Below, in pieces: positions 1 to 64,000 of a stretch of 64,000 bases of DNA. This DNA comes from Methylobacterium aquaticum (GTDB taxonomy: Bacteria; Pseudomonadota; Alphaproteobacteria; Rhizobiales; Beijerinckiaceae): NCBI RefSeq assembly GCF_016804325.1, contig NZ_CP043627.1, positions 4,043,001 to 4,107,000 on the forward strand, written 5' to 3'. Position numbers and translations under genes: made by a program. The stretch's first letter is position 1. The number at the start of each line of letters is the position of its first letter. Under the pieces are notes generated by a model that worked only from the letters and a program-made list of their open reading frames with translations, was not told the origin of the DNA and searched no databases.

Positions 1-1342
1 GCTCGTCGGCATTGTCGACCCGCAGGCTGAGCCGGTATTCCGACCGGGACGTGAACATGCGGTACGGCTCGCTGACCCCGTGGGTCACGAGATCGTCGAT
101 CATCACGCCGAGATAGGATTCGGCCCGGTCGAACACCGCGAGCTCGGCGGCGCCGGCGAGGCGGGCGGCGTTGAGCCCCGCCACCAGCCCCTGGCCGGCC
201 GCCTCCTCGTAGCCGGTGGTGCCGTTGATCTGTCCTGCCAGGAACAGGCCGGCGATGCGGCGGGTCTGGAGCGTGGGATCGAGTTCGCGCGGATCGACGT
301 AATCGTACTCGATCGCGTAGCCCGGGCGCAGGATCACCGCGCGCTCGCAGCCCGGCAGCAGGCGGACGATGCCGGCTTGCACCTCCTCGGGGAGGGAGGT
401 CGAGATGCCGTTCGGATAGACCGTCGGGTCGTCGAGGCCTTCCGGCTCGAGGAAGATCTGGTGGCCGTCGCGGTCACCGAAGCGGACCACCTTGTCCTCG
501 ATCGACGGGCAGTAGCGCGGTCCGCGGCTGGTGATGCCACCGGAATACATCGCCGAGCGATGCAGGTTGGCCCGGATCAGGTCGTGCGCCGCCTGGCCCG
601 TCCGCGTCACGCCGCACTCGATCTGGGGCGTGATGATGCGCTCGGTCAGGGTCGAGAACGGCACCGGCTCGTCGTCGGCCGCCTGCTTGTCGATCCCGTG
701 CCAGTCGATGGTACGGCCATCGAGACGCGGCGGCGTACCGGTCTTCAGACGGCCGAGGGCGAAGCCGTGGCGGTCGAGGGTCGCCGAGAGGCCGAGAGCC
801 GGCCCTTCACCCATGCGGCCGGCGGGGATCGTGACCTCGCCGATATGGATAAGCCCGCGCAGGAAGGTCCCGGTGGTGAGCACCACGGCTCGGCAGGGGA
901 GGGCGCGGCCATCGTCGAGCACGGCACCGGCGACCCGACCGTCGATGACGGTGAGGTCCGAGACCTCGCCTTCGACGATGGCGAGGTTCGGCGTCTCTTC
1001 GAGGAACGCCTGCACCGCCCGGGCATAGAGCTTGCGATCGGCCTGGGTGCGGGGTCCCCGCACGGCCGGTCCCTTGCGACGGTTGAGCAGCCGGAACTGG
1101 ATCCCGGCCCGGTCGGCGACCCGGCCCATCAGCCCATCCAGGGCATCGACCTCGCGCACGAGGTGACCTTTGCCGAGGCCGCCGATGGCAGGGTTGCAGG
1201 ACATCGCCCCGAGCGTATCGCGGCGGTGGGTGACCAGGGCGGTGCGGGCACCGTAACGCGCGGCGGCGGCGGCCGCTTCCGCACCCGCATGGCCGCCGCC
1301 GACGACGATGACGTCGTAGGTGGGAGAATCGTCAGAGAGCAT
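1..1342 (-). CDS. mnmG: MnmG (GidA), tRNA uridine-5-carboxymethylaminomethyl synthesis FAD protein, C-terminus outside window
   Basis: FAD-binding subunit of the MnmE-MnmG complex that installs the carboxymethylaminomethyl group on U34 of certain tRNAs in the cytoplasm. The minus-strand frame opens at an ATG at 1342 and shows the Rossmann FAD motif [12 protein letters not shown] at about residues 13-24, then [24 protein letters not shown] and later the [11 protein letters not shown] and YCPSIEDK blocks, all family hallmarks. About 447 residues are present; the family is usually near 620, so the C-terminal helical domain runs off the left edge. mnmE lies just upstream in the same orientation, and a parS-like site sits between them. 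In many alphaproteobacteria rsmG and parAB follow mnmG, which would place them just outside the window. Confidence 0.97.
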
Positions 1343-1397
1343 GAGGTGATTAGGGGACGCCCGATGGCGGCGTCAATCACGCTCTCGGATCCGCCCG

Positions 1398-1413
1398 CGT
1401 TTCACGTGAAAAC
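1398..1413. other. parS-like ParB-binding site
   Basis: The 16-mer CGTTTCACGTGAAAAC lies in the short mnmG/mnmE gap. It matches the bacterial parS consensus TGTTTCACGTGAAACA at 13 of 16 positions, including an uninterrupted GTTTCACGTGAAA core. parS sites are the centromere-like loading sites for ParB and usually lie near oriC and parAB. ParB binding here is an inference from sequence and position. Confidence 0.7.
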
Positions 1414-1429
1414 TCGAGCGCACCGCCGG

Positions 1430-2743
1430 TCATTTGCCGATGCAGAAGCTCGAGAACAGGCGATCCAGCATCTCTTCGACCCCGACGCGCCCGGCCACCT
1501 CGCCGAGGGCGCGGATAGCGAGGCGAAGATCCTCCGCCACCAATTCCGCCGGCAATTCGGCGCCCATTGCGACGACACGATCGAGGTGACGGAGGCAGCG
1601 TTCGAGGGCGAGCCGCTGCCTTTCGCGGGTGACCAGGGCGTCCCCACTGCCGAGAGACGCTTCGGCGCTGCGTTCGAGCGCGGCAAGGAGCCGGTCGAGG
1701 CCGTTGCCGGTCCGGGCCGAGACCGCGATTGTCCCATCGGGTACCGCTTCGGACAGATCGACCTTGGTGGCGACGACTAGGACCGGGACGGAGAGGGGAG
1801 GGGGCGCGTCACCCCCCGGCTCGCATAGCCACAGCACCAGATCGGCTTGATCGATGCGGCGACGGCTGCGGGCCACACCCTCGACCTCGATCGCATCGGT
1901 GCTGTCGCGCAGACCGGCCGTATCGACGAGAAGGACGGGCAGACCGCCGAGATCGCATCGCACCTCGATGGCGTCCCGCGTCGTACCGGGGATGTCCGAG
2001 ACGATCGCGACATCGCGGCGGGCCAGCGCATTCAGGAGCGTCGATTTGCCGGCATTGGGAGCACCGGCGAGAACGACCGTGAAACCGTCCCGCAGGCGCT
2101 CGCCCCGGCGGCCATCGGCGAGGGTGGCGCGGATCGCATCGCGCGCGTACGAGGCGGCAGAGCGAGCAGCCTCGGGCAAGGCCTCGTCGTCGACATCACC
2201 CTCGTCGGAGAAGTCGAGGGCGGCTTCCGTCGCGGCGAGTACGTCGAGAAGCGTGGCCCTCCAGCCCTCGACCGCTCGACCGAGGGCACCGTCGAGCTGG
2301 CGTACGGCCTGCCGCCGTTGCGCCTCGGTCTCGGCATCGATCAGGTCGGCCAAGCCTTCGACCGCGGTCAGATCCATGCGGCCGTTGAGGAAAGCCCGGC
2401 GCGTGAAGGCTCCGGCCTCCGCCGGCATCAGACCGGGCATGTCGCCGAGGCTGCGCAAGACCGCTGCGCGCACGGCCGGCCCACCATGGAGGTGGAGTTC
2501 CGCCATGTCCTCGCCGGTCGCAGTGCCCGGTCCGGGCAGCCAGGCAATTAGGGCATGATCGAGGAGATCTCCGGTCGCCGGCTCGCGCAGCATGCGCAAC
2601 GACAGGCGGCGTGCCGGTGGCAGGGGTGACCGGATCAGCGTGGAGAGCGCGCGGCCGGCCTGCGGCCCACTGATCCGCACGACGGCGACGGCGGTGCGGC
2701 CATAGCCGGTCGCGGGGGCGTAGATGGTATCGAGGGGCAGCAT
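1430..2743 (-). CDS. mnmE: MnmE (TrmE), tRNA modification GTPase
   Basis: GTPase partner of MnmG in U34 tRNA modification. The 437-residue protein has the N-terminal tetrahydrofolate-binding fold (from IYAPATGYGRTAVAVVRISG) and a central helical region. An inserted G domain follows, with P-loop GAPNAGKS at about residues 227-234, DIPGTTRD (G2), DTAG (G3) and TKVD (G4, a variant of NKxD). The protein ends in FCIGK, the invariant C-terminal Cys motif needed for modification. Length is normal for the family. It is transcribed leftward ahead of mnmG, with an 87-bp gap. The ATG at 2743 begins exactly at the conserved N-terminus. Confidence 0.98.
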   Translation of the reverse strand: MLPLDTIYAPATGYGRTAVAVVRISGPQAGRALSTLIRSPLPPARRLSLRMLREPATGDLLDHALIAWLPGPGTATGEDMAELHLHGGPAVRAAVLRSLGDMPGLMPAEAGAFTRRAFLNGRMDLTAVEGLADLIDAETEAQRRQAVRQLDGALGRAVEGWRATLLDVLAATEAALDFSDEGDVDDEALPEAARSAASYARDAIRATLADGRRGERLRDGFTVVLAGAPNAGKSTLLNALARRDVAIVSDIPGTTRDAIEVRCDLGGLPVLLVDTAGLRDSTDAIEVEGVARSRRRIDQADLVLWLCEPGGDAPPPLSVPVLVVATKVDLSEAVPDGTIAVSARTGNGLDRLLAALERSAEASLGSGDALVTRERQRLALERCLRHLDRVVAMGAELPAELVAEDLRLAIRALGEVAGRVGVEEMLDRLFSSFCIGK

Positions 2744-3527
2744 GGAGAGTTCGAAAGGCCGAGCCGAGTCGCGACGCCGGGATGGCGGCGCGAGCCGTGG
2801 CTAGCACGAAGCGACGGTCGTGCCGATGTGGCGAAGGCCGCAGACGACACCGTGACGACGGCAGTGCTTGCGGGCGGTCCAGGGAGGGGAGGGGTTCGGG
2901 ATGGCGGTTGGAACGGAGCCTGCCTGGGCTCGGCGCCGCCGGACGCCGATGCACGCCACGAGGGCGGCACAGCATACAGGGGTGAAGCGATGCCCGGAAC
3001 GGGCGCCCGTCCCCCTGTGTGACCTCGTCTTGGAGAGGGCAGACGATCGAAGTTCGTTCGTTCTCGCGGAGGCCCGAGCCATCGCCGGGCTTCCGGACCC
3101 GTCGCTCGATACTCCTTCGAGATGCATCCCGGAGCTTGGTCGGGCTGATCGATCCCGGATACCCTGCCGTGATCTTCTCGTTGTCCCGTGGCTGATCGAG
3201 ACCGACCCGGGATCCATCACCGCGAATCGGCTCGAAGATCGGGCGCGGAAACCGATCCATCCCCGCCGTATCCGGCGTCGTGAGCGGCGATGGTTCCAGG
3301 GTCTCGCTGCGCGCCCCCGGACGACCGGGCGAGTTTCGCTGAGCTTCCGGCTCACCCGCAAGGTTTCAGGATCAGCCCCACCGGCAGGAGAGACCGGCGC
3401 CGGGGACGAACCGACCTGTCGCAGACCACGAGGCAGGGCAGACACCTCGCGGGGTCCCCCAAACGGCGACGGCGCCCCTGTCGGGGCGCCGCGCGAAGAA
3501 GTTCGGAAATCCCGACCGGCGGTCGGA
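2744..3527. other. Intergenic region between mnmE and rho
   Basis: About 780 bp with no frame that looks like a gene: the open frames here are Arg/Ser-rich and resemble no family. It contains the rho terminator hairpin at its right end and, at its left end, presumably the mnmE promoter. Its base composition is slightly less G+C-rich than the flanking genes. I see no RNA gene. Confidence 0.55.
3470..3491 (-). terminator. Terminator-like hairpin downstream of rho
   Basis: Perfect 9-bp GC-only stem (CGGCGCCCC / GGGGCGCCG) with a TGTC loop, 37 bp past the rho stop on the minus strand. Only a short T stretch follows (TCGCCGTTT), so intrinsic termination may be weak. Confidence 0.6.
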
Positions 3528-4841
<1,314 letters not shown>

Positions 4842-5361
4842 GGGATATCGGGGTGCGGGGGCGAAGCGGGAGGCGTCATGTCAGGACAGGTCCGGCTGCC
4901 GCGGGGCGCGGCATCGAGCGGAAGCAACGGGGTGGCCTGAAGCGGGGCACCGGTCGCGAAGTCGTCGCCTGATTGTCCCGGAGGTCGCGAGGGGGAGCCG
5001 GAGGGCTCTGGATGCGACGTGACGTGACGATGGAGGAGGGAACGACTTTATGTAACGGGTCCTCGTCGTCGACTCAAGTCCCCGATGGGGAAAAGTGGGG
5101 AAAGGCGCGGTGCGGCGGCTCCGCAGGAGAAGGGGGCCCGGCACGAACGGGCCGGTTGTGCTCCAAGCAGGGCGAACTATCGGCGCAGTCGTCGCGTCGC
5201 CGCATTAACATTTGGAGGATCGAACCGCGATGCCCGCGTCTCGATCATCGGCCCGGGGCGCCCGTCCCAAGCATCTCCGGGCGACGATCGATGTAGGCCG
5301 GCAATACGGCACAGTATCCCCGTGACGGGCGCGAGGTGCGATGGAATCGGCGGAACGCGGA
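4842..5361. other. Intergenic region between rho and smr
   Basis: About 520 bp that would carry the rho promoter and leader on the minus strand. It includes a locally A/T-richer patch near 5040-5060 (ACTTTATGTAACG). No convincing gene, RNA or repeat was found. It is also the junction at which the rho-mnmE-mnmG block meets the smr-mltA-tim44 block. Confidence 0.5.
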
Positions 5362-5955
5362 TCAACGACGCCGCAGGCGGATATAGAGGGCGCCGCCGCC
5401 GCCATGATGATGGGCGGCCTCCTCGAACCCGACCACCAGGGCGCGCAGTTCGGGCAGGCGCAGCCAGTGCGGGACGCTGCGGCGCAGGACGCCGCGCTCG
5501 GCGTAAGGGTCGCCGCCGTTTCCGCCCTTGCCGGTCACGACCAGGACCACGGCGTGGCCCGACGCCCGGGAGCGGTGCAGGAAGCCGATCAGGGCCGCAT
5601 GGGCCTCGGCCTGTCGCATCCCGTGCAGGTCGATCGAGGCATCGACGCTGCGCGAGCCGCGGCGCAGGGCGGTGCGCACCCGCCGCTCGAGCGGTGCCAG
5701 GGGCGGCAGGGCCGGGGCGGGCGGAGGCGGAGCCGGAACGGCCGGAATCTTCTTCGCGGCGCCTCGCGGGGCCGGCCGGACAGGCCGAACCGGGACGGGC
5801 GGCGGCGCAGACGGCGGTTCCGGCGGTGGGGGAGGGGAGGGGATGGCGGGCACGGCCCGGCCCCGCAGGGGCGTGACCAGCCGGGCGATCTCGCCCCAGA
5901 GCCGGCTCTCCTCCGAGGTCAGGCGGCGCAGCCGGCGCGGACGGAACTCGGTCAC
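5362..5955 (-). CDS. smr: Smr-domain protein
   Basis: Small MutS-related (Smr) domain protein, a family with DNA or RNA nicking or binding activity; the physiological role in alphaproteobacteria is unclear. The protein is 197 residues from a GTG at 5955 that overlaps the mltA stop (GTGA). It has a basic N-terminus, a Pro/Ala-rich linker (about residues 45-95), then the Smr domain: IDLHGMRQAEAHAAL, VVLVVTGKGG, RGVLRRSVPHWLR and a C-terminal HHGGGGALYIRLRRR. The LHG and TGKG motifs are the family signature. The overlap and the usual alphaproteobacterial order smr-mltA-tim44 support the start choice and co-transcription. Confidence 0.92.
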   Translation of the reverse strand: MTEFRPRRLRRLTSEESRLWGEIARLVTPLRGRAVPAIPSPPPPPEPPSAPPPVPVRPVRPAPRGAAKKIPAVPAPPPPAPALPPLAPLERRVRTALRRGSRSVDASIDLHGMRQAEAHAALIGFLHRSRASGHAVVLVVTGKGGNGGDPYAERGVLRRSVPHWLRLPELRALVVGFEEAAHHHGGGGALYIRLRRR

Positions 5956-7172
5956 CGCGCGACTCCGGCGGGATTCTGCTTCGGCAGCAGCACCACGAAG
6001 CGCGTGGGATCGCGCAGCAGGCCGGCGGTCGCGCCCGCCTTGGCCCCGGTGCCGAGATAGAGGTCGCCGCGGGCGGGACCGAGGATCGCCGAGCCGGTAT
6101 CCTGCGCCACCACGAGACGACGCAGCGGCGTGCGACCGCCCTCCGGCTCCGGCAGCGTTCCGTCGAGCCAGAACGGCAGACCGTAGCGCCACAGGGTGGC
6201 ATCGACCGCGAGGCTGCGCCCGGCGGTCAGCGGCACCCCGGCCCCGCCGCGCGGGCCGGCCCCCTCAGGGATGCCGTCGTCGATGCGAAAGAAGATATAG
6301 GAGGCGTTGCGGCGGATCAGGTCGCGGGCGAAGCCTGGATTGTCCCGCAGCCAGCCGGTCCAGCGGTCGAGCGTCAGGCCCTCGAGCGGCAGGTGGCCAC
6401 CAGTGACGATGAGCCGGGCGACCGAGGTGTAGGGCCGGCCGTTGCGGCCGTCATAGGCCAGGCGCACGGAACGACCGTCGGGCAGGCGCACCCGCCCGGA
6501 GCCCTGGACCTGCAGCACCAGGAGGTCGACGGCGTCGCGCAGCCAGAGCAGCGGACGGGCCCTGGGCCCGAGCGCCCCGTCCTCGATCGCGGCCCGGTCC
6601 GGGTAGGGCAGGAACGCGTCGCCGTCGCGGCGCGCGGCGCGCAAGGCGGGGTCGAGGCCGGGCCGGGTCTCGCCGGGCTCCAGCGAGACGAGGTCGTCGG
6701 GGCGCGCGAGCGCCGGCACGGTGAAGTCCGGGGTCCGGACCGGCGAGCCGAAGAGTTCGGGCTCGAAATAGCCGGTGAGAAAGCCGGCCTCGCGCTCCGC
6801 CGCCGCGTCGCGGTTCGGCCGCAGGACGCGATAGGCGGAGAAATTCTGCTCGAAGAACGCCGTCGCGCCCTCGGGCGGCACGCCGGCTGCGGCGGCGCAG
6901 GGCGCGGAGAGGTCCTGGCGCGGCGCGTCGGGCGCCGCCTCGGCGAGGACCGGGCCGGCTTGGGCCGCGCAGGTCGCCCGGAAGGTCGCGAGGGCGGCCG
7001 CGAGGTCGTCGCCGGCAAAGCCCGTCAGGGCGCTGAAGGGGATGGGCTCGAGCGCGGCCTCGCCGACCCGCAAGGGGGCGGACTTCGCGCCAGCGGCGCC
7101 GCAGGCAAACAGCGCGGCAAGCAGCAGGGCGGCGGGACGGGCGGCGAGAAGGGGGCCGAGGGCCGGCGGCAT
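5952..7172 (-). CDS. mltA: MltA-family membrane-bound lytic murein transglycosylase A
   Basis: Cleaves the MurNAc-GlcNAc bond of peptidoglycan, forming 1,6-anhydro ends, in the periplasm. The 406-residue protein begins with a hydrophobic signal sequence (residues 8-30, with a Cys at 24 that could be a lipobox-like site, though the motif is poor). The MltA domain follows: FLTGYFEPEL, LLVLQVQGSGRVRLPDG and SYIFFRIDD. The C-terminal 3D domain has VVAQDTGSAILGPARGDLYLGTG, whose Asp residues are the conserved acid catalysts. Length is normal. It sits between tim44 and smr and overlaps smr by four bases. Confidence 0.95.
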   Translation of the reverse strand: MPPALGPLLAARPAALLLAALFACGAAGAKSAPLRVGEAALEPIPFSALTGFAGDDLAAALATFRATCAAQAGPVLAEAAPDAPRQDLSAPCAAAAGVPPEGATAFFEQNFSAYRVLRPNRDAAAEREAGFLTGYFEPELFGSPVRTPDFTVPALARPDDLVSLEPGETRPGLDPALRAARRDGDAFLPYPDRAAIEDGALGPRARPLLWLRDAVDLLVLQVQGSGRVRLPDGRSVRLAYDGRNGRPYTSVARLIVTGGHLPLEGLTLDRWTGWLRDNPGFARDLIRRNASYIFFRIDDGIPEGAGPRGGAGVPLTAGRSLAVDATLWRYGLPFWLDGTLPEPEGGRTPLRRLVVAQDTGSAILGPARGDLYLGTGAKAGATAGLLRDPTRFVVLLPKQNPAGVAR

Positions 7173-7308
7173 GGGCTTATCGGGCTCCGGCCCCGGATTG
7201 CTAGTGTGCTGTGTCTATCGCGAGTGCCGTCGGGGTGATGGATGATCCCGGCGGCGCGCCATTGTCGGCGAGGGCCGGCGGCCGATCAAGCCGCCGAACG
7301 GGGAAGCC

Positions 7309-8034
7309 CTACTGCCCGGCCTCGGTGGCGACGAGCTGCCAGTTCGGGTCGCGACTGCCGAGCGTGCGGGCGAAGGTCCAGACATCGGTCACGTCGACGA
7401 CCTTCTCGGGGCTGCCGTCGACCACCTGGCCCTGCGGCCCGCGGGTGGCGGTGATCAGCTTCGAGAGGTAGCGCACCGTGACCTGGGCGACGCGGTTGCG
7501 CACGTCGACCCCGACGATCTCGGCCCGGTCGATCGACACGAAGGTGGTCTCGACGGTCTGGCCGGCGCGCTCGCGGCCCTGGATCGCCCGCTCGAACCCG
7601 TCCGCGACCTCGCGCGACAGCAGGGTCTTGAGGGTCTTACGGTCGCCCTTGGCGAAAGCCGTGACGATGGTCTCGTAGGCCGACTTGGCGCCGTCGGTGA
7701 AGGCGCGGGGATCGAAACCCGGCTCCTGCTGGAGGATCAGGTCGAGGCCGCGGGCGGCGGGCGAGTTCGGCTCGACCACGCCCTTCCAGTTGCGCGGCAC
7801 CGCGGTCGCCACCGGCGCGGCGGCGGCGCCCCGCTCCGGGCCGGCGCCGGGCAGCCGCACGACGTTGTCGCCGTCGCGGGAGGCGGCCGGCGGCTCCTCG
7901 CGCCGCGCCAGCGGGTTGAAGGGCGGCCGCTCGCTCCCGGTCTTCTGGCCGAGGACCGAGCGCAGCTTCCAGATCACGAAGACCGCAAGCCCGAGGAAGA
8001 TGAGGGTCGTAAGGTCGAGGGAATCCTGCATCAT
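7309..8034 (-). CDS. Tim44/TimA-like membrane-associated protein
   Basis: Bacterial Tim44-domain protein, about 241 residues. It starts with MMQDSLDLTTLIF and a single membrane helix (about residues 8-25, LIFLGLAVFVIWKLRSVLG). A charged linker follows, then the Tim44-like domain, which begins around EPGFDPRAFTDGAKSAYETIVTAFAKGD and ends WQLVATEAG. The mitochondrial relative tethers Hsp70 to the import channel; the bacterial role is unsettled. The start is uncertain: a 12-base tandem duplication (AACGGATCGATG twice) creates Met codons at 8046, 8034 and 8031. I prefer 8034 or 8031, because the family usually begins just before the membrane helix. It is divergent from secB. Confidence 0.85.
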   Translation of the reverse strand: MMQDSLDLTTLIFLGLAVFVIWKLRSVLGQKTGSERPPFNPLARREEPPAASRDGDNVVRLPGAGPERGAAAAPVATAVPRNWKGVVEPNSPAARGLDLILQQEPGFDPRAFTDGAKSAYETIVTAFAKGDRKTLKTLLSREVADGFERAIQGRERAGQTVETTFVSIDRAEIVGVDVRNRVAQVTVRYLSKLITATRGPQGQVVDGSPEKVVDVTDVWTFARTLGSRDPNWQLVATEAGQ

Positions 8035-8465
8035 CGATCCGTTCATCGATCCGTTCTTGGCGGCTTCCTTGGCGGCTTCCCTGGCAGCGTCACGCGCAGC
8101 ATTCCTGACCGCCCCGGTACAGCTTGCGACATCTCCGGCACCGCGACGGCTTTGGCACCGGGACCGGGGCAAGGCAAGCGTCCGGCCGGCGCCGCCTCGC
8201 GGCCCATTCGGACGATATGGGGCCGGAGCCTCGCGGTATCCAGGCGCCTCCCGCGCGCGGAGGTGTTCGGGGTCATCCAGGGTAAGCCGGCCTGCCGTCG
8301 TGACCGGGTCGCTCGAGGCCGCCGCACGGGGGAGATGATCGGCACCTCTGCTTGTTCACGGGTTACGGGCATGATAGCCGCAACGCCGTCGTCGCGCGCG
8401 CCGTTTTTCGCGCCAGCGCACGTCGGCCCGTCGTTCACGTCCAGCCCTCGAAGGAACCCTCCGCC
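8035..8465. other. Divergent promoter region between tim44 and secB
   Basis: About 430 bp between two divergent genes, presumed to hold both promoters. Beside the tim44 start lies repetitive sequence (GCCGCCAAGGAAGCCGCCAAG on the minus strand). fxsA, sometimes found at this place in relatives, is not visible. No other feature is recognised. Confidence 0.5.
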
Positions 8466-8963
8466 ATGGCCGATTCCCCGGTCCCGAACGGTAACGGTGG
8501 CGCCGCGGCGCAGCCCGACGACCTCACCCCGACCCTCAACGCCCTGGCCCAGTACGCCAAGGACCTCTCCTTCGAGAACCCGAACGCGCCGCGCTCGCTG
8601 CAGCCGCAGCAGCAGGGCCCGCAGATCAACATCCAGGTCAACGTCAACGCCAAGCAGCTCGCCGAGGAAGACTTCGAGGTCGACCTGCGGCTCGAGGGCG
8701 ATGCCAAGATCGGCGCCGAGGTGCTGTTCGCGTTCGAGCTGACCTATTCGGGCATCTTCCGCCTGCGCAACATCCCGCAGGACCAGATGCACCCGGCGGT
8801 CATGATCGAGTGCCCGCGGCTGCTGTTCCCGTTCGCCCGCCAGATCATCGCCGACGCGGTGCGCAACGGCGGCTTCCCGCCGCTCTACATCGACCCGATC
8901 GACTTCGTCGGCCTCTACCGCCAGAAGGCCGCCGAGGCCCAGATGCAGGGCGGCAACGCGTAG
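8466..8963 (+). CDS. secB: SecB protein-export chaperone
   Basis: Tetrameric cytoplasmic chaperone that keeps precursor proteins unfolded and hands them to SecA. The 165-residue protein shows the SecB core: [73 protein letters not shown] and IDFVGLY. Length is normal for alphaproteobacteria. The ATG at 8466 is preferred over upstream in-frame codons because it begins the conserved region (MADSPVPN). It is divergent from tim44, and a GC-rich hairpin follows the stop. Confidence 0.98.
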
Positions 8964-8974
8964 GATCGGGCATG

Positions 8975-8998
8975 GCGCGGGCCGCCCCCGGCCCGCGC
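8975..8998 (+). terminator. Hairpin downstream of secB
   Basis: A 10-bp perfect stem (GCGCGGGCCG / CGGCCCGCGC) with a CCCC loop begins 12 bp after the secB stop. No strong T tract follows on the plus strand. Confidence 0.55.
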
Positions 8999-9011
8999 AT
9001 CCTTGAAAAAG

Positions 9012-9027
9012 TGTTTCACGGGAAACG
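9012..9027. other. Second parS-like site
   Basis: TGTTTCACGGGAAACG matches the parS consensus TGTTTCACGTGAAACA at 14 of 16 positions. One mismatch breaks the central CACGTG palindrome. It lies in the convergent secB/LysE-exporter gap and overlaps the hairpin at 9020-9039, so it may be only part of that hairpin. ParB binding is an inference. Confidence 0.5.
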
Positions 9028-9039
9028 CGGCCGTTTCCC
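9020..9039 (-). terminator. Terminator of the LysE-family exporter gene
   Basis: Perfect 8-bp stem (GGGAAACG / CGTTTCCC) with a CGGC loop directly after the minus-strand stop at 9040. A few bases later the minus strand has ACTTTTTC, which fits an intrinsic terminator. Confidence 0.6.
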
Positions 9040-9651
9040 TCAACCCGTCAGGGCCGGCACCAGGGACGCCACGAGCAGCCCCGCCATGGCGAGGTTGAAC
9101 AGCCGCAAGGCCCGCCGCGTCCGCAGCACCCGGGCGGTGCCGACGCCGATCAGCGTCCAGAAGCCCAGACACGGCAGGGCGACGAGCCCGAACAGGGTCG
9201 CGAGCAGCAGGGTCGCGGCGAGCGAGCCGCCCTCGGCCTGCGCCGTGTAGGTCGCGAGCGCGCCCGCGGCGATGATCCAGGCCTTCGGGTTCACCCACTG
9301 GAACAGGGCCGCCTGGAAGAATCCGAGCGGGCGCCCCGTGCCCACCTTCGCGCCCGGCCCGGCAGGCTCGGGATCGGAGGCGGCGATCTTCCAGGCGAGC
9401 CACAGCAGGTAGGCCGCCCCGACCCATTTCAGCACCGCGTGGACCCGCGGATCGGTGAGGAGCGGCAGGCCGGCGGTGCCCAGCACGATCAGCATCACGG
9501 GGAAACCCGCCGCGATCCCGAGCATGTGCGGCACGGTGCGGGCAAAACCGTAGGTCGCGCCGGAGGCCACCACCATGGTGTTGTTGGGGCCGGGCGTCGC
9601 CGACATCGCGACGGCGAACGCGCTCGCCGAGAGAAACCAGGTCCAGTCCAC
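9040..9651 (-). CDS. LysE/RhtB-family amino-acid exporter
   Basis: Inner-membrane exporter of the LysE superfamily, about 203 residues with five to six hydrophobic segments. The N-terminus carries the family signature AVAMSATPGPNNTMVVASGATYGF. A later block, GFFQAALFQWVNPKAWIIAAGALATY, matches the conserved WxNPK motif after the loop. Members export amino acids or small metabolites; the substrate cannot be read from sequence. The GTG at 9651 (DWTWFLSAS) is preferred over a GTG at 9690 because it starts right at the first membrane helix with GGAG upstream. It is convergent with secB and divergent from the EVE gene. Confidence 0.9.
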   Translation of the reverse strand: MDWTWFLSASAFAVAMSATPGPNNTMVVASGATYGFARTVPHMLGIAAGFPVMLIVLGTAGLPLLTDPRVHAVLKWVGAAYLLWLAWKIAASDPEPAGPGAKVGTGRPLGFFQAALFQWVNPKAWIIAAGALATYTAQAEGGSLAATLLLATLFGLVALPCLGFWTLIGVGTARVLRTRRALRLFNLAMAGLLVASLVPALTG

Positions 9652-9910
9652 GATCGATCCGCTCCGCGCCGCCCCCCGCGGCCTGCGCACGACGATACAT
9701 GATTCGCCCTCGCACCCGTCGCATCGCCTCCTGGAAACGAGGTGCTCCCCTGCTGTTCTGCCGGTCGTCAGGCTCTCATCGTCGTGCGGGCGCCCGCCTT
9801 CCGGCGAACCCTGGGTCAGGTGACCGCAGGACGGTCCGGGCCTTCCCCCTGGACTCCCGCCCCCGGATCGGGCGATGGGGGCTCGGTCGCGCGAGAGGGA
9901 CGAGAACGGG

Positions 9911-10324
9911 ATGGCGTACTGGCTCTACAAGTCCGAGCCCTCGGTCTGGTCGTGGGACGACCAGGTCGCCGCCGGCGATGCCGGGACGTACTGGAACGGG
10001 GTCCGCAACCACGTCGCCCGCAAGAACCTCGAGGCGATGCGGCTCGGCGAGCAAGGGTTCTTCTACCACTCGAACGAGGGCAAGGCGGTGGTCGGCATCG
10101 TCGAGGTGATCCGCACCTACTATCCCGACCATACCGACGAGAGCGGCCGCTTCGGCATGGTCGACCTGAAGGCAGTCCAGGCCCTGACCAGGCCCGTCAC
10201 CCTGGAGGCGATCAAGGCCGAATCGGCCCTGCGGGAGATGGTGCTGGTCAACAATTCGCGCCTGTCGGTGCAGCCGGTCAGCGAGGCGGAATGGGACCTG
10301 GTGCGCCGGATGGGCGGGCTTTAG
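9911..10324 (+). CDS. EVE-domain protein
   Basis: Small EVE-domain protein (137 residues) with the PUA-like fold, a family thought to bind modified nucleobases. It starts at the conserved MAYWLYKSEPSVWSWDDQ and continues with WNGVRNHVARKNLEAMRLGEQGFFYHS, where the last segment is typical EVE, and GIVEVIRTYYPD. It has the usual single-domain length. No restriction or defence gene is next to it, so the context gives no function. The ATG at 9911 is preferred to an upstream in-frame codon at 9875, which would add 12 unconserved residues. Confidence 0.93.
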   Translation: MAYWLYKSEPSVWSWDDQVAAGDAGTYWNGVRNHVARKNLEAMRLGEQGFFYHSNEGKAVVGIVEVIRTYYPDHTDESGRFGMVDLKAVQALTRPVTLEAIKAESALREMVLVNNSRLSVQPVSEAEWDLVRRMGGL

Positions 10325-10349
10325 ATGGGGCGCCGATGAGGGGCGGCGC

Positions 10350-10751
10350 GTGAGGCGCGTCATCGCCGGAGTTCCGGCCCGGACCCGTCTCGTCCTCGTG
10401 CCGCTCGCCGTCGCGCTGCTGGTGGGCCCGGTTTCCTCCGGGCCGGCCTCCGCGCAGAAGCCGAAGGCAGCCCCTGCCAAGCCCGCCCTGCCGGCGAAGG
10501 TCCTGACCTGCGGGTCCCTGGCCAACCTGCGCATCCTGCTGGCCGAGACGGCGGGCGATCCGGCGGCGATCAAGGCCCGGCTGGCGGATCCGAAGGCCGA
10601 TCACCTCGGCTGCGCGCAGGTCGGCCGCGACCGGATCGAGGGCAATGCCGAGCGGGTGGTGATCGGCGGCACCGCCTACGATTGCCTGGCCGTGAAGGAG
10701 ACGCGCCTGTGCCGCTGGGCCCTGTCGGGCGTGCCGGCGGAGGCGCCGTGA
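10350..10751 (+). CDS. Hypothetical secreted protein
   Basis: A 133-residue protein from a GTG at 10350. It has a clear Sec signal peptide (basic MRRVIAG, hydrophobic LVLVPLAVALLVG, cleavage near ASA-QK), a Lys/Pro/Ala linker, and a compact mature domain with three Cys near the ends of the domain (LTCGSL, HLGCAQV, YDCLAV) and a fourth at ETRLCRW. Two disulphides in the periplasm would fit. I do not recognise the family. It starts 25 bp after the EVE gene in the same direction and is convergent with the PRC-barrel gene. Confidence 0.7.
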   Translation: MRRVIAGVPARTRLVLVPLAVALLVGPVSSGPASAQKPKAAPAKPALPAKVLTCGSLANLRILLAETAGDPAAIKARLADPKADHLGCAQVGRDRIEGNAERVVIGGTAYDCLAVKETRLCRWALSGVPAEAP

Positions 10752-10772
10752 GGCGCCTCCGACCGGAGGATG

Positions 10773-11186
10773 TCAGATGCTCCAGTACGGCGTGGCGTTG
10801 AAGTAGTGGTGGACGTGCTCCTCCCACTTCCGGTCGAAGGAGGGATCGTTGCCCTCGGCCGAGGCCGGCGGGGCGGCGCGGAGCTGCTCCTCGGTGAGGT
10901 CGAGGACGTAGGCGTCCAGCTCCGGCGCGAAGCGCAGGGTGGACCACGGGATGGTGTGGTAACCCTCGCCGATGCCGAGGAAGCCGCCGAAGCTCATCAC
11001 GGCGTAGACCACCTTGCCGGTGGTCTTCTCGATCATCAGGCGCTCGATGCGGCCGATGCCGTCGCCGTTCGGACGGCGCACGGTGGTGCCCTCGACGCGG
11101 TCGCTGGCGATGAGCTTGCTGGTCTCGCTGGTGGTGGTGCTGCCCATGTCGGAGCGATCGCCGATTGTCGGTGCGACGGTGGTCAT
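10773..11186 (-). CDS. PRC-barrel domain protein
   Basis: A 137-residue cytoplasmic protein with a PRC-barrel fold: LIASDRVEGTTVRRPNGDGIGRIERLMIEKTTGKVVYAVMSFGGFLGIGEGYHTIPW. This arrangement, with KTTGKVxYAV and FGGFLGxGxxxxxxPW, is common in small stress-associated PRC-barrel proteins of Methylobacterium and relatives. The C-terminus FDRKWEEHVHHYFNATPYW also recurs in this group. The start at 11186 has a good GGAGG ribosome site seven bases upstream. Function is unknown beyond the domain, which elsewhere takes part in RNA metabolism and photosynthetic reaction centres. Confidence 0.85.
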   Translation of the reverse strand: MTTVAPTIGDRSDMGSTTTSETSKLIASDRVEGTTVRRPNGDGIGRIERLMIEKTTGKVVYAVMSFGGFLGIGEGYHTIPWSTLRFAPELDAYVLDLTEEQLRAAPPASAEGNDPSFDRKWEEHVHHYFNATPYWSI

Positions 11187-11355
11187 CGGAAGGCCTCCGG
11201 ATCGGGGTTTCTGTCGGATCGCGACCGGGTCGCGGTCCATTCACGCCGGGAACGCATCCGCGCCGGAACCTGTTCCGATCCTCGGGCGCGCTGCGGCGAA
11301 TGGCGGAGCAGCGGGGCCATTCACACCGGGCGATCGGGACGCTAGCCTGCGGCCC

Positions 11356-12306
11356 ATGATCCTGCGCTCCCTGCCCCTGCGTCCCTCGCCGATCCGCCAT
11401 GCCGCCATCCTGACGGCTTTCCTGGCCTTCGCCGCGCCCGCCCTCGCGCAGGATCGCGGCACCCTCACCCCGAAACCGCTGCCGCCGCTCGCCAACCCGG
11501 ACGATCCGTCGACGCCGGCAAAGGCCCTGTTCGGCCGCGCCACGACGCCGGCGGCCCTGCCGCCCCAGGCGATCGGCGGCTATGCCCGGGGCTGCGTCGC
11601 CGGCGCCGAGGCGCTGCCGATCGACGGCGCGACCTGGCAGGTGATGCGCCTGTCGCGCAACCGGAACTGGGGCCACCCCCGGCTCGTCGCCTTCCTGGAA
11701 AAGATCGCCGCGGAAGCGCCGCGCAAGGCAGGCTGGCCGGGGCTCCTCGTCGGCGACATGTCCCAGCCCCGGGGCGGGCCGATGCTGACCGGCCATGCCT
11801 CGCACCAGCTCGGCCTCGATGCCGACATCTGGCTGACCCCGATGCCGGACCGGCGCCTGACCCGGGCCGAGCGCGAGGAGATGTCGGCCACCAACGTGGT
11901 GCGGCCGGACCGGCGCGACATCGACCCGAGCGTGTGGCTGCCCGAGCACCTGCGGCTGATCAAGATGGTCTCGCGCGAGCCCGAAGTGGCGCGGATCTTC
12001 GTCAACCCGGCGATCAAGAAGGCCCTGTGCCGCGAGGCGGGATCGGACCGGAGCTGGCTCACCAAGGTGCGGCCGATCTACGGCCACAACTACCACTTCC
12101 ATATCCGGCTCGAATGCCCGGCCGGGGAGTCGGCCTGCCACGACCAGGATCCGCCGCCGAGCGGCGACGGCTGCGGCTCGGAGCTCGATTACTGGTTCTC
12201 GGACGCGGTGCTGAACCCCAAGCCCCGCCCGCCCGGCAAGCCGCGCCCGCCGATGACCCTGGCGGGCCTGCCCGACGCCTGCCGCACGGTGCTGAAGGCG
12301 CGGTGA
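11356..12306 (+). CDS. mepA: MepA penicillin-insensitive murein endopeptidase
   Basis: Periplasmic LAS-family metallopeptidase that cuts D-Ala-mDAP cross-links in peptidoglycan. The 316-residue protein has a signal peptide (AAILTAFLAFAAPALAQ, cleavage near residue 31). The catalytic domain carries the zinc motifs GHASHQLGLDADIW and the C-terminal HNYHFHIRLECP. Cys pairs typical of MepA are present (ARGCVAG, CREAG, CPAGESAC, GDGCGSELDYW). Length is normal for the family (about 270-320). The ATG at 11356 begins exactly at the signal peptide. It is convergent with msrA, with a strong hairpin between the two genes. Confidence 0.95.
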   Translation: MILRSLPLRPSPIRHAAILTAFLAFAAPALAQDRGTLTPKPLPPLANPDDPSTPAKALFGRATTPAALPPQAIGGYARGCVAGAEALPIDGATWQVMRLSRNRNWGHPRLVAFLEKIAAEAPRKAGWPGLLVGDMSQPRGGPMLTGHASHQLGLDADIWLTPMPDRRLTRAEREEMSATNVVRPDRRDIDPSVWLPEHLRLIKMVSREPEVARIFVNPAIKKALCREAGSDRSWLTKVRPIYGHNYHFHIRLECPAGESACHDQDPPPSGDGCGSELDYWFSDAVLNPKPRPPGKPRPPMTLAGLPDACRTVLKAR

Positions 12307-12315
12307 CCGCACGGA

Positions 12316-12343
12316 ATCGGGACCGGCATCGACCGGTCCCGAT
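12316..12343. terminator. Bidirectional terminator between mepA and msrA
   Basis: An 11-bp perfect stem (ATCGGGACCGG / CCGGTCCCGAT) with a six-base loop sits between two convergent stop codons (12306 and 12352). It probably serves both genes. No long T tract is present on either strand. Confidence 0.65.
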
Positions 12344-12351
12344 CCGGGTGC

Positions 12352-13011
12352 TCACTCCGCCGCGACGCCGACCCCGATCGGGCAGGACACGCCGGTGCCG
12401 CCCAGGCCGCAATAGCCGCCCGGATTCTTGGCCAGGTATTGCTGGTGATACTCCTCGGCGAAGTAGAACGGGCCGGCGTCGCGGATCTCCGTCGTGATCG
12501 GGCCGTAGCCCTGTGCCTTCAGGGCGGCGCCATAGGCCTCGCGGGACGCCTCGGCCTCGGCCCGGCGGGCCTCGTCGGGCAGGTAGATGCCCGAGCGGTA
12601 CTGCGTGCCGACATCATTGCCCTGGCGGAAGCCCTGGGTCGGGTCGTGGCTTTCCCAGAAGGTCTTGAGCAGGGCGGAAAGCGGCCTCACCGCCGGATCG
12701 TAGGCGACCAGCACGACCTCGTTGTGCCCGGTCAGCCCGGAGCACACCTCCTCGTAGGTCGGGTTCGGGGTGGTGCCGGCGGCATAGCCCACCGCCGTGA
12801 CGAAGACGCCGTCGCCGAGCTGCCAGAACTTGCGCTCCGCCCCCCAGAAGCAGCCGAGGCCGAACACGACCGTCTCGATGCCGTCGGGATAGGGGCCCTT
12901 GAGGGGATGGCCGTTGACGAAGTGCCGCTCCGCCGTCGGCAGGGGCATGGGTCGCCCCGGCAGGATCTGGTCGGGGGCCGGCATCTCGGCGCGCTTGCGG
13001 AAGAACAGCAT
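12352..13011 (-). CDS. msrA: Peptide methionine-S-sulfoxide reductase MsrA
   Basis: Repairs methionine-(S)-sulfoxide in proteins using thioredoxin. The 219-residue protein has the catalytic motif GCFWGAE with Cys54, the central [25 protein letters not shown], and the [25 protein letters not shown] signature. The C-terminal [14 protein letters not shown] carries the two resolving cysteines of the E. coli-type three-Cys enzymes. Length is normal. No signal peptide is seen, so it is cytoplasmic. It stands alone and is convergent with mepA. Confidence 0.97.
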
Positions 13012-13117
13012 CGGGTCGCTCCGGTCTTCGGAACGGGGCCTGTCGGCCCCGGAGGCGAGACGCCTCTGATTGCGACCTGATGTGGGGTGCCGACCCTGGT
13101 TCCTGAAGAGCGCCGCT

Positions 13118-13393
13118 TCAGCGCAGGACCGGCGTCCGGTCCGAGGCCAGTTCGGTGGACGCCGCCTGGATCGACGTCGCTCGGGTCGAGGCGACGCGGG
13201 CCGGGGCGTCGGGCCCGAAAGCGGTGCTGGGATCGAAGAAGGCGCAGCGAGCGGTGATCAGCCCGGCCGCCAGGACCCAGAACAGCACGGCGCCGACGAT
13301 CCGCCGGTTCCGGACCGGACGGCGGCGCGGCGCGGCGGATCCGGCCTGCAGGTCCAGGCGCTCGCCGAACGGATCGAAGATGGCAGGACGCAT
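13118..13393 (-). CDS. Small single-pass membrane protein, unknown
   Basis: A 91-residue frame starting [19 protein letters not shown] basic stretch ([11 protein letters not shown]) is followed by one membrane helix ([22 protein letters not shown]), giving N-in topology, and then a short Ala/Thr-rich periplasmic tail. The charge pattern and helix look like a real protein rather than a shadow, but no family is recognised. A start seven codons upstream is possible. Nothing in the context suggests a job; the next gene lies more than 100 bp away on either side. Confidence 0.5.
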
Positions 13394-13991
13394 GGTCGAA
13401 TCCGGCTGACGCACGGCTCCGCGAACCGGAGCCGTCGAGACTGTAGATAGGGCCGGTGAAGCCCTCGCAGCAATAGACGCGGTTTTCTAATTTCCGAGAC
13501 GTAAGAGAAGATGTTTACTGCCCGAAAGCTCCAGAGGAGAAATTTTGTCTTTGTTCCCTGGCGCGGAGCCGATCCGGTGCTGCGTCGCGTCGCACAGGTG
13601 CGATCCGCTCCCCTCCGTGGCTCCTCCATCGCGGGTTGCGCGGGGCCGAAAGGCAGCAGAAGGGCGACGGCCCCCGAAGGCTGGGCACGATGGTGCAACC
13701 GGAGATGGCGCCATGCCGTGATTTCACGATCTTTCAGTGTACTCCGCGCCGATGGTCCCCACTCATGGGCGTGCAGGAGCCTCGACGCGACAGGTTGAAA
13801 TTCCCGTATTGCTTGGCGTACGATCGAATGTCGCCCCGGTATATTCGCTTCCTCGCGGCCGAGCGTCCCGACTGCATCTTAGGAATATTTACCTTGGTGA
13901 GTGGAATTCGCACGCCGGCCGCGCGGGCGGGTCTCGGCCGGCGCCTCGCCTCGGGTCGCCGGGGCCGGACCCCGGCACGGGGCATCGCCCG
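13394..13991. other. Intergenic region upstream of the PAS-HTH regulator
   Basis: About 600 bp of noticeably lower G+C than the surrounding genes (for example around 13480-13560 and 13790-13880). Open frames exist but none resembles a protein family. It presumably carries the promoter of the plus-strand regulator, whose in-frame sequence extends upstream to 13737 without conserved character. Nothing else is recognised. Confidence 0.5.
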
Positions 13992-15098
13992 ATGATCGCC
14001 CACGCCCCCGCCCGGCACGCGGCTCCCCGCTCGGCCGACCTGTCGTCCCGCGACTTCATGCGGCTGATCGAGGCGTTCGGCCTCACCGGCGCGTGGCGCT
14101 GGGACTTCGTCTCCGGCCAGCAGGTCTGGTCGTCCGGGCTCTATCGCCTGGCCGGGCTGCCGGAGGGCGAGCCGGCGAGCTACGAGCGGCTGCTCGGCCT
14201 CGTCCACCCGGCCGATCGCGACGTGCTGGAGGATGCGGCCCAGATCGTCCAGGCCGGGATCCTCGGCAGCCACACGGTCCGGCTGATCCGGCCGGACGGG
14301 ACCTCCCGCACGGTGGTGAGCCGCGGCGAGGTCTTCTTCAGTCCCGAGGGGCGCGCGCTCGCGGCGACCGGCGTGCTGCTCGACGTGACCGACCGCGAGC
14401 GCCTGGCCGACCTGCATCGCCTGGAGCAGCAGCGCCGGTCCAGCCTGGCGCAGCAGGCCCAGGTCTTCATCCACACCGAGCCGACCCTGCCGCCGACCGA
14501 GTACGGCCCCGACTTCCTGACCCTCGTGGGCCTGCGCCGCGACGAGGTGCGGGCGGACTGGCTCGGGCCGATCGTGCGGGAGGAGCGGCCGCGCTGGCGC
14601 GACGAGCTGCCCCGCCTCGCAGCGACGTTGCGGCCGTTCAGCATCACGCCGACCCTGCGGCTGGCTGATGGCGGGACCGCCCCGTTCCGGATGACGATGG
14701 TGCCCCTGCGCGACGGTTCCCTGCGTGGCGGCGCCTCGCGCGAAGCCCCCTCCGATCCGGTCTGCTGGACCATCGTGGTCACCCCGCTCGAGACCGAGGC
14801 GGATGTCGTGCCGGAACGCCAGCGGCCGCGAGCCGAGCCGTCGATCGAGGGCTGCCACCTGCGGGCGGCCCGCGGCCTCCTCGACTGGACCCTGAACGAC
14901 CTCGCGCGGGAGAGCGGCGTCTCGCTCTCGACCGTGCGGCGCCTGGAGGAGGAATCGGAAGGAGCGTCCTCGCGCTCGCGCCCCCACGTCCTGGCGGCCC
15001 TGCGCAAGGCCGGGATCGTCTTCACCGTGGTGGAAGGCGGCACCGTGGCGGTGGCGCGGGCGGAAGGGGTCACCCCACCCGGTACACGCTCAGGCTGA
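13992..15098 (+). CDS. PAS-domain transcriptional regulator with C-terminal HTH
   Basis: A 368-residue soluble protein. The N-terminal half is a PAS_3-like sensor (LTGAWRWDFVSGQQVWSSGLYRLAGLPEGE, then the LVHPADRDVLEDA segment and IRPDGTSRTVVSRGEVFFSPEG, ending DVTDRERL). The middle resembles a second, degenerate PAS. The last 70 residues are an XRE-type helix-turn-helix, LRAARGLLDWTLNDLARESGVSLSTVRRLEEE, followed by HVLAALRKAGIVF, a C-terminal arrangement common in Methylobacterium regulators. No kinase or receiver domain is present, so it would sense and bind DNA directly; the ligand is unknown. The ATG at 13992 is preferred over 13737. Its 3' end overlaps the DUF3237 gene by 29 bp, tail to tail. 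Confidence 0.8.
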   Translation: MIAHAPARHAAPRSADLSSRDFMRLIEAFGLTGAWRWDFVSGQQVWSSGLYRLAGLPEGEPASYERLLGLVHPADRDVLEDAAQIVQAGILGSHTVRLIRPDGTSRTVVSRGEVFFSPEGRALAATGVLLDVTDRERLADLHRLEQQRRSSLAQQAQVFIHTEPTLPPTEYGPDFLTLVGLRRDEVRADWLGPIVREERPRWRDELPRLAATLRPFSITPTLRLADGGTAPFRMTMVPLRDGSLRGGASREAPSDPVCWTIVVTPLETEADVVPERQRPRAEPSIEGCHLRAARGLLDWTLNDLARESGVSLSTVRRLEEESEGASSRSRPHVLAALRKAGIVFTVVEGGTVAVARAEGVTPPGTRSG

Positions 15099-15564
15099 CA
15101 TGGTCCGGCGCCCGGGCGCCCGTGGCGAGGAACAGGCTGGTCTGCATCCAGGCCAGGGGTGGGGACGCGGTCTCGAACCGGGGCGCGGTGCGGAAGTAGA
15201 TCAGGCCGGGATCGACCGGTTCGCCCCGGCGCAGGCGCTCCAGCGCCTCGGGCGGGCCGAAGCGCAGGCCCGTATTCTCGACATAGACCAGGGCGCCGTC
15301 CGCGGCCTCGATCACGTAGCGGGCGTGGAGCTGGGTCAGCCCGTCGCCCGCGATGGTCTGGTAATCGGCCCCGCCGGGCAGGATCCGGCCGGTGAGGCCG
15401 GGGCCGGTGACGGTGCCGCCCGTGATGGCGATGACCCGCCGGCTGCCGGCCGTGGTGATGCCGACCTCGACCGGCACCGCCACGGCGATGCGGGCATCGA
15501 AGACGTGGGTGAGGGTGGGGGCGGGAAGGGTCACGGCTCGAAGGGTCACGGCTTGAAGGGTCAT
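15070..15564 (-). CDS. DUF3237 family protein
   Basis: A 164-residue DUF3237 protein of unknown biochemical function. Conserved blocks are ITGGTVTGPGLTGRILPGGADYQTI, HARYVIEAADGALVYVENTGLRFGPPEAL and the C-terminal LFLATGARAPDHVSLSVYRVG. Such genes often lie in aromatic or CoA-dependent catabolic clusters. It overlaps the stop of the upstream binding-protein gene (ATGA at 15564), so it is probably translationally coupled. The N-terminus is odd: three near-copies of an A-V/P-T-L repeat (TLQAVTLRAVTLPAPTL) encoded by a short tandem DNA repeat (15520-15564). Confidence 0.85.
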   Translation of the reverse strand: MTLQAVTLRAVTLPAPTLTHVFDARIAVAVPVEVGITTAGSRRVIAITGGTVTGPGLTGRILPGGADYQTIAGDGLTQLHARYVIEAADGALVYVENTGLRFGPPEALERLRRGEPVDPGLIYFRTAPRFETASPPLAWMQTSLFLATGARAPDHVSLSVYRVG

Positions 15565-16781
15565 GGCTTGCCCCGCACCAGCGGGCAGTCGCTCTCTTCG
15601 ATCGGCCGGAACGCCTCGTCGCCGGGCAGCGTCGCCACCCGTTCCATCACGTCCCACTCGCCCTTCGATTCCTCGGGCCGCTTGACCCGGAACAGCGAGA
15701 CCTCACGGATCACCCGGCCGTCGGGCCGCAGGCGCCCGTTCCTGGTCATGACATCCTCGATCGGCATCTCGCGCATCTTCGCCATCACCGGCTCGGCCGC
15801 GTCGGTGCCGGCGGCCCGCACCGCCTTGAGGTAGTGCGTCACCGCCGAATAGACGCCGGCCTGGTAGCTGTTCGGCATCGCCTTCTGGCGCTCGAAGAAC
15901 CGCCTGGCGAAGGCGCGGGCGGCGTCGTCCTGGTCCCAGTAGAACGCCTCGGCGAGGTAGAGGCCGCCGGCCACCTTCAGCCCGAGCGCGTGGACGTCGA
16001 CCGCCGTCATGTAGAAGCCGGCGAGCTTCTGCTGGCCGCCGAGCACCCCGAACTCGGAGGCCTGCTTGACCGCGTTGATCGCGTCGCCGCCGACGTTGAA
16101 CAGCGCGATCACGCGAGCACCGGAGGCTTGCGCCTGGAGGATCTGCGACGAGAGATCGGGCGAGAGCAGGGGGTGGAAGACCTGGCCCACCACCTTGCCG
16201 CCGCCCTTCGTCACCACCGGGGTCACGTCGGCGATGAAGGATTTGCCCAGCGTGATGTCGGCGACGACGTAGAACCAGGTCTTCTCGCCCGATTCCACCA
16301 GCGGCTTGGCGATGGCCCGCGAGAGGGCGTGGGTGTCGATGACCCAGAGCGCGCCGTTGGGCGAGCATTGCGCCCCGGTGATCACCGTCGAGCCCGATCC
16401 GGTGATGAGGGCAAGCCGCCCCTTCTCCTTCGCCAGCGCCTGGACGCCCAAGGCCACCGCCGAGTTGCCGAGGTCGGTGATCATGTCGACCCCCTCGACG
16501 TCGTACCAGCGCCGCGCCAGCGTGCTCGCCACGTCCGGCTTGCTCTGGTGGTCGGCGGCGACGATCTCGATCGGCTTGCCCAGCACGGTCGGGCCGAAAT
16601 CCTCGACCGCGAGCCGTGCCGCGGTGACGCTGCCGGTGCCGTAATTGTCGGACATCGCCGTCGACATGTCGGCGAGCACGCCGATCTTGACGCGGTCGCC
16701 GGAGACGGCGCCCTCCGCCCGGACCGATGCCGGGGCGAAGGCGATCAGGCCCGCCAGAAGGGCGGAGCGGAGGGCGCGCAT
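15561..16781 (-). CDS. Branched-chain-amino-acid-type ABC transporter substrate-binding protein
   Basis: Periplasmic binding protein (LivJ-like, Peripla_BP_6), 406 residues with a signal peptide (LRSALLAGLIAFAPASVRAEG). The mature part begins DRVKIGVLADMSTAMSDNYGTGSV. It continues with IVAADHQSKPDVASTLARRWYDVEGVD and a C-terminal KRPEESKGEWDVMERV. No permease or ATPase subunit is near, so it is an orphan component. A clear paralogue is at 20108-21322 in the same cluster. These proteins often bind aromatic acids such as hydroxycinnamates rather than amino acids; that is inferred from the neighbours. It is probably co-transcribed with the downstream DUF3237 gene and the upstream BKACE gene. Confidence 0.93.
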   Translation of the reverse strand: MRALRSALLAGLIAFAPASVRAEGAVSGDRVKIGVLADMSTAMSDNYGTGSVTAARLAVEDFGPTVLGKPIEIVAADHQSKPDVASTLARRWYDVEGVDMITDLGNSAVALGVQALAKEKGRLALITGSGSTVITGAQCSPNGALWVIDTHALSRAIAKPLVESGEKTWFYVVADITLGKSFIADVTPVVTKGGGKVVGQVFHPLLSPDLSSQILQAQASGARVIALFNVGGDAINAVKQASEFGVLGGQQKLAGFYMTAVDVHALGLKVAGGLYLAEAFYWDQDDAARAFARRFFERQKAMPNSYQAGVYSAVTHYLKAVRAAGTDAAEPVMAKMREMPIEDVMTRNGRLRPDGRVIREVSLFRVKRPEESKGEWDVMERVATLPGDEAFRPIEESDCPLVRGKP

Positions 16782-16795
16782 CGTGATCCCTCCCG

Positions 16796-17676
16796 TCAGA
16801 CGGCCTTGAGGCCGAGGATGTCCCGGGCCTCGGCCGGGCTCGCCGGCTCGTGGTTCAGCTCCTTGATGATCCGCACGGTGCGGGCCACCAGCTGCTCGTT
16901 GGTCGCGAGTTGGCCCCGGGAGTAATAATTGTTGTCCTCGAGCCCGACCCGGACATGGCCGCCGAGCAGGATCGCTTGCGTGGTGGCCGGCAGCTGCGCC
17001 GGGCCGATGCCGGAGACGCAGAAGATCGATTGCGGCGGCAGCATCCGGATCATCGCCGCCAGGATGTCGTGCGAGTAGGGCATCGCGCCCTGGAAGCCCT
17101 TGTCGGCGCCCAGCACCATGTTGATGTAGTAGGGCGGCTTGTCGTAGCCCTTCTCGATCAGCCGGGTCACGTCCTGGAGGATGTGCTGGGGCCGAACACC
17201 TCCCATTCCGGCTTGATGCCGCGCTCCTGCATGCGCTTGGCCAGGGTCTCGCAGCGGCTCGGCGTGGTCACCACCAGGATCTCGCGGCCGCCATGCACGT
17301 CCGCGAAGGTCATGCCGTCGAAGGTCGCCATCTCGGCGCCGGCCTCGCAGCCCTTCAGCCGCTCCTCGAAGCTCGATTCGAACAGCCCGTCGGGGCGCGG
17401 CACCAGCATGTCGCCGCTCGATCCGCCGCCGGTCGAGTTGTTGAGGATGATGTCGCAGCGCTCGCGGATGCGCCGGTTGATGTCGCGGTAGATCCCGTCG
17501 TTGCAGGTTGCCTCGTCGTCGGGCCGGCGGGCATGGAGCGCCGCGATCGCCGCGCCCTCCTTCCAGGACTTGTGGACCGAGTCCGCGATCTCCGCCGGCT
17601 GGGTCGGCAGGTTGTGGTTCTGCGCCTTCGAGGCCATGCCGCCGGTCGGCGCCACCGTCACGATCACCTTGGCCAT
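16796..17676 (-). pseudogene. BKACE family (3-keto-5-aminohexanoate cleavage enzyme-like), frameshifted
   Basis: Beta-keto acid cleavage enzyme family; members condense a beta-keto acid with acetyl-CoA to give acetoacetate and a new CoA ester. The first 160 residues (MAKVIVTVAPTGGMASKAQN to KPEWEVFGP) are in one frame. The last 130 (PQHILQDVTRLIEKGYDKPP, then HVRVGLEDNNYYSRGQLATNEQLV) are in another. The break is at a CCCC run on the minus strand (plus 17188-17191), where one added C restores FGPQHILQDV. The usual HxH zinc pair appears as LHARRPDD, so the first His position (46) is Ala and only His48 remains. It lies between the dehydrogenase and binding-protein genes. Either a sequencing error or an inactivated gene. 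Confidence 0.85.
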
Positions 17677-17710
17677 GTTGTCCTCCCTTTTGGGCTTGTC
17701 GGGAAAGGGG

Positions 17711-18694
17711 TTACGGCAGGTCCGGCGCCGCGCGCTTCTGCCGGACGAGGTCGACGAGGAGCCGGTCGCGCTGCGCCACCATGGCGTCGCGGTCGCGGCC
17801 CGCGAGGGCTTCTTCGAGGCCCCGGACGAGGGTCGCCTTGAGGTCGGGCGTCAGGCGCGGGTCGCCGAGATCGGCCCACATCGCCTCCATCAGGGGGCCC
17901 AGATGGTCGAGGGTGTGGGAGAGCCCCTTGGCCCCGCCCGACAGGTGGTTGAGCAGGCACGGCCCCATCAGGGCCCAGCGCAGGCCCGGGCCGTGGGCGA
18001 TGGCGGCGTCGATGTCGGCCACCGTGGCGGCCCCCGTCCCGACGAGGTGGAACGCCTCGCGCCAGAGCGCCGCCTGGAGCCGGTTCGCGACGTGGCCGAC
18101 GAGCTCGCGCCGCAGGCGGATCGGCCGCTTGCCGATGCGCTCGTAGAAGCCCATCGCGGCGGCGACCGCGCCCTCGTCGGTGTGTTCCCCGCCCAAGACC
18201 TCGACCAGCGGCACCAGATGGGGCGGGTTGAAGGGGTGGCCGAGCACCACCCGGCCGGGATGGCGGCAGGCGGCCTGGATCGCGCTCGGGGTGAGGCCGG
18301 AGGAACTCGTCGCCAGCACCACGTCGGGGGCCGCGGCCGCGTCGAGGCGCCGGTAGGTCTCGTGCTTGATCTCGAGGCGCTCGGGCCCGTTCTCCTGCAC
18401 GAAATCCGCGGCGGCAGCGGCTTCTTCCGGCCCGGCCACGAAGGTCAGGCGCTCGGGCGAGGCACCGGGGCTAAGACCGATCTGTTCAAGCACATGCCAG
18501 TGCCGGGCGACCGTCTCGCGAAGAGCGGCTTCCGCGCCGGGGGCCGGATCGGTGGCGACGACATCGAGGCCGCAACTCAAGAACTGCGACACCCACGACG
18601 CCCCGATGACGCCGGTGCCGATCACCGCCACCCGCCCGATGGCCGTGCGATACGCGGAATCCGGGTCTCTCGCCCGTTCGCTCGCGTGGTTCAT
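17711..18694 (-). CDS. 3-hydroxyacyl-CoA dehydrogenase family protein, carnitine 3-dehydrogenase-like
   Basis: NAD-dependent beta-hydroxyacid dehydrogenase, 327 residues. The N-terminal Rossmann fold is VAVIGTGVIGASWVSQFLSCGLDVVATDP, followed by VQENGPERLEIKHETYRRLD, LATSSSGLTPSAIQ and the catalytic-region GHPFNPPHLVPLVEVLGG. The C-terminal domain starts HVANRLQAALWREAFHLV. The length and single C-terminal domain match L-carnitine dehydrogenase and related short HCDH proteins. In carnitine degradation such an enzyme feeds a BKACE enzyme, which is the next gene downstream. An aromatic beta-hydroxyacyl substrate is equally possible given the ligase nearby. Divergent from the crotonase gene. Confidence 0.85.
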   Translation of the reverse strand: MNHASERARDPDSAYRTAIGRVAVIGTGVIGASWVSQFLSCGLDVVATDPAPGAEAALRETVARHWHVLEQIGLSPGASPERLTFVAGPEEAAAAADFVQENGPERLEIKHETYRRLDAAAAPDVVLATSSSGLTPSAIQAACRHPGRVVLGHPFNPPHLVPLVEVLGGEHTDEGAVAAAMGFYERIGKRPIRLRRELVGHVANRLQAALWREAFHLVGTGAATVADIDAAIAHGPGLRWALMGPCLLNHLSGGAKGLSHTLDHLGPLMEAMWADLGDPRLTPDLKATLVRGLEEALAGRDRDAMVAQRDRLLVDLVRQKRAAPDLP

Positions 18695-18749
18695 CGCGGC
18701 GCCCTCCCTGGTCGGGCCTCTGTCAGGGCTCGTCGCCCGATTGACCCGT

Positions 18750-18767
18750 TGAGATAGTTATATCACA
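18750..18767. promoter_or_regulatory. Dyad-symmetric operator candidate in the divergent control region
   Basis: TGAGATA-GTTA-TATCACA is an inverted repeat (six of seven pairs match) in a strikingly A/T-rich patch of the 135-bp gap between the divergent dehydrogenase and crotonase genes. Size and symmetry suit a dimeric winged-helix repressor such as the cluster's MarR protein (23608-24132). Binding is inferred. Confidence 0.45.
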
Positions 18768-18829
18768 TTACAAATCAGGTTTGGCAATCCGGCGCGCAAC
18801 GGCCGGAGCGAGAATCGGAGGAGCGCCGT

Positions 18830-19621
18830 ATGGCGGAGGACCTGTCGGGCCTCGGCACCGAGTCACTGGTCGTCACCCGGCGGGACGCCGTGGCGATCGT
18901 CACCCTGAACCGCCCACACAAGCGCAACGCCCTCGACGACGGCATGGTGCTGGGGCTGGAGCGCATCGCCCGCGGCCTGCCCGACGACGTGCGGGCCTTG
19001 GTCATCGCCGCGGAGGGCCCGCATTTCTGCGCCGGGCTCGACCTCGCGGAGCTGACCGAGCGCGACGCCCCGGCCGGGATGCTGCATTCGCGGATGTGGC
19101 ACCGGGCCTTCCACGAGATCGAGTTCGGCCGGGTGCCGGTGGTCGCGGCGCTCAAGGGCGCGGTGATCGGCGGCGGGCTCGAACTGGCGCTCTCGGCCCA
19201 TCTGCGGGTCGCCGAGGCTTCCGCCTTCTATGCGCTCCCGGAGGGCCAGCGCGGGATCTTCGTCGGCGGCGGCGCCTCGGTGCGGCTGCCGCGGCTGATC
19301 GGCGTCTCGCGGATGCGCGACATGATGCTGACCGGCCGCGTCCACGATGCCGAGAGCGGCGAGCGGCTCGGCCTGTCGCACTACGTCACGCCGCCGGGCG
19401 AGGGGCTGGAACGGGCGATCGCGCTGGCCACCCGGGCGGCCGAGAACGCGCCGCTGACCAACTACGCCCTGATCCACGCCCTGCCGCGCATCGCCGAGGC
19501 TGACCCGGCGACGGGCTACCTGACCGAGGCGCTGATGACCGCGGTGGCGCAGAGCGATGCCGAGGCGAAGCGGCGGCTGGCGGAGTTCCTGGAAGGGCGG
19601 GCGAAGAAGGTGCGGGAGTAG
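18830..19621 (+). CDS. Enoyl-CoA hydratase/isomerase (crotonase) family protein
   Basis: Crotonase-fold enzyme, 263 residues, cytoplasmic. The sequence starts with ESLVVTRRDAVAIVTLNRPHKRNALDDGM. The oxyanion-hole segments are FCAGLDLAELTE and ALKGAVIGGGLELALSAHLRVAE, and the active-site Glu pair positions are retained (GGGLE and LPEGQRGI). It lacks the features of hydroxycinnamoyl-CoA hydratase-lyase that I know, so a plain hydratase role is preferred. It heads the plus-strand half of the catabolic cluster and would supply the beta-hydroxyacyl-CoA used by the divergent dehydrogenase. A 485-bp repeat-bearing gap separates it from the next gene. Confidence 0.9.
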   Translation: MAEDLSGLGTESLVVTRRDAVAIVTLNRPHKRNALDDGMVLGLERIARGLPDDVRALVIAAEGPHFCAGLDLAELTERDAPAGMLHSRMWHRAFHEIEFGRVPVVAALKGAVIGGGLELALSAHLRVAEASAFYALPEGQRGIFVGGGASVRLPRLIGVSRMRDMMLTGRVHDAESGERLGLSHYVTPPGEGLERAIALATRAAENAPLTNYALIHALPRIAEADPATGYLTEALMTAVAQSDAEAKRRLAEFLEGRAKKVRE

Positions 19622-19657
19622 TCCTGCTGGCCCGCAGCACGCCCTGAAACCCGCAAG

Positions 19658-19789
19658 GTCATTCCGGGGCCGCGAGAGCGGGGCCCGGAATCCAGACACT
19701 CGAGACATACGGGCGGGACGCATTCCGCTTCGTTCTGCATCACCCGCGGTTCTGGCTCCCAGGCTCCGCTCTCGCGGCCCCGGGATGAC
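19658..19789. repeat. Palindromic repeat family A, copy 1
   Basis: Starts GTCATTCCGGGGCCGCGAGA and ends with a near-complementary CTCGCGGCCCCGGGATGAC, so the whole 132-bp unit can fold on itself. The same ends recur at 57108-57243 and 60523-60662. It lies just after the crotonase gene. Confidence 0.8.
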
Positions 19790-19880
19790 CCTGAGAAGTG
19801 GAAACGCAGCGGGTAACAAATAAAGCGCGGTTTCCCTCTCCAGGCGATGCCGGGCTTGCCCGGTATCGCTGCAAGATGTG

Positions 19881-20024
19881 TGAGAGGGGCTAGGGGTGAG
19901 GGTGGCTCGGCTTCCGCAATGACCCTGAACCGTCGAGCTGCCCAGCTTGCCGGTTTAAGTTTTATCCTGAACCGTCTCCACCCTCACCCCTACCCCTCTC
20001 CCACACGGGAGAGGGGATCCCGCG
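19881..20024. repeat. Palindromic repeat family B, copy 1
   Basis: Arms GAGAGGGGCTAGGGGTGAGGG and CCCTCACCCCTACCCCTCTC enclose a middle containing GAACCGTCGAGCTG. Related units are at 29471-29830 and 51042-51203. With repeat A it fills most of the 19622-20107 gap between crotonase and the second binding protein; I see no gene in that gap. Confidence 0.8.
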
Positions 20025-20107
20025 TCTTTTCTTTATTCGCAAAGACAAAGACTTCCGTAATTAATCCCAACATCCGGCACCAAGACCGGCCATCCCCGGA
20101 GGAAACC

Positions 20108-21322
20108 ATGCCCCGTCGCCCCATCCGCCGGCTCGCCCCGGCGCTTGCCGCCCTCCTCTCCCTCTTCACCCCCGCCGCCGCCGCCGAGCGGCCGGTGAAG
20201 ATCGGCATCCTCAACGACATGTCGGGGCCTTACGCCGACTACCAGGGCCAGGGCTCGGTCATCGCGGCGCAACTCGCCATCGAGGACTTCGCAGCCAAGG
20301 CCGGGCGGCCGGTCGAGCTGGTCTCCGCCGACCACCAGAACAAGACCGATATCGGCGCCTCGATCGCCCGGCGCTGGTTCGACCAGGACGGCGTCGACCT
20401 GATCGTCGACGTGCCGAACTCCGCCGTGGCGCTGGCCGTCGCGAACCTGGCGCGGGAGAAGAACAAGGTGTTCATCGGCTCGGGCGCCGGCACCGCCGAG
20501 CTCACCGGCAAGCAATGCTCGCCCAACACCGTGCACTGGACCTACGACACCTGGTCGCTCGGCCATGCCCTGGCGAAGGCGCTGGTGCAGCAGGGCGGCA
20601 AATCCTGGTACTTCCTCACCGCCGACTACACCTTCGGCAAGGACCTCGAAGGCTCGGCCGCCGAGGAGGTAAAGGCGATGGGCGGCAGCATGAAGGGCAC
20701 GTCGCGCCATCCGCTCGGCACGTCCGATTTCTCGTCCTTCCTGCTCCAAGCACAAGCCTCGGGCGCCGACGTGATCGGGCTGGCCAATGCCGGCGACGAC
20801 ACCTCGAACGCCCTCAAGCAGGCGGCGGAATTCGGCATCGCCCCGGGCCAGCGCCTCGCCGGGCTGATCCTCAACATCACCAACATGCCGGCGCTCGGCC
20901 TCAAGGCGACGCAGGGCGTCTACATCGTCACGCCGTATTACTGGGACCTCAACGACGGCACCCGGGCCTTCGCGGCGCGCTATGCTGCCCGCCACCCGCG
21001 CCACGCCATGCCGAACGACATGCAGGCCGGGGTCTATTCGGCGGTGGAGCATTACCTGAAGAGCCTCGGCACCGTGAAGGACGCCGGCGACGGCCGAGCC
21101 GTCGTGGCCGCCATGAAGGCGATGCCGACCGACGATCCGATCTTCGGCCCCGGCCGCATCCGCGAGGACGGCCGCAAGCTCCACCCGATGTACCTGCTGA
21201 CCACCAAGACCCCGGCCGAGAGCAAGGGCGGCTGGGACTATTTCAAGCCGGTCCGCACCGTGCCGGCGGAGGAGGCCTGGCGCCCGCTCTCCGAGGGCGG
21301 CTGCCCGCTGGTGAAGGGGTAG
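20108..21322 (+). CDS. ABC transporter substrate-binding protein, paralogue of 15561-16781
   Basis: Periplasmic Peripla_BP_6 protein, 404 residues with a signal peptide (RRLAPALAALLSLFTPAAAAE). The mature protein begins RPVKIGILNDMSGPYADYQGQGSV and ends ESKGGWDYFKPVRTV, WRPLSEGGCPLVKG. The first paralogue ends ESKGEWDVMERVATL and CPLVRGK, so the two share an unusual C-terminal pattern. No membrane or ATPase subunits are adjacent. The ATG at 20108 (with GGAGGAAACC upstream) begins the signal peptide; longer in-frame extensions into the repeat region are not credible. Five bases separate it from the ligase gene, indicating co-transcription and a likely role in uptake or sensing of the ligase substrate. 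Confidence 0.93.
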   Translation: MPRRPIRRLAPALAALLSLFTPAAAAERPVKIGILNDMSGPYADYQGQGSVIAAQLAIEDFAAKAGRPVELVSADHQNKTDIGASIARRWFDQDGVDLIVDVPNSAVALAVANLAREKNKVFIGSGAGTAELTGKQCSPNTVHWTYDTWSLGHALAKALVQQGGKSWYFLTADYTFGKDLEGSAAEEVKAMGGSMKGTSRHPLGTSDFSSFLLQAQASGADVIGLANAGDDTSNALKQAAEFGIAPGQRLAGLILNITNMPALGLKATQGVYIVTPYYWDLNDGTRAFAARYAARHPRHAMPNDMQAGVYSAVEHYLKSLGTVKDAGDGRAVVAAMKAMPTDDPIFGPGRIREDGRKLHPMYLLTTKTPAESKGGWDYFKPVRTVPAEEAWRPLSEGGCPLVKG

Positions 21323-21327
21323 GGCGC

Positions 21328-23150
21328 ATGGACAGCCATCGTTTCACCGAGCGTGCCGACGGCAGCCTGCTCGTCACCGCGACGGCGGCACTACCGCCCT
21401 ACCCCGAGCGCCTGACCGCGCACCTGACCCGCCACGCCGCCGAGGCGCCGGAGAGACCGTTCCTGGTCCGGCGCGGGCCCGGCGGGGCGGTCGAGCCCTG
21501 ACCTACGGGGCGGCGCGCGAGGCCGTCGAGCGGATCGCGGCGGCGTTGCTGACGCGCAACCTCTCGGCCGAGCGGCCGGTGATGATCCTGTCGGGCAACG
21601 GCTTCGAGCACGCGCTGCTGTCGCTCGCGGCGCTCCATGTCGGCATCGCGGTGGCGCCGGTCTCGCCGGCCTATTCCACCGTGTCGCAGGACCATGCCCG
21701 CCTGCGGGCGATCGTGGAACTGCTCACCCCCGGCCTCGTCTTCGCGGCGGAGGGGGCGACGTATGCCCCCGCCATCGCGGCGGCGGTCCCGGCGGGCACC
21801 GAGGTGGTGATCGGCGATGGTACGGCGATCGGTCGGCCCGCGACGCCGTTCGCGGACCTGATGCAGGCCCAACATCCCGATTCCGTGGCCGCCACCCACG
21901 CGGCGGTGACGCCGGAGACGGTGGCGAAGCTCCTGTTCACCTCCGGCTCAACCGGCGTGCCGAAGGCGGTGGTGAACACCCACCGGATGCTGTGTGCCAA
22001 CCAGGCGATGCTCCAGGCGCGCTTCCCGGCGCTCGCCGCCGCGCCGCCGGTGATGGTCGACTGGCTGCCCTGGCACCACACCTTCGGGGGCAACCACAAC
22101 TTCAACCTGGTGCTGGCGAATGGCGGCACCCTCCATATCGACGAGGGAAGGCCGACACCCGGCGGCATCCGGGAGACCGTGCGGCTTCTGCGGGAGGTGG
22201 CCCCCACCCTCTACCTCACGGTGCCGAAGGGCTTCGAGGCGCTGGTGCCGCACCTGCGCGACGACGAGGCGTTGCGGAAGAATTTCTTCAGCCGGCTCCA
22301 GGTCACCTTCTTCGCCGCCGCCGGACTGCCGCAGCCGGTCTGGGACGCCATCGACGACCTCGCCCGGCGGACCATCGGCCGGACGGTGCCGATGGTGACG
22401 GGGTTGGGCGCCACCGAGACCGCGCCGCTCGCCCTCGTCACCGACGACCGCCCGGCGCGGGCCGGCCAGGTCGGCCTGCCGGCGCCGGGGGTCGAATTGA
22501 AGGTCGCGCCCGTCGGCGCCAAGCGCGAGGCGCGGGTGCGCGGGCCCAACGTCACCCCCGGCTACTGGCGCCGCCCGGACCTGACCGCGTCGGCCTTCGA
22601 CGAGGAGGGGTTCTACCGTCTCGGCGACGCCCTGGTGCCGGTCGATCCCGCCGACCGCCACCGCGGCTTCGTCTTCGACGGGCGCCTCAACGAGGATTTC
22701 AAGCTCACCACCGGGGTCTGGGTCAGCGTCGGCCCCCTGCGGGCCGCCTTCCTCGACGCGTTCCAGCCGCTGGTGCGCGACGTCGCCATCACGGGCGAGG
22801 CCCGGGACGAGGTCGCCGCCCTGGTCTTCCCGGACATCGCCGCCTGCCGGGCGCTCTGCGGGGAGACTTGCTCCGGGGAGACTTGCGACGACGAGGCGGT
22901 CCTCGCCCATCCGGCGCTCCGGCGCGACTTCGCCCGGCGGCTGGCCGCCTTCGCCGGCAAGGCGACCGGCTCGTCGAACCGCATCGCCCGGCTGCTGCTG
23001 CTGCCCGAGCCGCCGGCCCTCGATCGCGACGAGGTGACCGACAAGGGCTCGATCAACCAGCGCGGCGTGCTGCGCAACCGGGCCGACGCGGTCGCCCGCC
23101 TCTACGCCGCGCCGCTCACCCCCGACATCATCCTGCCGGAGACCGCATGA
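21328..23150 (+). pseudogene. Feruloyl-CoA synthase-type acyl-CoA ligase, frameshifted near its N-terminus
   Basis: ATP-dependent CoA ligase of the feruloyl-CoA synthase group, which activates hydroxycinnamates. The body carries the AMP-binding motif LLFTSGSTGVPKAVVNTH, LPWHHTFGGNHNFNLVLANGG, YLTVPKGFEALVPHL, GLGATETAPLA and FDGRLNEDFKLTTGVWVSVG. About 57 N-terminal residues (MDSHRFTERADG to VRRGPGGAV) are in a different frame that stops at 21499-21501. The rest (RALTYGAAREAVERIAAAL onward) continues in the frame one base off. A single inserted base around 21486-21492 would fuse them into a protein of about 606 residues, the normal size. Its stop overlaps the thioesterase start. Real lesion or base-calling error is undecided. 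Confidence 0.88.
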
Positions 23151-23604
23151 CCTCAGCCCAAGAGCCGACCGCCGACCACGAGGGCTTCACCCACAGCCGC
23201 ACGCTGACGGTGGAATGGGGCCATTGCGACCCCGCCGGCATCGTGTTCAACCCGCGCTTCTTCGACTTCTTCGACTGGTCGACGGCGATGCTGTGCGAGG
23301 CCGCGACCGGGCTGCCGAAGGCCGGGATGCTGGCGCGCTACGATCTCCTCGGCATCCCGCTGGTCGAGACCGGGGCGCGCTTCCTCAAGCCCTCGCGCTA
23401 CGGCGACCGGGTCGAGATCGTCTCGACGGTGGTGGATGTCGGGAGATCGAGCTTCGCCGTGCGCCACCGCCTGCTCAATGCCGGGGACCTCGCCGTCGAG
23501 GGCCGCGAGCGCCGGGTCTGGGCCGGCTGCCACCCCGACGACCCGTCCCGGATGAAAGCGGCACCGATCCCGGAGGATCTGGTCAGGCGCTTCCGGGGGA
23601 GTGA
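23147..23604 (+). CDS. 4-hydroxybenzoyl-CoA thioesterase family (4HBT) protein, stop lost by one-base deletion
   Basis: Hot-dog-fold thioesterase, about 152 residues expected. The catalytic block WGHCDPAGIVFNPRFFDFFDWS matches the Pseudomonas-type 4-hydroxybenzoyl-CoA thioesterase, with the nucleophilic Asp before PAGIVF. SFAVRHRLLNAGDLAVEGRERRVW completes the fold. The ATG at 23147 overlaps the ligase stop (ATGA). In the sequence as given the frame does not stop at the expected place but runs on antisense to the MarR gene to 24040. One more G in the run at 23594-23598 would give FRGE-stop at 23602-23604. The end given here is the restored one. Last step of the proposed pathway, releasing a free aromatic acid. 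Confidence 0.85.
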
Positions 23605-23607
23605 CCC

Positions 23608-24132
23608 TCACTCGGTCTCCTCCGCCACCTCGTCACCCGCCACCTCCCGCGCGCCCTGCTCCAGCCGGCGCAGCAGGCCGAGGAGCGCGCTCCGTTCCTG
23701 CGGGTTCAGGAAGGCGGCGATGCGCTCCTCGTGGGCGGCCTCGCGGCGGTGCAGCTCGGCCATCAGGGCCTCGCCGGCCTCCGTGAGGAAGAGGGATTGC
23801 GAGCGGCGGTCGGTCGGGTCGGGCTCGCGACGCACCAGGGCGCGAGCCTCCAGCTCGTCGAGGAGCGGGCCGATATTGGCCCGCTTGATGCCGATCGCCG
23901 CGCCGACCTGGCTCGGTCGCAGGCCGGGGCTGCCCTCGATCACCGTCAGCACCCCGAGCTGGCTCTGGCGCACGTCGAGATCGGCGAACAGCTCGACGAA
24001 GCTGCGCGACACCGCGACCTGCGCCCGCCGCAGGGTGTAGCCGATCAGGCCTTCGAGGCGGGCGAGGCCCGGGGAATCATCGCTCGGCAACGCTGGACGG
24101 GCTCTCGTTCGACCGTGGAACTGCCCCGCCAC
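23608..24132 (-). CDS. MarR-family transcriptional regulator
   Basis: Winged-helix MarR-type repressor, about 174 residues from a GTG at 24132; a start closer to LARLEGLIGYTL is possible. The DNA-binding region is LRPSQVGAAIGIKRANIGPLLDELEARALVRREPDPTDRRSQSLFLT, with the wing DPTDRRSQ. In relatives, MarR proteins beside feruloyl- or coumaroyl-CoA ligases (CouR, FerR types) are relieved by the CoA thioester. It is convergent with the thioesterase and follows the P450 operon in the same direction, so it could control either. The dyad at 18750-18767 is a candidate target. Confidence 0.92.
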   Translation of the reverse strand: MAGQFHGRTRARPALPSDDSPGLARLEGLIGYTLRRAQVAVSRSFVELFADLDVRQSQLGVLTVIEGSPGLRPSQVGAAIGIKRANIGPLLDELEARALVRREPDPTDRRSQSLFLTEAGEALMAELHRREAAHEERIAAFLNPQERSALLGLLRRLEQGAREVAGDEVAEETE

Positions 24133-24187
24133 CTGCCCGCGATCGGGCCCGGGCGCAAGCCGGGAGGCCGCGCCCGGGGTTCCGGGA

Positions 24188-25732
24188 TCAGCCCGCGGCG
24201 GCCTCCCGGTCCCACGCGGCCTCGACCTCGAGCGACTGCCTGTCCCGCTTGCAGGTGGCGAGCGCGGCGTCGCGGCCCTCCTCGCGGTAGGTCACGGCGA
24301 AATCGCCCTTGGCGACGTCGCCCTCCACCCGGACATCCTCCGCCGAGCCGGCATGGCCGACATAGCGCAGGCTGGTGCCGTAATGGCCGCTCCAGAAGAA
24401 CGGCGTCTCGGTAAACGGCGCCGTCTCGCCGAGGATCACGCGGGCGACGTGCTGGCCCTGGCGCTGGGCGTGGACCCAATGCTCGACCCGCAGGCGCCGG
24501 CCGCTCCTCGGATCCGGATAGGCCGCGACGTCGCCGATGGCGTAGATCCCGGGCGCCGAGGTGGCGAGATGGCCGTCGACCGCGATGCCGCCGCCCTCGT
24601 CCTTGCCCGCCCGCGCCAGGCCGGCGGCCTCGGCGAGGTCGATGCGCGGCGCCACGCCGGTGCCGAGCACCACGAGGTCGGCCTCGATCCGGCTGCCGTC
24701 GTCGAGGGAGAGCGCCGTCCCGTCGAAACCCGTCACCTTGCGGCCGAGGCGGAAGGCCACGCCCTTCTCCGCATGCAGGCCCTGGACGAAGCGGCCGACC
24801 GCCTCGCCGAGAATCGTCTTCAGCGGGATCGTCTCGGGCGCCACCACCGTCACCGCCTTCTCGCGGGCGATCATCGCGGCGGCGACCTCGAGGCCGATGA
24901 AGCTCGCGCCCACCACCGCGACCGAGCGGGCCGTCCCGGCCGCCGCGATCAGGGCGTCGGCGTCGGCGAGACTGCGCAGGGTGTGGACGTTCGGACGCTC
25001 GAAGCCCGGCACGTCCGGCCGGAGCGGCGCCGCGCCCGTCGCGAGCACCAGGGCGTCGTAGGCCAGCCGCTCGCCGCCCGCGGTCACGATCTCCTCGGCC
25101 CCGAGATCGATGGAGACCACCCGGTCGCTCAGGTAGCGCGGGCCGTCGCCGCCGTAGAAGCCTTCCGCGGCAAGCCGCGTCTTCCCGCGCGGCGCCTTGC
25201 CGGAGAGATATTGCTTCGAGCAGAAGGTGCGGTCGTAGGGCGGATCGGGATCGTCGCTCACCAGGGTGACGGCGGCGCCGTGGCCGGCCCGGGCCAGCCA
25301 CTCGGCGCAGGCATGTCCCCCGGCCCCGCCGCCGACGATGACCACCTTGCCGGGGGCCTTCACCCCCTTGCCGGGGGATTTCGCCGCGGCCTCGCGCCGT
25401 CCGGTCACGGTGATGCGGCCGTCGCGCTCATCGGCGCGGTAGCAGGGCAGCGGGTCGAAGGCCGGGGCGCCGACCGCCTCGCCGGTCTCCAGGCTGAAGC
25501 GGGCATGGTGCCAGGGGCAGCGGATCTCGCCCTCCGCCACGATGCCCTTGGCGAGCGGAGCCCCGAGATGGGTGCAGCGGGCGCCGATCGCCGTCACCAC
25601 GCCGTCGCGGCGCAGGAGCAGCACCTTGTCCTCGCCGAGGGTTCCCTCGACCATCGCCCCCTCGGGCAGGTCGCCCGACGGGATTCCCCGCGCGAAATCC
25701 GGCTTGTCCTGCTTGTCCTGTGTCTCGGCCAT
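24188..25732 (-). CDS. Rieske-FAD-dependent oxidoreductase (AIFL-like ferredoxin reductase fusion)
   Basis: A 514-residue fusion. The N-terminal Rieske domain binds a [2Fe-2S] cluster through CTHLGAP (Cys53, His55) and CPWHHARF (Cys72, His75). A Lys/Gly/Pro linker leads to a pyridine-nucleotide-disulphide-type reductase with FAD motif VVIVGGGAGGHACAEWLARAG, the NAD site SVAVVGASFIGLEVAAAM, and the FAD/GD motif GIYAIGDVAAYP. The C-terminal reductase domain ends near YREEGRDAALATCKRDRQS. The architecture resembles apoptosis-inducing-factor-like reductases and ring-dioxygenase reductases. It is 66 bp after the P450 gene in the same direction. That operon already has a separate ferredoxin and reductase, so this may be a second electron route. 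ATG at 25732 has AGAGGG upstream. Confidence 0.92.
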   Translation of the reverse strand: MAETQDKQDKPDFARGIPSGDLPEGAMVEGTLGEDKVLLLRRDGVVTAIGARCTHLGAPLAKGIVAEGEIRCPWHHARFSLETGEAVGAPAFDPLPCYRADERDGRITVTGRREAAAKSPGKGVKAPGKVVIVGGGAGGHACAEWLARAGHGAAVTLVSDDPDPPYDRTFCSKQYLSGKAPRGKTRLAAEGFYGGDGPRYLSDRVVSIDLGAEEIVTAGGERLAYDALVLATGAAPLRPDVPGFERPNVHTLRSLADADALIAAAGTARSVAVVGASFIGLEVAAAMIAREKAVTVVAPETIPLKTILGEAVGRFVQGLHAEKGVAFRLGRKVTGFDGTALSLDDGSRIEADLVVLGTGVAPRIDLAEAAGLARAGKDEGGGIAVDGHLATSAPGIYAIGDVAAYPDPRSGRRLRVEHWVHAQRQGQHVARVILGETAPFTETPFFWSGHYGTSLRYVGHAGSAEDVRVEGDVAKGDFAVTYREEGRDAALATCKRDRQSLEVEAAWDREAAAG

Positions 25733-25798
25733 GGCCCGCCCTCTTGCGTCGGTCGCTGCATCGTCGGCAGGCAACGCGCGGGTGCCGTAACGGTGCCT

Positions 25799-27049
25799 TC
25801 AGCCGATTCCGTCGATATCGAGCAGCAGGCGCTTCGGGCCGCGCAGGGAGGCGCCGGGCCGGTAGGGCGGCGGGTCCTCGGCGAGGCGCGGTCCGCTGAG
25901 CCGGGCGGTCAGCGCCGTCAGGGCGGCCTCGGCCTCGATCCGGGCGAGCGGCGCGCCGATGCAGTAGTGCAGGGCGCCGCCGAAGCCGAAATGCTGGTTG
26001 TCGGCCCGGTCCGGATCGAACCGCTCGGGGTCGGGGAAGCGGGCCGGATCGCGGTTGGCGGCGGCAAACAGCAGCACCAGCGGCGCACCCGAAGGGATCA
26101 CCGTGCCGGCGATCGGGATCGGCGCCCGCGCGATCCGGGTGCGGAAATGCACCGGCGGCTCGTAGCGCACCAGTTCCTCGATCACCCGCGGCGCCCGCTC
26201 CGGGTCGGCGCGCAGGCGCGCCAGTTCGTCGGGATGGCGCAGCAGCGTCAGCATCCCGTTGGCGATCAGGTTCACGGTGGTCTCGTGCCCGGCGATCAGC
26301 AGCAGGATCGCGGTGGCGATCAGGTCGGGGTCGCTCATCCGCCCGGCCTGCGGGTCCTTGGCGGTGGCGAGCCCCGACAGCATGTCGTCGGCCGGCGACC
26401 GGCGCTTCTCGCGGATCAGGTCGCGCATGTAGTCGGCGATGGCGTCGAAGGTCTCGGTGTTGCGGGCGCGCAAGTCGGGGTCGTTGCGGCTCTCGGGCTC
26501 GAGCGCCGTGGCGAGCTGCGTCGCCCAGGCATGGAAGCGCGGCTCGTCCTCCCGCGGCACGCCGAGGAGTTCGCAGATCACCGTGACGGGCAACGGATAG
26601 GCGAGGTCGTCGACGAGGTCGAACCGGCGGGAGCCGGCGCAACGGTCGAGGCACTGCGCCACCAGGGCCTCCGTGCGCCGCTTCATGCCCCGCACCCGCG
26701 CCACCGTGAACTGCGCCATCACCTGGCGGCGCAGCAGGCCGTGGTCGGGGGGATCGCGGAAGATGAATGGGCGGTGGCGGTCGGTGATCCAGTCCTTCAG
26801 CGGGTTGACGATCCAGTCCTTGACCGGGTTGCCGGTGGCCGGATGCTCGGCCGGCGGCAGGTCCTCCGAGCTGACCCGCGGATCGGCGAGGAGGGCGCGG
26901 ATCGCCGCGTAGCCGCTCGCCACGAAGGTCCCGTCGTCCTGGCGCGCCACCGGATGGGCGCGCAGGCGGGCATAGAGCGGGTACGGGTCGGCGCGGTGGG
27001 CGGGATCGCGGACCCGCGCGAACAGGGTGCCGTCGGGAGCGTCGGTCAT
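25799..27049 (-). CDS. Cytochrome P450
   Basis: Soluble bacterial class I P450, 416 residues. The I-helix oxygen-activation motif AGHETT is at residues 253-258, the K-helix ExxR is E292-R295, and the haem loop FGFGGALHYCIGAPLAR has the axial Cys363. FRDPPDHGLLRRQVMAQF marks the C-helix. Length is normal. The substrate cannot be read from sequence; it does not look like the 4-methoxybenzoate demethylase CYP199A. Ferredoxin and ferredoxin-reductase genes lie immediately upstream on the same strand (17-bp gap). The neighbouring aromatic CoA-ligase cluster makes an aromatic or terpenoid substrate a reasonable guess only. Confidence 0.96.
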   Translation of the reverse strand: MTDAPDGTLFARVRDPAHRADPYPLYARLRAHPVARQDDGTFVASGYAAIRALLADPRVSSEDLPPAEHPATGNPVKDWIVNPLKDWITDRHRPFIFRDPPDHGLLRRQVMAQFTVARVRGMKRRTEALVAQCLDRCAGSRRFDLVDDLAYPLPVTVICELLGVPREDEPRFHAWATQLATALEPESRNDPDLRARNTETFDAIADYMRDLIREKRRSPADDMLSGLATAKDPQAGRMSDPDLIATAILLLIAGHETTVNLIANGMLTLLRHPDELARLRADPERAPRVIEELVRYEPPVHFRTRIARAPIPIAGTVIPSGAPLVLLFAAANRDPARFPDPERFDPDRADNQHFGFGGALHYCIGAPLARIEAEAALTALTARLSGPRLAEDPPPYRPGASLRGPKRLLLDIDGIG

Positions 27050-27066
27050 CGATGAACCTTCGGAGA

Positions 27067-28344
27067 TCAGGCGGCCTCGCGCGCCGGCAGGCCCGGCGGC
27101 ACCGGATCCGGGTCCGGCTGGTCGGCGCCGCCGGTGATCGGCGGGAAGGGGGCGCCGTCCCGGATCGGGCCCTCGTAGGCCGGCAGCCAGCGCCCGGCAT
27201 CGACCGAGACCGCCGCGATCGTCCGCCCGGCCCGGCCATAGACCGCCAGGAACCGGCCGGCCCGCGGGCTGCCCTGCACGATCGCCACCGCGTCGGCACC
27301 CTCGGTGAGGCCCAGCGACTTGATGTTGAGCCCGAACTGGCTCGACCAGAAAGCCGGCAGCTCGGCGTAAGCGCCGGCCGCCTCCGGCCCGTCGAGCATC
27401 GCCCGGGCGGCGTGCGCGGCCTGCGCGACGGCGTTGCCCCAATGCTCCAGGGCGACCGGGCGGCCGCCGTCGAGCCAGTAGGGAACGCGCGCCACGTCGC
27501 CGGCGGCGAAGATGTCCGGAACCGGTCGGCCCGCCTCGTCGAGGGCGCGGCAGGCGGAATCGCAGGACAGACCGCCCTCGTCGGCCTGCAAGCCGGAGCC
27601 GGCGAGCCAGTCGGTGTTGCGCACGGCGCCCAAGGCCACCACGACGCAATCGGCCTCGATCGTCGCGCCGTCGTCGAGCCGGGCGCCCCGTACTGCACCG
27701 TCACCTTCGAGATGCGTCACCTGCGTGCCGAGACGCAGATCGACCCCCGCCACCTCCATCCGCCCGGCCATGAAGCCGCCGACGACACCCCCGAGCGCCT
27801 GGGCGAGGGGGGATTGCGCCGGATCGACCACCGTGACCGGCAGCCCGAGGGCGAGGATGCTGGACGCCACCTCGCAGCCGATGAAGCCGGCGCCGAGGAT
27901 CAGCACCCGCTTGCGCACGGTCGCGAGCGTCGTCGCCAGGGACGCCGCGTCGTCCCGGCTCCGCAGGGTGTGGACGCCGGCGAGCCGCGCCTCCCCGGGC
28001 TTCGGCCAGGGCCGGGCGCGGGCGCCGGTGGCGATCAGCAGGCGGTCGAAGGGAATCCGCGCGCCATCCGCCAGGACGAGGGCCCGGCCGGCCCGGTCGA
28101 GGCCGCGCGCCGCCACGCCGAGGCGCCACTCGGCCTCCACGGTGCCGACGCCCGGCAGGGTGGTGGCGTCGGGCGCGATCTCGCCGGTGAGGACGTGCTT
28201 CGACAGGGGAGGGCGGTCGTAGGGGAGGTGGGGCTCGTCGCCGACGAGGATCAGGCGTCCGGCAAATCCGTTCGCCCGCAGGGCCTCCGCCCCGCGCAGA
28301 GCCGCGAGCGACGCGCCGGCGACGACGATCGTCCCGTCCCTCAC
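27067..28344 (-). CDS. Ferredoxin reductase (FAD/NAD(P)H) of the P450 system
   Basis: Putidaredoxin-reductase-type flavoprotein, 425 residues from a GTG at 28344 overlapping the ferredoxin stop (GTGA). The FAD motif is IVVAGASLAALRGAEALRANGF, the substrate-side block LPYDRPPLSKHVLTG, the NAD motif VLILGAGFIGCEVASSI, and the second FAD motif VPDIFAAGDVARVPYWLDGG. The C-terminal domain contains AFWSSQFGLNIKSLG. Length and motifs match reductases that feed P450 ferredoxins. It is the middle gene of ferredoxin-reductase-P450, expected to pass electrons from NAD(P)H to the ferredoxin. Confidence 0.95.
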   Translation of the reverse strand: MRDGTIVVAGASLAALRGAEALRANGFAGRLILVGDEPHLPYDRPPLSKHVLTGEIAPDATTLPGVGTVEAEWRLGVAARGLDRAGRALVLADGARIPFDRLLIATGARARPWPKPGEARLAGVHTLRSRDDAASLATTLATVRKRVLILGAGFIGCEVASSILALGLPVTVVDPAQSPLAQALGGVVGGFMAGRMEVAGVDLRLGTQVTHLEGDGAVRGARLDDGATIEADCVVVALGAVRNTDWLAGSGLQADEGGLSCDSACRALDEAGRPVPDIFAAGDVARVPYWLDGGRPVALEHWGNAVAQAAHAARAMLDGPEAAGAYAELPAFWSSQFGLNIKSLGLTEGADAVAIVQGSPRAGRFLAVYGRAGRTIAAVSVDAGRWLPAYEGPIRDGAPFPPITGGADQPDPDPVPPGLPAREAA

Positions 28345-28556
28345 GCCGCGCGCTCCGCCGGGGCGGGATCGTGCTCGACCCGGATGGCGCGGACCGGGCA
28401 GGCCTGCACCGCCCGGTCGATCGCCGCGCGCTCCGAGGCGGGCGGCCTCGGGTCGTAGACCAGGATCTCGTCGCCCTGCAGCACGAAGCGGCCCGGCGCC
28501 GCGTAGCAGCACTGGGCATAGGCCTGGCAGCGATTCAGGTCGACGACGACGCGCAT
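28341..28556 (-). CDS. Single-cluster ferredoxin, [3Fe-4S] type
   Basis: A 71-residue ferredoxin. The cluster ligands read CQAYAQC (Cys10, Cys16) and CP at Cys53, the CxxxxxC...CP pattern of [3Fe-4S] ferredoxins paired with actinobacterial and proteobacterial P450s; a fourth Cys (17) is adjacent. ILVYDPRPP and ACPVRAIRVE are typical of this group. It is first in the P450 operon and its stop overlaps the reductase start. This cluster type, rather than the [2Fe-2S] type of putidaredoxin, is a useful clue to the P450 subgroup. Promoter should lie between 28557 and 28796. Confidence 0.93.
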   Translation of the reverse strand: MRVVVDLNRCQAYAQCCYAAPGRFVLQGDEILVYDPRPPASERAAIDRAVQACPVRAIRVEHDPAPAERAA

Positions 28557-28796
28557 CCAGGACTCCCCCGTACGATTCCCCGCTATCCGGCGGGAGAACC
28601 GCTGCGGCACGGCCCGGTTCCGGCCGCGGCACCAGGGATCGGGCAGCATGGCGATCGATCCCGCAGGCGCTTGTTAGGTCGATCGACCTCTTGCCGGGGA
28701 TTTGCGGTTTTTATCAACAGATAATCCTTGCCTTCTTGGGTATCGCGAACTTAAGGATAGGAAGCCGATTTTCAGTGATTCTCAGGGCGTTCCGGG

Positions 28797-29399
28797 ATGG
28801 AAGAGACAGCCAACACTCACGAACAGATCGTCACGTTGACGGCTGACATCATCTCCGCCTATGTCAGCAGCAACCATCTGCAGAGCGCCGAGCTGCCGAA
28901 GCTGATCTCCGATGTCTACGGTGCGCTGAACGAGATGGCACGGGGGGCAAAGGCCGCCCCCGAGCCGGTTCATCCTAAGGCGACGCCCGGCGAGATCCGC
29001 CGCTCGATCTCCAACGACTTCCTGATCAGCTTCGAGGACGGCAAGTCCTACAAGACCCTGCGGCGCCACCTGACCTTGCGGGGCCTGACCCCCGAGGCCT
29101 ATCGCCAGAAATGGGGCCTGCCGCACGACTACCCGATGACCTCGGCGAGCTACTCCGAGCAGCGCTCCGAGCTGGCCCGCTCGCTCGGCCTCGGCCAGCA
29201 GCGCCGCCGCTCCGTGCGGAGCGAGCAGGAGGAGGGGACCGAGGAGGCCGAGTCCTTCGCTCCCGAAACGGTGGCCGAGCCGGCTGCCGCGCCCGAGGCC
29301 GAGGCGCCCCGAGCGAGGGCAAGCCCCGCCGCGGCCGCCGCGGCGCTTGAGACCAGGATCGTCCCGCCGTCCCGCGGGCGGTGGAGCCGTCTGGAATAA
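28797..29399 (+). CDS. MucR/Ros-family regulator lacking the zinc-finger cysteines
   Basis: A 200-residue transcription factor of the Ros/MucR family, which controls exopolysaccharide, symbiosis and cell-cycle genes in alphaproteobacteria. The N-terminus (VTLTADIISAYVSSNHL, ELPKLISDVYGAL) is the MucR oligomerisation segment. The DNA-binding part is SFEDGKSYKTLRRHLTLRGLTPEAYRQKWGLPHDYPMTSASYSEQRSELARSLGLG. Classical members have CxxDGKxxKxLKRHLxxxH; here the Cys is absent (FLISFEDGK) and the second His position reads LRG, so zinc is probably not bound. The Ala/Glu-rich C-terminal 70 residues (SEQEEGTEEAESF onward) are unusually long. Divergent from the P450 operon. Confidence 0.9.
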   Translation: MEETANTHEQIVTLTADIISAYVSSNHLQSAELPKLISDVYGALNEMARGAKAAPEPVHPKATPGEIRRSISNDFLISFEDGKSYKTLRRHLTLRGLTPEAYRQKWGLPHDYPMTSASYSEQRSELARSLGLGQQRRRSVRSEQEEGTEEAESFAPETVAEPAAAPEAEAPRARASPAAAAAALETRIVPPSRGRWSRLE

Positions 29400-29470
29400 A
29401 ACCTCGGAGGATCGGGCGCTCGGATCGTCTGTCCCGGGCGGACGGGCCGTCCGGGGAAAAGAAGTGGCGC

Positions 29471-29830
29471 GTGAGGGTGGCTCGACTTCAGGATAAACCG
29501 TCGAGCTGCGCAGCTTGGCGCTCTGCGATTCACACTGAACCCGGACCACCCTATGCGATCTTCGATCGCCCCTACCCCTCTGCCATTCGGGAGAGGGGCT
29601 GTCCGGGGAAAATCCCTTTGAAAATCAAGCGCGGGATCCCCTCTCCCGAGTGGGAGAGGGGTAGGGGTGAGGGTGTGACGCCTCCGCATGAAGCAGAGAC
29701 CATCGTGCTGCCAGCGGGACGGCTCAGTCTTCTTGCGGCACCGTCGCCACCCTCACGCGGGATCTTCGATCCCCCGACCCCTCTCCCACACGGGAGAGGG
29801 GAGATGCGCCACGATTTTCCCCGGACAGCC
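29471..29830. repeat. Palindromic repeat family B, copy 2 (compound)
   Basis: A compound unit in the 29400-29959 gap: several GGGAGAGGGGTAGGGGTGAGGG-type arms in both orientations (shown here as related 18-20-mers around 29475, 29570, 29645 and 29755). In addition there is an 18-bp perfect inverted pair, GGCTGTCCGGGGAAAATC at 29597-29614 and its complement at 29813-29830. No gene is visible in the gap. Confidence 0.75.
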
Positions 29831-29959
29831 CTACACTCGGGAAAGGGAGACCGCCTCGTCTCGTTACGACATCGGCCGGGCCGACACCGCACGGCGCGCG
29901 ATGCGCGCCCCGGCCGAATGCCCATCCGCCCGGGCTCTCACGCCAACCGTCGTCGCGCC

Positions 29960-31606
29960 TCACCCGCCCGCACCCGCGACGGCCAGGGCCTCGAAGGCAC
30001 GGGCCACCGCGACCGCGCCCGGATCCTCGACCCCGTCGAGATCGGCGGCGGCGAGGTAGCTCGACCGGCCGGTGCCGGCCCGGGTCATCCGGGCGGTGGC
30101 GGCGGCTCCCGCTTCCGCGGCCTGCGCCGCCGCCGTCACGCCGCCCGCGGGCAGGGCCGCGAGGGCCGGCACCAGGGCATCGAGCAGGGTGCGGTCCCCG
30201 GGTTTCGCCCCGCCATGGGCCTGGAGCCGGTCCGCTCCCCGCGTCAGGGCCTCCGGCCAGCCCAGCCCGTCGGCGAGGCCGGAACCGGCGGCAGCAAAGA
30301 AGATCGACATCAGCACCCCGCTCGATCCGCCGGCCACCCGGGCGAGGCGGTCGGAAAGGGCGCGGCACAGGGCGGCGGGATCGGCCTGGGGCAGCCGGTC
30401 GAGATCGGCGATCACCGCCCGGGCCGCCGCCGCGAAGGTGGTGCCGGTGTCGCCGTCCCCGACCCGCGCATCGAGGGCGTTGAGATCCGCCTCCGCCCCG
30501 ATCAGGGCGCGGCAGACCGCCGTGATCGCCCCTGCCACGGCGGGATCGTGCGAGGGGAAGGCACCCGAATCCGCCTGCGCGAGACGATCGGGCAGGGGGC
30601 GGAGCGCCGGCGGCGCCACCGGCACCGCCCGCGGCCAGGCCGGGACCTCGGTCGCGGCTGTCAGCGCGGTGTCCGTCGCGGCGTCGAGGGGCATGACCGA
30701 GAGCGAGACGCCGTGCATGTCGAGGGCCGTCATCGCGGCGGCCGGCCCGAGGAGCAGGCGCACCCGGCGGCCCAGCGGCGTCGCCAGCACCGCGCCCGTC
30801 AGCACCTGCATCTCCAGGGCCGTGGTGCCGCCGAGATCGTTGACCAGGAGGGCGAGCGGCCCGTCGCCCGGGACGGCTTCCCCGAGGCGCTCCGTCATCA
30901 GGCGGGCGAGGTCGGCGGCCGGCGGCAGGGCGATGCGCTCGATGCCGGGCTCGCCGTGGATGCCGAGACCGAGTTCGGCCTGGCCCGGCGCGAGGCGGGA
31001 TTCCGCCGTCCCACCCGGCATCGTGCAGCCCGAGACCGCGAGGCCGAGGGACCTGACCGCCGCGGCGGCGGCGCGGGCGGCCGCCGCGACCTCGGCGAGC
31101 GGACGCCCGGTTTGCGCGGCATGGCCCGCCACCTTGTGGACCAGGAGCGTGCCGGCGATGCCCCGCGGTTGGGCGGCGCCCGGGATCGCCACGTCGTCGG
31201 CGACCGTGACGGTCTCGACCGCGAGGCCCAGCGCCCGGGCGCGCTCGGCGGCGAGCCCGAAATTCAGCCGGTCGCCGGCATAGTTCTTGATGATGACGAG
31301 GCAGCCCGCCGGCCCGGTCACCGCCAGGATCCCGGCCAGCACCGCGTCGACGGAGGGCGAGGCGAAGACGTCGCCGCACACCGCCGCGGTGAGGAGGCCG
31401 GGCCCGACGAAGCCCGCATGGGCCGGCTCGTGGCCCGAGCCGCCGCCTGAGACGACCGCGACGCGGTCGGCCGGCCAGTCGGCCCGCAGCACGACCCGGA
31501 TCGCCGGGTCGCCGTCGAGGCGGGCGAGCCGGCCGCCGCTGCCCGCGACGAGACCGTCCACCGCCTCCATGACAAGGGCGGCGCGGTCGTTGATGAAATG
31601 GGCCAT
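29960..31606 (-). CDS. Dihydroxyacetone kinase (single-chain DhaK-DhaL, ATP-dependent)
   Basis: Phosphorylates dihydroxyacetone (and possibly other trioses) with ATP. The 548-residue protein is the fused form. The N-terminal DhaK domain has VSGGGSGHEPAHAGFVG (residues 52-68), VIIKNYAGDRLNFG and the DHA-binding His217 in GLGIHGEPGIERI. The C-terminal DhaL domain has DARVGDGDTGTTF with the Mg-ATP aspartates, and GGSSGVLMSIFF. Fusion means it does not need the PTS proteins of the DhaKLM system. The ATG at 31606 begins the conserved MAHFINDR. It is a lone gene; divergent from the histidine kinase. In methylotrophs a link to C1 or glycerol metabolism is plausible but not shown. Confidence 0.95.
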   Translation of the reverse strand: MAHFINDRAALVMEAVDGLVAGSGGRLARLDGDPAIRVVLRADWPADRVAVVSGGGSGHEPAHAGFVGPGLLTAAVCGDVFASPSVDAVLAGILAVTGPAGCLVIIKNYAGDRLNFGLAAERARALGLAVETVTVADDVAIPGAAQPRGIAGTLLVHKVAGHAAQTGRPLAEVAAAARAAAAAVRSLGLAVSGCTMPGGTAESRLAPGQAELGLGIHGEPGIERIALPPAADLARLMTERLGEAVPGDGPLALLVNDLGGTTALEMQVLTGAVLATPLGRRVRLLLGPAAAMTALDMHGVSLSVMPLDAATDTALTAATEVPAWPRAVPVAPPALRPLPDRLAQADSGAFPSHDPAVAGAITAVCRALIGAEADLNALDARVGDGDTGTTFAAAARAVIADLDRLPQADPAALCRALSDRLARVAGGSSGVLMSIFFAAAGSGLADGLGWPEALTRGADRLQAHGGAKPGDRTLLDALVPALAALPAGGVTAAAQAAEAGAAATARMTRAGTGRSSYLAAADLDGVEDPGAVAVARAFEALAVAGAGG

Positions 31607-31871
31607 CTGTCCTCCCCTCGTGGCCTGGATCGCGGCTCGACCGGACGCGACGCGGCGTTTGCCGCCGATCCTGCCAAAAGCGCCGGCCTCCCGCCATGGC
31701 GACGGGCCGGCACCGGACGACTTTGCCGAATCGGCCGCTTCGGGCGATAAGGCCGAGGTGCGTCCGGGCCGTCCGGCGCCGGATGCCGCCCGAACGAACC
31801 GAGTGTCGAGACCGGCTGTGACGTCGAGCGGCGTGAAGCCCGACCTGACCCAGGTGACCGCCGCCACGCCG

Positions 31872-34013
31872 ATGAGTGATCCCCTCCCGTTCCTGGCCGG
31901 CGGCGGCCGCGCGGCCGCGATGATCCGCGCGCGCGACTGGTCGCGCCATCCGCTCGGGCTACCCGAGACCTGGCCCGAGGCCCTGCGCACGGCGCTGTCC
32001 CTGGTGCTGAACTCGCCCGAGAGCATGATCCTGGCCTGGGGGCCGGACCTGCACTTCTTCTTCAACGAGACGTATTTCCCGCTGCTCGGCCCCCGGCTCG
32101 ACTGGGCGATGGGCGAGCGCTTCGACCGGGTCTGGGCCGATGGCTGGGAGCAGGCCAAGCCGATCATCGCGGACGCCTTCGCCGGGCGCAGCCGGCGCTT
32201 CGTCGACCTGCCGTGGACGCTCGACACCGACCGGGGCGAGGCCGAGACCTGGTGGACCTTCTCCTATTCTCGGGTCCTCGACGGCGAGGGCCGCGTCGCC
32301 GGCCTGTTCATCCTCACCAACGAGACCACCGCCCAGGTGACCGCGACCCGGCGCCTGCGCGAGAGCGAGGCGATCGCCCGGGAGAACATCGAGCGGGTCC
32401 AGCTGGCGCTGGCGGCCGGCGCGATCATCGGCACCTGGCTCTGGGACCTGCCGAACGACCGCTTCACCGTCGACGAGGCCTTCGCCCGCAGCTTCGGCCT
32501 CGATCCGCATCTGGGCCGCGAGGGATTGAGCCTGGAGCAGGTGATCGAGACCGTGCATCCGGACGACCGGGCCGGTGTGGTGGCGGCGATCGACGCGGTG
32601 GTGATCCGCGGCGGCGCCTTCGCCCACCAGTACCGGACCCGGCGCGCCGACGGGCAGTATTACTGGCTCGAGGCGAACGGACGGGTCGACCACGCCCCGG
32701 ACGGCACGCCGCTGAGCTTTCCCGGCGTCCTCATCGACGTGAACGAGCGCCGCGCCGTCGAGGCGGAGCGCGACCGCGCCACCACGATGCTGCGGGCGCT
32801 CACCGAGACCCTGGAGCAGCGGGTCGCCGCGCGCAGCGCCGAGCTGATGCGGGCCGAGGAGGCTTTGCGCCAGTCGCAGAAGATGGAGGCGGTGGGCCAG
32901 CTCACCGGGGGTCTGGCCCACGACTTCAACAACCTGCTCGCCGGCATCTCGGGCGCGCTCGAACTGATGCAGACCCGCATCGGCCAGGGCCGGCTCGGCG
33001 AGGTCGACCGCTACATGGCGGCGGCGCAAGGGGCCGCGAGGCGCGCCGCGGCGCTGACCCACCGGCTGCTCGCCTTCTCGCGCCGCCAGACGCTCGATCC
33101 CCGCCCGACCGACGTCAACCAGCTCGTGGCCGGCATGGAGGAGCTGATCAGGCGCAGTGTCGGCCCGGAAATCGAGATCGCGGTCGACGGCGCCCCGGAC
33201 CTGTGGACCGTGCTGGTCGATCCGCCGCAGCTCGAGAACGCCCTCCTCAACCTCTGCCTCAACGCCCGCGACGCGATGCCGGATGGCGGCCGCATCGCGA
33301 TCGGGACCGCGAACCTCCACCTCGACGCGGCGGCGGCCGGCCCGCACGGCATCCCGCCCGGCGACTACCTGTCGCTTTGCGTGACCGATACCGGGACCGG
33401 GATGAGCCCGGAGGTGATCGCCCGGGTGTTCGAGCCGTTCTTCACCACGAAGCCGATCGGCCAGGGCACGGGCCTCGGCCTGTCGATGATCTACGGCTTC
33501 ACCCAGCAATCCGGCGGCCAGGTGCGGATCGAGTCGGAGCCCGGCCGCGGCACCCGGGTCTGCCTCGTCCTGCCGCGCCACCACGGCACCGCCGAGGCGC
33601 AAGGCCCGCAGGCGGCCCCAGCGGAAGCGCCCCGGGCCGAGCGGGGCGAGACGGTGCTGGTGGTCGACGACGAGCCGACCGTGCGGATGCTGGTGACCGA
33701 GGTGCTGGGGGATCTCGGCTACAGGGCGATCGAGGCGGCCGACGGCGCGGCCGGCCTCGCGGTGCTGCAATCGGGCGCGCGCATCGATCTCGTCGTCACC
33801 GATGTCGGCCTGCCCGGCGGCATGAACGGGCGCCAGATGGCCGATGCGGCCCGGGTGCGGCGGCCGGGCCTGAAGGTGCTGTTCATCACCGGCTATGCCG
33901 AGAGCGCGGCGCTCGGCACCGGCCGGCTCGAGCCCGGCATGCAGGTGCTGACCAAGCCCTTCGGGGTCGAGGCCCTGGGCTTGCGCATCCGCGAGATGCT
34001 CGCCCTCCCATGA
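31872..34013 (+). CDS. Hybrid sensor histidine kinase with two PAS domains and a receiver
   Basis: A 713-residue soluble hybrid kinase. Order: an N-terminal PAS-like domain (about residues 35-155, [22 protein letters not shown]), a PAS_3 domain (about 165-290, [28 protein letters not shown]), a short coiled coil, then HisKA with phospho-acceptor His350 in [12 protein letters not shown]. The HATPase domain follows ([43 protein letters not shown]), then a C-terminal receiver with phospho-acceptor Asp644 in [10 protein letters not shown] and a KPFGVE end. No membrane segment or separate response-regulator gene is nearby. The ATG at 31872 starts at [12 protein letters not shown]; upstream in-frame sequence is not conserved. 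Confidence 0.93.
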
Positions 34014-34117
34014 CGCCATCCCTGCGACGCTCGGTCGCGGGATTAGCAAGTATTACGCTACGTTAAGAACGACCTGTTTCAAGGGGGAGGAACGCCCACG
34101 ATCGTTTGGGACAAAAA

Positions 34118-36088
34118 ATGTTCGCCTCCGCGCGCCGCTCCAGCAAGGCTGCCAAGCTCGACGCCATCGAGCGCTCGCAGGCCACCGTGACCTTCGGCCT
34201 CGACGGCACGCTGATCGAGGCGAACGAGAACTTCCTCCGGCTGATGGGCTACACCCTCGAGGAGGTGCGCGGGCGTCATCACCGCCTGTTCGTCGATCCC
34301 GCCGAGGCGGCGGATCCGGCCTACGAGGCGTTCTGGGCGACGTTGCGCCGGGGCGAGTTCCAGACCGCCGAGTACCGGCGCCTAGCCAAGGGCGGACGCG
34401 AGGTCTGGATCCGCGCCAGCTACAACCCGGTGCTCGACGCACGCGGCCGGCCGATCCGGATCGTGAAGTTCGCCCTCGACGTCACCGCCGAGACGCTGGC
34501 GGCGACCGATGCCGCCGGCCAGATCACCGCGATCAACCGCTCGCAGGCGGTGATCCACTTCGCCCCCGACGGAACCATCCTCGACGCCAACCCGCATTTC
34601 CTGGCGGCGATGGGCTATCGCGCCGACGAGATCGTCGGGCGCCACCACCGCATGTTCGTGACGGACGGCGAGGCCGATTCGCCGGAATACCGCGAGTTCT
34701 GGGCCCGGCTCGGCCGCGGCGGGTACCATGCGGGCGAGTTCAAGCGCCGAGGCAAGGACGGCGCCGAGATCTGGATCCAGGCGACCTACAACCCGATCCT
34801 CGACGCGACCGGGCGCACGCTCAAGATCGTCAAGTACGCCGCCGACATCACCGCCGCCAAGCAGCACGCCGCCGACACCGCCGGCAAGATCGAGGCGGCG
34901 CTCCGCTCGCAGGCGGTGATCGAGTTCGACATGGACGGCACCGTCCTCGATGCCAACGGCCACTTCCTCGCGGCGATGGGCTACACCCTCGACGAGATCG
35001 TCGGCCGCCACCACCGCCTGTTCGTCTCCCCCGACCAGGCCGCGAGCCGGTCCTATGCCGAGTTCTGGGAATCCCTGCGCGCCGGGCGCTACAGTTCCGC
35101 CGTGTACCAGCGGCTCGGCAAGGGCGGGCGGGAGGTGTGGATCCAGGCCACCTACACGCCCGTCCTCGACCTCAACGGGCGCCCCTGCAAGGTGATCAAG
35201 TTCGCCACCGACGTGACGCACAGCATGACCGTGCGGGCGACGGCGATCGCGGCGGCCGAGCGGACCCTGGCCCGGGTCCAGGCGGTCTCGGCAGCGGCCG
35301 AGGAGATGCACCGGACCTCGGCCTCGATCGCGACCCGGATGGAGGAGTCGCGCCAGGCGGTCGACGCGATCCAGGAACGGATGAGTGCCGCCGGCGCCGC
35401 CACCCGGCGGCTCGACCACGCCGCGCAGGCGATGAACGGGGTGGTGGAGGTCATCACGGCCATCGCCGAGCAGATCAACCTGCTCGCGCTCAACGCCACG
35501 ATCGAGGCGGCCCGGGCCGGGGCCGCCGGGCGGGGCTTCGCCGTGGTGGCGGCGGAGGTGAAGAACCTCGCCGGCCAGGCCGGCGCCGCGACCGGCCGGA
35601 TCTCGGCCGAGATCGGCGCGATGCAGGAGGTGTCGCGGGAGGTCGGGGAGGCCCTGGGCTCGATCCGCGGCGCGGTCGATGCCGTCGAGGGCTTCATCAC
35701 GGAGACCGCGGCCGCGAGCGATCACCAGTGCAGCACCACCGGTGACGTCAACGCCAACGTCCAGACCAGTGCGGCGGGCGTCGCCGAGATCGCCGCGACC
35801 CTCGACGAGTGGCTGGTCGGCCTCGAGGAGCGGCGGATCGACGAGCGGTCGCGCACCTCGCTCCCCGGCCGGATCGCGCTGCCGCCGGGCGCCGGTCCGG
35901 TGGAGGTCATGCCCTGCCTCGTGCTCAACCTGTCCAAGTCCGGCGCCAAGCTCGCGCTGGCGCAGCCGGTGCGGCTGCCGATCCGGATCGTCCTCGACAT
36001 CGAGGGCCAGGGCGAGGGCAGGCCGGCGCGCACCTGCGAGGTCGTGCGCCAGCTTGGCTGCGAGGTCGGAATCCGATTTGTGGATTGA
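34118..36088 (+). CDS. Soluble methyl-accepting chemotaxis protein with three PAS domains and PilZ
   Basis: A 656-residue chemoreceptor without membrane segments. Three tandem PAS domains (about residues 20-130, 145-250, 265-375) each repeat the pattern SQAxIxFxxDGTxLxANxxFLx[15 protein letters not shown], then REVWIxAxYNPVLDxxGRP. The methyl-accepting signalling domain contains the hairpin tip [35 protein letters not shown]. The C-terminal 90 residues look like a PilZ domain ([37 protein letters not shown]), which would bind c-di-GMP. The three PAS copies are so similar that recent internal duplication is likely. ATG at 34118 is preferred over an in-frame codon at 34106. A good terminator follows. 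Confidence 0.93.
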
Positions 36089-36102
36089 ACCCGGAGAGCG
36101 GA

Positions 36103-36128
36103 TATTTTCCTCAGGAAAATAGTTTTTT
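36103..36128 (+). terminator. Intrinsic terminator after the chemoreceptor gene
   Basis: An 8-bp stem TATTTTCC / GGAAAATA with a TCA loop, followed at once by GTTTTTT, 15 bp after the stop codon. This is the most textbook-like terminator in the window. Confidence 0.85.
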
Positions 36129-36178
36129 AGCCGGCTCTCATCATCGAATTCACCCCGCCCGTGTTTGGGCGTGCCGGC

Positions 36179-37456
36179 CTATAACCGCGGCCACCCCAGC
36201 AGCCGCCCCGGCGCGAACGGCGCCACCGGCACCGACGGCGTCCGGCCGGTGGCGAGGTCGGCGACGAGCCGGCCGGTGATCGGGCCGGTCGAGAGGCCGA
36301 TATGGCCGTGGCCGAAGGCGAAGATCAGGCCGGGATGGCGGGGGGCGAACCCGATCACCGGCAGGCCGTCCGGGGTCGAGGGGCGGGAGCCGAGCCAGGG
36401 CCGGTTGTCGAGGGGCTGGCCCAGGCGCACCGTGCCGGCGGCCTCCCGCGCCGCCGCCTCGATCTGGGAATAGTCCGGCTCGGCATGGCGGTCGGCCACC
36501 TCGACGCCGGAGAGCACCCGCACCCGTCCCTCGCCCATCGGCGACAGGATCGAGGCGGCGCCGGTATCGTAGATCGGGCGGGTGAGGGGCGGGCTGCCGG
36601 GATGCAGGGCGTAGTGGCGGTGATAGCCGCGCTCGGCCGCGAAGGCGAAGCGGTAGCCGAGAGGCCGGGACAAGTCGTTGGCCGCAGCCCCCGTCGCCAG
36701 CACCACCTGGCGCGCCCGGATCGTGCCGCCGGGATGGACGACGCACCATTCGTCGCCGCGAGGCTCCAGGCGGCTCACGGTGGTGCGCAGGATACGGCCG
36801 CCCAGACCCGAGAACAGCCGTTCGGCCGCCTCGACGAGACCGCCGGGGTCCCCGACCGCGCCGGTCTCCGGCAGCAGCATCGCCCGGGCGAAGGGGCGGA
36901 TCAGCGCCGGCTCCAGGGCCTGGATGCCCGCCCCGTCGAGGATCTCGAACGGCACGCCGTGATGGCTCAGGATCTCGCGCTCCAGGGCCGCCCCGGCGAA
37001 GGCCTCGTCCGTGCGGTAGAGCTTCACCCACCCGCATTCGCGCAGCAGGTGGGGCACCCCGGCCCGGTCGGCGAGGCGGCGATGCTCCGGATAGGCGGCG
37101 TCGGTGAGCGGGGCCAGCGCCTCGGCGGCCCGGCGCCAGGCGGAGGTGCGGGCGCTCGCCAGGAAGTGCGCCACCCAGGGCATCACCCGCAGGAGGTGGA
37201 GGTGGCGCAGGCGCAAGCCCGCATCGGCGTTGCGCAGGTAGGCCGGCAGCTTGCCCCACAGGCCGGGGCCCGACATGGGCAGGATCGAGCCGCGGCTGAC
37301 CACGCCGGCATTGCCGTAGGAGGTGCGCGCCCGGGCCTCGCCGGGATCGCACAGGACCACGTCCCGCCCGCGATCCTTCAGGGCGATGGCCGAGGACAGG
37401 CCCACCATCCCGCCGCCGACCACCACGATGTCGGCCGTCTGCTCGTCGTGCTCCAT
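36179..37456 (-). CDS. dadA: D-amino-acid dehydrogenase (DadA-like) FAD oxidoreductase
   Basis: FAD-dependent deaminating dehydrogenase of the DAO family, 425 residues. It has the N-terminal dinucleotide motif IVVVGGGMVGLSSAIALKDRGRDVVLCDPGEARARTSYGNAG. HLLRECGWVKLYRTDEAF follows, and the C-terminal FAD contact reads GHGHIGLSTGPITGRLVADL. Members oxidise D-alanine and other D-amino acids, passing electrons to quinone at the membrane; a hydroxyproline or sarcosine substrate is possible. The start is taken at 37456 (MEHDEQTADIVVVGGG). The downstream neighbour across a repeat is an amidohydrolase, suggesting amino-acid nitrogen salvage. Confidence 0.88.
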   Translation of the reverse strand: MEHDEQTADIVVVGGGMVGLSSAIALKDRGRDVVLCDPGEARARTSYGNAGVVSRGSILPMSGPGLWGKLPAYLRNADAGLRLRHLHLLRVMPWVAHFLASARTSAWRRAAEALAPLTDAAYPEHRRLADRAGVPHLLRECGWVKLYRTDEAFAGAALEREILSHHGVPFEILDGAGIQALEPALIRPFARAMLLPETGAVGDPGGLVEAAERLFSGLGGRILRTTVSRLEPRGDEWCVVHPGGTIRARQVVLATGAAANDLSRPLGYRFAFAAERGYHRHYALHPGSPPLTRPIYDTGAASILSPMGEGRVRVLSGVEVADRHAEPDYSQIEAAAREAAGTVRLGQPLDNRPWLGSRPSTPDGLPVIGFAPRHPGLIFAFGHGHIGLSTGPITGRLVADLATGRTPSVPVAPFAPGRLLGWPRL

Positions 37457-37511
37457 GGAATCATTCTTTCGCCGCTCAGGGCTTGCGCGATTGTTCGACA
37501 CTCCGTCCCAC

Positions 37512-37660
37512 CCACGACCTCATCCCGAGGTGCAGGCGATCGGAGGTCGCAGACTGAAAGGAGCCTCGAAGGAGGGCTCCAGGGATCGCAGCGGCGACTG
37601 GAGCTCTCCTTCGAGGTCAGTCCATCAATGATGGACTGACACCTCAGGATGAGGTCGTGG
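37512..37660. repeat. Palindromic repeat family C
   Basis: A 149-bp unit with ends CCACGACCTCATCCCGAGGTG and CACCTCAGGATGAGGTCGTGG (near-complementary). Inside is a perfect 12-bp hairpin, GTCAGTCCATCA / TGATGGACTGAC, with a single-base centre (37616-37640). It fills the gap between the dadA-like and amidohydrolase genes. Only one copy was noticed in this window. Confidence 0.75.
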
Positions 37661-37712
37661 ATGGGAGGGAGATGATGTCCGCGATCTTGGATTTAGCGGA
37701 CGGGATGGCCCG

Positions 37713-38957
37713 TCACTGCGACATCCCCGCAAGATCGAGCACCGTCTCCAGAAGCACCCGCGTCGCCGCGTCGGCATCCTCCAGGGTGATCGATTCGGCC
37801 GGGTTGTGGCTGATGCCGCCGCGGCAACGCACGAACAGCATCGCGGACGCGCCGAGCGCCGCCATCGCCACCGCGTCGTGGGTGGCGCCGGAGGGCAGCC
37901 GCAGGGGGGCGTGGCCGAGGCGCCGCGCCGTCCGGTCGAGGGCGGCCTGGAAGCCCGGATCGAGGGCGACCGCCGGGTTGTCCATGTAGGTCTCGGAGGT
38001 GAAGCCGACCGCGCGCCTCTGCGCGATCGCCCGGCACTCTCGCTGAATCGCCGCGAACAGGCCGTGACGGTCGGCATCCTCCGGCGCGCGCAGGTCGAGG
38101 CTGAAATCGACCCGGCCCGGAATCACGTTGACCGCCCCCGGCACCACCGTGACGGATCCGACCGTCGCGACCGCGCCCGGCACGCCCTCGCCCAGGCGCT
38201 CGACCGCCAGCGTCATCTCGGCGACGGCGGCGAGCGCGTCCCGGCGCAGGCCCATCGGCACGGTGCCGGCATGGTTGGCCTCGCCCGTCACGGTGCAGCG
38301 CGCCCGGGTGAGCCCGACGATGCCCGAGACCACGCCCACCGGCTGGCCCGCCGCCTCGAGCGCCGGACCCTGCTCGATGTGGATTTCGAGATAGCCGGCG
38401 ATGTCCGCCCGGGACCGGGCCAGGGCCGGGATGCCGTCCGGATCGCCGCCGAACGCGACCAGCGCCTCGCGCAATGGCGTGCCGGCGGCGTCGCGGCCCT
38501 CCAGCCACTCCGACTTGTACTGCCCGGCCCAGGCCTTCGAGGTCGAGAGCGAGGTCGGGAAGCGCACGTTCTCCTCGTCGCCGAAGGCCACCACCTCCAG
38601 GGCGAAGGGCAGCGCGAGGCCGCGGGCGCGGATCTCCTCCGCCACGACCAGCCCCGCCACGACGCCGAGCGGACCGTCGTAGCGCCCGGCATCGACCACG
38701 CTGTCGATATGCGAGCCGAGCACCAGGGCCGGCAGCCCCGGCTCCCGCCCCTCGATCCGCCCGACCACGCTGCCGGCGGCATCGATCCGCGCCGTCAGGC
38801 CGGCCTCCCGCATCAGGCCGAGCACCGCCTCGGCCGTCGCCCGATGGGCCGGCGAGAGATAGAGCCGGGTCAGCCGGCCGGGCTCGTCGGTGTGACGGGC
38901 GAGGTCGTCGATCAGCGCCATCACGCGGGCGCCGAGGCGGGGGGTGGTCTCGGTCAT
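37713..38957 (-). CDS. M20-family amidohydrolase (allantoate amidohydrolase / N-carbamoyl-L-amino-acid hydrolase)
   Basis: Binuclear-metal amidase of the M20/carbamoylase family, 414 residues. Metal-ligand motifs are GSHIDSVVDAGRYDGPLGV and FGDEENVRF; the dimerisation domain contains EIHIEQGPALEAAGQPVGVV and TGEANHAGTVPMGLRRDALAA. The C-terminal His ligand lies in CRGGISHNPAE. Such enzymes release ammonia and CO2 from allantoate or N-carbamoyl amino acids; sequence alone does not separate these. Nearest neighbours are the dadA-like gene downstream and the Bat operon upstream (92-bp gap, same strand). The ATG at 38957 is clear. Confidence 0.9.
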   Translation of the reverse strand: MTETTPRLGARVMALIDDLARHTDEPGRLTRLYLSPAHRATAEAVLGLMREAGLTARIDAAGSVVGRIEGREPGLPALVLGSHIDSVVDAGRYDGPLGVVAGLVVAEEIRARGLALPFALEVVAFGDEENVRFPTSLSTSKAWAGQYKSEWLEGRDAAGTPLREALVAFGGDPDGIPALARSRADIAGYLEIHIEQGPALEAAGQPVGVVSGIVGLTRARCTVTGEANHAGTVPMGLRRDALAAVAEMTLAVERLGEGVPGAVATVGSVTVVPGAVNVIPGRVDFSLDLRAPEDADRHGLFAAIQRECRAIAQRRAVGFTSETYMDNPAVALDPGFQAALDRTARRLGHAPLRLPSGATHDAVAMAALGASAMLFVRCRGGISHNPAESITLEDADAATRVLLETVLDLAGMSQ

Positions 38958-39049
38958 AGCATTCGTGACCCTGCGGGCTTCGAGCCGGCGATATGCAGGG
39001 TTGGTGCCGGATAAGGCAACCGATCACACCGCATGCCTCGTGCCGACCG

Positions 39050-40294
39050 TCAGGCCTTCACCGGGCGCGGGCCGTCGAGGGGAGCGAGGCCGTCCGGGGC
39101 TGCGGCGGGCACCCGGATTGTCCGCAGGTCCCGGGCGAGGCCGGCGAGGTCCGGTGCCGGGGTGTCGCCCGGACCGAACAGGGCGGCATCGAGGGCGGTG
39201 AGGCGCGGGCCGATTGCCGGATCGGCACGCCAGGCCGCCGCGAGGGCGGGATCGCGGCGGGCGGCTTGGTTGAGGGCGGCGTGGAACCCCCGCGCGTCGC
39301 GCCGCCGGGCGGCCCGGGCCAGCGCCCGCAGGGCAGGGGCCGCCGGGGCCTCGCGGTGGCGCGAATATCCCCAGGCGCCGAGGCCCAGCCCGAAGGCGGC
39401 GAGCCCCGCGACCAGCGCCCGCCAGGGCGAGGCCGGGGGAGGGGGCGCCTCCTCGGCAGCCTTCGCCGCCCGGCCGCCGATGATGCGGGCCGGGATCTCG
39501 GCCGTGCGCATCACCCGCGCCCGCGTGTCGAACCACGGGATCGCGATCGCCGAGAGGGTGATCGGCTCCGGCACGCCCGGGCGCACGTCCCAGCGATAGG
39601 TCACCCGGGATACCGGCCCCGTCGGGGTGATGCGGGTCTGGCGCTCGACCGGGCCGGCGAAGGTGAGGACGCCGCGGGTGCGTAAGACGGGCCGCGGCGG
39701 CAGGGCGTCGGCGGTGACGCCGCGCACGTCCAGGGTCACGGTGCGGCGGGCCGGCTCGCCGAGTCTCAATCCCTCGGGCTCGGGCTCCCACTGGTCGGTC
39801 ACCGTCACGTCCTGCGCCGCCAGCCACCAGGGCTCGGCGGCGTCCGGCCCGCCCGGTCCCTGCCAGGCCGCGACCTCGACCGGCAGGGGGCTCGATCGCA
39901 CCTCGACCACCCGGCGCTCGCCGCCGTCGACGATCGTCAGGCGATGCACGAAGGGATCGATGACGAAGCGGCCGGGCCCCTGCGGAAACACCGCGACCGT
40001 GCGCTCGAAGCCGCGCGCCTCCTGGCCCTGGATCGTGACGCGGGACCAGTGGTCGCGGCCGAGCTGGGTCCAGCCGAAATGCGGCAGGCTCGGCTGGCGC
40101 AGGTCTTCGAGCGCGATCTGCGCCCGGTAGGTCCCGCGGATGCGCAGCAGCACCATCTCGCGCGGATAGGGCGTGGCGCCGCCCGGCACCTCGGCGGTGA
40201 CGGTCAGGCTGAGGTCGCCGTCCTCCAGGGCGAAGGCCGGCGTGACGGCCAGCACCGCCAGGGCGACGAGGCAGCCGAGGGATTGCCTCACCAT
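39050..40294 (-). CDS. BatD-like protein, last gene of the MoxR/VWA operon
   Basis: A 414-residue exported membrane protein. It has a signal peptide (SLGCLVALAVLAVTPAFALE), a periplasmic beta-rich region (LSLTVTAEVPGGATPYPREMVLLRIRGTYRAQIALEDL, GFERTVAVFPQGPGRFVI), and one C-terminal membrane helix (WRALVAGLAAFGLGLGAWGY). A cytoplasmic Ala/Arg-rich tail follows. The layout matches BatD / aerotolerance proteins and the MxaA-type partner of VWA proteins. The start (ATG 40294) overlaps the stop of the TPR gene by seven bases. Probable role: folding or assembly factor working with the VWA proteins and the MoxR ATPase; the client is unknown. Confidence 0.8.
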   Translation of the reverse strand: MVRQSLGCLVALAVLAVTPAFALEDGDLSLTVTAEVPGGATPYPREMVLLRIRGTYRAQIALEDLRQPSLPHFGWTQLGRDHWSRVTIQGQEARGFERTVAVFPQGPGRFVIDPFVHRLTIVDGGERRVVEVRSSPLPVEVAAWQGPGGPDAAEPWWLAAQDVTVTDQWEPEPEGLRLGEPARRTVTLDVRGVTADALPPRPVLRTRGVLTFAGPVERQTRITPTGPVSRVTYRWDVRPGVPEPITLSAIAIPWFDTRARVMRTAEIPARIIGGRAAKAAEEAPPPPASPWRALVAGLAAFGLGLGAWGYSRHREAPAAPALRALARAARRRDARGFHAALNQAARRDPALAAAWRADPAIGPRLTALDAALFGPGDTPAPDLAGLARDLRTIRVPAAAPDGLAPLDGPRPVKA

Positions 40295-41111
40295 GGGTTG
40301 CTCCCGGGCTGGACGGCGGTGCCGGCCTCGCGCCGGCGGGTCTGCTCGGCGAGGATGCGCAAGGCGACGAAGCGGCCGGGATCGTCGGTCAGGGTCGCGA
40401 GCCAGTGCCGGTCGGGGCGGATCTCGCGGGCCTCGAAGCTCTTCGAGACCCGGCGCGCCTCGCGCTCGATCACCTCGGACACGCTGGCATTGCCGCCGCC
40501 CTGGCGCCCGCCGCCCTCGGCATCGCTGGCCGAGCCCCGCGCCTGGCCGCGGCCGGGATCGACCGCCCGCTGCTCGGCCCGGCCGGTGCGGGCGGCCTTG
40601 GAATTGCCCGGCGAATCGGCGGCCGAGGCGGATTCGCGGTGGCCCGCCAGACCCTCGCCGGTGGAGGCGGTCCCGGCGTCGTTGGCATCCGATTCGGTCT
40701 TGGTGGCGTAGCGGGTGGTGGAATCGGCCTTGGCGTTCGCTTCGCCGGCGGTGCGGCCGCCGGGGGCGTCCGGCGTGTCGAGGAGGCGCGCGATCAGCTC
40801 GCGATTGGCCTTGGCGTCCTCGTCGGCCGGGTCGCGGGCGACCGCCGCCTCGTAGGCGGCGAGCGCCCCTTTCAGGTCCCCGGCGAGCGCGAGCGCGTTG
40901 CCGCGGTTGTAGGGAGAGGTCGAGAAGGCTTCGGCGGCTTGCGTGTAGCGCCCGGCGGCGTAGAGGGCGGTGCCGCGCCAGGCCGGATCGTCGCTGACCC
41001 GCGCCGCCAGCCCGGCAGCCCGGCCCCGAGGAGCAGGCGGGCCAATGCGGCGGGTTCCACGGCGAGCCCGACCAGGGCGACGGCACCGGCGGCGAGGAGG
41101 AGGGGTCGCAT
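40288..41111 (-). pseudogene. TPR/BatC-like (MxaK-like) protein, frameshifted
   Basis: The N-terminal signal/anchor (MRPLLLAAGAVALVGLAVEPAALARLLLG, start at 41111 within TGATG of the preceding gene) is in one frame. The remainder is in another: LAARVSDDPAWRGTALYAAGRYTQAAEAFS, NRGNALALAGDLKGALAAYEAAVARDPADEDAKANRELI (TPR repeats), a long polar linker and the EREARRVSKSFEAREIRPDRHW tail. The shift is near 41010-41030 in a G/C-rich stretch and is a single-base deletion. Restored length is about 275. TPR proteins in Bat operons act with the VWA proteins. Error or real lesion is undecided; see findings. Confidence 0.8.
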
Positions 41112-42031
41112 CAGGCGCTCCGCCGGAAGAGCAGCAGGACCGGCAGCAGCGCGAGGCCGGCGAGCCAGCGGCCGAGATCCTGCCAGGCCAGCACCGTGTA
41201 GCCGCCCTCCGCGAGATGGCGGGCGACCGTCTCGGAGATTGCCGCCAGGACCGGGCCCGGCGCGTCGAGGCTGCCGGCCGTGCCGCCGCCGAGGGTGGCG
41301 AGGCGGGACAGGGCGCCGCCATCGGGCCGCGGCGCCTCCGGCGGCAGGGCGGTGTTCGTGACCAGTACGGTGTGTAGCCGATGACCCTCCTCCCGGAGCG
41401 CGGACGCCTCGCGGGACGCGGCGTCGTCGAGGCCGCCGCCGTCGCTCACCAGCACCACGTCGCCGGTCACCACCGCGCCCTCGGCCAGCGTCCGGCGGGC
41501 CAGCGCCAGGGCGCGGGCCGGGTGGCTGCCGCGATCCGGCACGGTGGCGCCGTCGAGGGCGAACAGGATGGTGCTCAGGGAATCCCGGTCGGTGGTCGGC
41601 GTCGCGGCGAGGTAGGCGTCGCCCGCATAGGCGATGACGGCGACCGCCTTCGTGCCGGCGGCCTCGGCCAGGCCTTGCGCCAGCGCCCGCGCCTCGGCGA
41701 GGCGCCCGCCCTCGGCGACCGAGCGCGACAGGTCGAGGGCGATGATCGTGGCGTCGAGGTTGCGGAACCCCGCCACGTCGCGGCGCTCCCGCGCCGGGCC
41801 GGCAAGGCCGAAGGCGAGGAGGGCGGCGGCCAGAACCAGCAAGCCCTGCCCGACGCGCCGCCCCGGCCGCACCGCGCCGCGGGCGGCGAGCGCCGCCATC
41901 AGGTGCGGCTCCACCGCCTTCACCCAGTCGCCGAGTGGCGCGGAGCGGTGGGCGGCACGCCAGGCGAGCAGCCCGAGGAGCGGCAGGGCGAGGAGCCACC
42001 ACGGGCGCAGGAGCGTGAAGGCCTCGGTCAC
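41111..42031 (-). CDS. VWA-domain membrane protein (BatB/MxaL-like)
   Basis: A 306-residue protein from a GTG at 42031 overlapping the previous stop (GTGA). An N-terminal membrane helix (RPWWLLALPLLGLLAWR) and a second (GQGLLVLAAALLAFGLAG) flank a cytoplasmic segment. The von Willebrand A domain carries a MIDAS motif, LDLSRS (about residues 99-104), and VVLVSDGGGLDD. A C-terminal membrane anchor is LAGLALLPVLLLFRR. It pairs with the next VWA gene and, in related operons, links MoxR chaperone activity to a periplasmic client. No stop or frame problem is seen. Confidence 0.88.
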   Translation of the reverse strand: MTEAFTLLRPWWLLALPLLGLLAWRAAHRSAPLGDWVKAVEPHLMAALAARGAVRPGRRVGQGLLVLAAALLAFGLAGPARERRDVAGFRNLDATIIALDLSRSVAEGGRLAEARALAQGLAEAAGTKAVAVIAYAGDAYLAATPTTDRDSLSTILFALDGATVPDRGSHPARALALARRTLAEGAVVTGDVVLVSDGGGLDDAASREASALREEGHRLHTVLVTNTALPPEAPRPDGGALSRLATLGGGTAGSLDAPGPVLAAISETVARHLAEGGYTVLAWQDLGRWLAGLALLPVLLLFRRSA

Positions 42032-42996
42032 GCCGCCCTCCGGGTCAGCAGGAGGACCAGCGCGGAGAGAAGCGCGACCCCGCCCGGCCACGGCCACAGG
42101 TCGCGGCGCAGGGGCACCGGCGGGGCCCGGTCGCGCCCGCCCTCCAAGGCGTCGATGCTGTCGGCGACGCCGGCCAGGTCCTCGGTGGTGCGCACCCGGA
42201 AGAACCGGCCGCCGCTCGTCGCCGCGACGTCGCGCAGGGCGTCCGAATCGACCACGTCCTGCTCGCCGTCGGCGTCGGCGAGGTCGCGGGGGCCCAGCGC
42301 GATGGTGTGGACCCGGATGCCGAGCTCGTGGGCGAGCACCGCCACGTCCCGCGGCGTGGTCTGGCCGGCATTGTTGGCGCCGTCGGAGAGCAGGACCACC
42401 ACCTTGGACGGGCCCGGCAGGGCGTCCAGGCGCTTCACGGCGAGGCCGAGCCCGTCGCCGATGCCGGTCGAGCGGCCGACGAGGCCGATCTGCGCCTCCT
42501 CCAGCGCCCGGGCGACGGCGCGCGTGTCGAAGGAGGGGGCGGCGGCCACGTCGGCCTGGTCGGCGAAGATCACGAGGCCGACCCGGTCGCCGGCCCGGCG
42601 GCGGATGAACTCGGCCCCGACGCGCTTGACCGCCGCGAGCCGCGACGAGGTGCGGCCGTCGAGGGCAAAGTCGATCCGCGCCATGCTGCCCGACAAATCG
42701 AGGGCGAGCACGATGTCCCGCCCCGAGGCCGGGAGCGCCGCGCCGGGCAGGACCAGCCGCGGGCCGGCGAGCGCCGCCACCAGGGAGACCCAGAGCAGCC
42801 AGGTGAGCGCCGCGCGCCCGCGCACCCCGACGGTGAGCGGCCCAGCCCGATCGAGCCCGGCGACCAGGGACGGCGGCACCGCCAGCGCCCCGCTGCCGCC
42901 CGGCCGCGGCGGCAGGAAGCGGGCGGCCAGGAGCGGCAGCGGCAGGAGCAGGCCGGCAAGCGGCGCGGCGACATCGAGGGAGGCGAGACCGGCCAT
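42028..42996 (-). CDS. VWA-domain membrane protein (BatA/MxaC-like)
   Basis: A 322-residue protein: an N-terminal hydrophobic stretch (LAGLLLPLPLLAARFL), a second helix (RAALTWLLWVSLVAALAG), then a VWA domain with a complete MIDAS (DLSGSM at residues 100-105; TGIGDGLGLAV; LLSDGANNAG). A C-terminal helix is VALLSALVLLL. In the methanol-dehydrogenase operon the equivalent gene is mxaC. It follows the DUF4381 gene by a few bases and overlaps the second VWA gene, so the operon is tightly packed. Confidence 0.9.
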   Translation of the reverse strand: MAGLASLDVAAPLAGLLLPLPLLAARFLPPRPGGSGALAVPPSLVAGLDRAGPLTVGVRGRAALTWLLWVSLVAALAGPRLVLPGAALPASGRDIVLALDLSGSMARIDFALDGRTSSRLAAVKRVGAEFIRRRAGDRVGLVIFADQADVAAAPSFDTRAVARALEEAQIGLVGRSTGIGDGLGLAVKRLDALPGPSKVVVLLSDGANNAGQTTPRDVAVLAHELGIRVHTIALGPRDLADADGEQDVVDSDALRDVAATSGGRFFRVRTTEDLAGVADSIDALEGGRDRAPPVPLRRDLWPWPGGVALLSALVLLLTRRAA

Positions 42997-43000
42997 CGTC

Positions 43001-43453
43001 TCAAGCCTTCAGGTGCGCGAGGAGCCGGGCGAGACCGGCTTCCGCGGCGGCGAGATCGGGCACGGGGCCCGGGGCGTAGAGATTGTCGGTCAGCGCGCGG
43101 CCGGGGCCGTTGCCGAAGAAATCGGTGCGCAAGGCGGCGTCCAGCCCCGCCGGCTCCTCGACCCCGAGGCTGCGGGCGAGGCGCCGGCTCAACCGCGCCA
43201 GCGCGACGCGGCGCTCCGGCGGCGGCAGGGCGCGGGCGGCGGCGAGTTCGGCGAGCGCCGCCCTGCGGATCGGGCGGCCGCGCCAGCGCGGCGCGAGCCG
43301 GACGGCAAGCCACGCCAGCGCCAGGCCGGCCGCGACGGCGGCCAGGATGTCGAGCCGGATCCAGGCCGGATCGGGCGGGGCGTGCAGGCCGCGCAGACCC
43401 GCAAGCCCGGCTTGAATGGGCTGCGCCGCGTGGGCTCCCTCACAGCACGGCAT
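43001..43453 (-). CDS. DUF4381 family membrane protein
   Basis: A 150-residue protein with one membrane helix (LDILAAVAAGLALAWLAVRL) and a cytoplasmic Arg/Ala-rich helical domain: AALAELAAARALPPPERRVALARLSRRLARSLG. DFFGNGPGRALTDNLYAPGP is characteristic of DUF4381. These proteins occur in MoxR-DUF58-VWA operons in the position of mxaA-like components; their function is unknown. The start overlaps the DUF58 stop by 14 bases. Confidence 0.8.
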   Translation of the reverse strand: MPCCEGAHAAQPIQAGLAGLRGLHAPPDPAWIRLDILAAVAAGLALAWLAVRLAPRWRGRPIRRAALAELAAARALPPPERRVALARLSRRLARSLGVEEPAGLDAALRTDFFGNGPGRALTDNLYAPGPVPDLAAAEAGLARLLAHLKA

Positions 43454-44354
43454 CGAGCCGCTCCATCAGGGGGGCGAAGCCTTCCGGACCCAGTTCGGTG
43501 TCGAGGCGCAAGCCCGTGAGACCGAGGCGGGCATAGGCCGCGAGACGATCCTCGGGCGCCGCCCGCGCCTTGCCGATGCGGGCGGTGCCGCGGCGCCCGT
43601 CCGGGGTGGCGTAGGGGTAGAGGCCCGGGGGCGCGGCGCGCTCGAAGGCGTCGCTCACCAGGATCAGGCTGACGGAGACCCGCTCGGCCAAGGCCGCCAC
43701 GCTCTCCGAGAAGCCCTCGCCCGGGGCATCGAGGGCGCTCGCCAGCACCAGGTGCCCGCCCGCCGGCAGCAGCGCGCGGGCCCGTTCCAGGATCGGGCCG
43801 AGGGGCGGATCGGCGTGAGGCGGGGCCGCCAGCGCGCTCTCATGCGCCCGGGCGAGGCCCTGGCACAGGGCCGCCATGCCGCGCCCGCCGGCCCGCGGCG
43901 GCAGGGCGACCGGCTCGGGCGCGGCGGCGCAGAGGCCGACCCGGCCGCCATCGCCGGCGATGCGCCAGCCGAGCAGCACCAGGGCCTCCGCGGCGGCGAC
44001 CGAGCGGAGCGCCCGGCGGGTGCCGAACAGCATCGAGGGCCGGAAATCGGCCAGCAGCACCACGGCGCGGTCGCGCTCCTCGTGGTGGGTGCGCACGTGC
44101 AGCGTGCCGGTGCGGGCGGTGGCGTTGCGGTCGATGTGGCGCACGTCGTCGCCATCAGTCCAGAGGCGCACGTCGTCGGGCTCGCTGCCGCGGCCGCGCC
44201 GCCGGGTGACGATGCCGCCGGGCAGGCCCGAGCGGCCCTGCATCGTCGCCCCGGCGCCCCGGCGGGCGAGGTGGCGCAGGCCCATCAGCGCCCCGGCGTC
44301 CAGGGCGATGCCGGGTGCGCCGAGCGGGTCCGTGCTGGGGAGCGGCCGTGCCAC
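43440..44354 (-). CDS. DUF58 family protein (MxaS-like)
   Basis: A 304-residue cytoplasmic DUF58 protein with a VWA-like fold. It begins from a GTG at 44354, with GAGGA upstream, near RPLPSTDPLGAPG. The signature part is RSGLPGGIVTRRRGRGSEPDDVRLWTDGDDVRHIDRNATARTGTLHVRTHHEERDRAVVLLADFRPSMLFG. RHIDRNATAR is the core DUF58 motif. In methanol-oxidising bacteria mxaS is this family and follows mxaR (MoxR), the same order seen here. Function: adaptor of the MoxR ATPase, inferred from family context. Confidence 0.88.
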   Translation of the reverse strand: MARPLPSTDPLGAPGIALDAGALMGLRHLARRGAGATMQGRSGLPGGIVTRRRGRGSEPDDVRLWTDGDDVRHIDRNATARTGTLHVRTHHEERDRAVVLLADFRPSMLFGTRRALRSVAAAEALVLLGWRIAGDGGRVGLCAAAPEPVALPPRAGGRGMAALCQGLARAHESALAAPPHADPPLGPILERARALLPAGGHLVLASALDAPGEGFSESVAALAERVSVSLILVSDAFERAAPPGLYPYATPDGRRGTARIGKARAAPEDRLAAYARLGLTGLRLDTELGPEGFAPLMERLDAVL

Positions 44355-44368
44355 GATGAACGAGGTCC

Positions 44369-45376
44369 TCAGAGCGGCCGCACCCGGTCGAGCAGGCCGG
44401 CGACCACGGCGCGGGCGGTCTGGCCTTCCGCGGCGGCGCGCCAGGTCAGGGCGAGGCGGTGGGCGAGCGCGTCGCCGGCCAGCGCCACGATGTCGTCCGG
44501 CACCACGTGGTCGCGCCCCTGCAGGTAGGCCCGGGCCTTGCCGGCGAGCATCAGGGCGAGCGTGCCGCGGGGTGAGACCGGATGCTCGATGGCGCCGCGC
44601 AGGTCCGCCGCCGCCGGCCCGGCCCGGGTGGCGGCGACGAGGCGGACGAGAAAGTCCTTGAGCGCCGGCGAGACATGGGTCTTGAGCGCGGCGCTCCGGG
44701 CGGCGCGCAGCTCCTCGGCGGTGAGGCGCACCGGCATCGGCGCGGCCTCCTCGGTCATCTCGCCCTCGACGAGGTCGAGGATGCGGCGCTCGGAGGCCTC
44801 GTCCGGCATCTCGACCACGACGTGGAGCAGGAACCGGTCGAGCTGCGCTTCCGGCAGCGGGAAGGTGCCGGCATGCTCGATCGGGTTCTGGGTCGCCACC
44901 ACCATGAACGGATCGGGCAGCCGGTGGGTGATGCCCGCAACCGTGACCTGACCCTCGGCCATCGCCTCCAGCAGGGCCGACTGCACCTTGGGCGGCGCGC
45001 GGTTGACCTCGTCGACCAGCACCAGGGAGTGGAACAGGGGGCCTTCCAGGAACTCGAACCGGCCGCCATCGGGCCGCCAGACCGTGGTGCCGGTGAGGTC
45101 GGCGGGCATCAGGTCGGGAGTGCACTGGATGCGGGCAAAGCCCGTATGCAGCCCGTCGGCGAGGCGCTTGACCGCCCGGGTCTTGGCGAGGCCCGGCGCC
45201 CCCTCGATCAGGAGGTGGCCGCCGGTGAGGAGCCCGATCAGCAGCCGCTCGACGAGACCGGACGCGCCGATCAGGCCGACTTCGAGACCGGTCCGCAGGG
45301 ATTCGAGCCGCGCGCGCACCGGATCCTCGGCTCCCGCGATGCTGCGCATCGCGGCCTGCTCAGCGCCTCGCGCCAT
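44369..45376 (-). CDS. MoxR-family AAA+ ATPase
   Basis: A 335-residue AAA+ ATPase heading a seven-gene minus-strand operon. Walker A is EGAPGLAKT (about residues 58-66), Walker B LVLVDEVNRAPPKVQSALLEAM, sensor 1 VATQNPIEHAGTFPLPEAQLDRFLL, and the C-terminal lid contains HPVSPRGTLALMLAGKARAYLQGRDHVVPDDI. MoxR proteins act as chaperones or metal-insertion helpers for exported or multi-subunit enzymes. In the mxa operon the homologue is mxaR. A start nine codons downstream is possible. The preceding region (45377-45751) is A/T-rich and would hold the promoter. Confidence 0.96.
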   Translation of the reverse strand: MARGAEQAAMRSIAGAEDPVRARLESLRTGLEVGLIGASGLVERLLIGLLTGGHLLIEGAPGLAKTRAVKRLADGLHTGFARIQCTPDLMPADLTGTTVWRPDGGRFEFLEGPLFHSLVLVDEVNRAPPKVQSALLEAMAEGQVTVAGITHRLPDPFMVVATQNPIEHAGTFPLPEAQLDRFLLHVVVEMPDEASERRILDLVEGEMTEEAAPMPVRLTAEELRAARSAALKTHVSPALKDFLVRLVAATRAGPAAADLRGAIEHPVSPRGTLALMLAGKARAYLQGRDHVVPDDIVALAGDALAHRLALTWRAAAEGQTARAVVAGLLDRVRPL

Positions 45377-45751
45377 TCGGTGCGTCTCCCCCTCAGGGCC
45401 GGTGCTTCGTGGACCGGCTTTTGAGGGATCAGGCCGCGTCTTTGCCGATCCGTCAATCCCGTGCGTGAGGGGGGTGGGGTAGCTTTAAGTCCGCGGTGGA
45501 GGGTGAGAGTGCCTGATGCCCAGGATCGAACCTCATCGGCTTGACCAAGCGAAGGGCTGCCTATGACCGTGGGCGGTCGATGTTTAACGTGGACCGAGAC
45601 ATAAAAATTAATGTATTTCCAGACACTCGACTCCGTAGATTTCGAGTGTCTGGAAATTATCATTTCGACCATTTGGCCGAGAAGGTCATGAATTATTCAT
45701 CTCGATTCAGCGACTGATTTTCAGAACCGTTAGTTTAATGATAATGATCGT
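45377..45751. other. A/T-rich intergenic region upstream of the MoxR operon
   Basis: About 375 bp with strikingly low G+C around 45590-45760 (ATAAAAATTAATG, GGAAATTATCATTT, TTAATGATAATGATCG). It should include the moxR promoter on the minus strand and the terminator of the small secreted-protein gene (45615-45657). No protein-coding frame is convincing. The composition contrast with both neighbours suggests foreign or unusually regulated DNA. Confidence 0.5.
45615..45657 (-). terminator. Long perfect hairpin, probable terminator of the small secreted-protein gene
   Basis: A 16-bp perfect stem, ATTTCCAGACACTCGA and its complement, with an 11-base loop (CTCCGTAGATT on plus). On the minus strand it is followed by ACATTAATTTTTATG, giving a T5 run a few bases past the stem, and it lies about 95 bp after the stop at 45752. 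The stem is longer than needed for a terminator, so a regulatory role is an alternative. Confidence 0.5.
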
Positions 45752-46015
45752 TTAACCGCATGTTAGGCGATAGCGGCGGCAGTTACCCTGCCCTTCCTCG
45801 CCGTACACATCCCTGTTCTCGCAACGGTCACGAAGCTCCCGACACATCCGGCGGTAGCGACGCTCGTCGTGGTCTTCCCGATCATCTCGCCGATAGCCGC
45901 GTCCATCATCGATTTCCACGCCACCAGGCCCGATCCGGATACCCTGGGCAAAGCTTGGAGCACTTGACATCAGCAGCACGACAGTCGTCGCGGCGGCGAA
46001 AACCAGCTTGTTCAT
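45752..46015 (-). CDS. Small secreted Arg/Asp-rich cysteine-containing protein, unknown
   Basis: An 87-residue protein with a textbook signal peptide (MNKLVFAAATTVVLLMSSAPSFAQ, cleavage after residue 24). The mature 63 residues read IRIGPGGVEIDDGRGYRRDD, then DERRYRRMCRELRDRCENRD and NCRRYRLTCG, so there are four Cys and a high density of charged residues. The IRIGPGGVEI segment recurs at the mature N-terminus of many small periplasmic proteins of Methylobacterium and Bradyrhizobium. The ATG at 46015 has GAGGGGAG upstream. No neighbour suggests a function. Confidence 0.75.
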   Translation of the reverse strand: MNKLVFAAATTVVLLMSSAPSFAQGIRIGPGGVEIDDGRGYRRDDREDHDERRYRRMCRELRDRCENRDVYGEEGQGNCRRYRLTCG

Positions 46016-46395
46016 ATTAGACTCCCCTCTTTCGGCATGACCCGAATTGGGGAGTAGAAACGGCTGAAGCTCGAAATGGTTAGACGGAGTGCGGGCACAC
46101 CGCTTCGGTTCGATGCATTTCGGCAAGTTAGCTCTTACGGGCGCAACCGCATGCTGGAGCCTTCACGCTACGGACTTCGAGTCTTGCGCGCTCGCGAAAT
46201 CGTGCGCGCTCGCGAAGGCTCAAAGCTCTGCTCCGTAAACCACCCTGAACAGCCCTCTGCGCGGTCAAGCCGATCGGGTTTGGCCGACCCCTCGTCAGCC
46301 GGCTTCAAGCAGAGGTGCAGAACCTTCTTGCCCACATGCGAGAATGGGAGGGCGCTCCCCGAGCGGGAGCGCCCCGCCTCACGTCGTGGGATACC
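46016..46395. other. Intergenic region with a tandem repeat and the aceE terminator
   Basis: About 380 bp without a recognisable gene. It contains a direct repeat of TGCGCGCTCGCGAA at 46185-46198 and 46203-46216 (18-base period) and, at the right end, the aceE terminator hairpin (46350-46374). Confidence 0.5.
46350..46374 (-). terminator. Terminator hairpin of aceE
   Basis: A perfect 10-bp stem GGGCGCTCCC / GGGAGCGCCC with a five-base loop, 21 bp downstream of the aceE stop on the minus strand. The following bases (ATTCTC) give only a weak U tract. Confidence 0.65.
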
Positions 46396-49128
46396 TCACA
46401 CCGTCCAGGGCGCCGGCCGGTTCGGGCCGATCCCGTAGCGGACCACCGCCTCCGCGACCTTTGCCCGGTCGAGCTTGCCGTCGTCGGCCAAAGCCGCCAA
46501 AGCCGCCACCGCGACGTGGTGCCGGTCGACCTCGAAGAAGGCGCGCAGCGCGCTGCGGGTATCGCTGCGGCCGAAGCCGTCGGTGCCGAGCGTGACGTAG
46601 CGGGCCCGGATCGCGGTCGCGATCAATTGCGGGTAGGCCCGGACGTAGTCGGTGGCGGCGACCACCGGCGCGGAGCCGGACAGCGATTCTTCCACCAGGC
46701 TGCGCTTTGCCGGCAAACCAGGATTCAGGCGGTTGGCGCGCTCGACCTCGCGGGCGTCGCGAGCGAGTTCGCTGAAGCTCGTGACGCTGTGGACCTCGCT
46801 GGCGATGCCCCAATCCTCGGCGAGCAGCTTCGCCGCGGCGATGACTTCCGGCAGGATCGCCCCGGAACCAAGGAGACGGATAGCCGGCTCACCGTCTCCA
46901 TAGTCGGCAAACCGATACATCCCTCGGATGATTCCTTCCCGCACGCCGTCCGGCATCAAGGGCTGGGCGTAGTTCTCGTTCATCGCCGTGACGTAGTAGA
47001 ACGCGTCGACGTCGCGCTCCATCATGTCGCGGGCGCCGTGATCGAGGATCACCGCCATCTCGTAGGCGAAGGCCGGGTCGTAGGCGCGGCAATTCGGGAT
47101 CGTCGCGGCGACGAGGTGGCTCGACCCGTCCTGGTGCTGCAGGCCCTCGCCGCCGAGCGTGGTCCGGCCGGCGGTGGCGCCGATCAGGAAGCCGCGGGCG
47201 CGCTGGTCGGCCGCCGCCCAGATCAGGTCGCCGACGCGCTGGAAGCCGAACATCGAGTAGTAGATGTAGAACGGCAGCATCGCGAGGCCGTGGACGCTGT
47301 AGGAGGTCGCGGCCGCGGCCCAGGACGAGATCGCGCCCGCTTCCGTGATGCCCTCCTCGAGCAGCTGCCCGTCGCGGGACTCCTTGTAGTAGAGCATCGA
47401 GCCGGCATCCTCCGGCTCGTAGAGCTGGCCGAGCGGCGAGTAGATGCCGACCTGCCGGAACAGGTTCGCCATGCCGAAGGTGCGCGCCTCGTCGGCGACG
47501 ATCGGCACGACGCGGGGCCCGAGTTCCTTGTGCTTGATCAGGCTGCTGAACAGCCGCACCGCCGCGGTGGTGGTGGACATCTCCTTGCCGTCGGCTTCGA
47601 GCGCGAAGCCGGCGTAAGTGCCGAGGTCCGGCACCGCGACGTGGGCTGCCGTGCGGCGGCGCTTGGGCAGGAAGCCGCCGAGCGTCTCGCGCCGCTCGCG
47701 CAGGTAGCGCAATTCGCGGCTGTTCTCGTCGGGCTTGTAGAATTCCAGGCGCTCGACCTGCGCGTCGGTGAGCGGCAGGGCGAAGCGATCGCGAAAGGCC
47801 TTTAGCGCATCGGTGTCGAGCTTCTTGGCCTGGTGGGCGGTCATGCGCGATTCGCCCGCCCCCCCCATGCCGTACCCCTTCTTGGTCTTGGCCAGGATCA
47901 CCGTCGGGCGGCCCTTGGTGGCCTTGGCGGCGGCAAACGCCGCGTAGAGCTTGCGGAAATCGTGGCCGCCGCGCTTCAGCTTGTCGACGTCCCCGTCCGA
48001 CATGTGGGAGACCAGCGCCTTCACCTCCTCGTCCTCACCGAAGAAGTGGGCGAGGTTGTAGGCGCCGTCCTTGGCGCCCAGCGTCTGGTACTTGCCGTCC
48101 ACCGTGGCGGCGAAGCGGCGCAGCAGGGCGTGGTTGGTGTCGCGGGCGAAGATCGCGTCCCATTCCGAGCCCCACAGCACCTTGACGACGTTCCAGCCGG
48201 CGCCGCGGAAGACGCTTTCCAGCTCCTGGATGATCTGGCCGTTGCCGCGCACCGGCCCGTCGAGCCGTTGCAGGTTGCAGTTGATGACGAAGGTAACGTT
48301 GTCGAGCTTTTCGCGCGCCGCCAGCGTCAGGGCGCCGATCGATTCCGGCTCGTCCATCTCGCCGTCGCCGAACACACCCCAGACGTGCTGGCCGCTCGTC
48401 TCGGCCAGCCCGCGGTCGCTGAGGTAGCGCATGAAGCGCGCCTGGTAGATCGCGTTCATCGGCCCGATGCCCATCGAGCCGGTCGGCACTTGCCAGAAGT
48501 CCGGCATCAGCCAGGGATGGGGATAGGAGCACAGGCCCTCGCCGGCGATCTCCTGGCGGTAATGCTTGAGGTTGGTCTCGGAGAGCCGCCCTTCCAGGAA
48601 GGCGCGGGCATAGACGCCGGGCGCCGAATGCGGCTGGAAGAACACGAGGTCGGCGCCGGCTCCGCTCGCGTCGCCGGCCTGGAAGAAGTGGTTGAAGCCG
48701 AGCTCGAAGATCTCGGCCGCCGAGGCATAGGACGCGACGTGGCCGCCGAGTTCGCCATAGGCCATGTTGGCCCGCACCACCATGGCGAGCGCGTTCCAGC
48801 GCATGATCGAGGTGATGCGCTCCTCGACCGCGAGGTCGCCCGGATAGGGCGGCTGCTTCTCCAGCGGGATGGTATTGCGGTAGGGCGAGTAGGGCGGCGC
48901 CTCCTCGACGACGCCGATCTCCCGCGCCTTCTGCTCCAGCCGGTCGAGCAGGAAGCGGGCCCGCGCCGCGCCGCCGTGACGGAGCACCGATTCGAGCGAG
49001 GCGAGCCAGTCCGCGGTCTCGGCCGGATCCGGGTCGGCCACGCCGCGCGGGCCCAGGATGGCTTGGTTGCCGGTACGGTCGTTCTCGTTGACCGGCACGG
49101 TCGGGATCGGCTTGGCGCTCGCGCTCAT
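46396..49128 (-). CDS. aceE: Pyruvate dehydrogenase E1, homodimeric type (AceE)
   Basis: Decarboxylates pyruvate with thiamine diphosphate and acetylates the E2 lipoyl groups. The 910-residue protein is the single-chain type. RNTIPLEKQPPYPGD is near the N-terminus. The ThDP motif runs from VWGVFGDGEMDEPESIGAL to FVINCNLQRLDGPVRGNG, and the transketolase-like second half has TIPNCRAYDPAFAYEMAVI and YVTAMNENYAQPLMPDGV. The length equals that of enterobacterial AceE (about 890). Most alphaproteobacteria use heterotetrameric PdhAB instead. No E2 or E3 gene is in the window, so it is an orphan here. ATG at 49128 with GGGAG upstream; hairpin terminator after the stop. Confidence 0.97.
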   Translation of the reverse strand: MSASAKPIPTVPVNENDRTGNQAILGPRGVADPDPAETADWLASLESVLRHGGAARARFLLDRLEQKAREIGVVEEAPPYSPYRNTIPLEKQPPYPGDLAVEERITSIMRWNALAMVVRANMAYGELGGHVASYASAAEIFELGFNHFFQAGDASGAGADLVFFQPHSAPGVYARAFLEGRLSETNLKHYRQEIAGEGLCSYPHPWLMPDFWQVPTGSMGIGPMNAIYQARFMRYLSDRGLAETSGQHVWGVFGDGEMDEPESIGALTLAAREKLDNVTFVINCNLQRLDGPVRGNGQIIQELESVFRGAGWNVVKVLWGSEWDAIFARDTNHALLRRFAATVDGKYQTLGAKDGAYNLAHFFGEDEEVKALVSHMSDGDVDKLKRGGHDFRKLYAAFAAAKATKGRPTVILAKTKKGYGMGGAGESRMTAHQAKKLDTDALKAFRDRFALPLTDAQVERLEFYKPDENSRELRYLRERRETLGGFLPKRRRTAAHVAVPDLGTYAGFALEADGKEMSTTTAAVRLFSSLIKHKELGPRVVPIVADEARTFGMANLFRQVGIYSPLGQLYEPEDAGSMLYYKESRDGQLLEEGITEAGAISSWAAAATSYSVHGLAMLPFYIYYSMFGFQRVGDLIWAAADQRARGFLIGATAGRTTLGGEGLQHQDGSSHLVAATIPNCRAYDPAFAYEMAVILDHGARDMMERDVDAFYYVTAMNENYAQPLMPDGVREGIIRGMYRFADYGDGEPAIRLLGSGAILPEVIAAAKLLAEDWGIASEVHSVTSFSELARDAREVERANRLNPGLPAKRSLVEESLSGSAPVVAATDYVRAYPQLIATAIRARYVTLGTDGFGRSDTRSALRAFFEVDRHHVAVAALAALADDGKLDRAKVAEAVVRYGIGPNRPAPWTV

Positions 49129-49481
49129 GGCGTCGTATCTCCCATCGATGGCGCCAGGATAGTTCCCCGGTCGCGGTAGAGGCTGCTTCGTTTGCCGACC
49201 ATTCGGTCTTCAGCGCAAAACATTTTCGCGAGATCGGCCATGCGCGGTCGTTCTTGCCGCACGAGACCGGGGAGGCCGCCCGGTCCGTCCGGCATGGGAT
49301 CGTTGCCGGCCGGCGTGCGACGGGTAGCGTCAATGGCACTTTTGTCCTAAGCTCACAGCAGAAATCGGGCTGTGCCGGGCCGGCCTCACCCATGCTCTCC
49401 CCTCGTCGAAGCCGCTTCGGCGTGGGAGGCAAGGTCCGTCGGCCCGCTCAGCGTCCGGATGCGCCGGGAGCCTCCACGCCG
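49129..49481. other. Divergent region between aceE and gcvT
   Basis: About 350 bp that should hold both promoters. I looked for the glycine riboswitch that often precedes gcvT and did not find its conserved blocks. A short hairpin-forming stretch (GTCGAAGCCGCTTCGGCG) lies near 49397-49414. An in-frame extension of gcvT runs through part of this region but is not conserved in character. Confidence 0.5.
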
Positions 49482-50627
49482 ATGACCGCCGACACGGCCT
49501 CCAGCCTGCTCCAGACCCCCCTGCACGCGCTGCACCAGGAGGCCGGCGCCCGGATGGTGCCGTTCGCCGGCTACAGGATGCCGCTGCAATACCCGCTCGG
49601 GCTCTTGAAGGAGCACCTGCACACCCGCAAGGCGGCCGGGCTGTTCGACGTTTCGCATATGGGGCAGATCGCCGTGCGGGCCCGCTCCGGCGACATCGCG
49701 GATGCAGGTCGCGCCCTCGAGACGGTGCTGCCGATCGACGTTCTCGGGCTCAAGCCCGGGCGCCAGCGCTACGGCTTCTTCACCACGCAGGGCGGCGGCA
49801 TCCTCGACGACCTGATGCTCGCCAATTTGGGCGACCATTACCTGCTGGTCGTCAACGCCGCCAACAAGGCCGCGGGCCTCGCTCATCTCCTCGACGCGAT
49901 CGGCACCGAGTGCATGGTCGAGCCGATCGACCGGGCGCTGATCGCGCTCCAGGGTCCGGGGGCGGAAGCGGCGCTCGCCCAACACCTGGCGGTCGCGGCC
50001 GAGATGCGGTTCATGGATGCGCGGCCGATCACCTTCGCGGGTGAGGACGGCGTCGTCGTGCGTTCCGGCTATACCGGCGAGGACGGGTACGAGATCGCGC
50101 TGCCGGCCGAGGCCGCGGTCGCCCTCGCCCGGGCGCTGCTCGCCGATCCCGAGGTGAAGCCGATCGGCCTCGGCGCCCGCGATTCGCTGCGCCTCGAAGC
50201 GGGCCTATGCCTGCACGGGTCGGACATCGACCACGAGACCTCGCCGGTCGAGGCCGGCCTGTCCTGGGCGATCCCGAAGGTGCGCCGCCGCGGCGGCGAC
50301 CGGGCCGGCGGCTTTCCCGGCGCCGAGCGCATCCTGGCCGAACTCGCCGACGGGCCGGCGCGGCTGCGGGTGGGATTGCGGCCGGAGGGGCGCACCCCGG
50401 TGCGGGCCGGTGCGGCGCTCTTCGACTCCGCCGACGCGACCGAACCGGTCGGCCGGGTGACCTCCGGCGGCTTCGGGCCGAGCCTGGACGGGCCGATCGC
50501 CATGGGGGTGCTGCCGAGCGCGCTCGCGGTGCCGGGCACACCGGTCTTCGCAGAGGTGCGCGGCCAGCGCCTGCCCTGCGCGGTGGTCCCGCTGCCGTTC
50601 CGCCCCGCCGGCTTCAAGCGTTCCTGA
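49482..50627 (+). CDS. gcvT: Glycine cleavage system T protein (aminomethyltransferase)
   Basis: Transfers the methylene group from H-protein-bound aminomethyl to tetrahydrofolate, releasing ammonia. The 381-residue protein starts in the conserved part at ASSLLQTPLHALHQEAGARMVPFAGYRMPLQYP. Folate-fold motifs include KAAGLFDVSHMGQI, LALQGPGAE-type sequence (LIALQGPGAEAALA), VVRSGYTGEDGYEIALP and LEAGLCLHGSDI. The C-terminal domain (GRVTSGGFGPSL) is complete. Normal length. gcvH follows after 15 bp, and gcvP 250 bp later across a repeat. ATG at 49482 chosen because conserved sequence begins there. Confidence 0.96.
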   Translation: MTADTASSLLQTPLHALHQEAGARMVPFAGYRMPLQYPLGLLKEHLHTRKAAGLFDVSHMGQIAVRARSGDIADAGRALETVLPIDVLGLKPGRQRYGFFTTQGGGILDDLMLANLGDHYLLVVNAANKAAGLAHLLDAIGTECMVEPIDRALIALQGPGAEAALAQHLAVAAEMRFMDARPITFAGEDGVVVRSGYTGEDGYEIALPAEAAVALARALLADPEVKPIGLGARDSLRLEAGLCLHGSDIDHETSPVEAGLSWAIPKVRRRGGDRAGGFPGAERILAELADGPARLRVGLRPEGRTPVRAGAALFDSADATEPVGRVTSGGFGPSLDGPIAMGVLPSALAVPGTPVFAEVRGQRLPCAVVPLPFRPAGFKRS

Positions 50628-50642
50628 ACGAGGGGAATTTTC

Positions 50643-51005
50643 ATGGTGAAATATACCGACGAGCACGAATGGCTGCGCCTGGAGGGCGACGTGGCGACGG
50701 TGGGGATCACCGACCACGCCGCCGAGCAGCTTGGTGACCTCGTCTTCGTCGAGCTGCCGAAGGTCGGCGCCACGCTGACCAAGGGCGCCGCCGCCGCGGT
50801 GGTGGAATCGGTCAAGGCGGCCTCCGACGTCTACGCGCCGGTCGACGGCGAGGTAACCGAGGTCAACGAGGCCGCGGTGGCCAGCCCGGAGAGCGTCGGC
50901 ACCGATCCGCAGGGCGCCGGCTGGCTCTATCGCGTGCGCCTCAGCGATCCGGCACAGCTCGACGGGCTGATGGACGAGGCGGCGTATCGCGCCTTCGTCG
51001 GATGA
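50643..51005 (+). CDS. gcvH: Glycine cleavage system H protein
   Basis: Lipoyl-carrying shuttle protein of the glycine cleavage complex, 120 residues. [36 protein letters not shown] is the conserved N-terminal part, and the lipoylated lysine is Lys58 in [28 protein letters not shown] leads into the C-terminal helix. Normal length. It is 15 bp after gcvT, so co-transcribed. Confidence 0.98.
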
Positions 51006-51041
51006 CATGATTCCCGCCTAATCTGTTTCGATACCAGTATA

Positions 51042-51203
51042 GCGCGGGATCCCCTCTCCCGTTTGGGAGAGGGGTAGGGGTGAGGGTGGAGACGGTGCAG
51101 CAAGAAAACTGAACCGTTCCGCCGCCAGCACGACGCTTCGAGTTTAATACTGAAGCGTGTCACCCTCACCCCCTACCCCTCTCCCACACGGGAGAGGGGA
51201 GAC
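51042..51203. repeat. Palindromic repeat family B, copy 3
   Basis: Arms beginning GGGATCCCCTCTCCCGTTTG at the left and ending GGGAGAGGGGAGACG at the right, with inner GGTAGGGGTGAGGGTG and CACCCTCACCCCCTACCCC in inverted orientation. It lies inside the gcv operon, between gcvH and gcvP, where it could form a strong hairpin in the message. Confidence 0.8.
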
Positions 51204-51256
51204 GTGCTCCATCTTTCAAGCCGCCCCACGCGGCTCAAGACCGAGGCACACCTCCC

Positions 51257-54106
<2,850 letters not shown>

Positions 54107-54152
54107 GACGCCCGCGGCGCCCGACCTCGACGGAGGCCGGGCGTCGATCGGA

Positions 54153-54434
54153 TCAGGCCGCGTCCGAGACGCGAAGCTCGACGTGAAGCCCGGCTGCGGC
54201 CAGCAGGGCGACGAGATCGTCGAGTGGAAACAGGTCGATCTTGCCGCGCGTGAGATCCGCGACACGAGGTTCCGTGGTGCCGAGTTGGCGCGCCGCCTCA
54301 GCACCCGTCCACTCCTTCGCCCGGATGTGCCGCTCCAGCGCCATCATCAGGGTGGAGCGTAGCTTCATGGTCTGTGCGTCGGCGGGCGTATCCTCGATGG
54401 CATCCCACACGCTCGCAAAACCGTCGTCGCTCAT
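54153..54434 (-). CDS. HigA-type XRE-family antitoxin
   Basis: A 93-residue protein with a helix-turn-helix of the HTH_37/XRE type: MMALERHIRAKEWTGAEAARQLGTTEPRVADLTRGKIDLFPLDDLVALLAAAGLHVEL. It is the partner of the toxin gene immediately upstream; its ATG overlaps the toxin stop by four bases (54431-54434). Expected to neutralise the toxin and repress the operon. The toxin-first order is typical of HigBA and related Gp49/RelE-like modules. Confidence 0.88.
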   Translation of the reverse strand: MSDDGFASVWDAIEDTPADAQTMKLRSTLMMALERHIRAKEWTGAEAARQLGTTEPRVADLTRGKIDLFPLDDLVALLAAAGLHVELRVSDAA

Positions 54435-54760
54435 CGGCTTATCTCCTTGGCGAGATCGGCATAGCGCTTCTTTGCCAAATCCAGATCCGCACTGCTCGTT
54501 TTCTGCGTCTTCTTCTGGAAGCAGTGTAGCACGTGAACCGCGTTGGCGAACTTGGCGACGTAGATCACCCGAAACGCGCCTGCCTCGTCCCGTATCCTGA
54601 TTTCCTGCACGCCGATACCGATCGAGGGCATCGGCTTCCAGTCGCTCGGCATCAGCCCACTCTGGACCTTGTCGAGTTGGTAGCCTGCTTCACGGCGTGC
54701 TGCATGTGGAAAGGTGCGCAGATCGCTGAGGGCGCTGCCGTGAAACTTGAGCACCTTCAT
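54431..54760 (-). CDS. RelE/HigB-like toxin (phage-derived Gp49-like family)
   Basis: A 109-residue basic protein: LKFHGSALSDLRTFPHAARREAGYQLDKVQSGLMPSDWKPMPSIGIGVQEIRIRDEAGAFRVIYVAKFANAVHVLHCFQKKTQKT. The pattern GVQEIRI, FRVIYVAKFxxAVHVLHCFQKKTQKT is the core of the phage-derived Gp49-like/HigB family, predicted ribosome-dependent mRNA endonucleases. It is coupled to the antitoxin by a four-base overlap. Base composition of this pair is less G+C-rich than the neighbouring gcv and dnaQ genes, consistent with acquisition. Confidence 0.88.
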   Translation of the reverse strand: MKVLKFHGSALSDLRTFPHAARREAGYQLDKVQSGLMPSDWKPMPSIGIGVQEIRIRDEAGAFRVIYVAKFANAVHVLHCFQKKTQKTSSADLDLAKKRYADLAKEISR

Positions 54761-54816
54761 GCGAGGGACCTACGAGAACTTTGACACCTACCGCCTGCCC
54801 GGTTCACGCAGTCACC

Positions 54817-55530
54817 TCACCCCGCCTCCCCCAGATAATCCCGCCAGATCGCCTTCTCCCCCAATCCGGCCGCGAAGGCCGTGTGCGCGGCCAGCTCGGC
54901 CTCGGTGAGGCGACTGCGCATCGGGCGGGGGCCGTGCTCGATGGGCGCCGCCCGCAACGACGGACCGGCCGGGCCGGCATTGCCCTCGACCGTCAGCCCG
55001 AGGGTCGTCTGCTTGCCGCCGAGCAGCTCGATATAGACCTCGGCCAGGATCTGCGCGTCGAGGAGCGCGCCGTGCTTGGTGCGGCGGGAATTGTCGATGC
55101 CGTAGCGCGAGCACAGCGCGTCGAGGTTGTTGGCCGCGCCCGGATGCTTGCGGCGGGCGAGCGCCAGGGTGTCGACGACGGAGGCGAGCTCGATCGCCGG
55201 CGGCGCCGTGTCGCCGAGCCGCGCATATTCGGCGTTGAGGAAGCCGACGTCGAAGGCGGCGTTGTGGATCACCAGCGTCGCGTCGGCGCAGAAATCCAGG
55301 AAGTCGGGCAGGATCTGCGCGAAGAGCGGCTTGTCGGAGAGGAAGGCATCCGAGAGTCCGTGGACCCGGAACGCGCCCTCCGACACCGCCCGCTGCGGGT
55401 TGATGTAGCGGTGGAACTCGCGCCCCGACGGGATGTGGTTGAGAAGCTCGATGCAGCCGATCTCGATCAGCCGGTCGGTCTTGGCCTCGGTGCCGGTGGT
55501 CTCGGTGTCGAGGACGATCTCGCGCAGCAT
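54817..55530 (-). CDS. dnaQ: DNA polymerase III epsilon subunit (3'-5' proofreading exonuclease)
   Basis: Proofreading subunit of the replicative polymerase, 237 residues. The DEDDh exonuclease motifs are VLDTETTGTEAKTDRLIEIGCIEL (ExoI), TLVIHNAAFDVGFLNAEY (ExoII) and TKHGALLDAQILAEVYIELLGGKQ (ExoIII with the catalytic His). Length is normal. ATG at 55530 begins MLREIVLDTETTG. It is the last gene of the ppsR-maf-aroE-coaE-dnaQ block transcribed away from the origin. Confidence 0.97.
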   Translation of the reverse strand: MLREIVLDTETTGTEAKTDRLIEIGCIELLNHIPSGREFHRYINPQRAVSEGAFRVHGLSDAFLSDKPLFAQILPDFLDFCADATLVIHNAAFDVGFLNAEYARLGDTAPPAIELASVVDTLALARRKHPGAANNLDALCSRYGIDNSRRTKHGALLDAQILAEVYIELLGGKQTTLGLTVEGNAGPAGPSLRAAPIEHGPRPMRSRLTEAELAAHTAFAAGLGEKAIWRDYLGEAG

Positions 55531-55577
55531 CGTGCGGCCCCTGTGACAATGGTTTGACCTGATGTAGCGAGGAAGCG

Positions 55578-56177
55578 TTAACCGGCCCGCCCCGCCGCCG
55601 CGATCACCGCCTCGACCTGCGCTTCGGCATGGGGAAAGCCCCGGTCGGTCTCGATCAGGAAGTCGGCCCGGCGACGCTTCTCGGCATCCGCCATCTGCTT
55701 GGCGAGGATCTGCGCGAAGGCCTCCTCGGTCATGCCGGGGCGGGCCAGCACCCGGGCCCGCTGCACCTCGGCCGGGGCGGTGACCACCGCGACGGCGTCG
55801 CATCCGGCATCACCCCCGGTCTCGAACAGCAGCGGCACGTCGAGCACCACGAGGGGCGCGGCATCGTGGGCGGCGAGGAAATCGTCCCGCGCCTGACGCA
55901 CCAGGGGATGGACCAGGGATTCGAGGAGGCGCAGGCGCTCCGGCTCGCCGAGCACGACGTTGCGCAACGCCGCGCGATCGACCGCGCCGTCGGGGGCGAG
56001 CGTGCCGGGAAAGGCCGCGCCGATGGCGGTCGCCGCGGCGCCGCCCGGCCCGTAGAGCGCGTGGACGCAGGCATCGGCGTCGTGGACCGGCACGCCGCGC
56101 GCCCGGAACATCGCCGCCGTGGCGCTCTTGCCCATGCCGATCGAGCCGGTGAGGCCGAGGACGAACGGCCGGCTCAT
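55578..56177 (-). CDS. coaE: Dephospho-CoA kinase
   Basis: Final step of coenzyme A synthesis, phosphorylating dephospho-CoA. The 199-residue protein has the P-loop VLGLTGSIGMGKSATA, HDADACVHALY, LVHPLVRQARDDF, PLLFETGGDAGCDAV, and the lid region ARVLARPGMTEEAFAQILAKQMADAEKRRRADFLIET. Normal length. The ATG at 56177 overlaps the aroE stop (ATGA), so the two are coupled. Confidence 0.97.
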   Translation of the reverse strand: MSRPFVLGLTGSIGMGKSATAAMFRARGVPVHDADACVHALYGPGGAAATAIGAAFPGTLAPDGAVDRAALRNVVLGEPERLRLLESLVHPLVRQARDDFLAAHDAAPLVVLDVPLLFETGGDAGCDAVAVVTAPAEVQRARVLARPGMTEEAFAQILAKQMADAEKRRRADFLIETDRGFPHAEAQVEAVIAAAGRAG

Positions 56178-57037
56178 CGATGGCTTCCGAGATCGGCGAC
56201 GATGCGGGCGCGCAAGGCCGGCGTCACCGCGGGCGTGCGGCCGAACCACCGCGAAAAGCCCGGTACCGCCTGGTGCAGCAGCATGCCGAGCCCGTCCACC
56301 GCCGGCAGGGCCCGGGCCCGGGCGGCGGCGAGGAGCGGGGTTTCGAGCGGCACGTAGACGATGTCGGCCACCGCAGCCTGATCGGGGAGCGGCGCGAGGT
56401 CGAGGGCGAGCGCGTCCTGGCCGGCCATGCCGAGCGCCGTGGTGTTGATGAGGAGCCCGGTCTCCGGGAGATGCGCCGGCACCGCGTCCCAGGCAATGGC
56501 GGTGATCCGGGCCGGATCGAGGGCGGTCAGGCCCTCGGCCCGCTCGGCGCTGCGGTTGGCGACGATCAGCCGGTGGAGGCCGCGTTCGAGAAGCCCGACC
56601 AGGATGGCGCGGGCCGCCCCGCCGGCGCCGAGCACCAGGGCGGCGCGGCCCTCCGCGACGCCCGTCGCCTCCGGCCAGCCGGCGCCCAGGCTGGCATCGA
56701 GATGGGCGAGGAAGCCGGGCGCATCGGTGTTGTCGCCGTGGAGACGCCCGTCCTCGAACCACAGGGTGTTGACGGCGCCGATCCGCTCGGCCCGCGGCGT
56801 CAGCACCTCGGCGAGGCGGAACGCCGCCTCCTTGTGCGGGATCGTGACGTTGCCGCCCACCCAGCCTTCGGCCCGGAGGCTGCGGACGAAATCCGGAAAG
56901 ATGTCCGGATGCACGTCGACGCGCTCGTAGGTGCCGGGCAGGCCGTGCTCGGCGAGCCAGTGGCCGTGGATCAGCGGCGAGCGGGAATGGGCGATCGGGT
57001 GGCCCACCACGAAGGCTCGGGGGTGCGGGGTCGTCAT
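56174..57037 (-). CDS. aroE: Shikimate dehydrogenase
   Basis: NADPH-dependent reduction of 3-dehydroshikimate in aromatic amino-acid synthesis. The 287-residue protein has VVGHPIAHSRSPLIHGHWL (substrate site), NVTIPHKEAAFRLAE with the catalytic Lys, GAVNTLWFEDGRLHGDNTDAPGFL with the catalytic Asp, and the NADP loop LVLGAGGAARAI. Length is normal. It is followed directly by coaE with an overlapping start. A family A repeat lies upstream, between it and maf. Confidence 0.97.
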   Translation of the reverse strand: MTTPHPRAFVVGHPIAHSRSPLIHGHWLAEHGLPGTYERVDVHPDIFPDFVRSLRAEGWVGGNVTIPHKEAAFRLAEVLTPRAERIGAVNTLWFEDGRLHGDNTDAPGFLAHLDASLGAGWPEATGVAEGRAALVLGAGGAARAILVGLLERGLHRLIVANRSAERAEGLTALDPARITAIAWDAVPAHLPETGLLINTTALGMAGQDALALDLAPLPDQAAVADIVYVPLETPLLAAARARALPAVDGLGMLLHQAVPGFSRWFGRTPAVTPALRARIVADLGSHR

Positions 57038-57107
57038 CGGGAAGGTCGTCTCAGAGCGTGGTCGGCGGCACGGGCAAAAGAGATCTGCGAGTTTTCCGCG
57101 TCACAGG

Positions 57108-57243
57108 GTCATCCCGGGGCCGCGCAGCGGAGCCCGGGATCCAGAACCGCAGGTGATCCAGAACGAGTCGGCGAGCGCCCCGCCTTGTTCTGCCCGCTCG
57201 GCGGTTCTGGATTCCGGGCTCCGCTACGCGGCCCCGGAATGAC
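57108..57243. repeat. Palindromic repeat family A, copy 2
   Basis: A 136-bp unit starting GTCATCCCGGGGCCGCGCAG and ending GCGGCCCCGGAATGAC, with inner CCAGAACCGC and GCGGTTCTGG in inverted orientation. It fills most of the maf/aroE gap. Confidence 0.85.
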
Positions 57244-57284
57244 GAGGAGGGTGTGAAGGCGGCCGGAGACCATCGAACGCGCCC

Positions 57285-57902
57285 TCAGAAAGCCAGCAAC
57301 CCCCGCCCGCGCAACCGCGCGAGCAGGGGGAGGAGCGGCAGGCCCAGGATGGTCGAGTGGTCGCCCTCGATGCGGTCGAACAGGTGAATGCCGGCGCCCT
57401 CGAGCTGGTAGGCGCCGACGCTGCCGGTCACGGCAGGCCCGGCAGCGTCGAGATAGGCGGCGATTCCCGCCGCATCGAGCGGCCGCATCGTCAGCCGCGC
57501 GGTGACGACGAAGAGCTCGGCCACCGCGCCGTCGATGGCGAGAGCCACGGCCGAATGGAGCGCGTGGCTGCGCCCCTGCAAACGGGCGAGATGCGCCGCG
57601 GCGCCGGCCCGGTCGGCGGGCTTGTGGAAGACCGTGCCGTCGAGGTCGAGCACCTGGTCGGCGCCGATCACCACCCGGTCGGGGGCCTGCACGGCGACCG
57701 CGGCGGCCTTGGCGGCGGCCAGCCGCTCGGCGAGCTGCGCGGGCGACAGGCCGGCCGCTTCCGCTTCGACGGCGCGCTCGTCGACGCCCGGGGCCCGGGT
57801 CTCGACGGGAAGAGCGGCCGATTCGAGCAGGCCGCGCCGCGTCGGGCTGGTCGAGGCGAGGAGGAGCGGCGCGGGGCCGCGCCAGAGGGACGGATGCGAC
57901 AT
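57285..57902 (-). CDS. maf: Maf-family nucleotide pyrophosphatase
   Basis: House-cleaning pyrophosphatase of the Maf/YhdE family acting on non-canonical or free nucleoside triphosphates. The 205-residue protein has LLLASTSPTRRGLLESA, the VIGADQVLDLDGTVFHKP region with the conserved Asp, LQGRSHALHSAVALA, and GSVGAYQLEGAGIHLFDRIEGDHSTILGLPLLPLL. Length is normal. ATG at 57902, nine bases after the ppsR stop, so co-transcribed. Confidence 0.96.
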   Translation of the reverse strand: MSHPSLWRGPAPLLLASTSPTRRGLLESAALPVETRAPGVDERAVEAEAAGLSPAQLAERLAAAKAAAVAVQAPDRVVIGADQVLDLDGTVFHKPADRAGAAAHLARLQGRSHALHSAVALAIDGAVAELFVVTARLTMRPLDAAGIAAYLDAAGPAVTGSVGAYQLEGAGIHLFDRIEGDHSTILGLPLLPLLARLRGRGLLAF

Positions 57903-57910
57903 CGTCGGTC

Positions 57911-58741
57911 TCAATCGGCGATGAACTTCAGCCGGTGCTCGCGGTGGAGATCGACGATCGCCGCCGCGGTCTCCTCGATCGAGCGCCGGGTGACGTCGAT
58001 CACCGGCCAGCGGTTGCGGGCGAAGAGCCGGCGCGAGCTCGCGATCTCGTTCGCCACCGCGTCGCGGTCGACATAGGACGAGGAATCGTCGGCCTTGAGG
58101 CTGAGCAGGCGGTTCTGGCGGATCTGGACGATCCGCTCCGGCGAGGCGATCAGCCCGACGATCAGCGGCTGGCGCAGGGTCTCGAGGATGGCCGGCGGCG
58201 GCACGCCGGGGATCAGCGGGATGTTGGTGGTCTTCAGGCCGCGATTGGCGAGGTAGATCGCCGTCGGCGTCTTCGAGGTGCGGCTCACCCCGAGGATGAT
58301 CACGTCCGCCTCGTTGAGGTCGTGCGGCAGGTTGCCGTCGTCGTGGGCGAGCGTGAAGTTCATCGCGTCGATGCGCTTGAAGTACTCCGCGTTCAGCATG
58401 TGCTGCGCCCCCGGCCGGGCGGTGGAATGGGTGCCGAGATAGGCCTGCAGCAGCTGGTGGACCGGCTCCAGCACCGAGAGCAGCGGCGAGCCGGTGGCCC
58501 GGCAGGCCTCCTCCAGCCGCTCGGTCAGCTCGCGCCCGACCAGGGTGTAGAGCACGATGCCGGGGGCCTGCTCGATCTCGTTGATCACCCGTTCGAGCTG
58601 GGTGCCCGAGCGCACGAGCGGATAGACGTGCTCGATCGCCGAGACCCCCTCGTACTGCGCCGCCGCGGCGCGGCCGACATTGATCAGGGTCTCGCCGGTG
58701 GAGTCCGACACGAGGTGGAGGTGGAAGTAGCTGCGGACCAC
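57911..58741 (-). CDS. ppsR: Pyruvate, phosphate dikinase regulatory protein (PpsR/DUF299 family)
   Basis: Bifunctional serine/threonine kinase and phosphorylase that controls PEP synthase or pyruvate phosphate dikinase. The 276-residue protein starts [29 protein letters not shown] and shows [35 protein letters not shown], the P-loop-like element, and [21 protein letters not shown]. The GTG at 58741 is preferred over an ATG at 58786, because the conserved [14 protein letters not shown] begins there. It is the gene next to oriC in many alphaproteobacteria, and here too the next gap is the origin candidate. Confidence 0.93.
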
Positions 58742-58935
58742 GCGGGCTCCCCGGGCTCGCCGCGGGCGCGGCGGACGCAAGAGCATCTTTGCGACGGCAT
58801 GGACGGTGCCTGTCGCAAAAATGCAGAAAGATCAAGCACCTGAAGCGGCGTCCGATGGACGGGCGATCGGGCGCCGCTCCAGCGAGTCCGCTGCCCGGTG
58901 GGTCGTCCACCGATCGGCGGCGCGGAGTCGATGAG

Positions 58936-58944
58936 TGTGGATAA
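58936..58944 (-). promoter_or_regulatory. DnaA box
   Basis: TGTGGATAA, the exact complement of the consensus TTATCCACA, in the oriC candidate region. DnaA binding is expected from the perfect match and location. Confidence 0.8.
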
Positions 58945-59132
58945 TCCGCCTGCGCAGGCAGGTCCAGGCGGGAGGCCTGTGGGTTAACGGCTCAACGGCT
59001 CAACAGGCCGGACGTTAACACTCGTGGCGGGCCGCCCGTGGGAGAATCCGGGACGTGGACCCGCCGAGTCCGCCACGGCAGGGCGCAAGCCCATGGTGAC
59101 TCTCGTGATCCTTCGACAATGGAGCAAATCTG

Positions 59133-59147
59133 TTAAAGGCCTCTTAA
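59133..59147. promoter_or_regulatory. CtrA-type binding site
   Basis: TTAA-AGGCCTC-TTAA exactly matches the alphaproteobacterial CtrA consensus TTAA-N7-TTAA and lies inside a GTTAA...TTAAC dyad in the origin candidate. In Caulobacter such sites let CtrA silence oriC. Binding is inferred. Confidence 0.65.
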
Positions 59148-59376
59148 CGCACCGGCGGTGGGGACGGGCTGTGGACGGGGCTGGAGCCCCGCGATGCCTG
59201 CCCCCAATAGAAAAAACAGATTCCTAGAATCTCTCTTTTCTTTTCAGAGGCCTGGGTGGGGATGGGCATCGTGGCGGGTCGCGACCAAGCGTCGGGCTGG
59301 CGCGCGGCAGCGGTTCTCGGCATAGGGAGAGCCGAGCCGCCGGCGTGGCGGCAGAAGGTTTTCGGGGGGACGGAGC

Positions 59377-60465
59377 ATGGGCGGGACCGCGGGAGCCGGA
59401 CGGGGAGCCGCAGAGCGGCCGATCCTGCGGGTGCTGAACGGCGAGGCGCTGTCGCCGCCGCCCGCCTGGATGATGCGCCAGGCCGGGCGCTACCTGCCGG
59501 AATACCGGGCGGTCCGGGCCGAGGCCGGCTCCTTCCTCGACCTCTGCTACAATCCTGACTTCGCCACCGAGGTCACCCTCCAGCCGATCCGCCGCTTCGG
59601 CTTCGAGGCGGCGATCCTGTTCTCCGACATCCTGGTGGTGCCGCACGCGCTCGGCCAGGACGTGCGCTTCGTGGAAGGGGAGGGGCCCCGCCTCGACCCG
59701 ATGGCCGGCCGGCCGGAATTCGACCGGCTGATCGAGGCGGGCGATCCGCGGATCATGCGCCACCTGAACCCGGTCTTCGAGACCGTCGGGCGCCTGCGGG
59801 CGGAACTGCCGTCCGAGACGACGCTGCTGGGCTTCTGCGGCGCGCCCTGGACGGTGGCGAGCTACATGATCGGCGGCCGCGGCACGCCGGACCTCGCACC
59901 CGCCCGGGCACTCGCCGCCCGCGACCCCGCCCTCCTCGACGCCCTGATCGACCGGCTGGTCGCGGTCTCGACCGAGTACCTGGTGCGCCAGTTCGAGGCC
60001 GGCGCCGACGCGGTGCAGATCTTCGAGAGCCATGCCGGCAGCTTGCCGGACGTGCCCGCGGGTGAGACCTGCGACGCCCTGGCGCGCTGGAGCCTCGCGC
60101 CGATCGCCCGGATCGTGTCGGGCATCCGCGCCCGGGTGCCGGGCGCCAGGATCATCGTCTTCGCCCGCGGCTCGGGGCTCGACGGCCATGCCCGGGTGGC
60201 CGCGGAGACCGGCGCCGACGCGGTCGGGGTCGATTGGGCGGTGGACCTGAAGGCTCTCCGCGCCCGCCTGCCGGCCTCGGTGGTCACTCAAGGCAATCTC
60301 CACCCCGAGACCCTGATCGCCGGTGGCGAGGCCCTGGACGCCGCCGTGGACGCGATCCGCGAGGCGACCGCCGGCACGCCCCACATCTTCAACCTCGGCC
60401 ACGGCATCACCCCGCAGACGCCGATCGCCCATGTCGAGCGGATGCTGGCGCGGCTGCGAGGGTGA
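59377..60465 (+). CDS. hemE: Uroporphyrinogen decarboxylase
   Basis: Converts uroporphyrinogen III to coproporphyrinogen III in haem synthesis. The 362-residue protein has the substrate motif MMRQAGRYLPEYRAVRAEAGSFLDLCYNPDFATEVTLQPIRRFGFEAAILFSDIL (residues about 32-87, quoted here as spaced landmarks MRQAGRYLPEY and FSDIL), LGFCGAPWTVASYMIGG, FESHAGSLP and NLGHGITPQTP. Length is normal. It is the first gene to the right of the origin candidate and reads away from it. hemJ follows after a repeat. The N-terminal 15 residues before RPILRVLNGE are not conserved, so a later start is possible. Confidence 0.97.
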   Translation: MGGTAGAGRGAAERPILRVLNGEALSPPPAWMMRQAGRYLPEYRAVRAEAGSFLDLCYNPDFATEVTLQPIRRFGFEAAILFSDILVVPHALGQDVRFVEGEGPRLDPMAGRPEFDRLIEAGDPRIMRHLNPVFETVGRLRAELPSETTLLGFCGAPWTVASYMIGGRGTPDLAPARALAARDPALLDALIDRLVAVSTEYLVRQFEAGADAVQIFESHAGSLPDVPAGETCDALARWSLAPIARIVSGIRARVPGARIIVFARGSGLDGHARVAAETGADAVGVDWAVDLKALRARLPASVVTQGNLHPETLIAGGEALDAAVDAIREATAGTPHIFNLGHGITPQTPIAHVERMLARLRG

Positions 60466-60522
60466 GGGCCCTCGGCGGACGGCGCTCGGCCCGTTCCCCG
60501 CGACGGTTATGCCGCCCTCCGC

Positions 60523-60662
60523 GTCATCCCGGGGCCGCGCAGCGGAACCCGGGATCCATAACCGCCGACGTGTCAGGATGAAGCGGGACGCTGGCAATCC
60601 ATTCCGGCACCGTCAGCGGTTATGGATCCCGGGTTCTCGCCTTCGGCGAGCCCCGGGATGAC
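60523..60662. repeat. Palindromic repeat family A, copy 3
   Basis: A 140-bp unit starting GTCATCCCGGGGCCGCGCAG and ending GGCGAGCCCCGGGATGAC, with inner GGATCCATAACCGC and GCGGTTATGGATCC in inverted orientation. It lies between hemE and hemJ. Confidence 0.85.
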
Positions 60663-60735
60663 GAAGAGGGTGGCAGGATCGGTCGATCCCAAGATTTTAG
60701 TAAAATCACACATCCCTCACAGGAATAAACCCACC

Positions 60736-61158
60736 GTGTATCTCTGGATCAAGGCCGCCCACATCATCTCGCTCATCGCCTGGATGGCGGCGATGCTCTA
60801 CCTGCCGCGGCTGTTCGTCTATCACGCCGCGTTGCCGGCCGGGTCTCCGACGGCTGAGACCTTCAAGGTGATGGAGCGGCGCCTCGCCAAGGCGATCATG
60901 CTGCCGGGGATGATCGCGACCTGGATCTTCGGCATCGCCCTCGTGGTGATGAGCGGCGCCTATACCCAGGGCTGGATGCACGCCAAGTTCGCCCTGGTGC
61001 TGGCGATGAGCGGCATCCACGGCTGGCTGTCGCGGATGGTCAAGGACTTCGCCGCCGACCGGAACACCCGCAGCACGAAATTCTACCGGGTGCTCAACGA
61101 GGTGCCGACGCTGCTGATGATCCTCATCGTGATCCTGGTGGTGGTGAAGCCGTTCTGA
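60736..61158 (+). CDS. hemJ: HemJ protoporphyrinogen IX oxidase (UPF0093)
   Basis: Integral membrane protein of 140 residues that oxidises protoporphyrinogen IX. Four hydrophobic segments are visible. The signature N-terminus is VYLWIKAAHIISLIAWMAAMLYLPRLFVYHA, with the conserved His and the KVMERRLAKAIMLPGMIATWIFG block. MHAKFALVLAMSGIHGWLSR carries the second conserved His/Lys, and YRVLNEVPTLLMILIVILVVVKPF ends it. The GTG at 60736 is preferred; longer in-frame starts lie in the repeat. It follows hemE, consistent with haem synthesis in one unit. Confidence 0.95.
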   Translation: MYLWIKAAHIISLIAWMAAMLYLPRLFVYHAALPAGSPTAETFKVMERRLAKAIMLPGMIATWIFGIALVVMSGAYTQGWMHAKFALVLAMSGIHGWLSRMVKDFAADRNTRSTKFYRVLNEVPTLLMILIVILVVVKPF

Positions 61159-61166
61159 CGGAGCCC

Positions 61167-62039
61167 ATGATGGCCGGCATCGAGACGCAAGTTCTCTCCC
61201 TCACCCTGGCCGGCCGGTCCCTGACCCTGCCGGCCGACCGGATCGGCGAGGGCCCGCCGGCCCTGCTGCTGCCGGCGCTGTCCTCGATCGCGACCCGCGA
61301 GGAGATGCGGCCCCTGGCGGCGCGGCTGTCCGCCCGCCATCGCTGCCTGGTACCGGACTGGCCCGGCTTCGGCGCGCAACCGCGGGCCCGGGTGCCGCTT
61401 GCCCCCGACACCCTCCACGCCTTCCTCGACGCGCTTCTCGACAAGGCGCCCGGCCCCTACGCGCTGGGGGTCGCGGCCGGCCACGCCGCCGGCTACCTCG
61501 TCGCCGCGGCGGCCCGGCACCCCGGCGCCTTCGCCCGGCTGGTCCTGGTGGCGCCGACCTGGCGCGGGCCGCTGCCGACCGCGATGGGCGAGGAGCGCCG
61601 GCCGCTCTTTGCCCGCCTGCGCCGCGCGGTCGAGGCGCCCGTCCTCGGCAACCTGCTCTACCGCTTCAACGTCAGCACGCCGATCGTGTCGCGGATGATG
61701 CAGGCCCATGTCTATGCCGACCGGACCCGGGTCACCCCGGCCCTGCTCGCCGACAAGCGGCGGGTGACGCACCAGCCCCGCGCCCGCTTCGGCACCGCCG
61801 CCTTCGTCACCGGCGGCCTCGACCCGGTCCGGACGCGCGACGACTTCTTCGCCCTGTTCGGGCCCGGCCTGCCGCCGGTCCTGATGCTGCAGCCGAAGGG
61901 CGCGCCGCGCCGCTCCGGCGCCGAGATGACCGCGCTCGGCGCGTCCGGCCTCGTGCGCACCGTGGCGATCCCGGGAGCGCTCGCCGCCCACGAGGAATGC
62001 CCCGAGGCGGTCGCGGCCGCGATCCTGTCCGACGCCTGA
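61167..62039 (+). CDS. Alpha/beta-hydrolase-fold protein with altered nucleophile elbow
   Basis: A 290-residue alpha/beta-hydrolase-fold protein. The strand-loop blocks PALLLPALSSIATREEMRPLAARLSARHRCLVPDWPGFG and the C-terminal VAIPGALAAHEECPEAVAAAI (His region) are typical. The usual GxSxG nucleophile elbow appears as LGVAAGHAAGYL, with Ala where the catalytic Ser is expected, so it may be non-hydrolytic or use a different residue. It is 8 bp after hemJ in the same direction, and a PAP2 phosphatase gene follows 4 bp later. Substrate unknown. Confidence 0.75.
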   Translation: MMAGIETQVLSLTLAGRSLTLPADRIGEGPPALLLPALSSIATREEMRPLAARLSARHRCLVPDWPGFGAQPRARVPLAPDTLHAFLDALLDKAPGPYALGVAAGHAAGYLVAAAARHPGAFARLVLVAPTWRGPLPTAMGEERRPLFARLRRAVEAPVLGNLLYRFNVSTPIVSRMMQAHVYADRTRVTPALLADKRRVTHQPRARFGTAAFVTGGLDPVRTRDDFFALFGPGLPPVLMLQPKGAPRRSGAEMTALGASGLVRTVAIPGALAAHEECPEAVAAAILSDA

Positions 62040-62043
62040 GACG

Positions 62044-62799
62044 ATGCGGGCGCCGCTCGCCCTCTGCCTGGCGCTCGCTGCCGGCGCCGCCGCGGCCGAG
62101 CCGGCGCCCGCTCCCTACCTGGCGGCCGGCATCCTCGATGCCGCCGCGATCCTGCCCGCCCCGCCGAAGCCCGGCAGCGCCGCCCACGAGGCCGATGCGG
62201 CGGCCTACGCGGCGACGCGGGGTCTCGCCGGCTCGCCGCGGTGGGACCTCGCCACCGCCGACGTTCCCTCCGGCGTCGCCGCGCTGCTTGCCGATTTCTC
62301 CTGCGCCGCCGGCCGGCGCCTCGATCCCGCCCGGGTGCCGGCCCTCGCCGGGCTTCTGGCCCGCGCCCGCCGCGACGTGGTGGCCCTGGTGCGCGACGCG
62401 AAGGTCCGCTTCGCCCGGCCCCGGCCGCATCTCGGCAACGATGCCCCGCTCTGCGTCGACCGCAGCGAGGCCCTCGACCGGAGCTTGTCCTACCCCTCCG
62501 GCCACGCCACCGAGGGCTGGACCGTCGGCCTCGTCCTCGCCGCCCTGATGCCGGAGCGCGCCACGGCACTGATGCGCCGCGGCCGGACCTACGGCGAGAG
62601 CCGGATCGTCTGCGGGGTGCATTGGGCGAGCGATGTCGAGGCCGGACGGCTGGCCGGCAGCGCCCTGTTCGCCGTCCTCGTCGGCGATCCCGCCTTCCGG
62701 GCCGACCTCGACCGCGCCCGGAGCGAACTCGCCGCCGTGCCTCCGGGAGCGGCGCCCGAGCCGGCCGCCTGCACGCGCGAAGAGGCGACGTGGCCCTGA
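62044..62799 (+). CDS. Class A acid phosphatase / PAP2-family protein, secreted
   Basis: A 251-residue exported phosphatase. It has a signal peptide (LALCLALAAGAAAAEP), then the PAP2 triad motifs: KVRFARPRPHLGND, LSYPSGHATEGWTVGLVLA and GESRIVCGVHWASDVEAG. The order K(x6)RP, PSGH, SR(x5)H(x3)D is the vanadium-peroxidase/PAP2 signature, and the length and signal fit class A non-specific acid phosphatases (PhoN type) of the periplasm. Start 62044 lies four bases after the hydrolase stop, so co-transcribed with hemJ and the hydrolase. Confidence 0.9.
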   Translation: MRAPLALCLALAAGAAAAEPAPAPYLAAGILDAAAILPAPPKPGSAAHEADAAAYAATRGLAGSPRWDLATADVPSGVAALLADFSCAAGRRLDPARVPALAGLLARARRDVVALVRDAKVRFARPRPHLGNDAPLCVDRSEALDRSLSYPSGHATEGWTVGLVLAALMPERATALMRRGRTYGESRIVCGVHWASDVEAGRLAGSALFAVLVGDPAFRADLDRARSELAAVPPGAAPEPAACTREEATWP

Positions 62800-62958
62800 G
62801 GCCACAGCCCGTCCGAAGACAGGCCCTCCATCGGGAATAGCGCTGACGACCCAAGACGTTGTCGCGCCGGCACCGCCCTCGCGGCCTGGCCGCCGAGGAC
62901 GGGCTTCAACTTCCAGTCGATCAATCGCCCACAATTGGATGTGATGGTGATTGACGAA

Positions 62959-63009
62959 TCGTTACCGCAGCGATAACGAGCCGTTGATTTTGATGACCGA
63001 ATCGTTATC
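62959..63009. promoter_or_regulatory. Repeated TCGTTA/TAACGA operator candidate
   Basis: A/T-richer gap upstream of the response-regulator gene. It has TCGTTA at 62959, its complement TAACGA at 62974, and TCGTTATC at 63002-63009, which pairs with GATAACGA at 62972-62979. The three half-sites and symmetry look like a regulator target. The regulator is unknown. Confidence 0.4.
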
Positions 63010-63090
63010 ACTTGCATCGACGCCGATCGGGTGACCGGATCTGCTTTTCCAAGACTTGTGATCCGGTTGACCGGGTTGGATGACTGTTCC

Positions 63091-63594
63091 ATGCACGCTG
63101 TCCGACATGATGACGGATGTGGGCTTGTCCAGGCGCGCACCATCACTGCGCTTCTTCTCGAGGATGACGACGTCGACGCCAAGCTGATCGCCCTCCAGGC
63201 GGTCGGTTTCCGGATGCTCGACATGCGCGTGCTGCGCGCCCGCTCCACCGCCGAGGCGCGCGAGCATGTCGACCGCGAGCGGATCGACCTGGCGATCCTC
63301 GACTTCTGGCTCGGCTGCGAGTCGAGCCTGCGCTTCCTCGCCGAACTGGATGCGCGGCTGCCCGGCCTGCCGGCGATCGTGCTGACCGGGCTCAGCATGC
63401 CGGACGTGCGCGAGATGTGCGCGAATGCCGGCGCCGTGCGCTTCCTCGACAAGGCCAGCCTCACCGGCGAGGCGTTCGAGGCCGCGATCCTCGGGGTGCT
63501 CGGGCCCCGCGCCTTCCGCTCACCCGCCGCCGAGCCGACCCGCTACGGGCGGCCCGGCCTCACCGTGGTATCGAACGAGAGATGTGACCGATGA
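63091..63594 (+). CDS. Stand-alone response-regulator receiver protein
   Basis: A receiver-only protein of about 167 residues (start uncertain: 63031, 63091 or later). Receiver motifs: acidic pocket ALLLEDDDVDAK, phospho-acceptor Asp in LAILDFWLG, Thr switch VLTGLS and Lys in FLDKASLTG. No output domain; the C-terminal 30 residues (AAEPTRYGRPGL) are disordered-looking. Its stop overlaps the next start (ATGA at 63591). No kinase gene is adjacent; the soluble hybrid kinase at 31872 is distant. Confidence 0.8.
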   Translation: MHAVRHDDGCGLVQARTITALLLEDDDVDAKLIALQAVGFRMLDMRVLRARSTAEAREHVDRERIDLAILDFWLGCESSLRFLAELDARLPGLPAIVLTGLSMPDVREMCANAGAVRFLDKASLTGEAFEAAILGVLGPRAFRSPAAEPTRYGRPGLTVVSNERCDR

Positions 63595-63941
63595 ACGGCC
63601 AGATCACCTATCTCAACGCCGGATCGGGCAACGAGCAGACCATGACGGAACCGGCCCAGTCCGACGCTTCGAAGTCCGACGCCTCGAACACGATCGAGAA
63701 GGTCCGCGAGCTCCTCTACGGCGAGGCGATGCGCTCGCAGGGGCGCCGGCACGAGGACCTGCGCGAGGCGGTGACCGACCTCGAGCAGCGCATGGTCCAG
63801 CGCTTCAACGAGATGCAGAAGTCGATCGACGCCCTCGCCCTGTCGCTGCGGATGGAGCAGAGCAACGCCGTGCGGGCGATCGGCGGCGCGGTGACCGAGA
63901 TGGGCCGGCAGATCTCCGCCCTGGCCGACCGCAACCCGTAA
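63591..63941 (+). CDS. Small coiled-coil protein of unknown function
   Basis: A 116-residue protein, translationally coupled to the receiver gene. After a polar N-terminus (SDASKSDASNTIEKVRELLYG) it has a heptad-like helical stretch, EDLREAVTDLEQRMVQRFNEMQKSIDALALSLRMEQSNAVRAIGGAVTEMGRQISALAD (landmarks DLEQRMVQRF and DALALSLRM), predicted coiled coil. No family recognised. Coupling suggests it is a partner or target of the receiver protein. Confidence 0.7.
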   Translation: MNGQITYLNAGSGNEQTMTEPAQSDASKSDASNTIEKVRELLYGEAMRSQGRRHEDLREAVTDLEQRMVQRFNEMQKSIDALALSLRMEQSNAVRAIGGAVTEMGRQISALADRNP

Positions 63942-64000
63942 GCCGCGGGCCCGATCCGGGATGAGAGCGGCGGCGGTCCAAGGTCCGGCCCAAGATGCGG

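What the first reader, a model, noticed from the sequence alone, without database searches (positions are those of the whole stretch)
58742..59376. Chromosomal origin with DnaA, CtrA and GANTC elements
The ppsR/hemE gap holds a perfect DnaA box (58936-58944), an exact TTAA-N7-TTAA CtrA site (59133-59147), extra TTAAC elements, several GANTC sites and an A/T-rich tract at 59208-59245, with genes reading away on both sides. CtrA-controlled origins are known from Caulobacter; a CtrA-type site in a Methylobacterium-like origin would suggest origin silencing beyond Caulobacter.
Basis: partly seen in the sequence, partly recalled or inferred. Interest (0 to 1): 0.8.

Follow-up and report, generated by a model that had tools for sequence, protein, structure and literature searches.

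The report
Methylobacterium origin with built-in CtrA site
The gap between two genes in this Methylobacterium chromosome looks like the place where DNA copying starts and carries a precisely positioned docking site for the cell-cycle regulator CtrA, but the chromosome's strand-orientation signals are centred on a separate segregation site about 59,000 bases away.

Summary
The gap (58787-59376) is a rigid module. In 37 of 37 distinct Methylobacterium gap sequences, TTAA-N7-TTAA sits 208-210 bp from a GAGTC/DnaA box, 37 bp from a TGTGGA core and 75-77 bp from an A/T-rich tract, while distances to the estimated gene starts vary by over 130 bp and the spacer is poorly conserved. That fits a nucleoprotein origin better than hemE or ppsR promoters. 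Flanking genes match the Caulobacter and Rickettsia origins; dnaA is 2.5 Mb away. Most likely it is the chromosomal origin, with CtrA an inferred direct regulator. Microvirga keep parS within 11 kb. Either origin and segregation centre have separated, or the active origin is near parS. Marker-frequency sequencing would decide.

The parts
57911..58786 (-). ppsR (COG1806/DUF299 kinase-pyrophosphorylase), left flank
   Evidence: PF03618, 303.7 bits
59377..60465 (+). hemE, uroporphyrinogen decarboxylase, right flank
   Evidence: PF01208, 346.1 bits
58787..59376 (.). ppsR-hemE gap = proposed chromosomal origin; only well conserved intergenic region of the five tested nearby
   Evidence: blastn hits in 9 of 9 Methylobacterium loci against 0-2 of 9 for four other, shorter intergenic regions
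58925..58931 (+). GAGTCGA (holds a GANTC site), 208 bp before the CtrA site
   Evidence: 208-210 bp from the CtrA site in 37 of 37 distinct gaps
58936..58944 (-). perfect DnaA box TTATCCACA
   Evidence: same place: TGTGGATAA in 18 of 37 distinct gaps, TGTGGATAG in 10, GGTGGATAA in 6, TGGGGATAA in 3
58961..58968 (+). GGTCCAGG, conserved element of unknown role
   Evidence: GTCCA at +37 from GAGTCGA in 34 of 37 distinct gaps; A1
59039..59054 (+). TGGGAGAATCCGGGAC, conserved block containing a GAATC site
   Evidence: GANTC at -89 from the CtrA site in 31 of 37; A1, A2
59133..59147 (.). CtrA-type palindrome TTAA-N7-TTAA(C)
   Evidence: exact in 30 of 30 genus gaps and in 12 of 12 of the first set; no other spacer from 3 to 11 occurs in those 12
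59170..59175 (-). TGTGGA, DnaA-box core, 37 bp from the start of the CtrA site
   Evidence: 37 of 37 distinct Methylobacterium gaps
59205..59247 (.). A/T-rich tract (proposed unwinding element) with two GANTC sites at 59219 and 59227
   Evidence: 75-77 bp after the CtrA site in 37 of 37; second least stable 50-mer peak of the window; GANTC at +85/86 and +93/94
59257..59263 (-). TGGGGAT, resembles the Caulobacter W-box (its consensus recalled, not from a call)
   Evidence: TGGGGA at +123 to +125 from the CtrA site in 25 of 37 gaps
1399..1412 (.). parS-like GTTTCACGTGAAAA (one mismatch); the exact parS lies 600 bp left of the window at C1:4042401
   Evidence: all 5 hits (up to 1 mismatch) in the genome lie between C1 3,993,582 and 4,052,026

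Best explanation
The ppsR-hemE gap is the chromosomal replication origin of this Methylobacterium and works much like Caulobacter Cori. Proposed mechanism: DnaA assembles on the box at 58936 and the TGTGGA core at 59170 and opens the A/T-rich tract at 59205-59247. Phosphorylated CtrA on the palindrome at 59133-59147, 37 bp from the core, blocks or tunes that assembly. GANTC methylation at fixed places, two of them in the tract, may mark replicated origins. Shown: the sites, their conservation, their fixed spacing, the gene context, a CtrA orthologue and further palindromes beside genes of a CtrA-like kind. Inferred: initiation here, DnaA and CtrA occupancy, repression, methylation. In this genus the origin would have separated from parS, which has kept the strand-polarity centre.
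For: Gene order matches the origins of Caulobacter and Rickettsia (PMC1914354 passages). Exact palindrome in 30 of 30 genus gaps held with a spacing control in 12. Distances between elements vary with standard deviation 0-0.6 bp against 36-42 bp to the estimated gene starts; mean spacer identity 0.61. Same elements in Microvirga, whose second CtrA site is 38 bp from the core in the 8 of 10 loci that have it and whose parS is still 6-11 kb from hemE in 10 of 10. No DnaA-box cluster at parS or at dnaA in this genome. CtrA orthologue 85% identical; other palindromes beside fliL/flgE-F-G type, two rod-protein, chemotaxis, PilZ and ftsK genes.
Against: KOPS polarity switches at parS, not at the gap, in 4 of 7 genomes examined; the other three do not settle it, and in G010 a switch at the gap is not excluded. 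GC skew gives no support, and in G036 it changes sign at parS. No IHF consensus in 12 of 12 gaps; with one mismatch in 8 of 37 and at most 4 at any one place. Only one perfect DnaA box here, and a perfect one in only 18 of 37 gaps. In Microvirga TTAA pairs at other spacers also occur (N3 in 10 of 10, N6 in 6 of 10). Conservation cannot prove initiation.
Confidence: 0.68

Rival explanations
1. The active origin lies at or near the parS-parAB-rsmG-mnmG-mnmE cluster at the left edge of the window (C1 about 4.034-4.046 Mb). The ppsR-hemE gap is a retired origin or a control region that has moved away.
For: KOPS polarity switch within error of parS in G000, G024 (close relatives, same arrangement), G008 and G036, with the gap 59-430 kb away on either side. 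In G036 raw GC skew is negative in all five 20-kb bins left of parS and positive in all five to the right. Also in G036 a TTAA-N7-TTAA word and a low-GC stretch lie together 17 kb beyond parS (not followed up).
Against: In this genome the four intergenic stretches tested around parAB-mnmE-rho hold no DnaA box (up to 1 mismatch) and no CtrA palindrome, and no DnaA-box cluster lies nearby. The gap module keeps its geometry in G036 (L155) and WSM2598 (L072), where it lies about 400-430 kb from parS. KOPS and GC skew can reflect segregation rather than replication (PMC6199493 passages).
Confidence: 0.19
2. The gap is only a divergent ppsR/hemE promoter region controlled by DnaA, CtrA and GANTC methylation, and not an origin in this genus.
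For: CtrA and DnaA also act at promoters in Caulobacter (PMC2877005 passages). Two genes diverge from the gap.
Against: Distances from the elements to either gene vary widely while the elements keep fixed distances from each other over about 290 bp (gene starts estimated by alignment).
Confidence: 0.09
3. Replication starts beside dnaA, where genome records of this genus are often rotated to begin.
For: By convention the origin of the M. extorquens AM1 and DM4 chromosomes was set upstream of dnaA (PMC2680597 passages). In 6 of 10 genomes dnaA lies within about 2 kb of the contig start.
Against: No DnaA box (up to 1 mismatch) in the 3.5 kb dnaA locus here; parS lies 2.4 Mb away.
Confidence: 0.04

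Closest known systems
Caulobacter crescentus Cori (hemE/COG1806 origin)
   Same: hemE and COG1806 (ppsR) flanks, A/T-rich region, DnaA sites, TTAA-N7-TTAA CtrA site (Cori as described in PMC1914354 and PMC4468827 passages)
   Different: One CtrA palindrome instead of five; one perfect DnaA box plus a TGTGGA core; no IHF consensus; parS 59 kb away (about 8 kb in Caulobacter, recalled); dnaA 2.5 Mb away
Rickettsia prowazekii and Wolbachia/Ehrlichia hemE-side origins
   Same: hemE-flanked gap with DnaA and CtrA sites outside Caulobacter (PMC1914354 passages)
   Different: CtrA site number varies from zero upward there; here one exact site at a fixed position in every Methylobacterium gap examined
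Hyphomonas neptunium origin
   Same: CtrA binds next to the origin (ChIP-seq, PMC7200025 passages)
   Different: A more distant group of Alphaproteobacteria; the spacing of its elements was not compared here
Sinorhizobium meliloti and Brucella abortus chromosomal origins
   Same: Same order as Methylobacterium (recalled)
   Different: S. meliloti: no CtrA motif and not bound by CtrA (PMC4433202 passages); B. abortus: CtrA shown not to bind the origin (PMC2877005 passages)

Membership tests
Cori-type (hemE/COG1806) alphaproteobacterial origin | flanked by hemE and COG1806 | tested here: met
   criteria from PMC1914354 passages
Cori-type (hemE/COG1806) alphaproteobacterial origin | DnaA boxes | tested here: met
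   one perfect box and a TGTGGA core found in 37 of 37 gaps
Cori-type (hemE/COG1806) alphaproteobacterial origin | CtrA sites TTAA-N7-TTAA | tested here: met
   one exact site, 30 of 30 genus gaps held
Cori-type (hemE/COG1806) alphaproteobacterial origin | IHF site | tested here: not met
   WATCARNNNNTTR (recalled consensus) absent in 12 of 12; one mismatch in 8 of 37, at most 4 at one place. So it is called a variant that works like Cori, not a full member
Cori-type (hemE/COG1806) alphaproteobacterial origin | A/T-rich region | tested here: met
Cori-type (hemE/COG1806) alphaproteobacterial origin | lies at the strand-polarity (GC-skew) shift | tested here: inconclusive
   GC skew weak; KOPS switch 59 kb away
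Cori-type (hemE/COG1806) alphaproteobacterial origin | replication initiates there; CtrA-P binds and represses | not testable with these tools
   needs marker frequency, plasmid replication assay, ChIP

The most novel reading that the evidence does not exclude
In Methylobacterium the CtrA-marked replication origin (ppsR-hemE gap) and the segregation centre (parS) have come apart by 17-430 kb, and chromosome strand polarity (KOPS) has stayed with parS rather than with the origin: a natural separation of the replication start from the centromere, with polarity following the centromere.
Probability: 0.45. Interest if true: 0.82.

Novelty: new variant of a known kind. Interest (0 to 1): 0.62.

Why it matters
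In the papers seen, the origin of Methylobacterium chromosomes is not settled: for M. extorquens AM1 and DM4 no GC skew was seen and the start was set at dnaA by convention (PMC2680597, passages). A 2015 review says CtrA sites are not seen in origins other than those of Caulobacter species and possibly Rickettsia (PMC4468827, passages), and S. meliloti lacks them (PMC4433202, passages). A fixed CtrA site in this genus, with exact sites in the hemE gaps of Microvirga, Chelatococcus, Methylocella and Devosia, makes the evolution of CtrA origin control directly testable in tractable methylotrophs. The split from parS allows a natural test of whether strand polarity follows replication or segregation; PMC6199493 (passages) states that parS is invariably close to the origin.

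Tried and rejected
GC skew (raw, 4-fold sites, intergenic) is weak and does not place an origin here. An octamer search with the arms split at the gap gave no strong polar word (best z 3.6). IHF sites: none convincing. A second DnaA-rich origin at parS or dnaA in this genome: none found. G010 had no clean polarity switch: 9/19 left of one parS, 5/4 up to the gap, 14/7 beyond it up to a second parS, then 3/6, so the gap is not excluded there. G045 had too few sites (by eye: 4/6, 3/5, 3/2). G033 leaned towards parS (by eye: beyond the gap 2/7, between 4/11, beyond parS 9/4 up to 420 kb) but depends on the cut: 20/14 up to 800 kb. Microvirga was not uniform: L083 and L087 lack the exact palindrome. 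A CcrM gene was not searched for. In the broader set, 16 of 28 other ppsR-hemE gaps and 22 of 31 loci without a recognised ppsR lack the exact site.

Full report
Check of the observation. All sites are present at the stated coordinates. The window is C1:4043001-4107000 of a 6,988,191-base contig; the closest named relatives by HemE are Methylobacterium frigidaeris and M. nonmethylotrophicum, 94% identity. The TTAA-N7-TTAA word occurs 32 times in 7.28 Mb; 1 of 5000 shuffles of the gap contains one. Seven GANTC sites lie in the gap against 0.96 from the window average; 3 of 2000 shuffles reach 7. The perfect DnaA box is one of 8 in the genome, fewer than the 13 of its control, but the only one in the 532 kb held around it.

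Gene context. Leftwards: ppsR, maf, aroE, coaE, dnaQ; rightwards: hemE, hemJ. These flanks match the Caulobacter and Rickettsia origins, which lie between hemE and COG1806 (PMC1914354, passages). rho and mnmE, which I recall as neighbours of hemE in relatives, lie 54 kb to the left (window 1430-4841), beside mltA, tim44 and secB; parB-parA-rsmG-[parS]-mnmG follow at and just beyond the window's left edge. dnaA is at C1:1,598,282, 2.5 Mb away; in 10 of 10 other genus genomes examined it is also about 1 Mb or more from ppsR (for six of them the contig length is only known from the rounded genome size).

Conservation and rigid geometry. Aligning 12 Methylobacterium gaps shows invariant blocks (A1). 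The gap gives blastn hits in 9 of 9 genus loci, whereas four other intergenic regions, all shorter (156-251 bp), give 0-2 of 9. The palindrome is exact in 12 of 12, with no such word at spacers 3-6 or 8-11, and in 30 of 30 gaps from a second draw (59 genomes were searched, only the 30 best loci were held, one of them the window's own). Pooling both sets gives 41 gaps, 37 distinct. In 37 of 37: GAGTCGA to CtrA site 208-210 bp, CtrA site to TGTGGA 37 bp, CtrA site to A/T-rich tract 75-77 bp. By contrast ppsR start to CtrA site spans 210-346 bp and CtrA site to hemE start 154-361 bp; these gene starts are extrapolated from alignments to the window's proteins, so part of that spread may be annotation. 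My script looked for GAGTCGA within 190-230 bp of the CtrA site and used the TTAAAG form of the palindrome; no distinct gap was lost by either filter. Mean identity is 0.61 in the spacer, 0.86-0.91 in the three box elements and 0.67 over the A/T-rich tract. GANTC sites also keep fixed places: about -208 in all 37 (as part of GAGTCGA), -89 in 31 of 37, and near +86 and +94 in about 36 and 35. The sequences are related, so these are not independent trials. I read this as a nucleoprotein scaffold, hence an origin, rather than two promoters.

Other genera. In 8 of 10 Microvirga gaps there are two exact palindromes; the second sits 38 bp from the core, and the DnaA box is 259-260 bp from the core in 10 of 10, against about 235 bp in Methylobacterium. 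Across 81 loci (80 fetched plus the window): 12 of 12 Methylobacterium, 8 of 10 Microvirga, 12 of 28 other ppsR-hemE gaps and 9 of 31 loci without a recognised ppsR carry the exact word; the nine are all titled Devosia. The spacing control is not clean everywhere: in Microvirga N3 pairs occur in 10 of 10 and N6 in 6 of 10, and N6 in 5 of the 31. Enterovirga and Chelatococcus have their site farther from the core, 57-90 bp, so sites have been gained or lost.

Is it a CtrA site? I took 19 stretches covering 21 of the 31 other palindromes (my choice, not random; several of the ten left out lie in A/T-rich sequence), plus the ctrA region. By my ORF model two palindromes lie wholly in an ORF and one overlaps an ORF start by 8 bp; the others are intergenic. 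Neighbours include FliL and a FlgE/F/G-type protein, two rod proteins, a chemotaxis receptor, PilZ, BcsS, polysaccharide export and FtsK, but also dihydrodipicolinate synthase, an oxidoreductase, DsbD and a metallo-beta-lactamase fold; 14 of the 37 proteins scanned (two of them from the ctrA region) had no Pfam match. No palindrome lies in the 2.2 kb held around ctrA itself. This agrees with a CtrA regulon; binding was not tested.

Where is the polarity centre? All 5 parS-like sites (up to 1 mismatch) of the genome lie at 3.99-4.05 Mb, the exact one 59 kb left of the gap. KOPS (GGGNAGGG) counts forward/reverse in G000: beyond parS 30/71, between parS and gap 19/7, beyond the gap 47/19; best change point 4,043,389 (3-lnL range 4,033,998-4,045,886). 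In G024 (close relative, same arrangement): 12/40, 19/3, 39/16; change point 4,362,252, parS 4,361,916. In G008, where the gap lies on the other side: beyond parS 30/9, between 10/21, beyond the gap 13/36; change point 1,239,398 (range to 1,283,224), parS 1,240,182. In G036, 430 kb apart: beyond parS 25/5, between 12/40 (sampled parts only), beyond the gap 12/14. Fisher tests, between versus beyond parS: p = 8e-5, 8e-7, 3e-4, 1e-7; between versus beyond the gap: p = 1, 0.24, 0.62, 0.07. A whole-genome pattern search in G036 agrees: 5/12 left of the gap, 0/4 between, 10/0 in the first 0.4 Mb beyond parS, mixed farther on (counted by eye). G033 leans the same way weakly, G045 is uninformative, and in G010 the switch cannot be placed and the gap is not excluded. 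So 4 of 7 genomes, two of them close relatives, show a clear switch at parS; none shows a clear one at the gap. On the whole-chromosome scale this genome has further sign changes, so it is much rearranged. GC skew is weak throughout, as reported for M. extorquens (PMC2680597, passages), except that in G036 it changes sign at parS.

How unusual is the split? An exact parS lies within 11 kb of hemE in 41 of 80 named loci, including 10 of 10 Microvirga, and in 0 of 11 Methylobacterium (several other loci are too short to tell). The truncated listing shows 37 of the 59 genus genomes: in 30 an exact parS and ppsR share a contig, nearest distance 17-428 kb; in 7 they are on different contigs (and 35 for G010; tabulated by hand).

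Interpretation. KOPS guides FtsK and mirrors segregation; in Pseudomonas aeruginosa GC skew and KOPS bias were argued to reflect different phenomena (PMC6199493, passages). A switch at parS therefore does not by itself move the origin. Retention of the full module in genomes about 400 kb out of register with parS argues that the gap still has its job. I put the origin at the gap at about two in three, an origin near parS at about one in five.

Literature. Searches of the open-licence library listed nothing on a CtrA site at a Methylobacterium origin or on parS-origin separation in the genus, as far as titles and abstract starts show; subscription papers are mostly not held. For every paper named here I saw only passages found by term. 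Brassinga 2002 was seen only as cited in those passages, Taylor 2011 likewise.

Noticed in passing
window 58961-58968 and 59039-59054: Two further conserved blocks (GGTCCAGG and TGGGAGAATCCGGGAC) inside the module whose binding protein, if any, I do not know; GTCCA keeps its distance from GAGTCGA in 34 of 37 distinct gaps.
   Followed up: partly
window 1430-8963 and the stretch up to 54817: rho-mnmE and mltA-tim44-secB lie beside parAB about 46-54 kb from dnaQ-ppsR-hemE; G008 has the two blocks in the opposite order with the mnmG-rsmG-parA-parB piece inverted in place, pointing to repeated rearrangement around parS.
   Followed up: partly
G036:C1:1599621-1599780: A TTAA-N7-TTAA word beside a low-GC stretch 17 kb beyond parS; could be an ordinary promoter or a second origin candidate.
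   Followed up: no
G000 C1 and C5, nine places listed: Nine weak Bac_DnaA matches, eight with the same score and eight in open frames of 613-614 aa, on the chromosome and on C5: probably one multicopy mobile element.
   Followed up: no
G000:C1:540001-560000 and 1620001-1640000: Stretches of 44% and 53% GC in a roughly 70% GC chromosome, likely islands.
   Followed up: no
window 42001-44000: GC 0.782 with AT skew 0.237, the strongest AT skew of the 2-kb bins in the window.
   Followed up: no
L141 (Maritimibacter) with G068: The exact parS listed lies about 650 kb from hemE, taking C1 as the named chromosome, so separation may not be limited to Methylobacterium.
   Followed up: no
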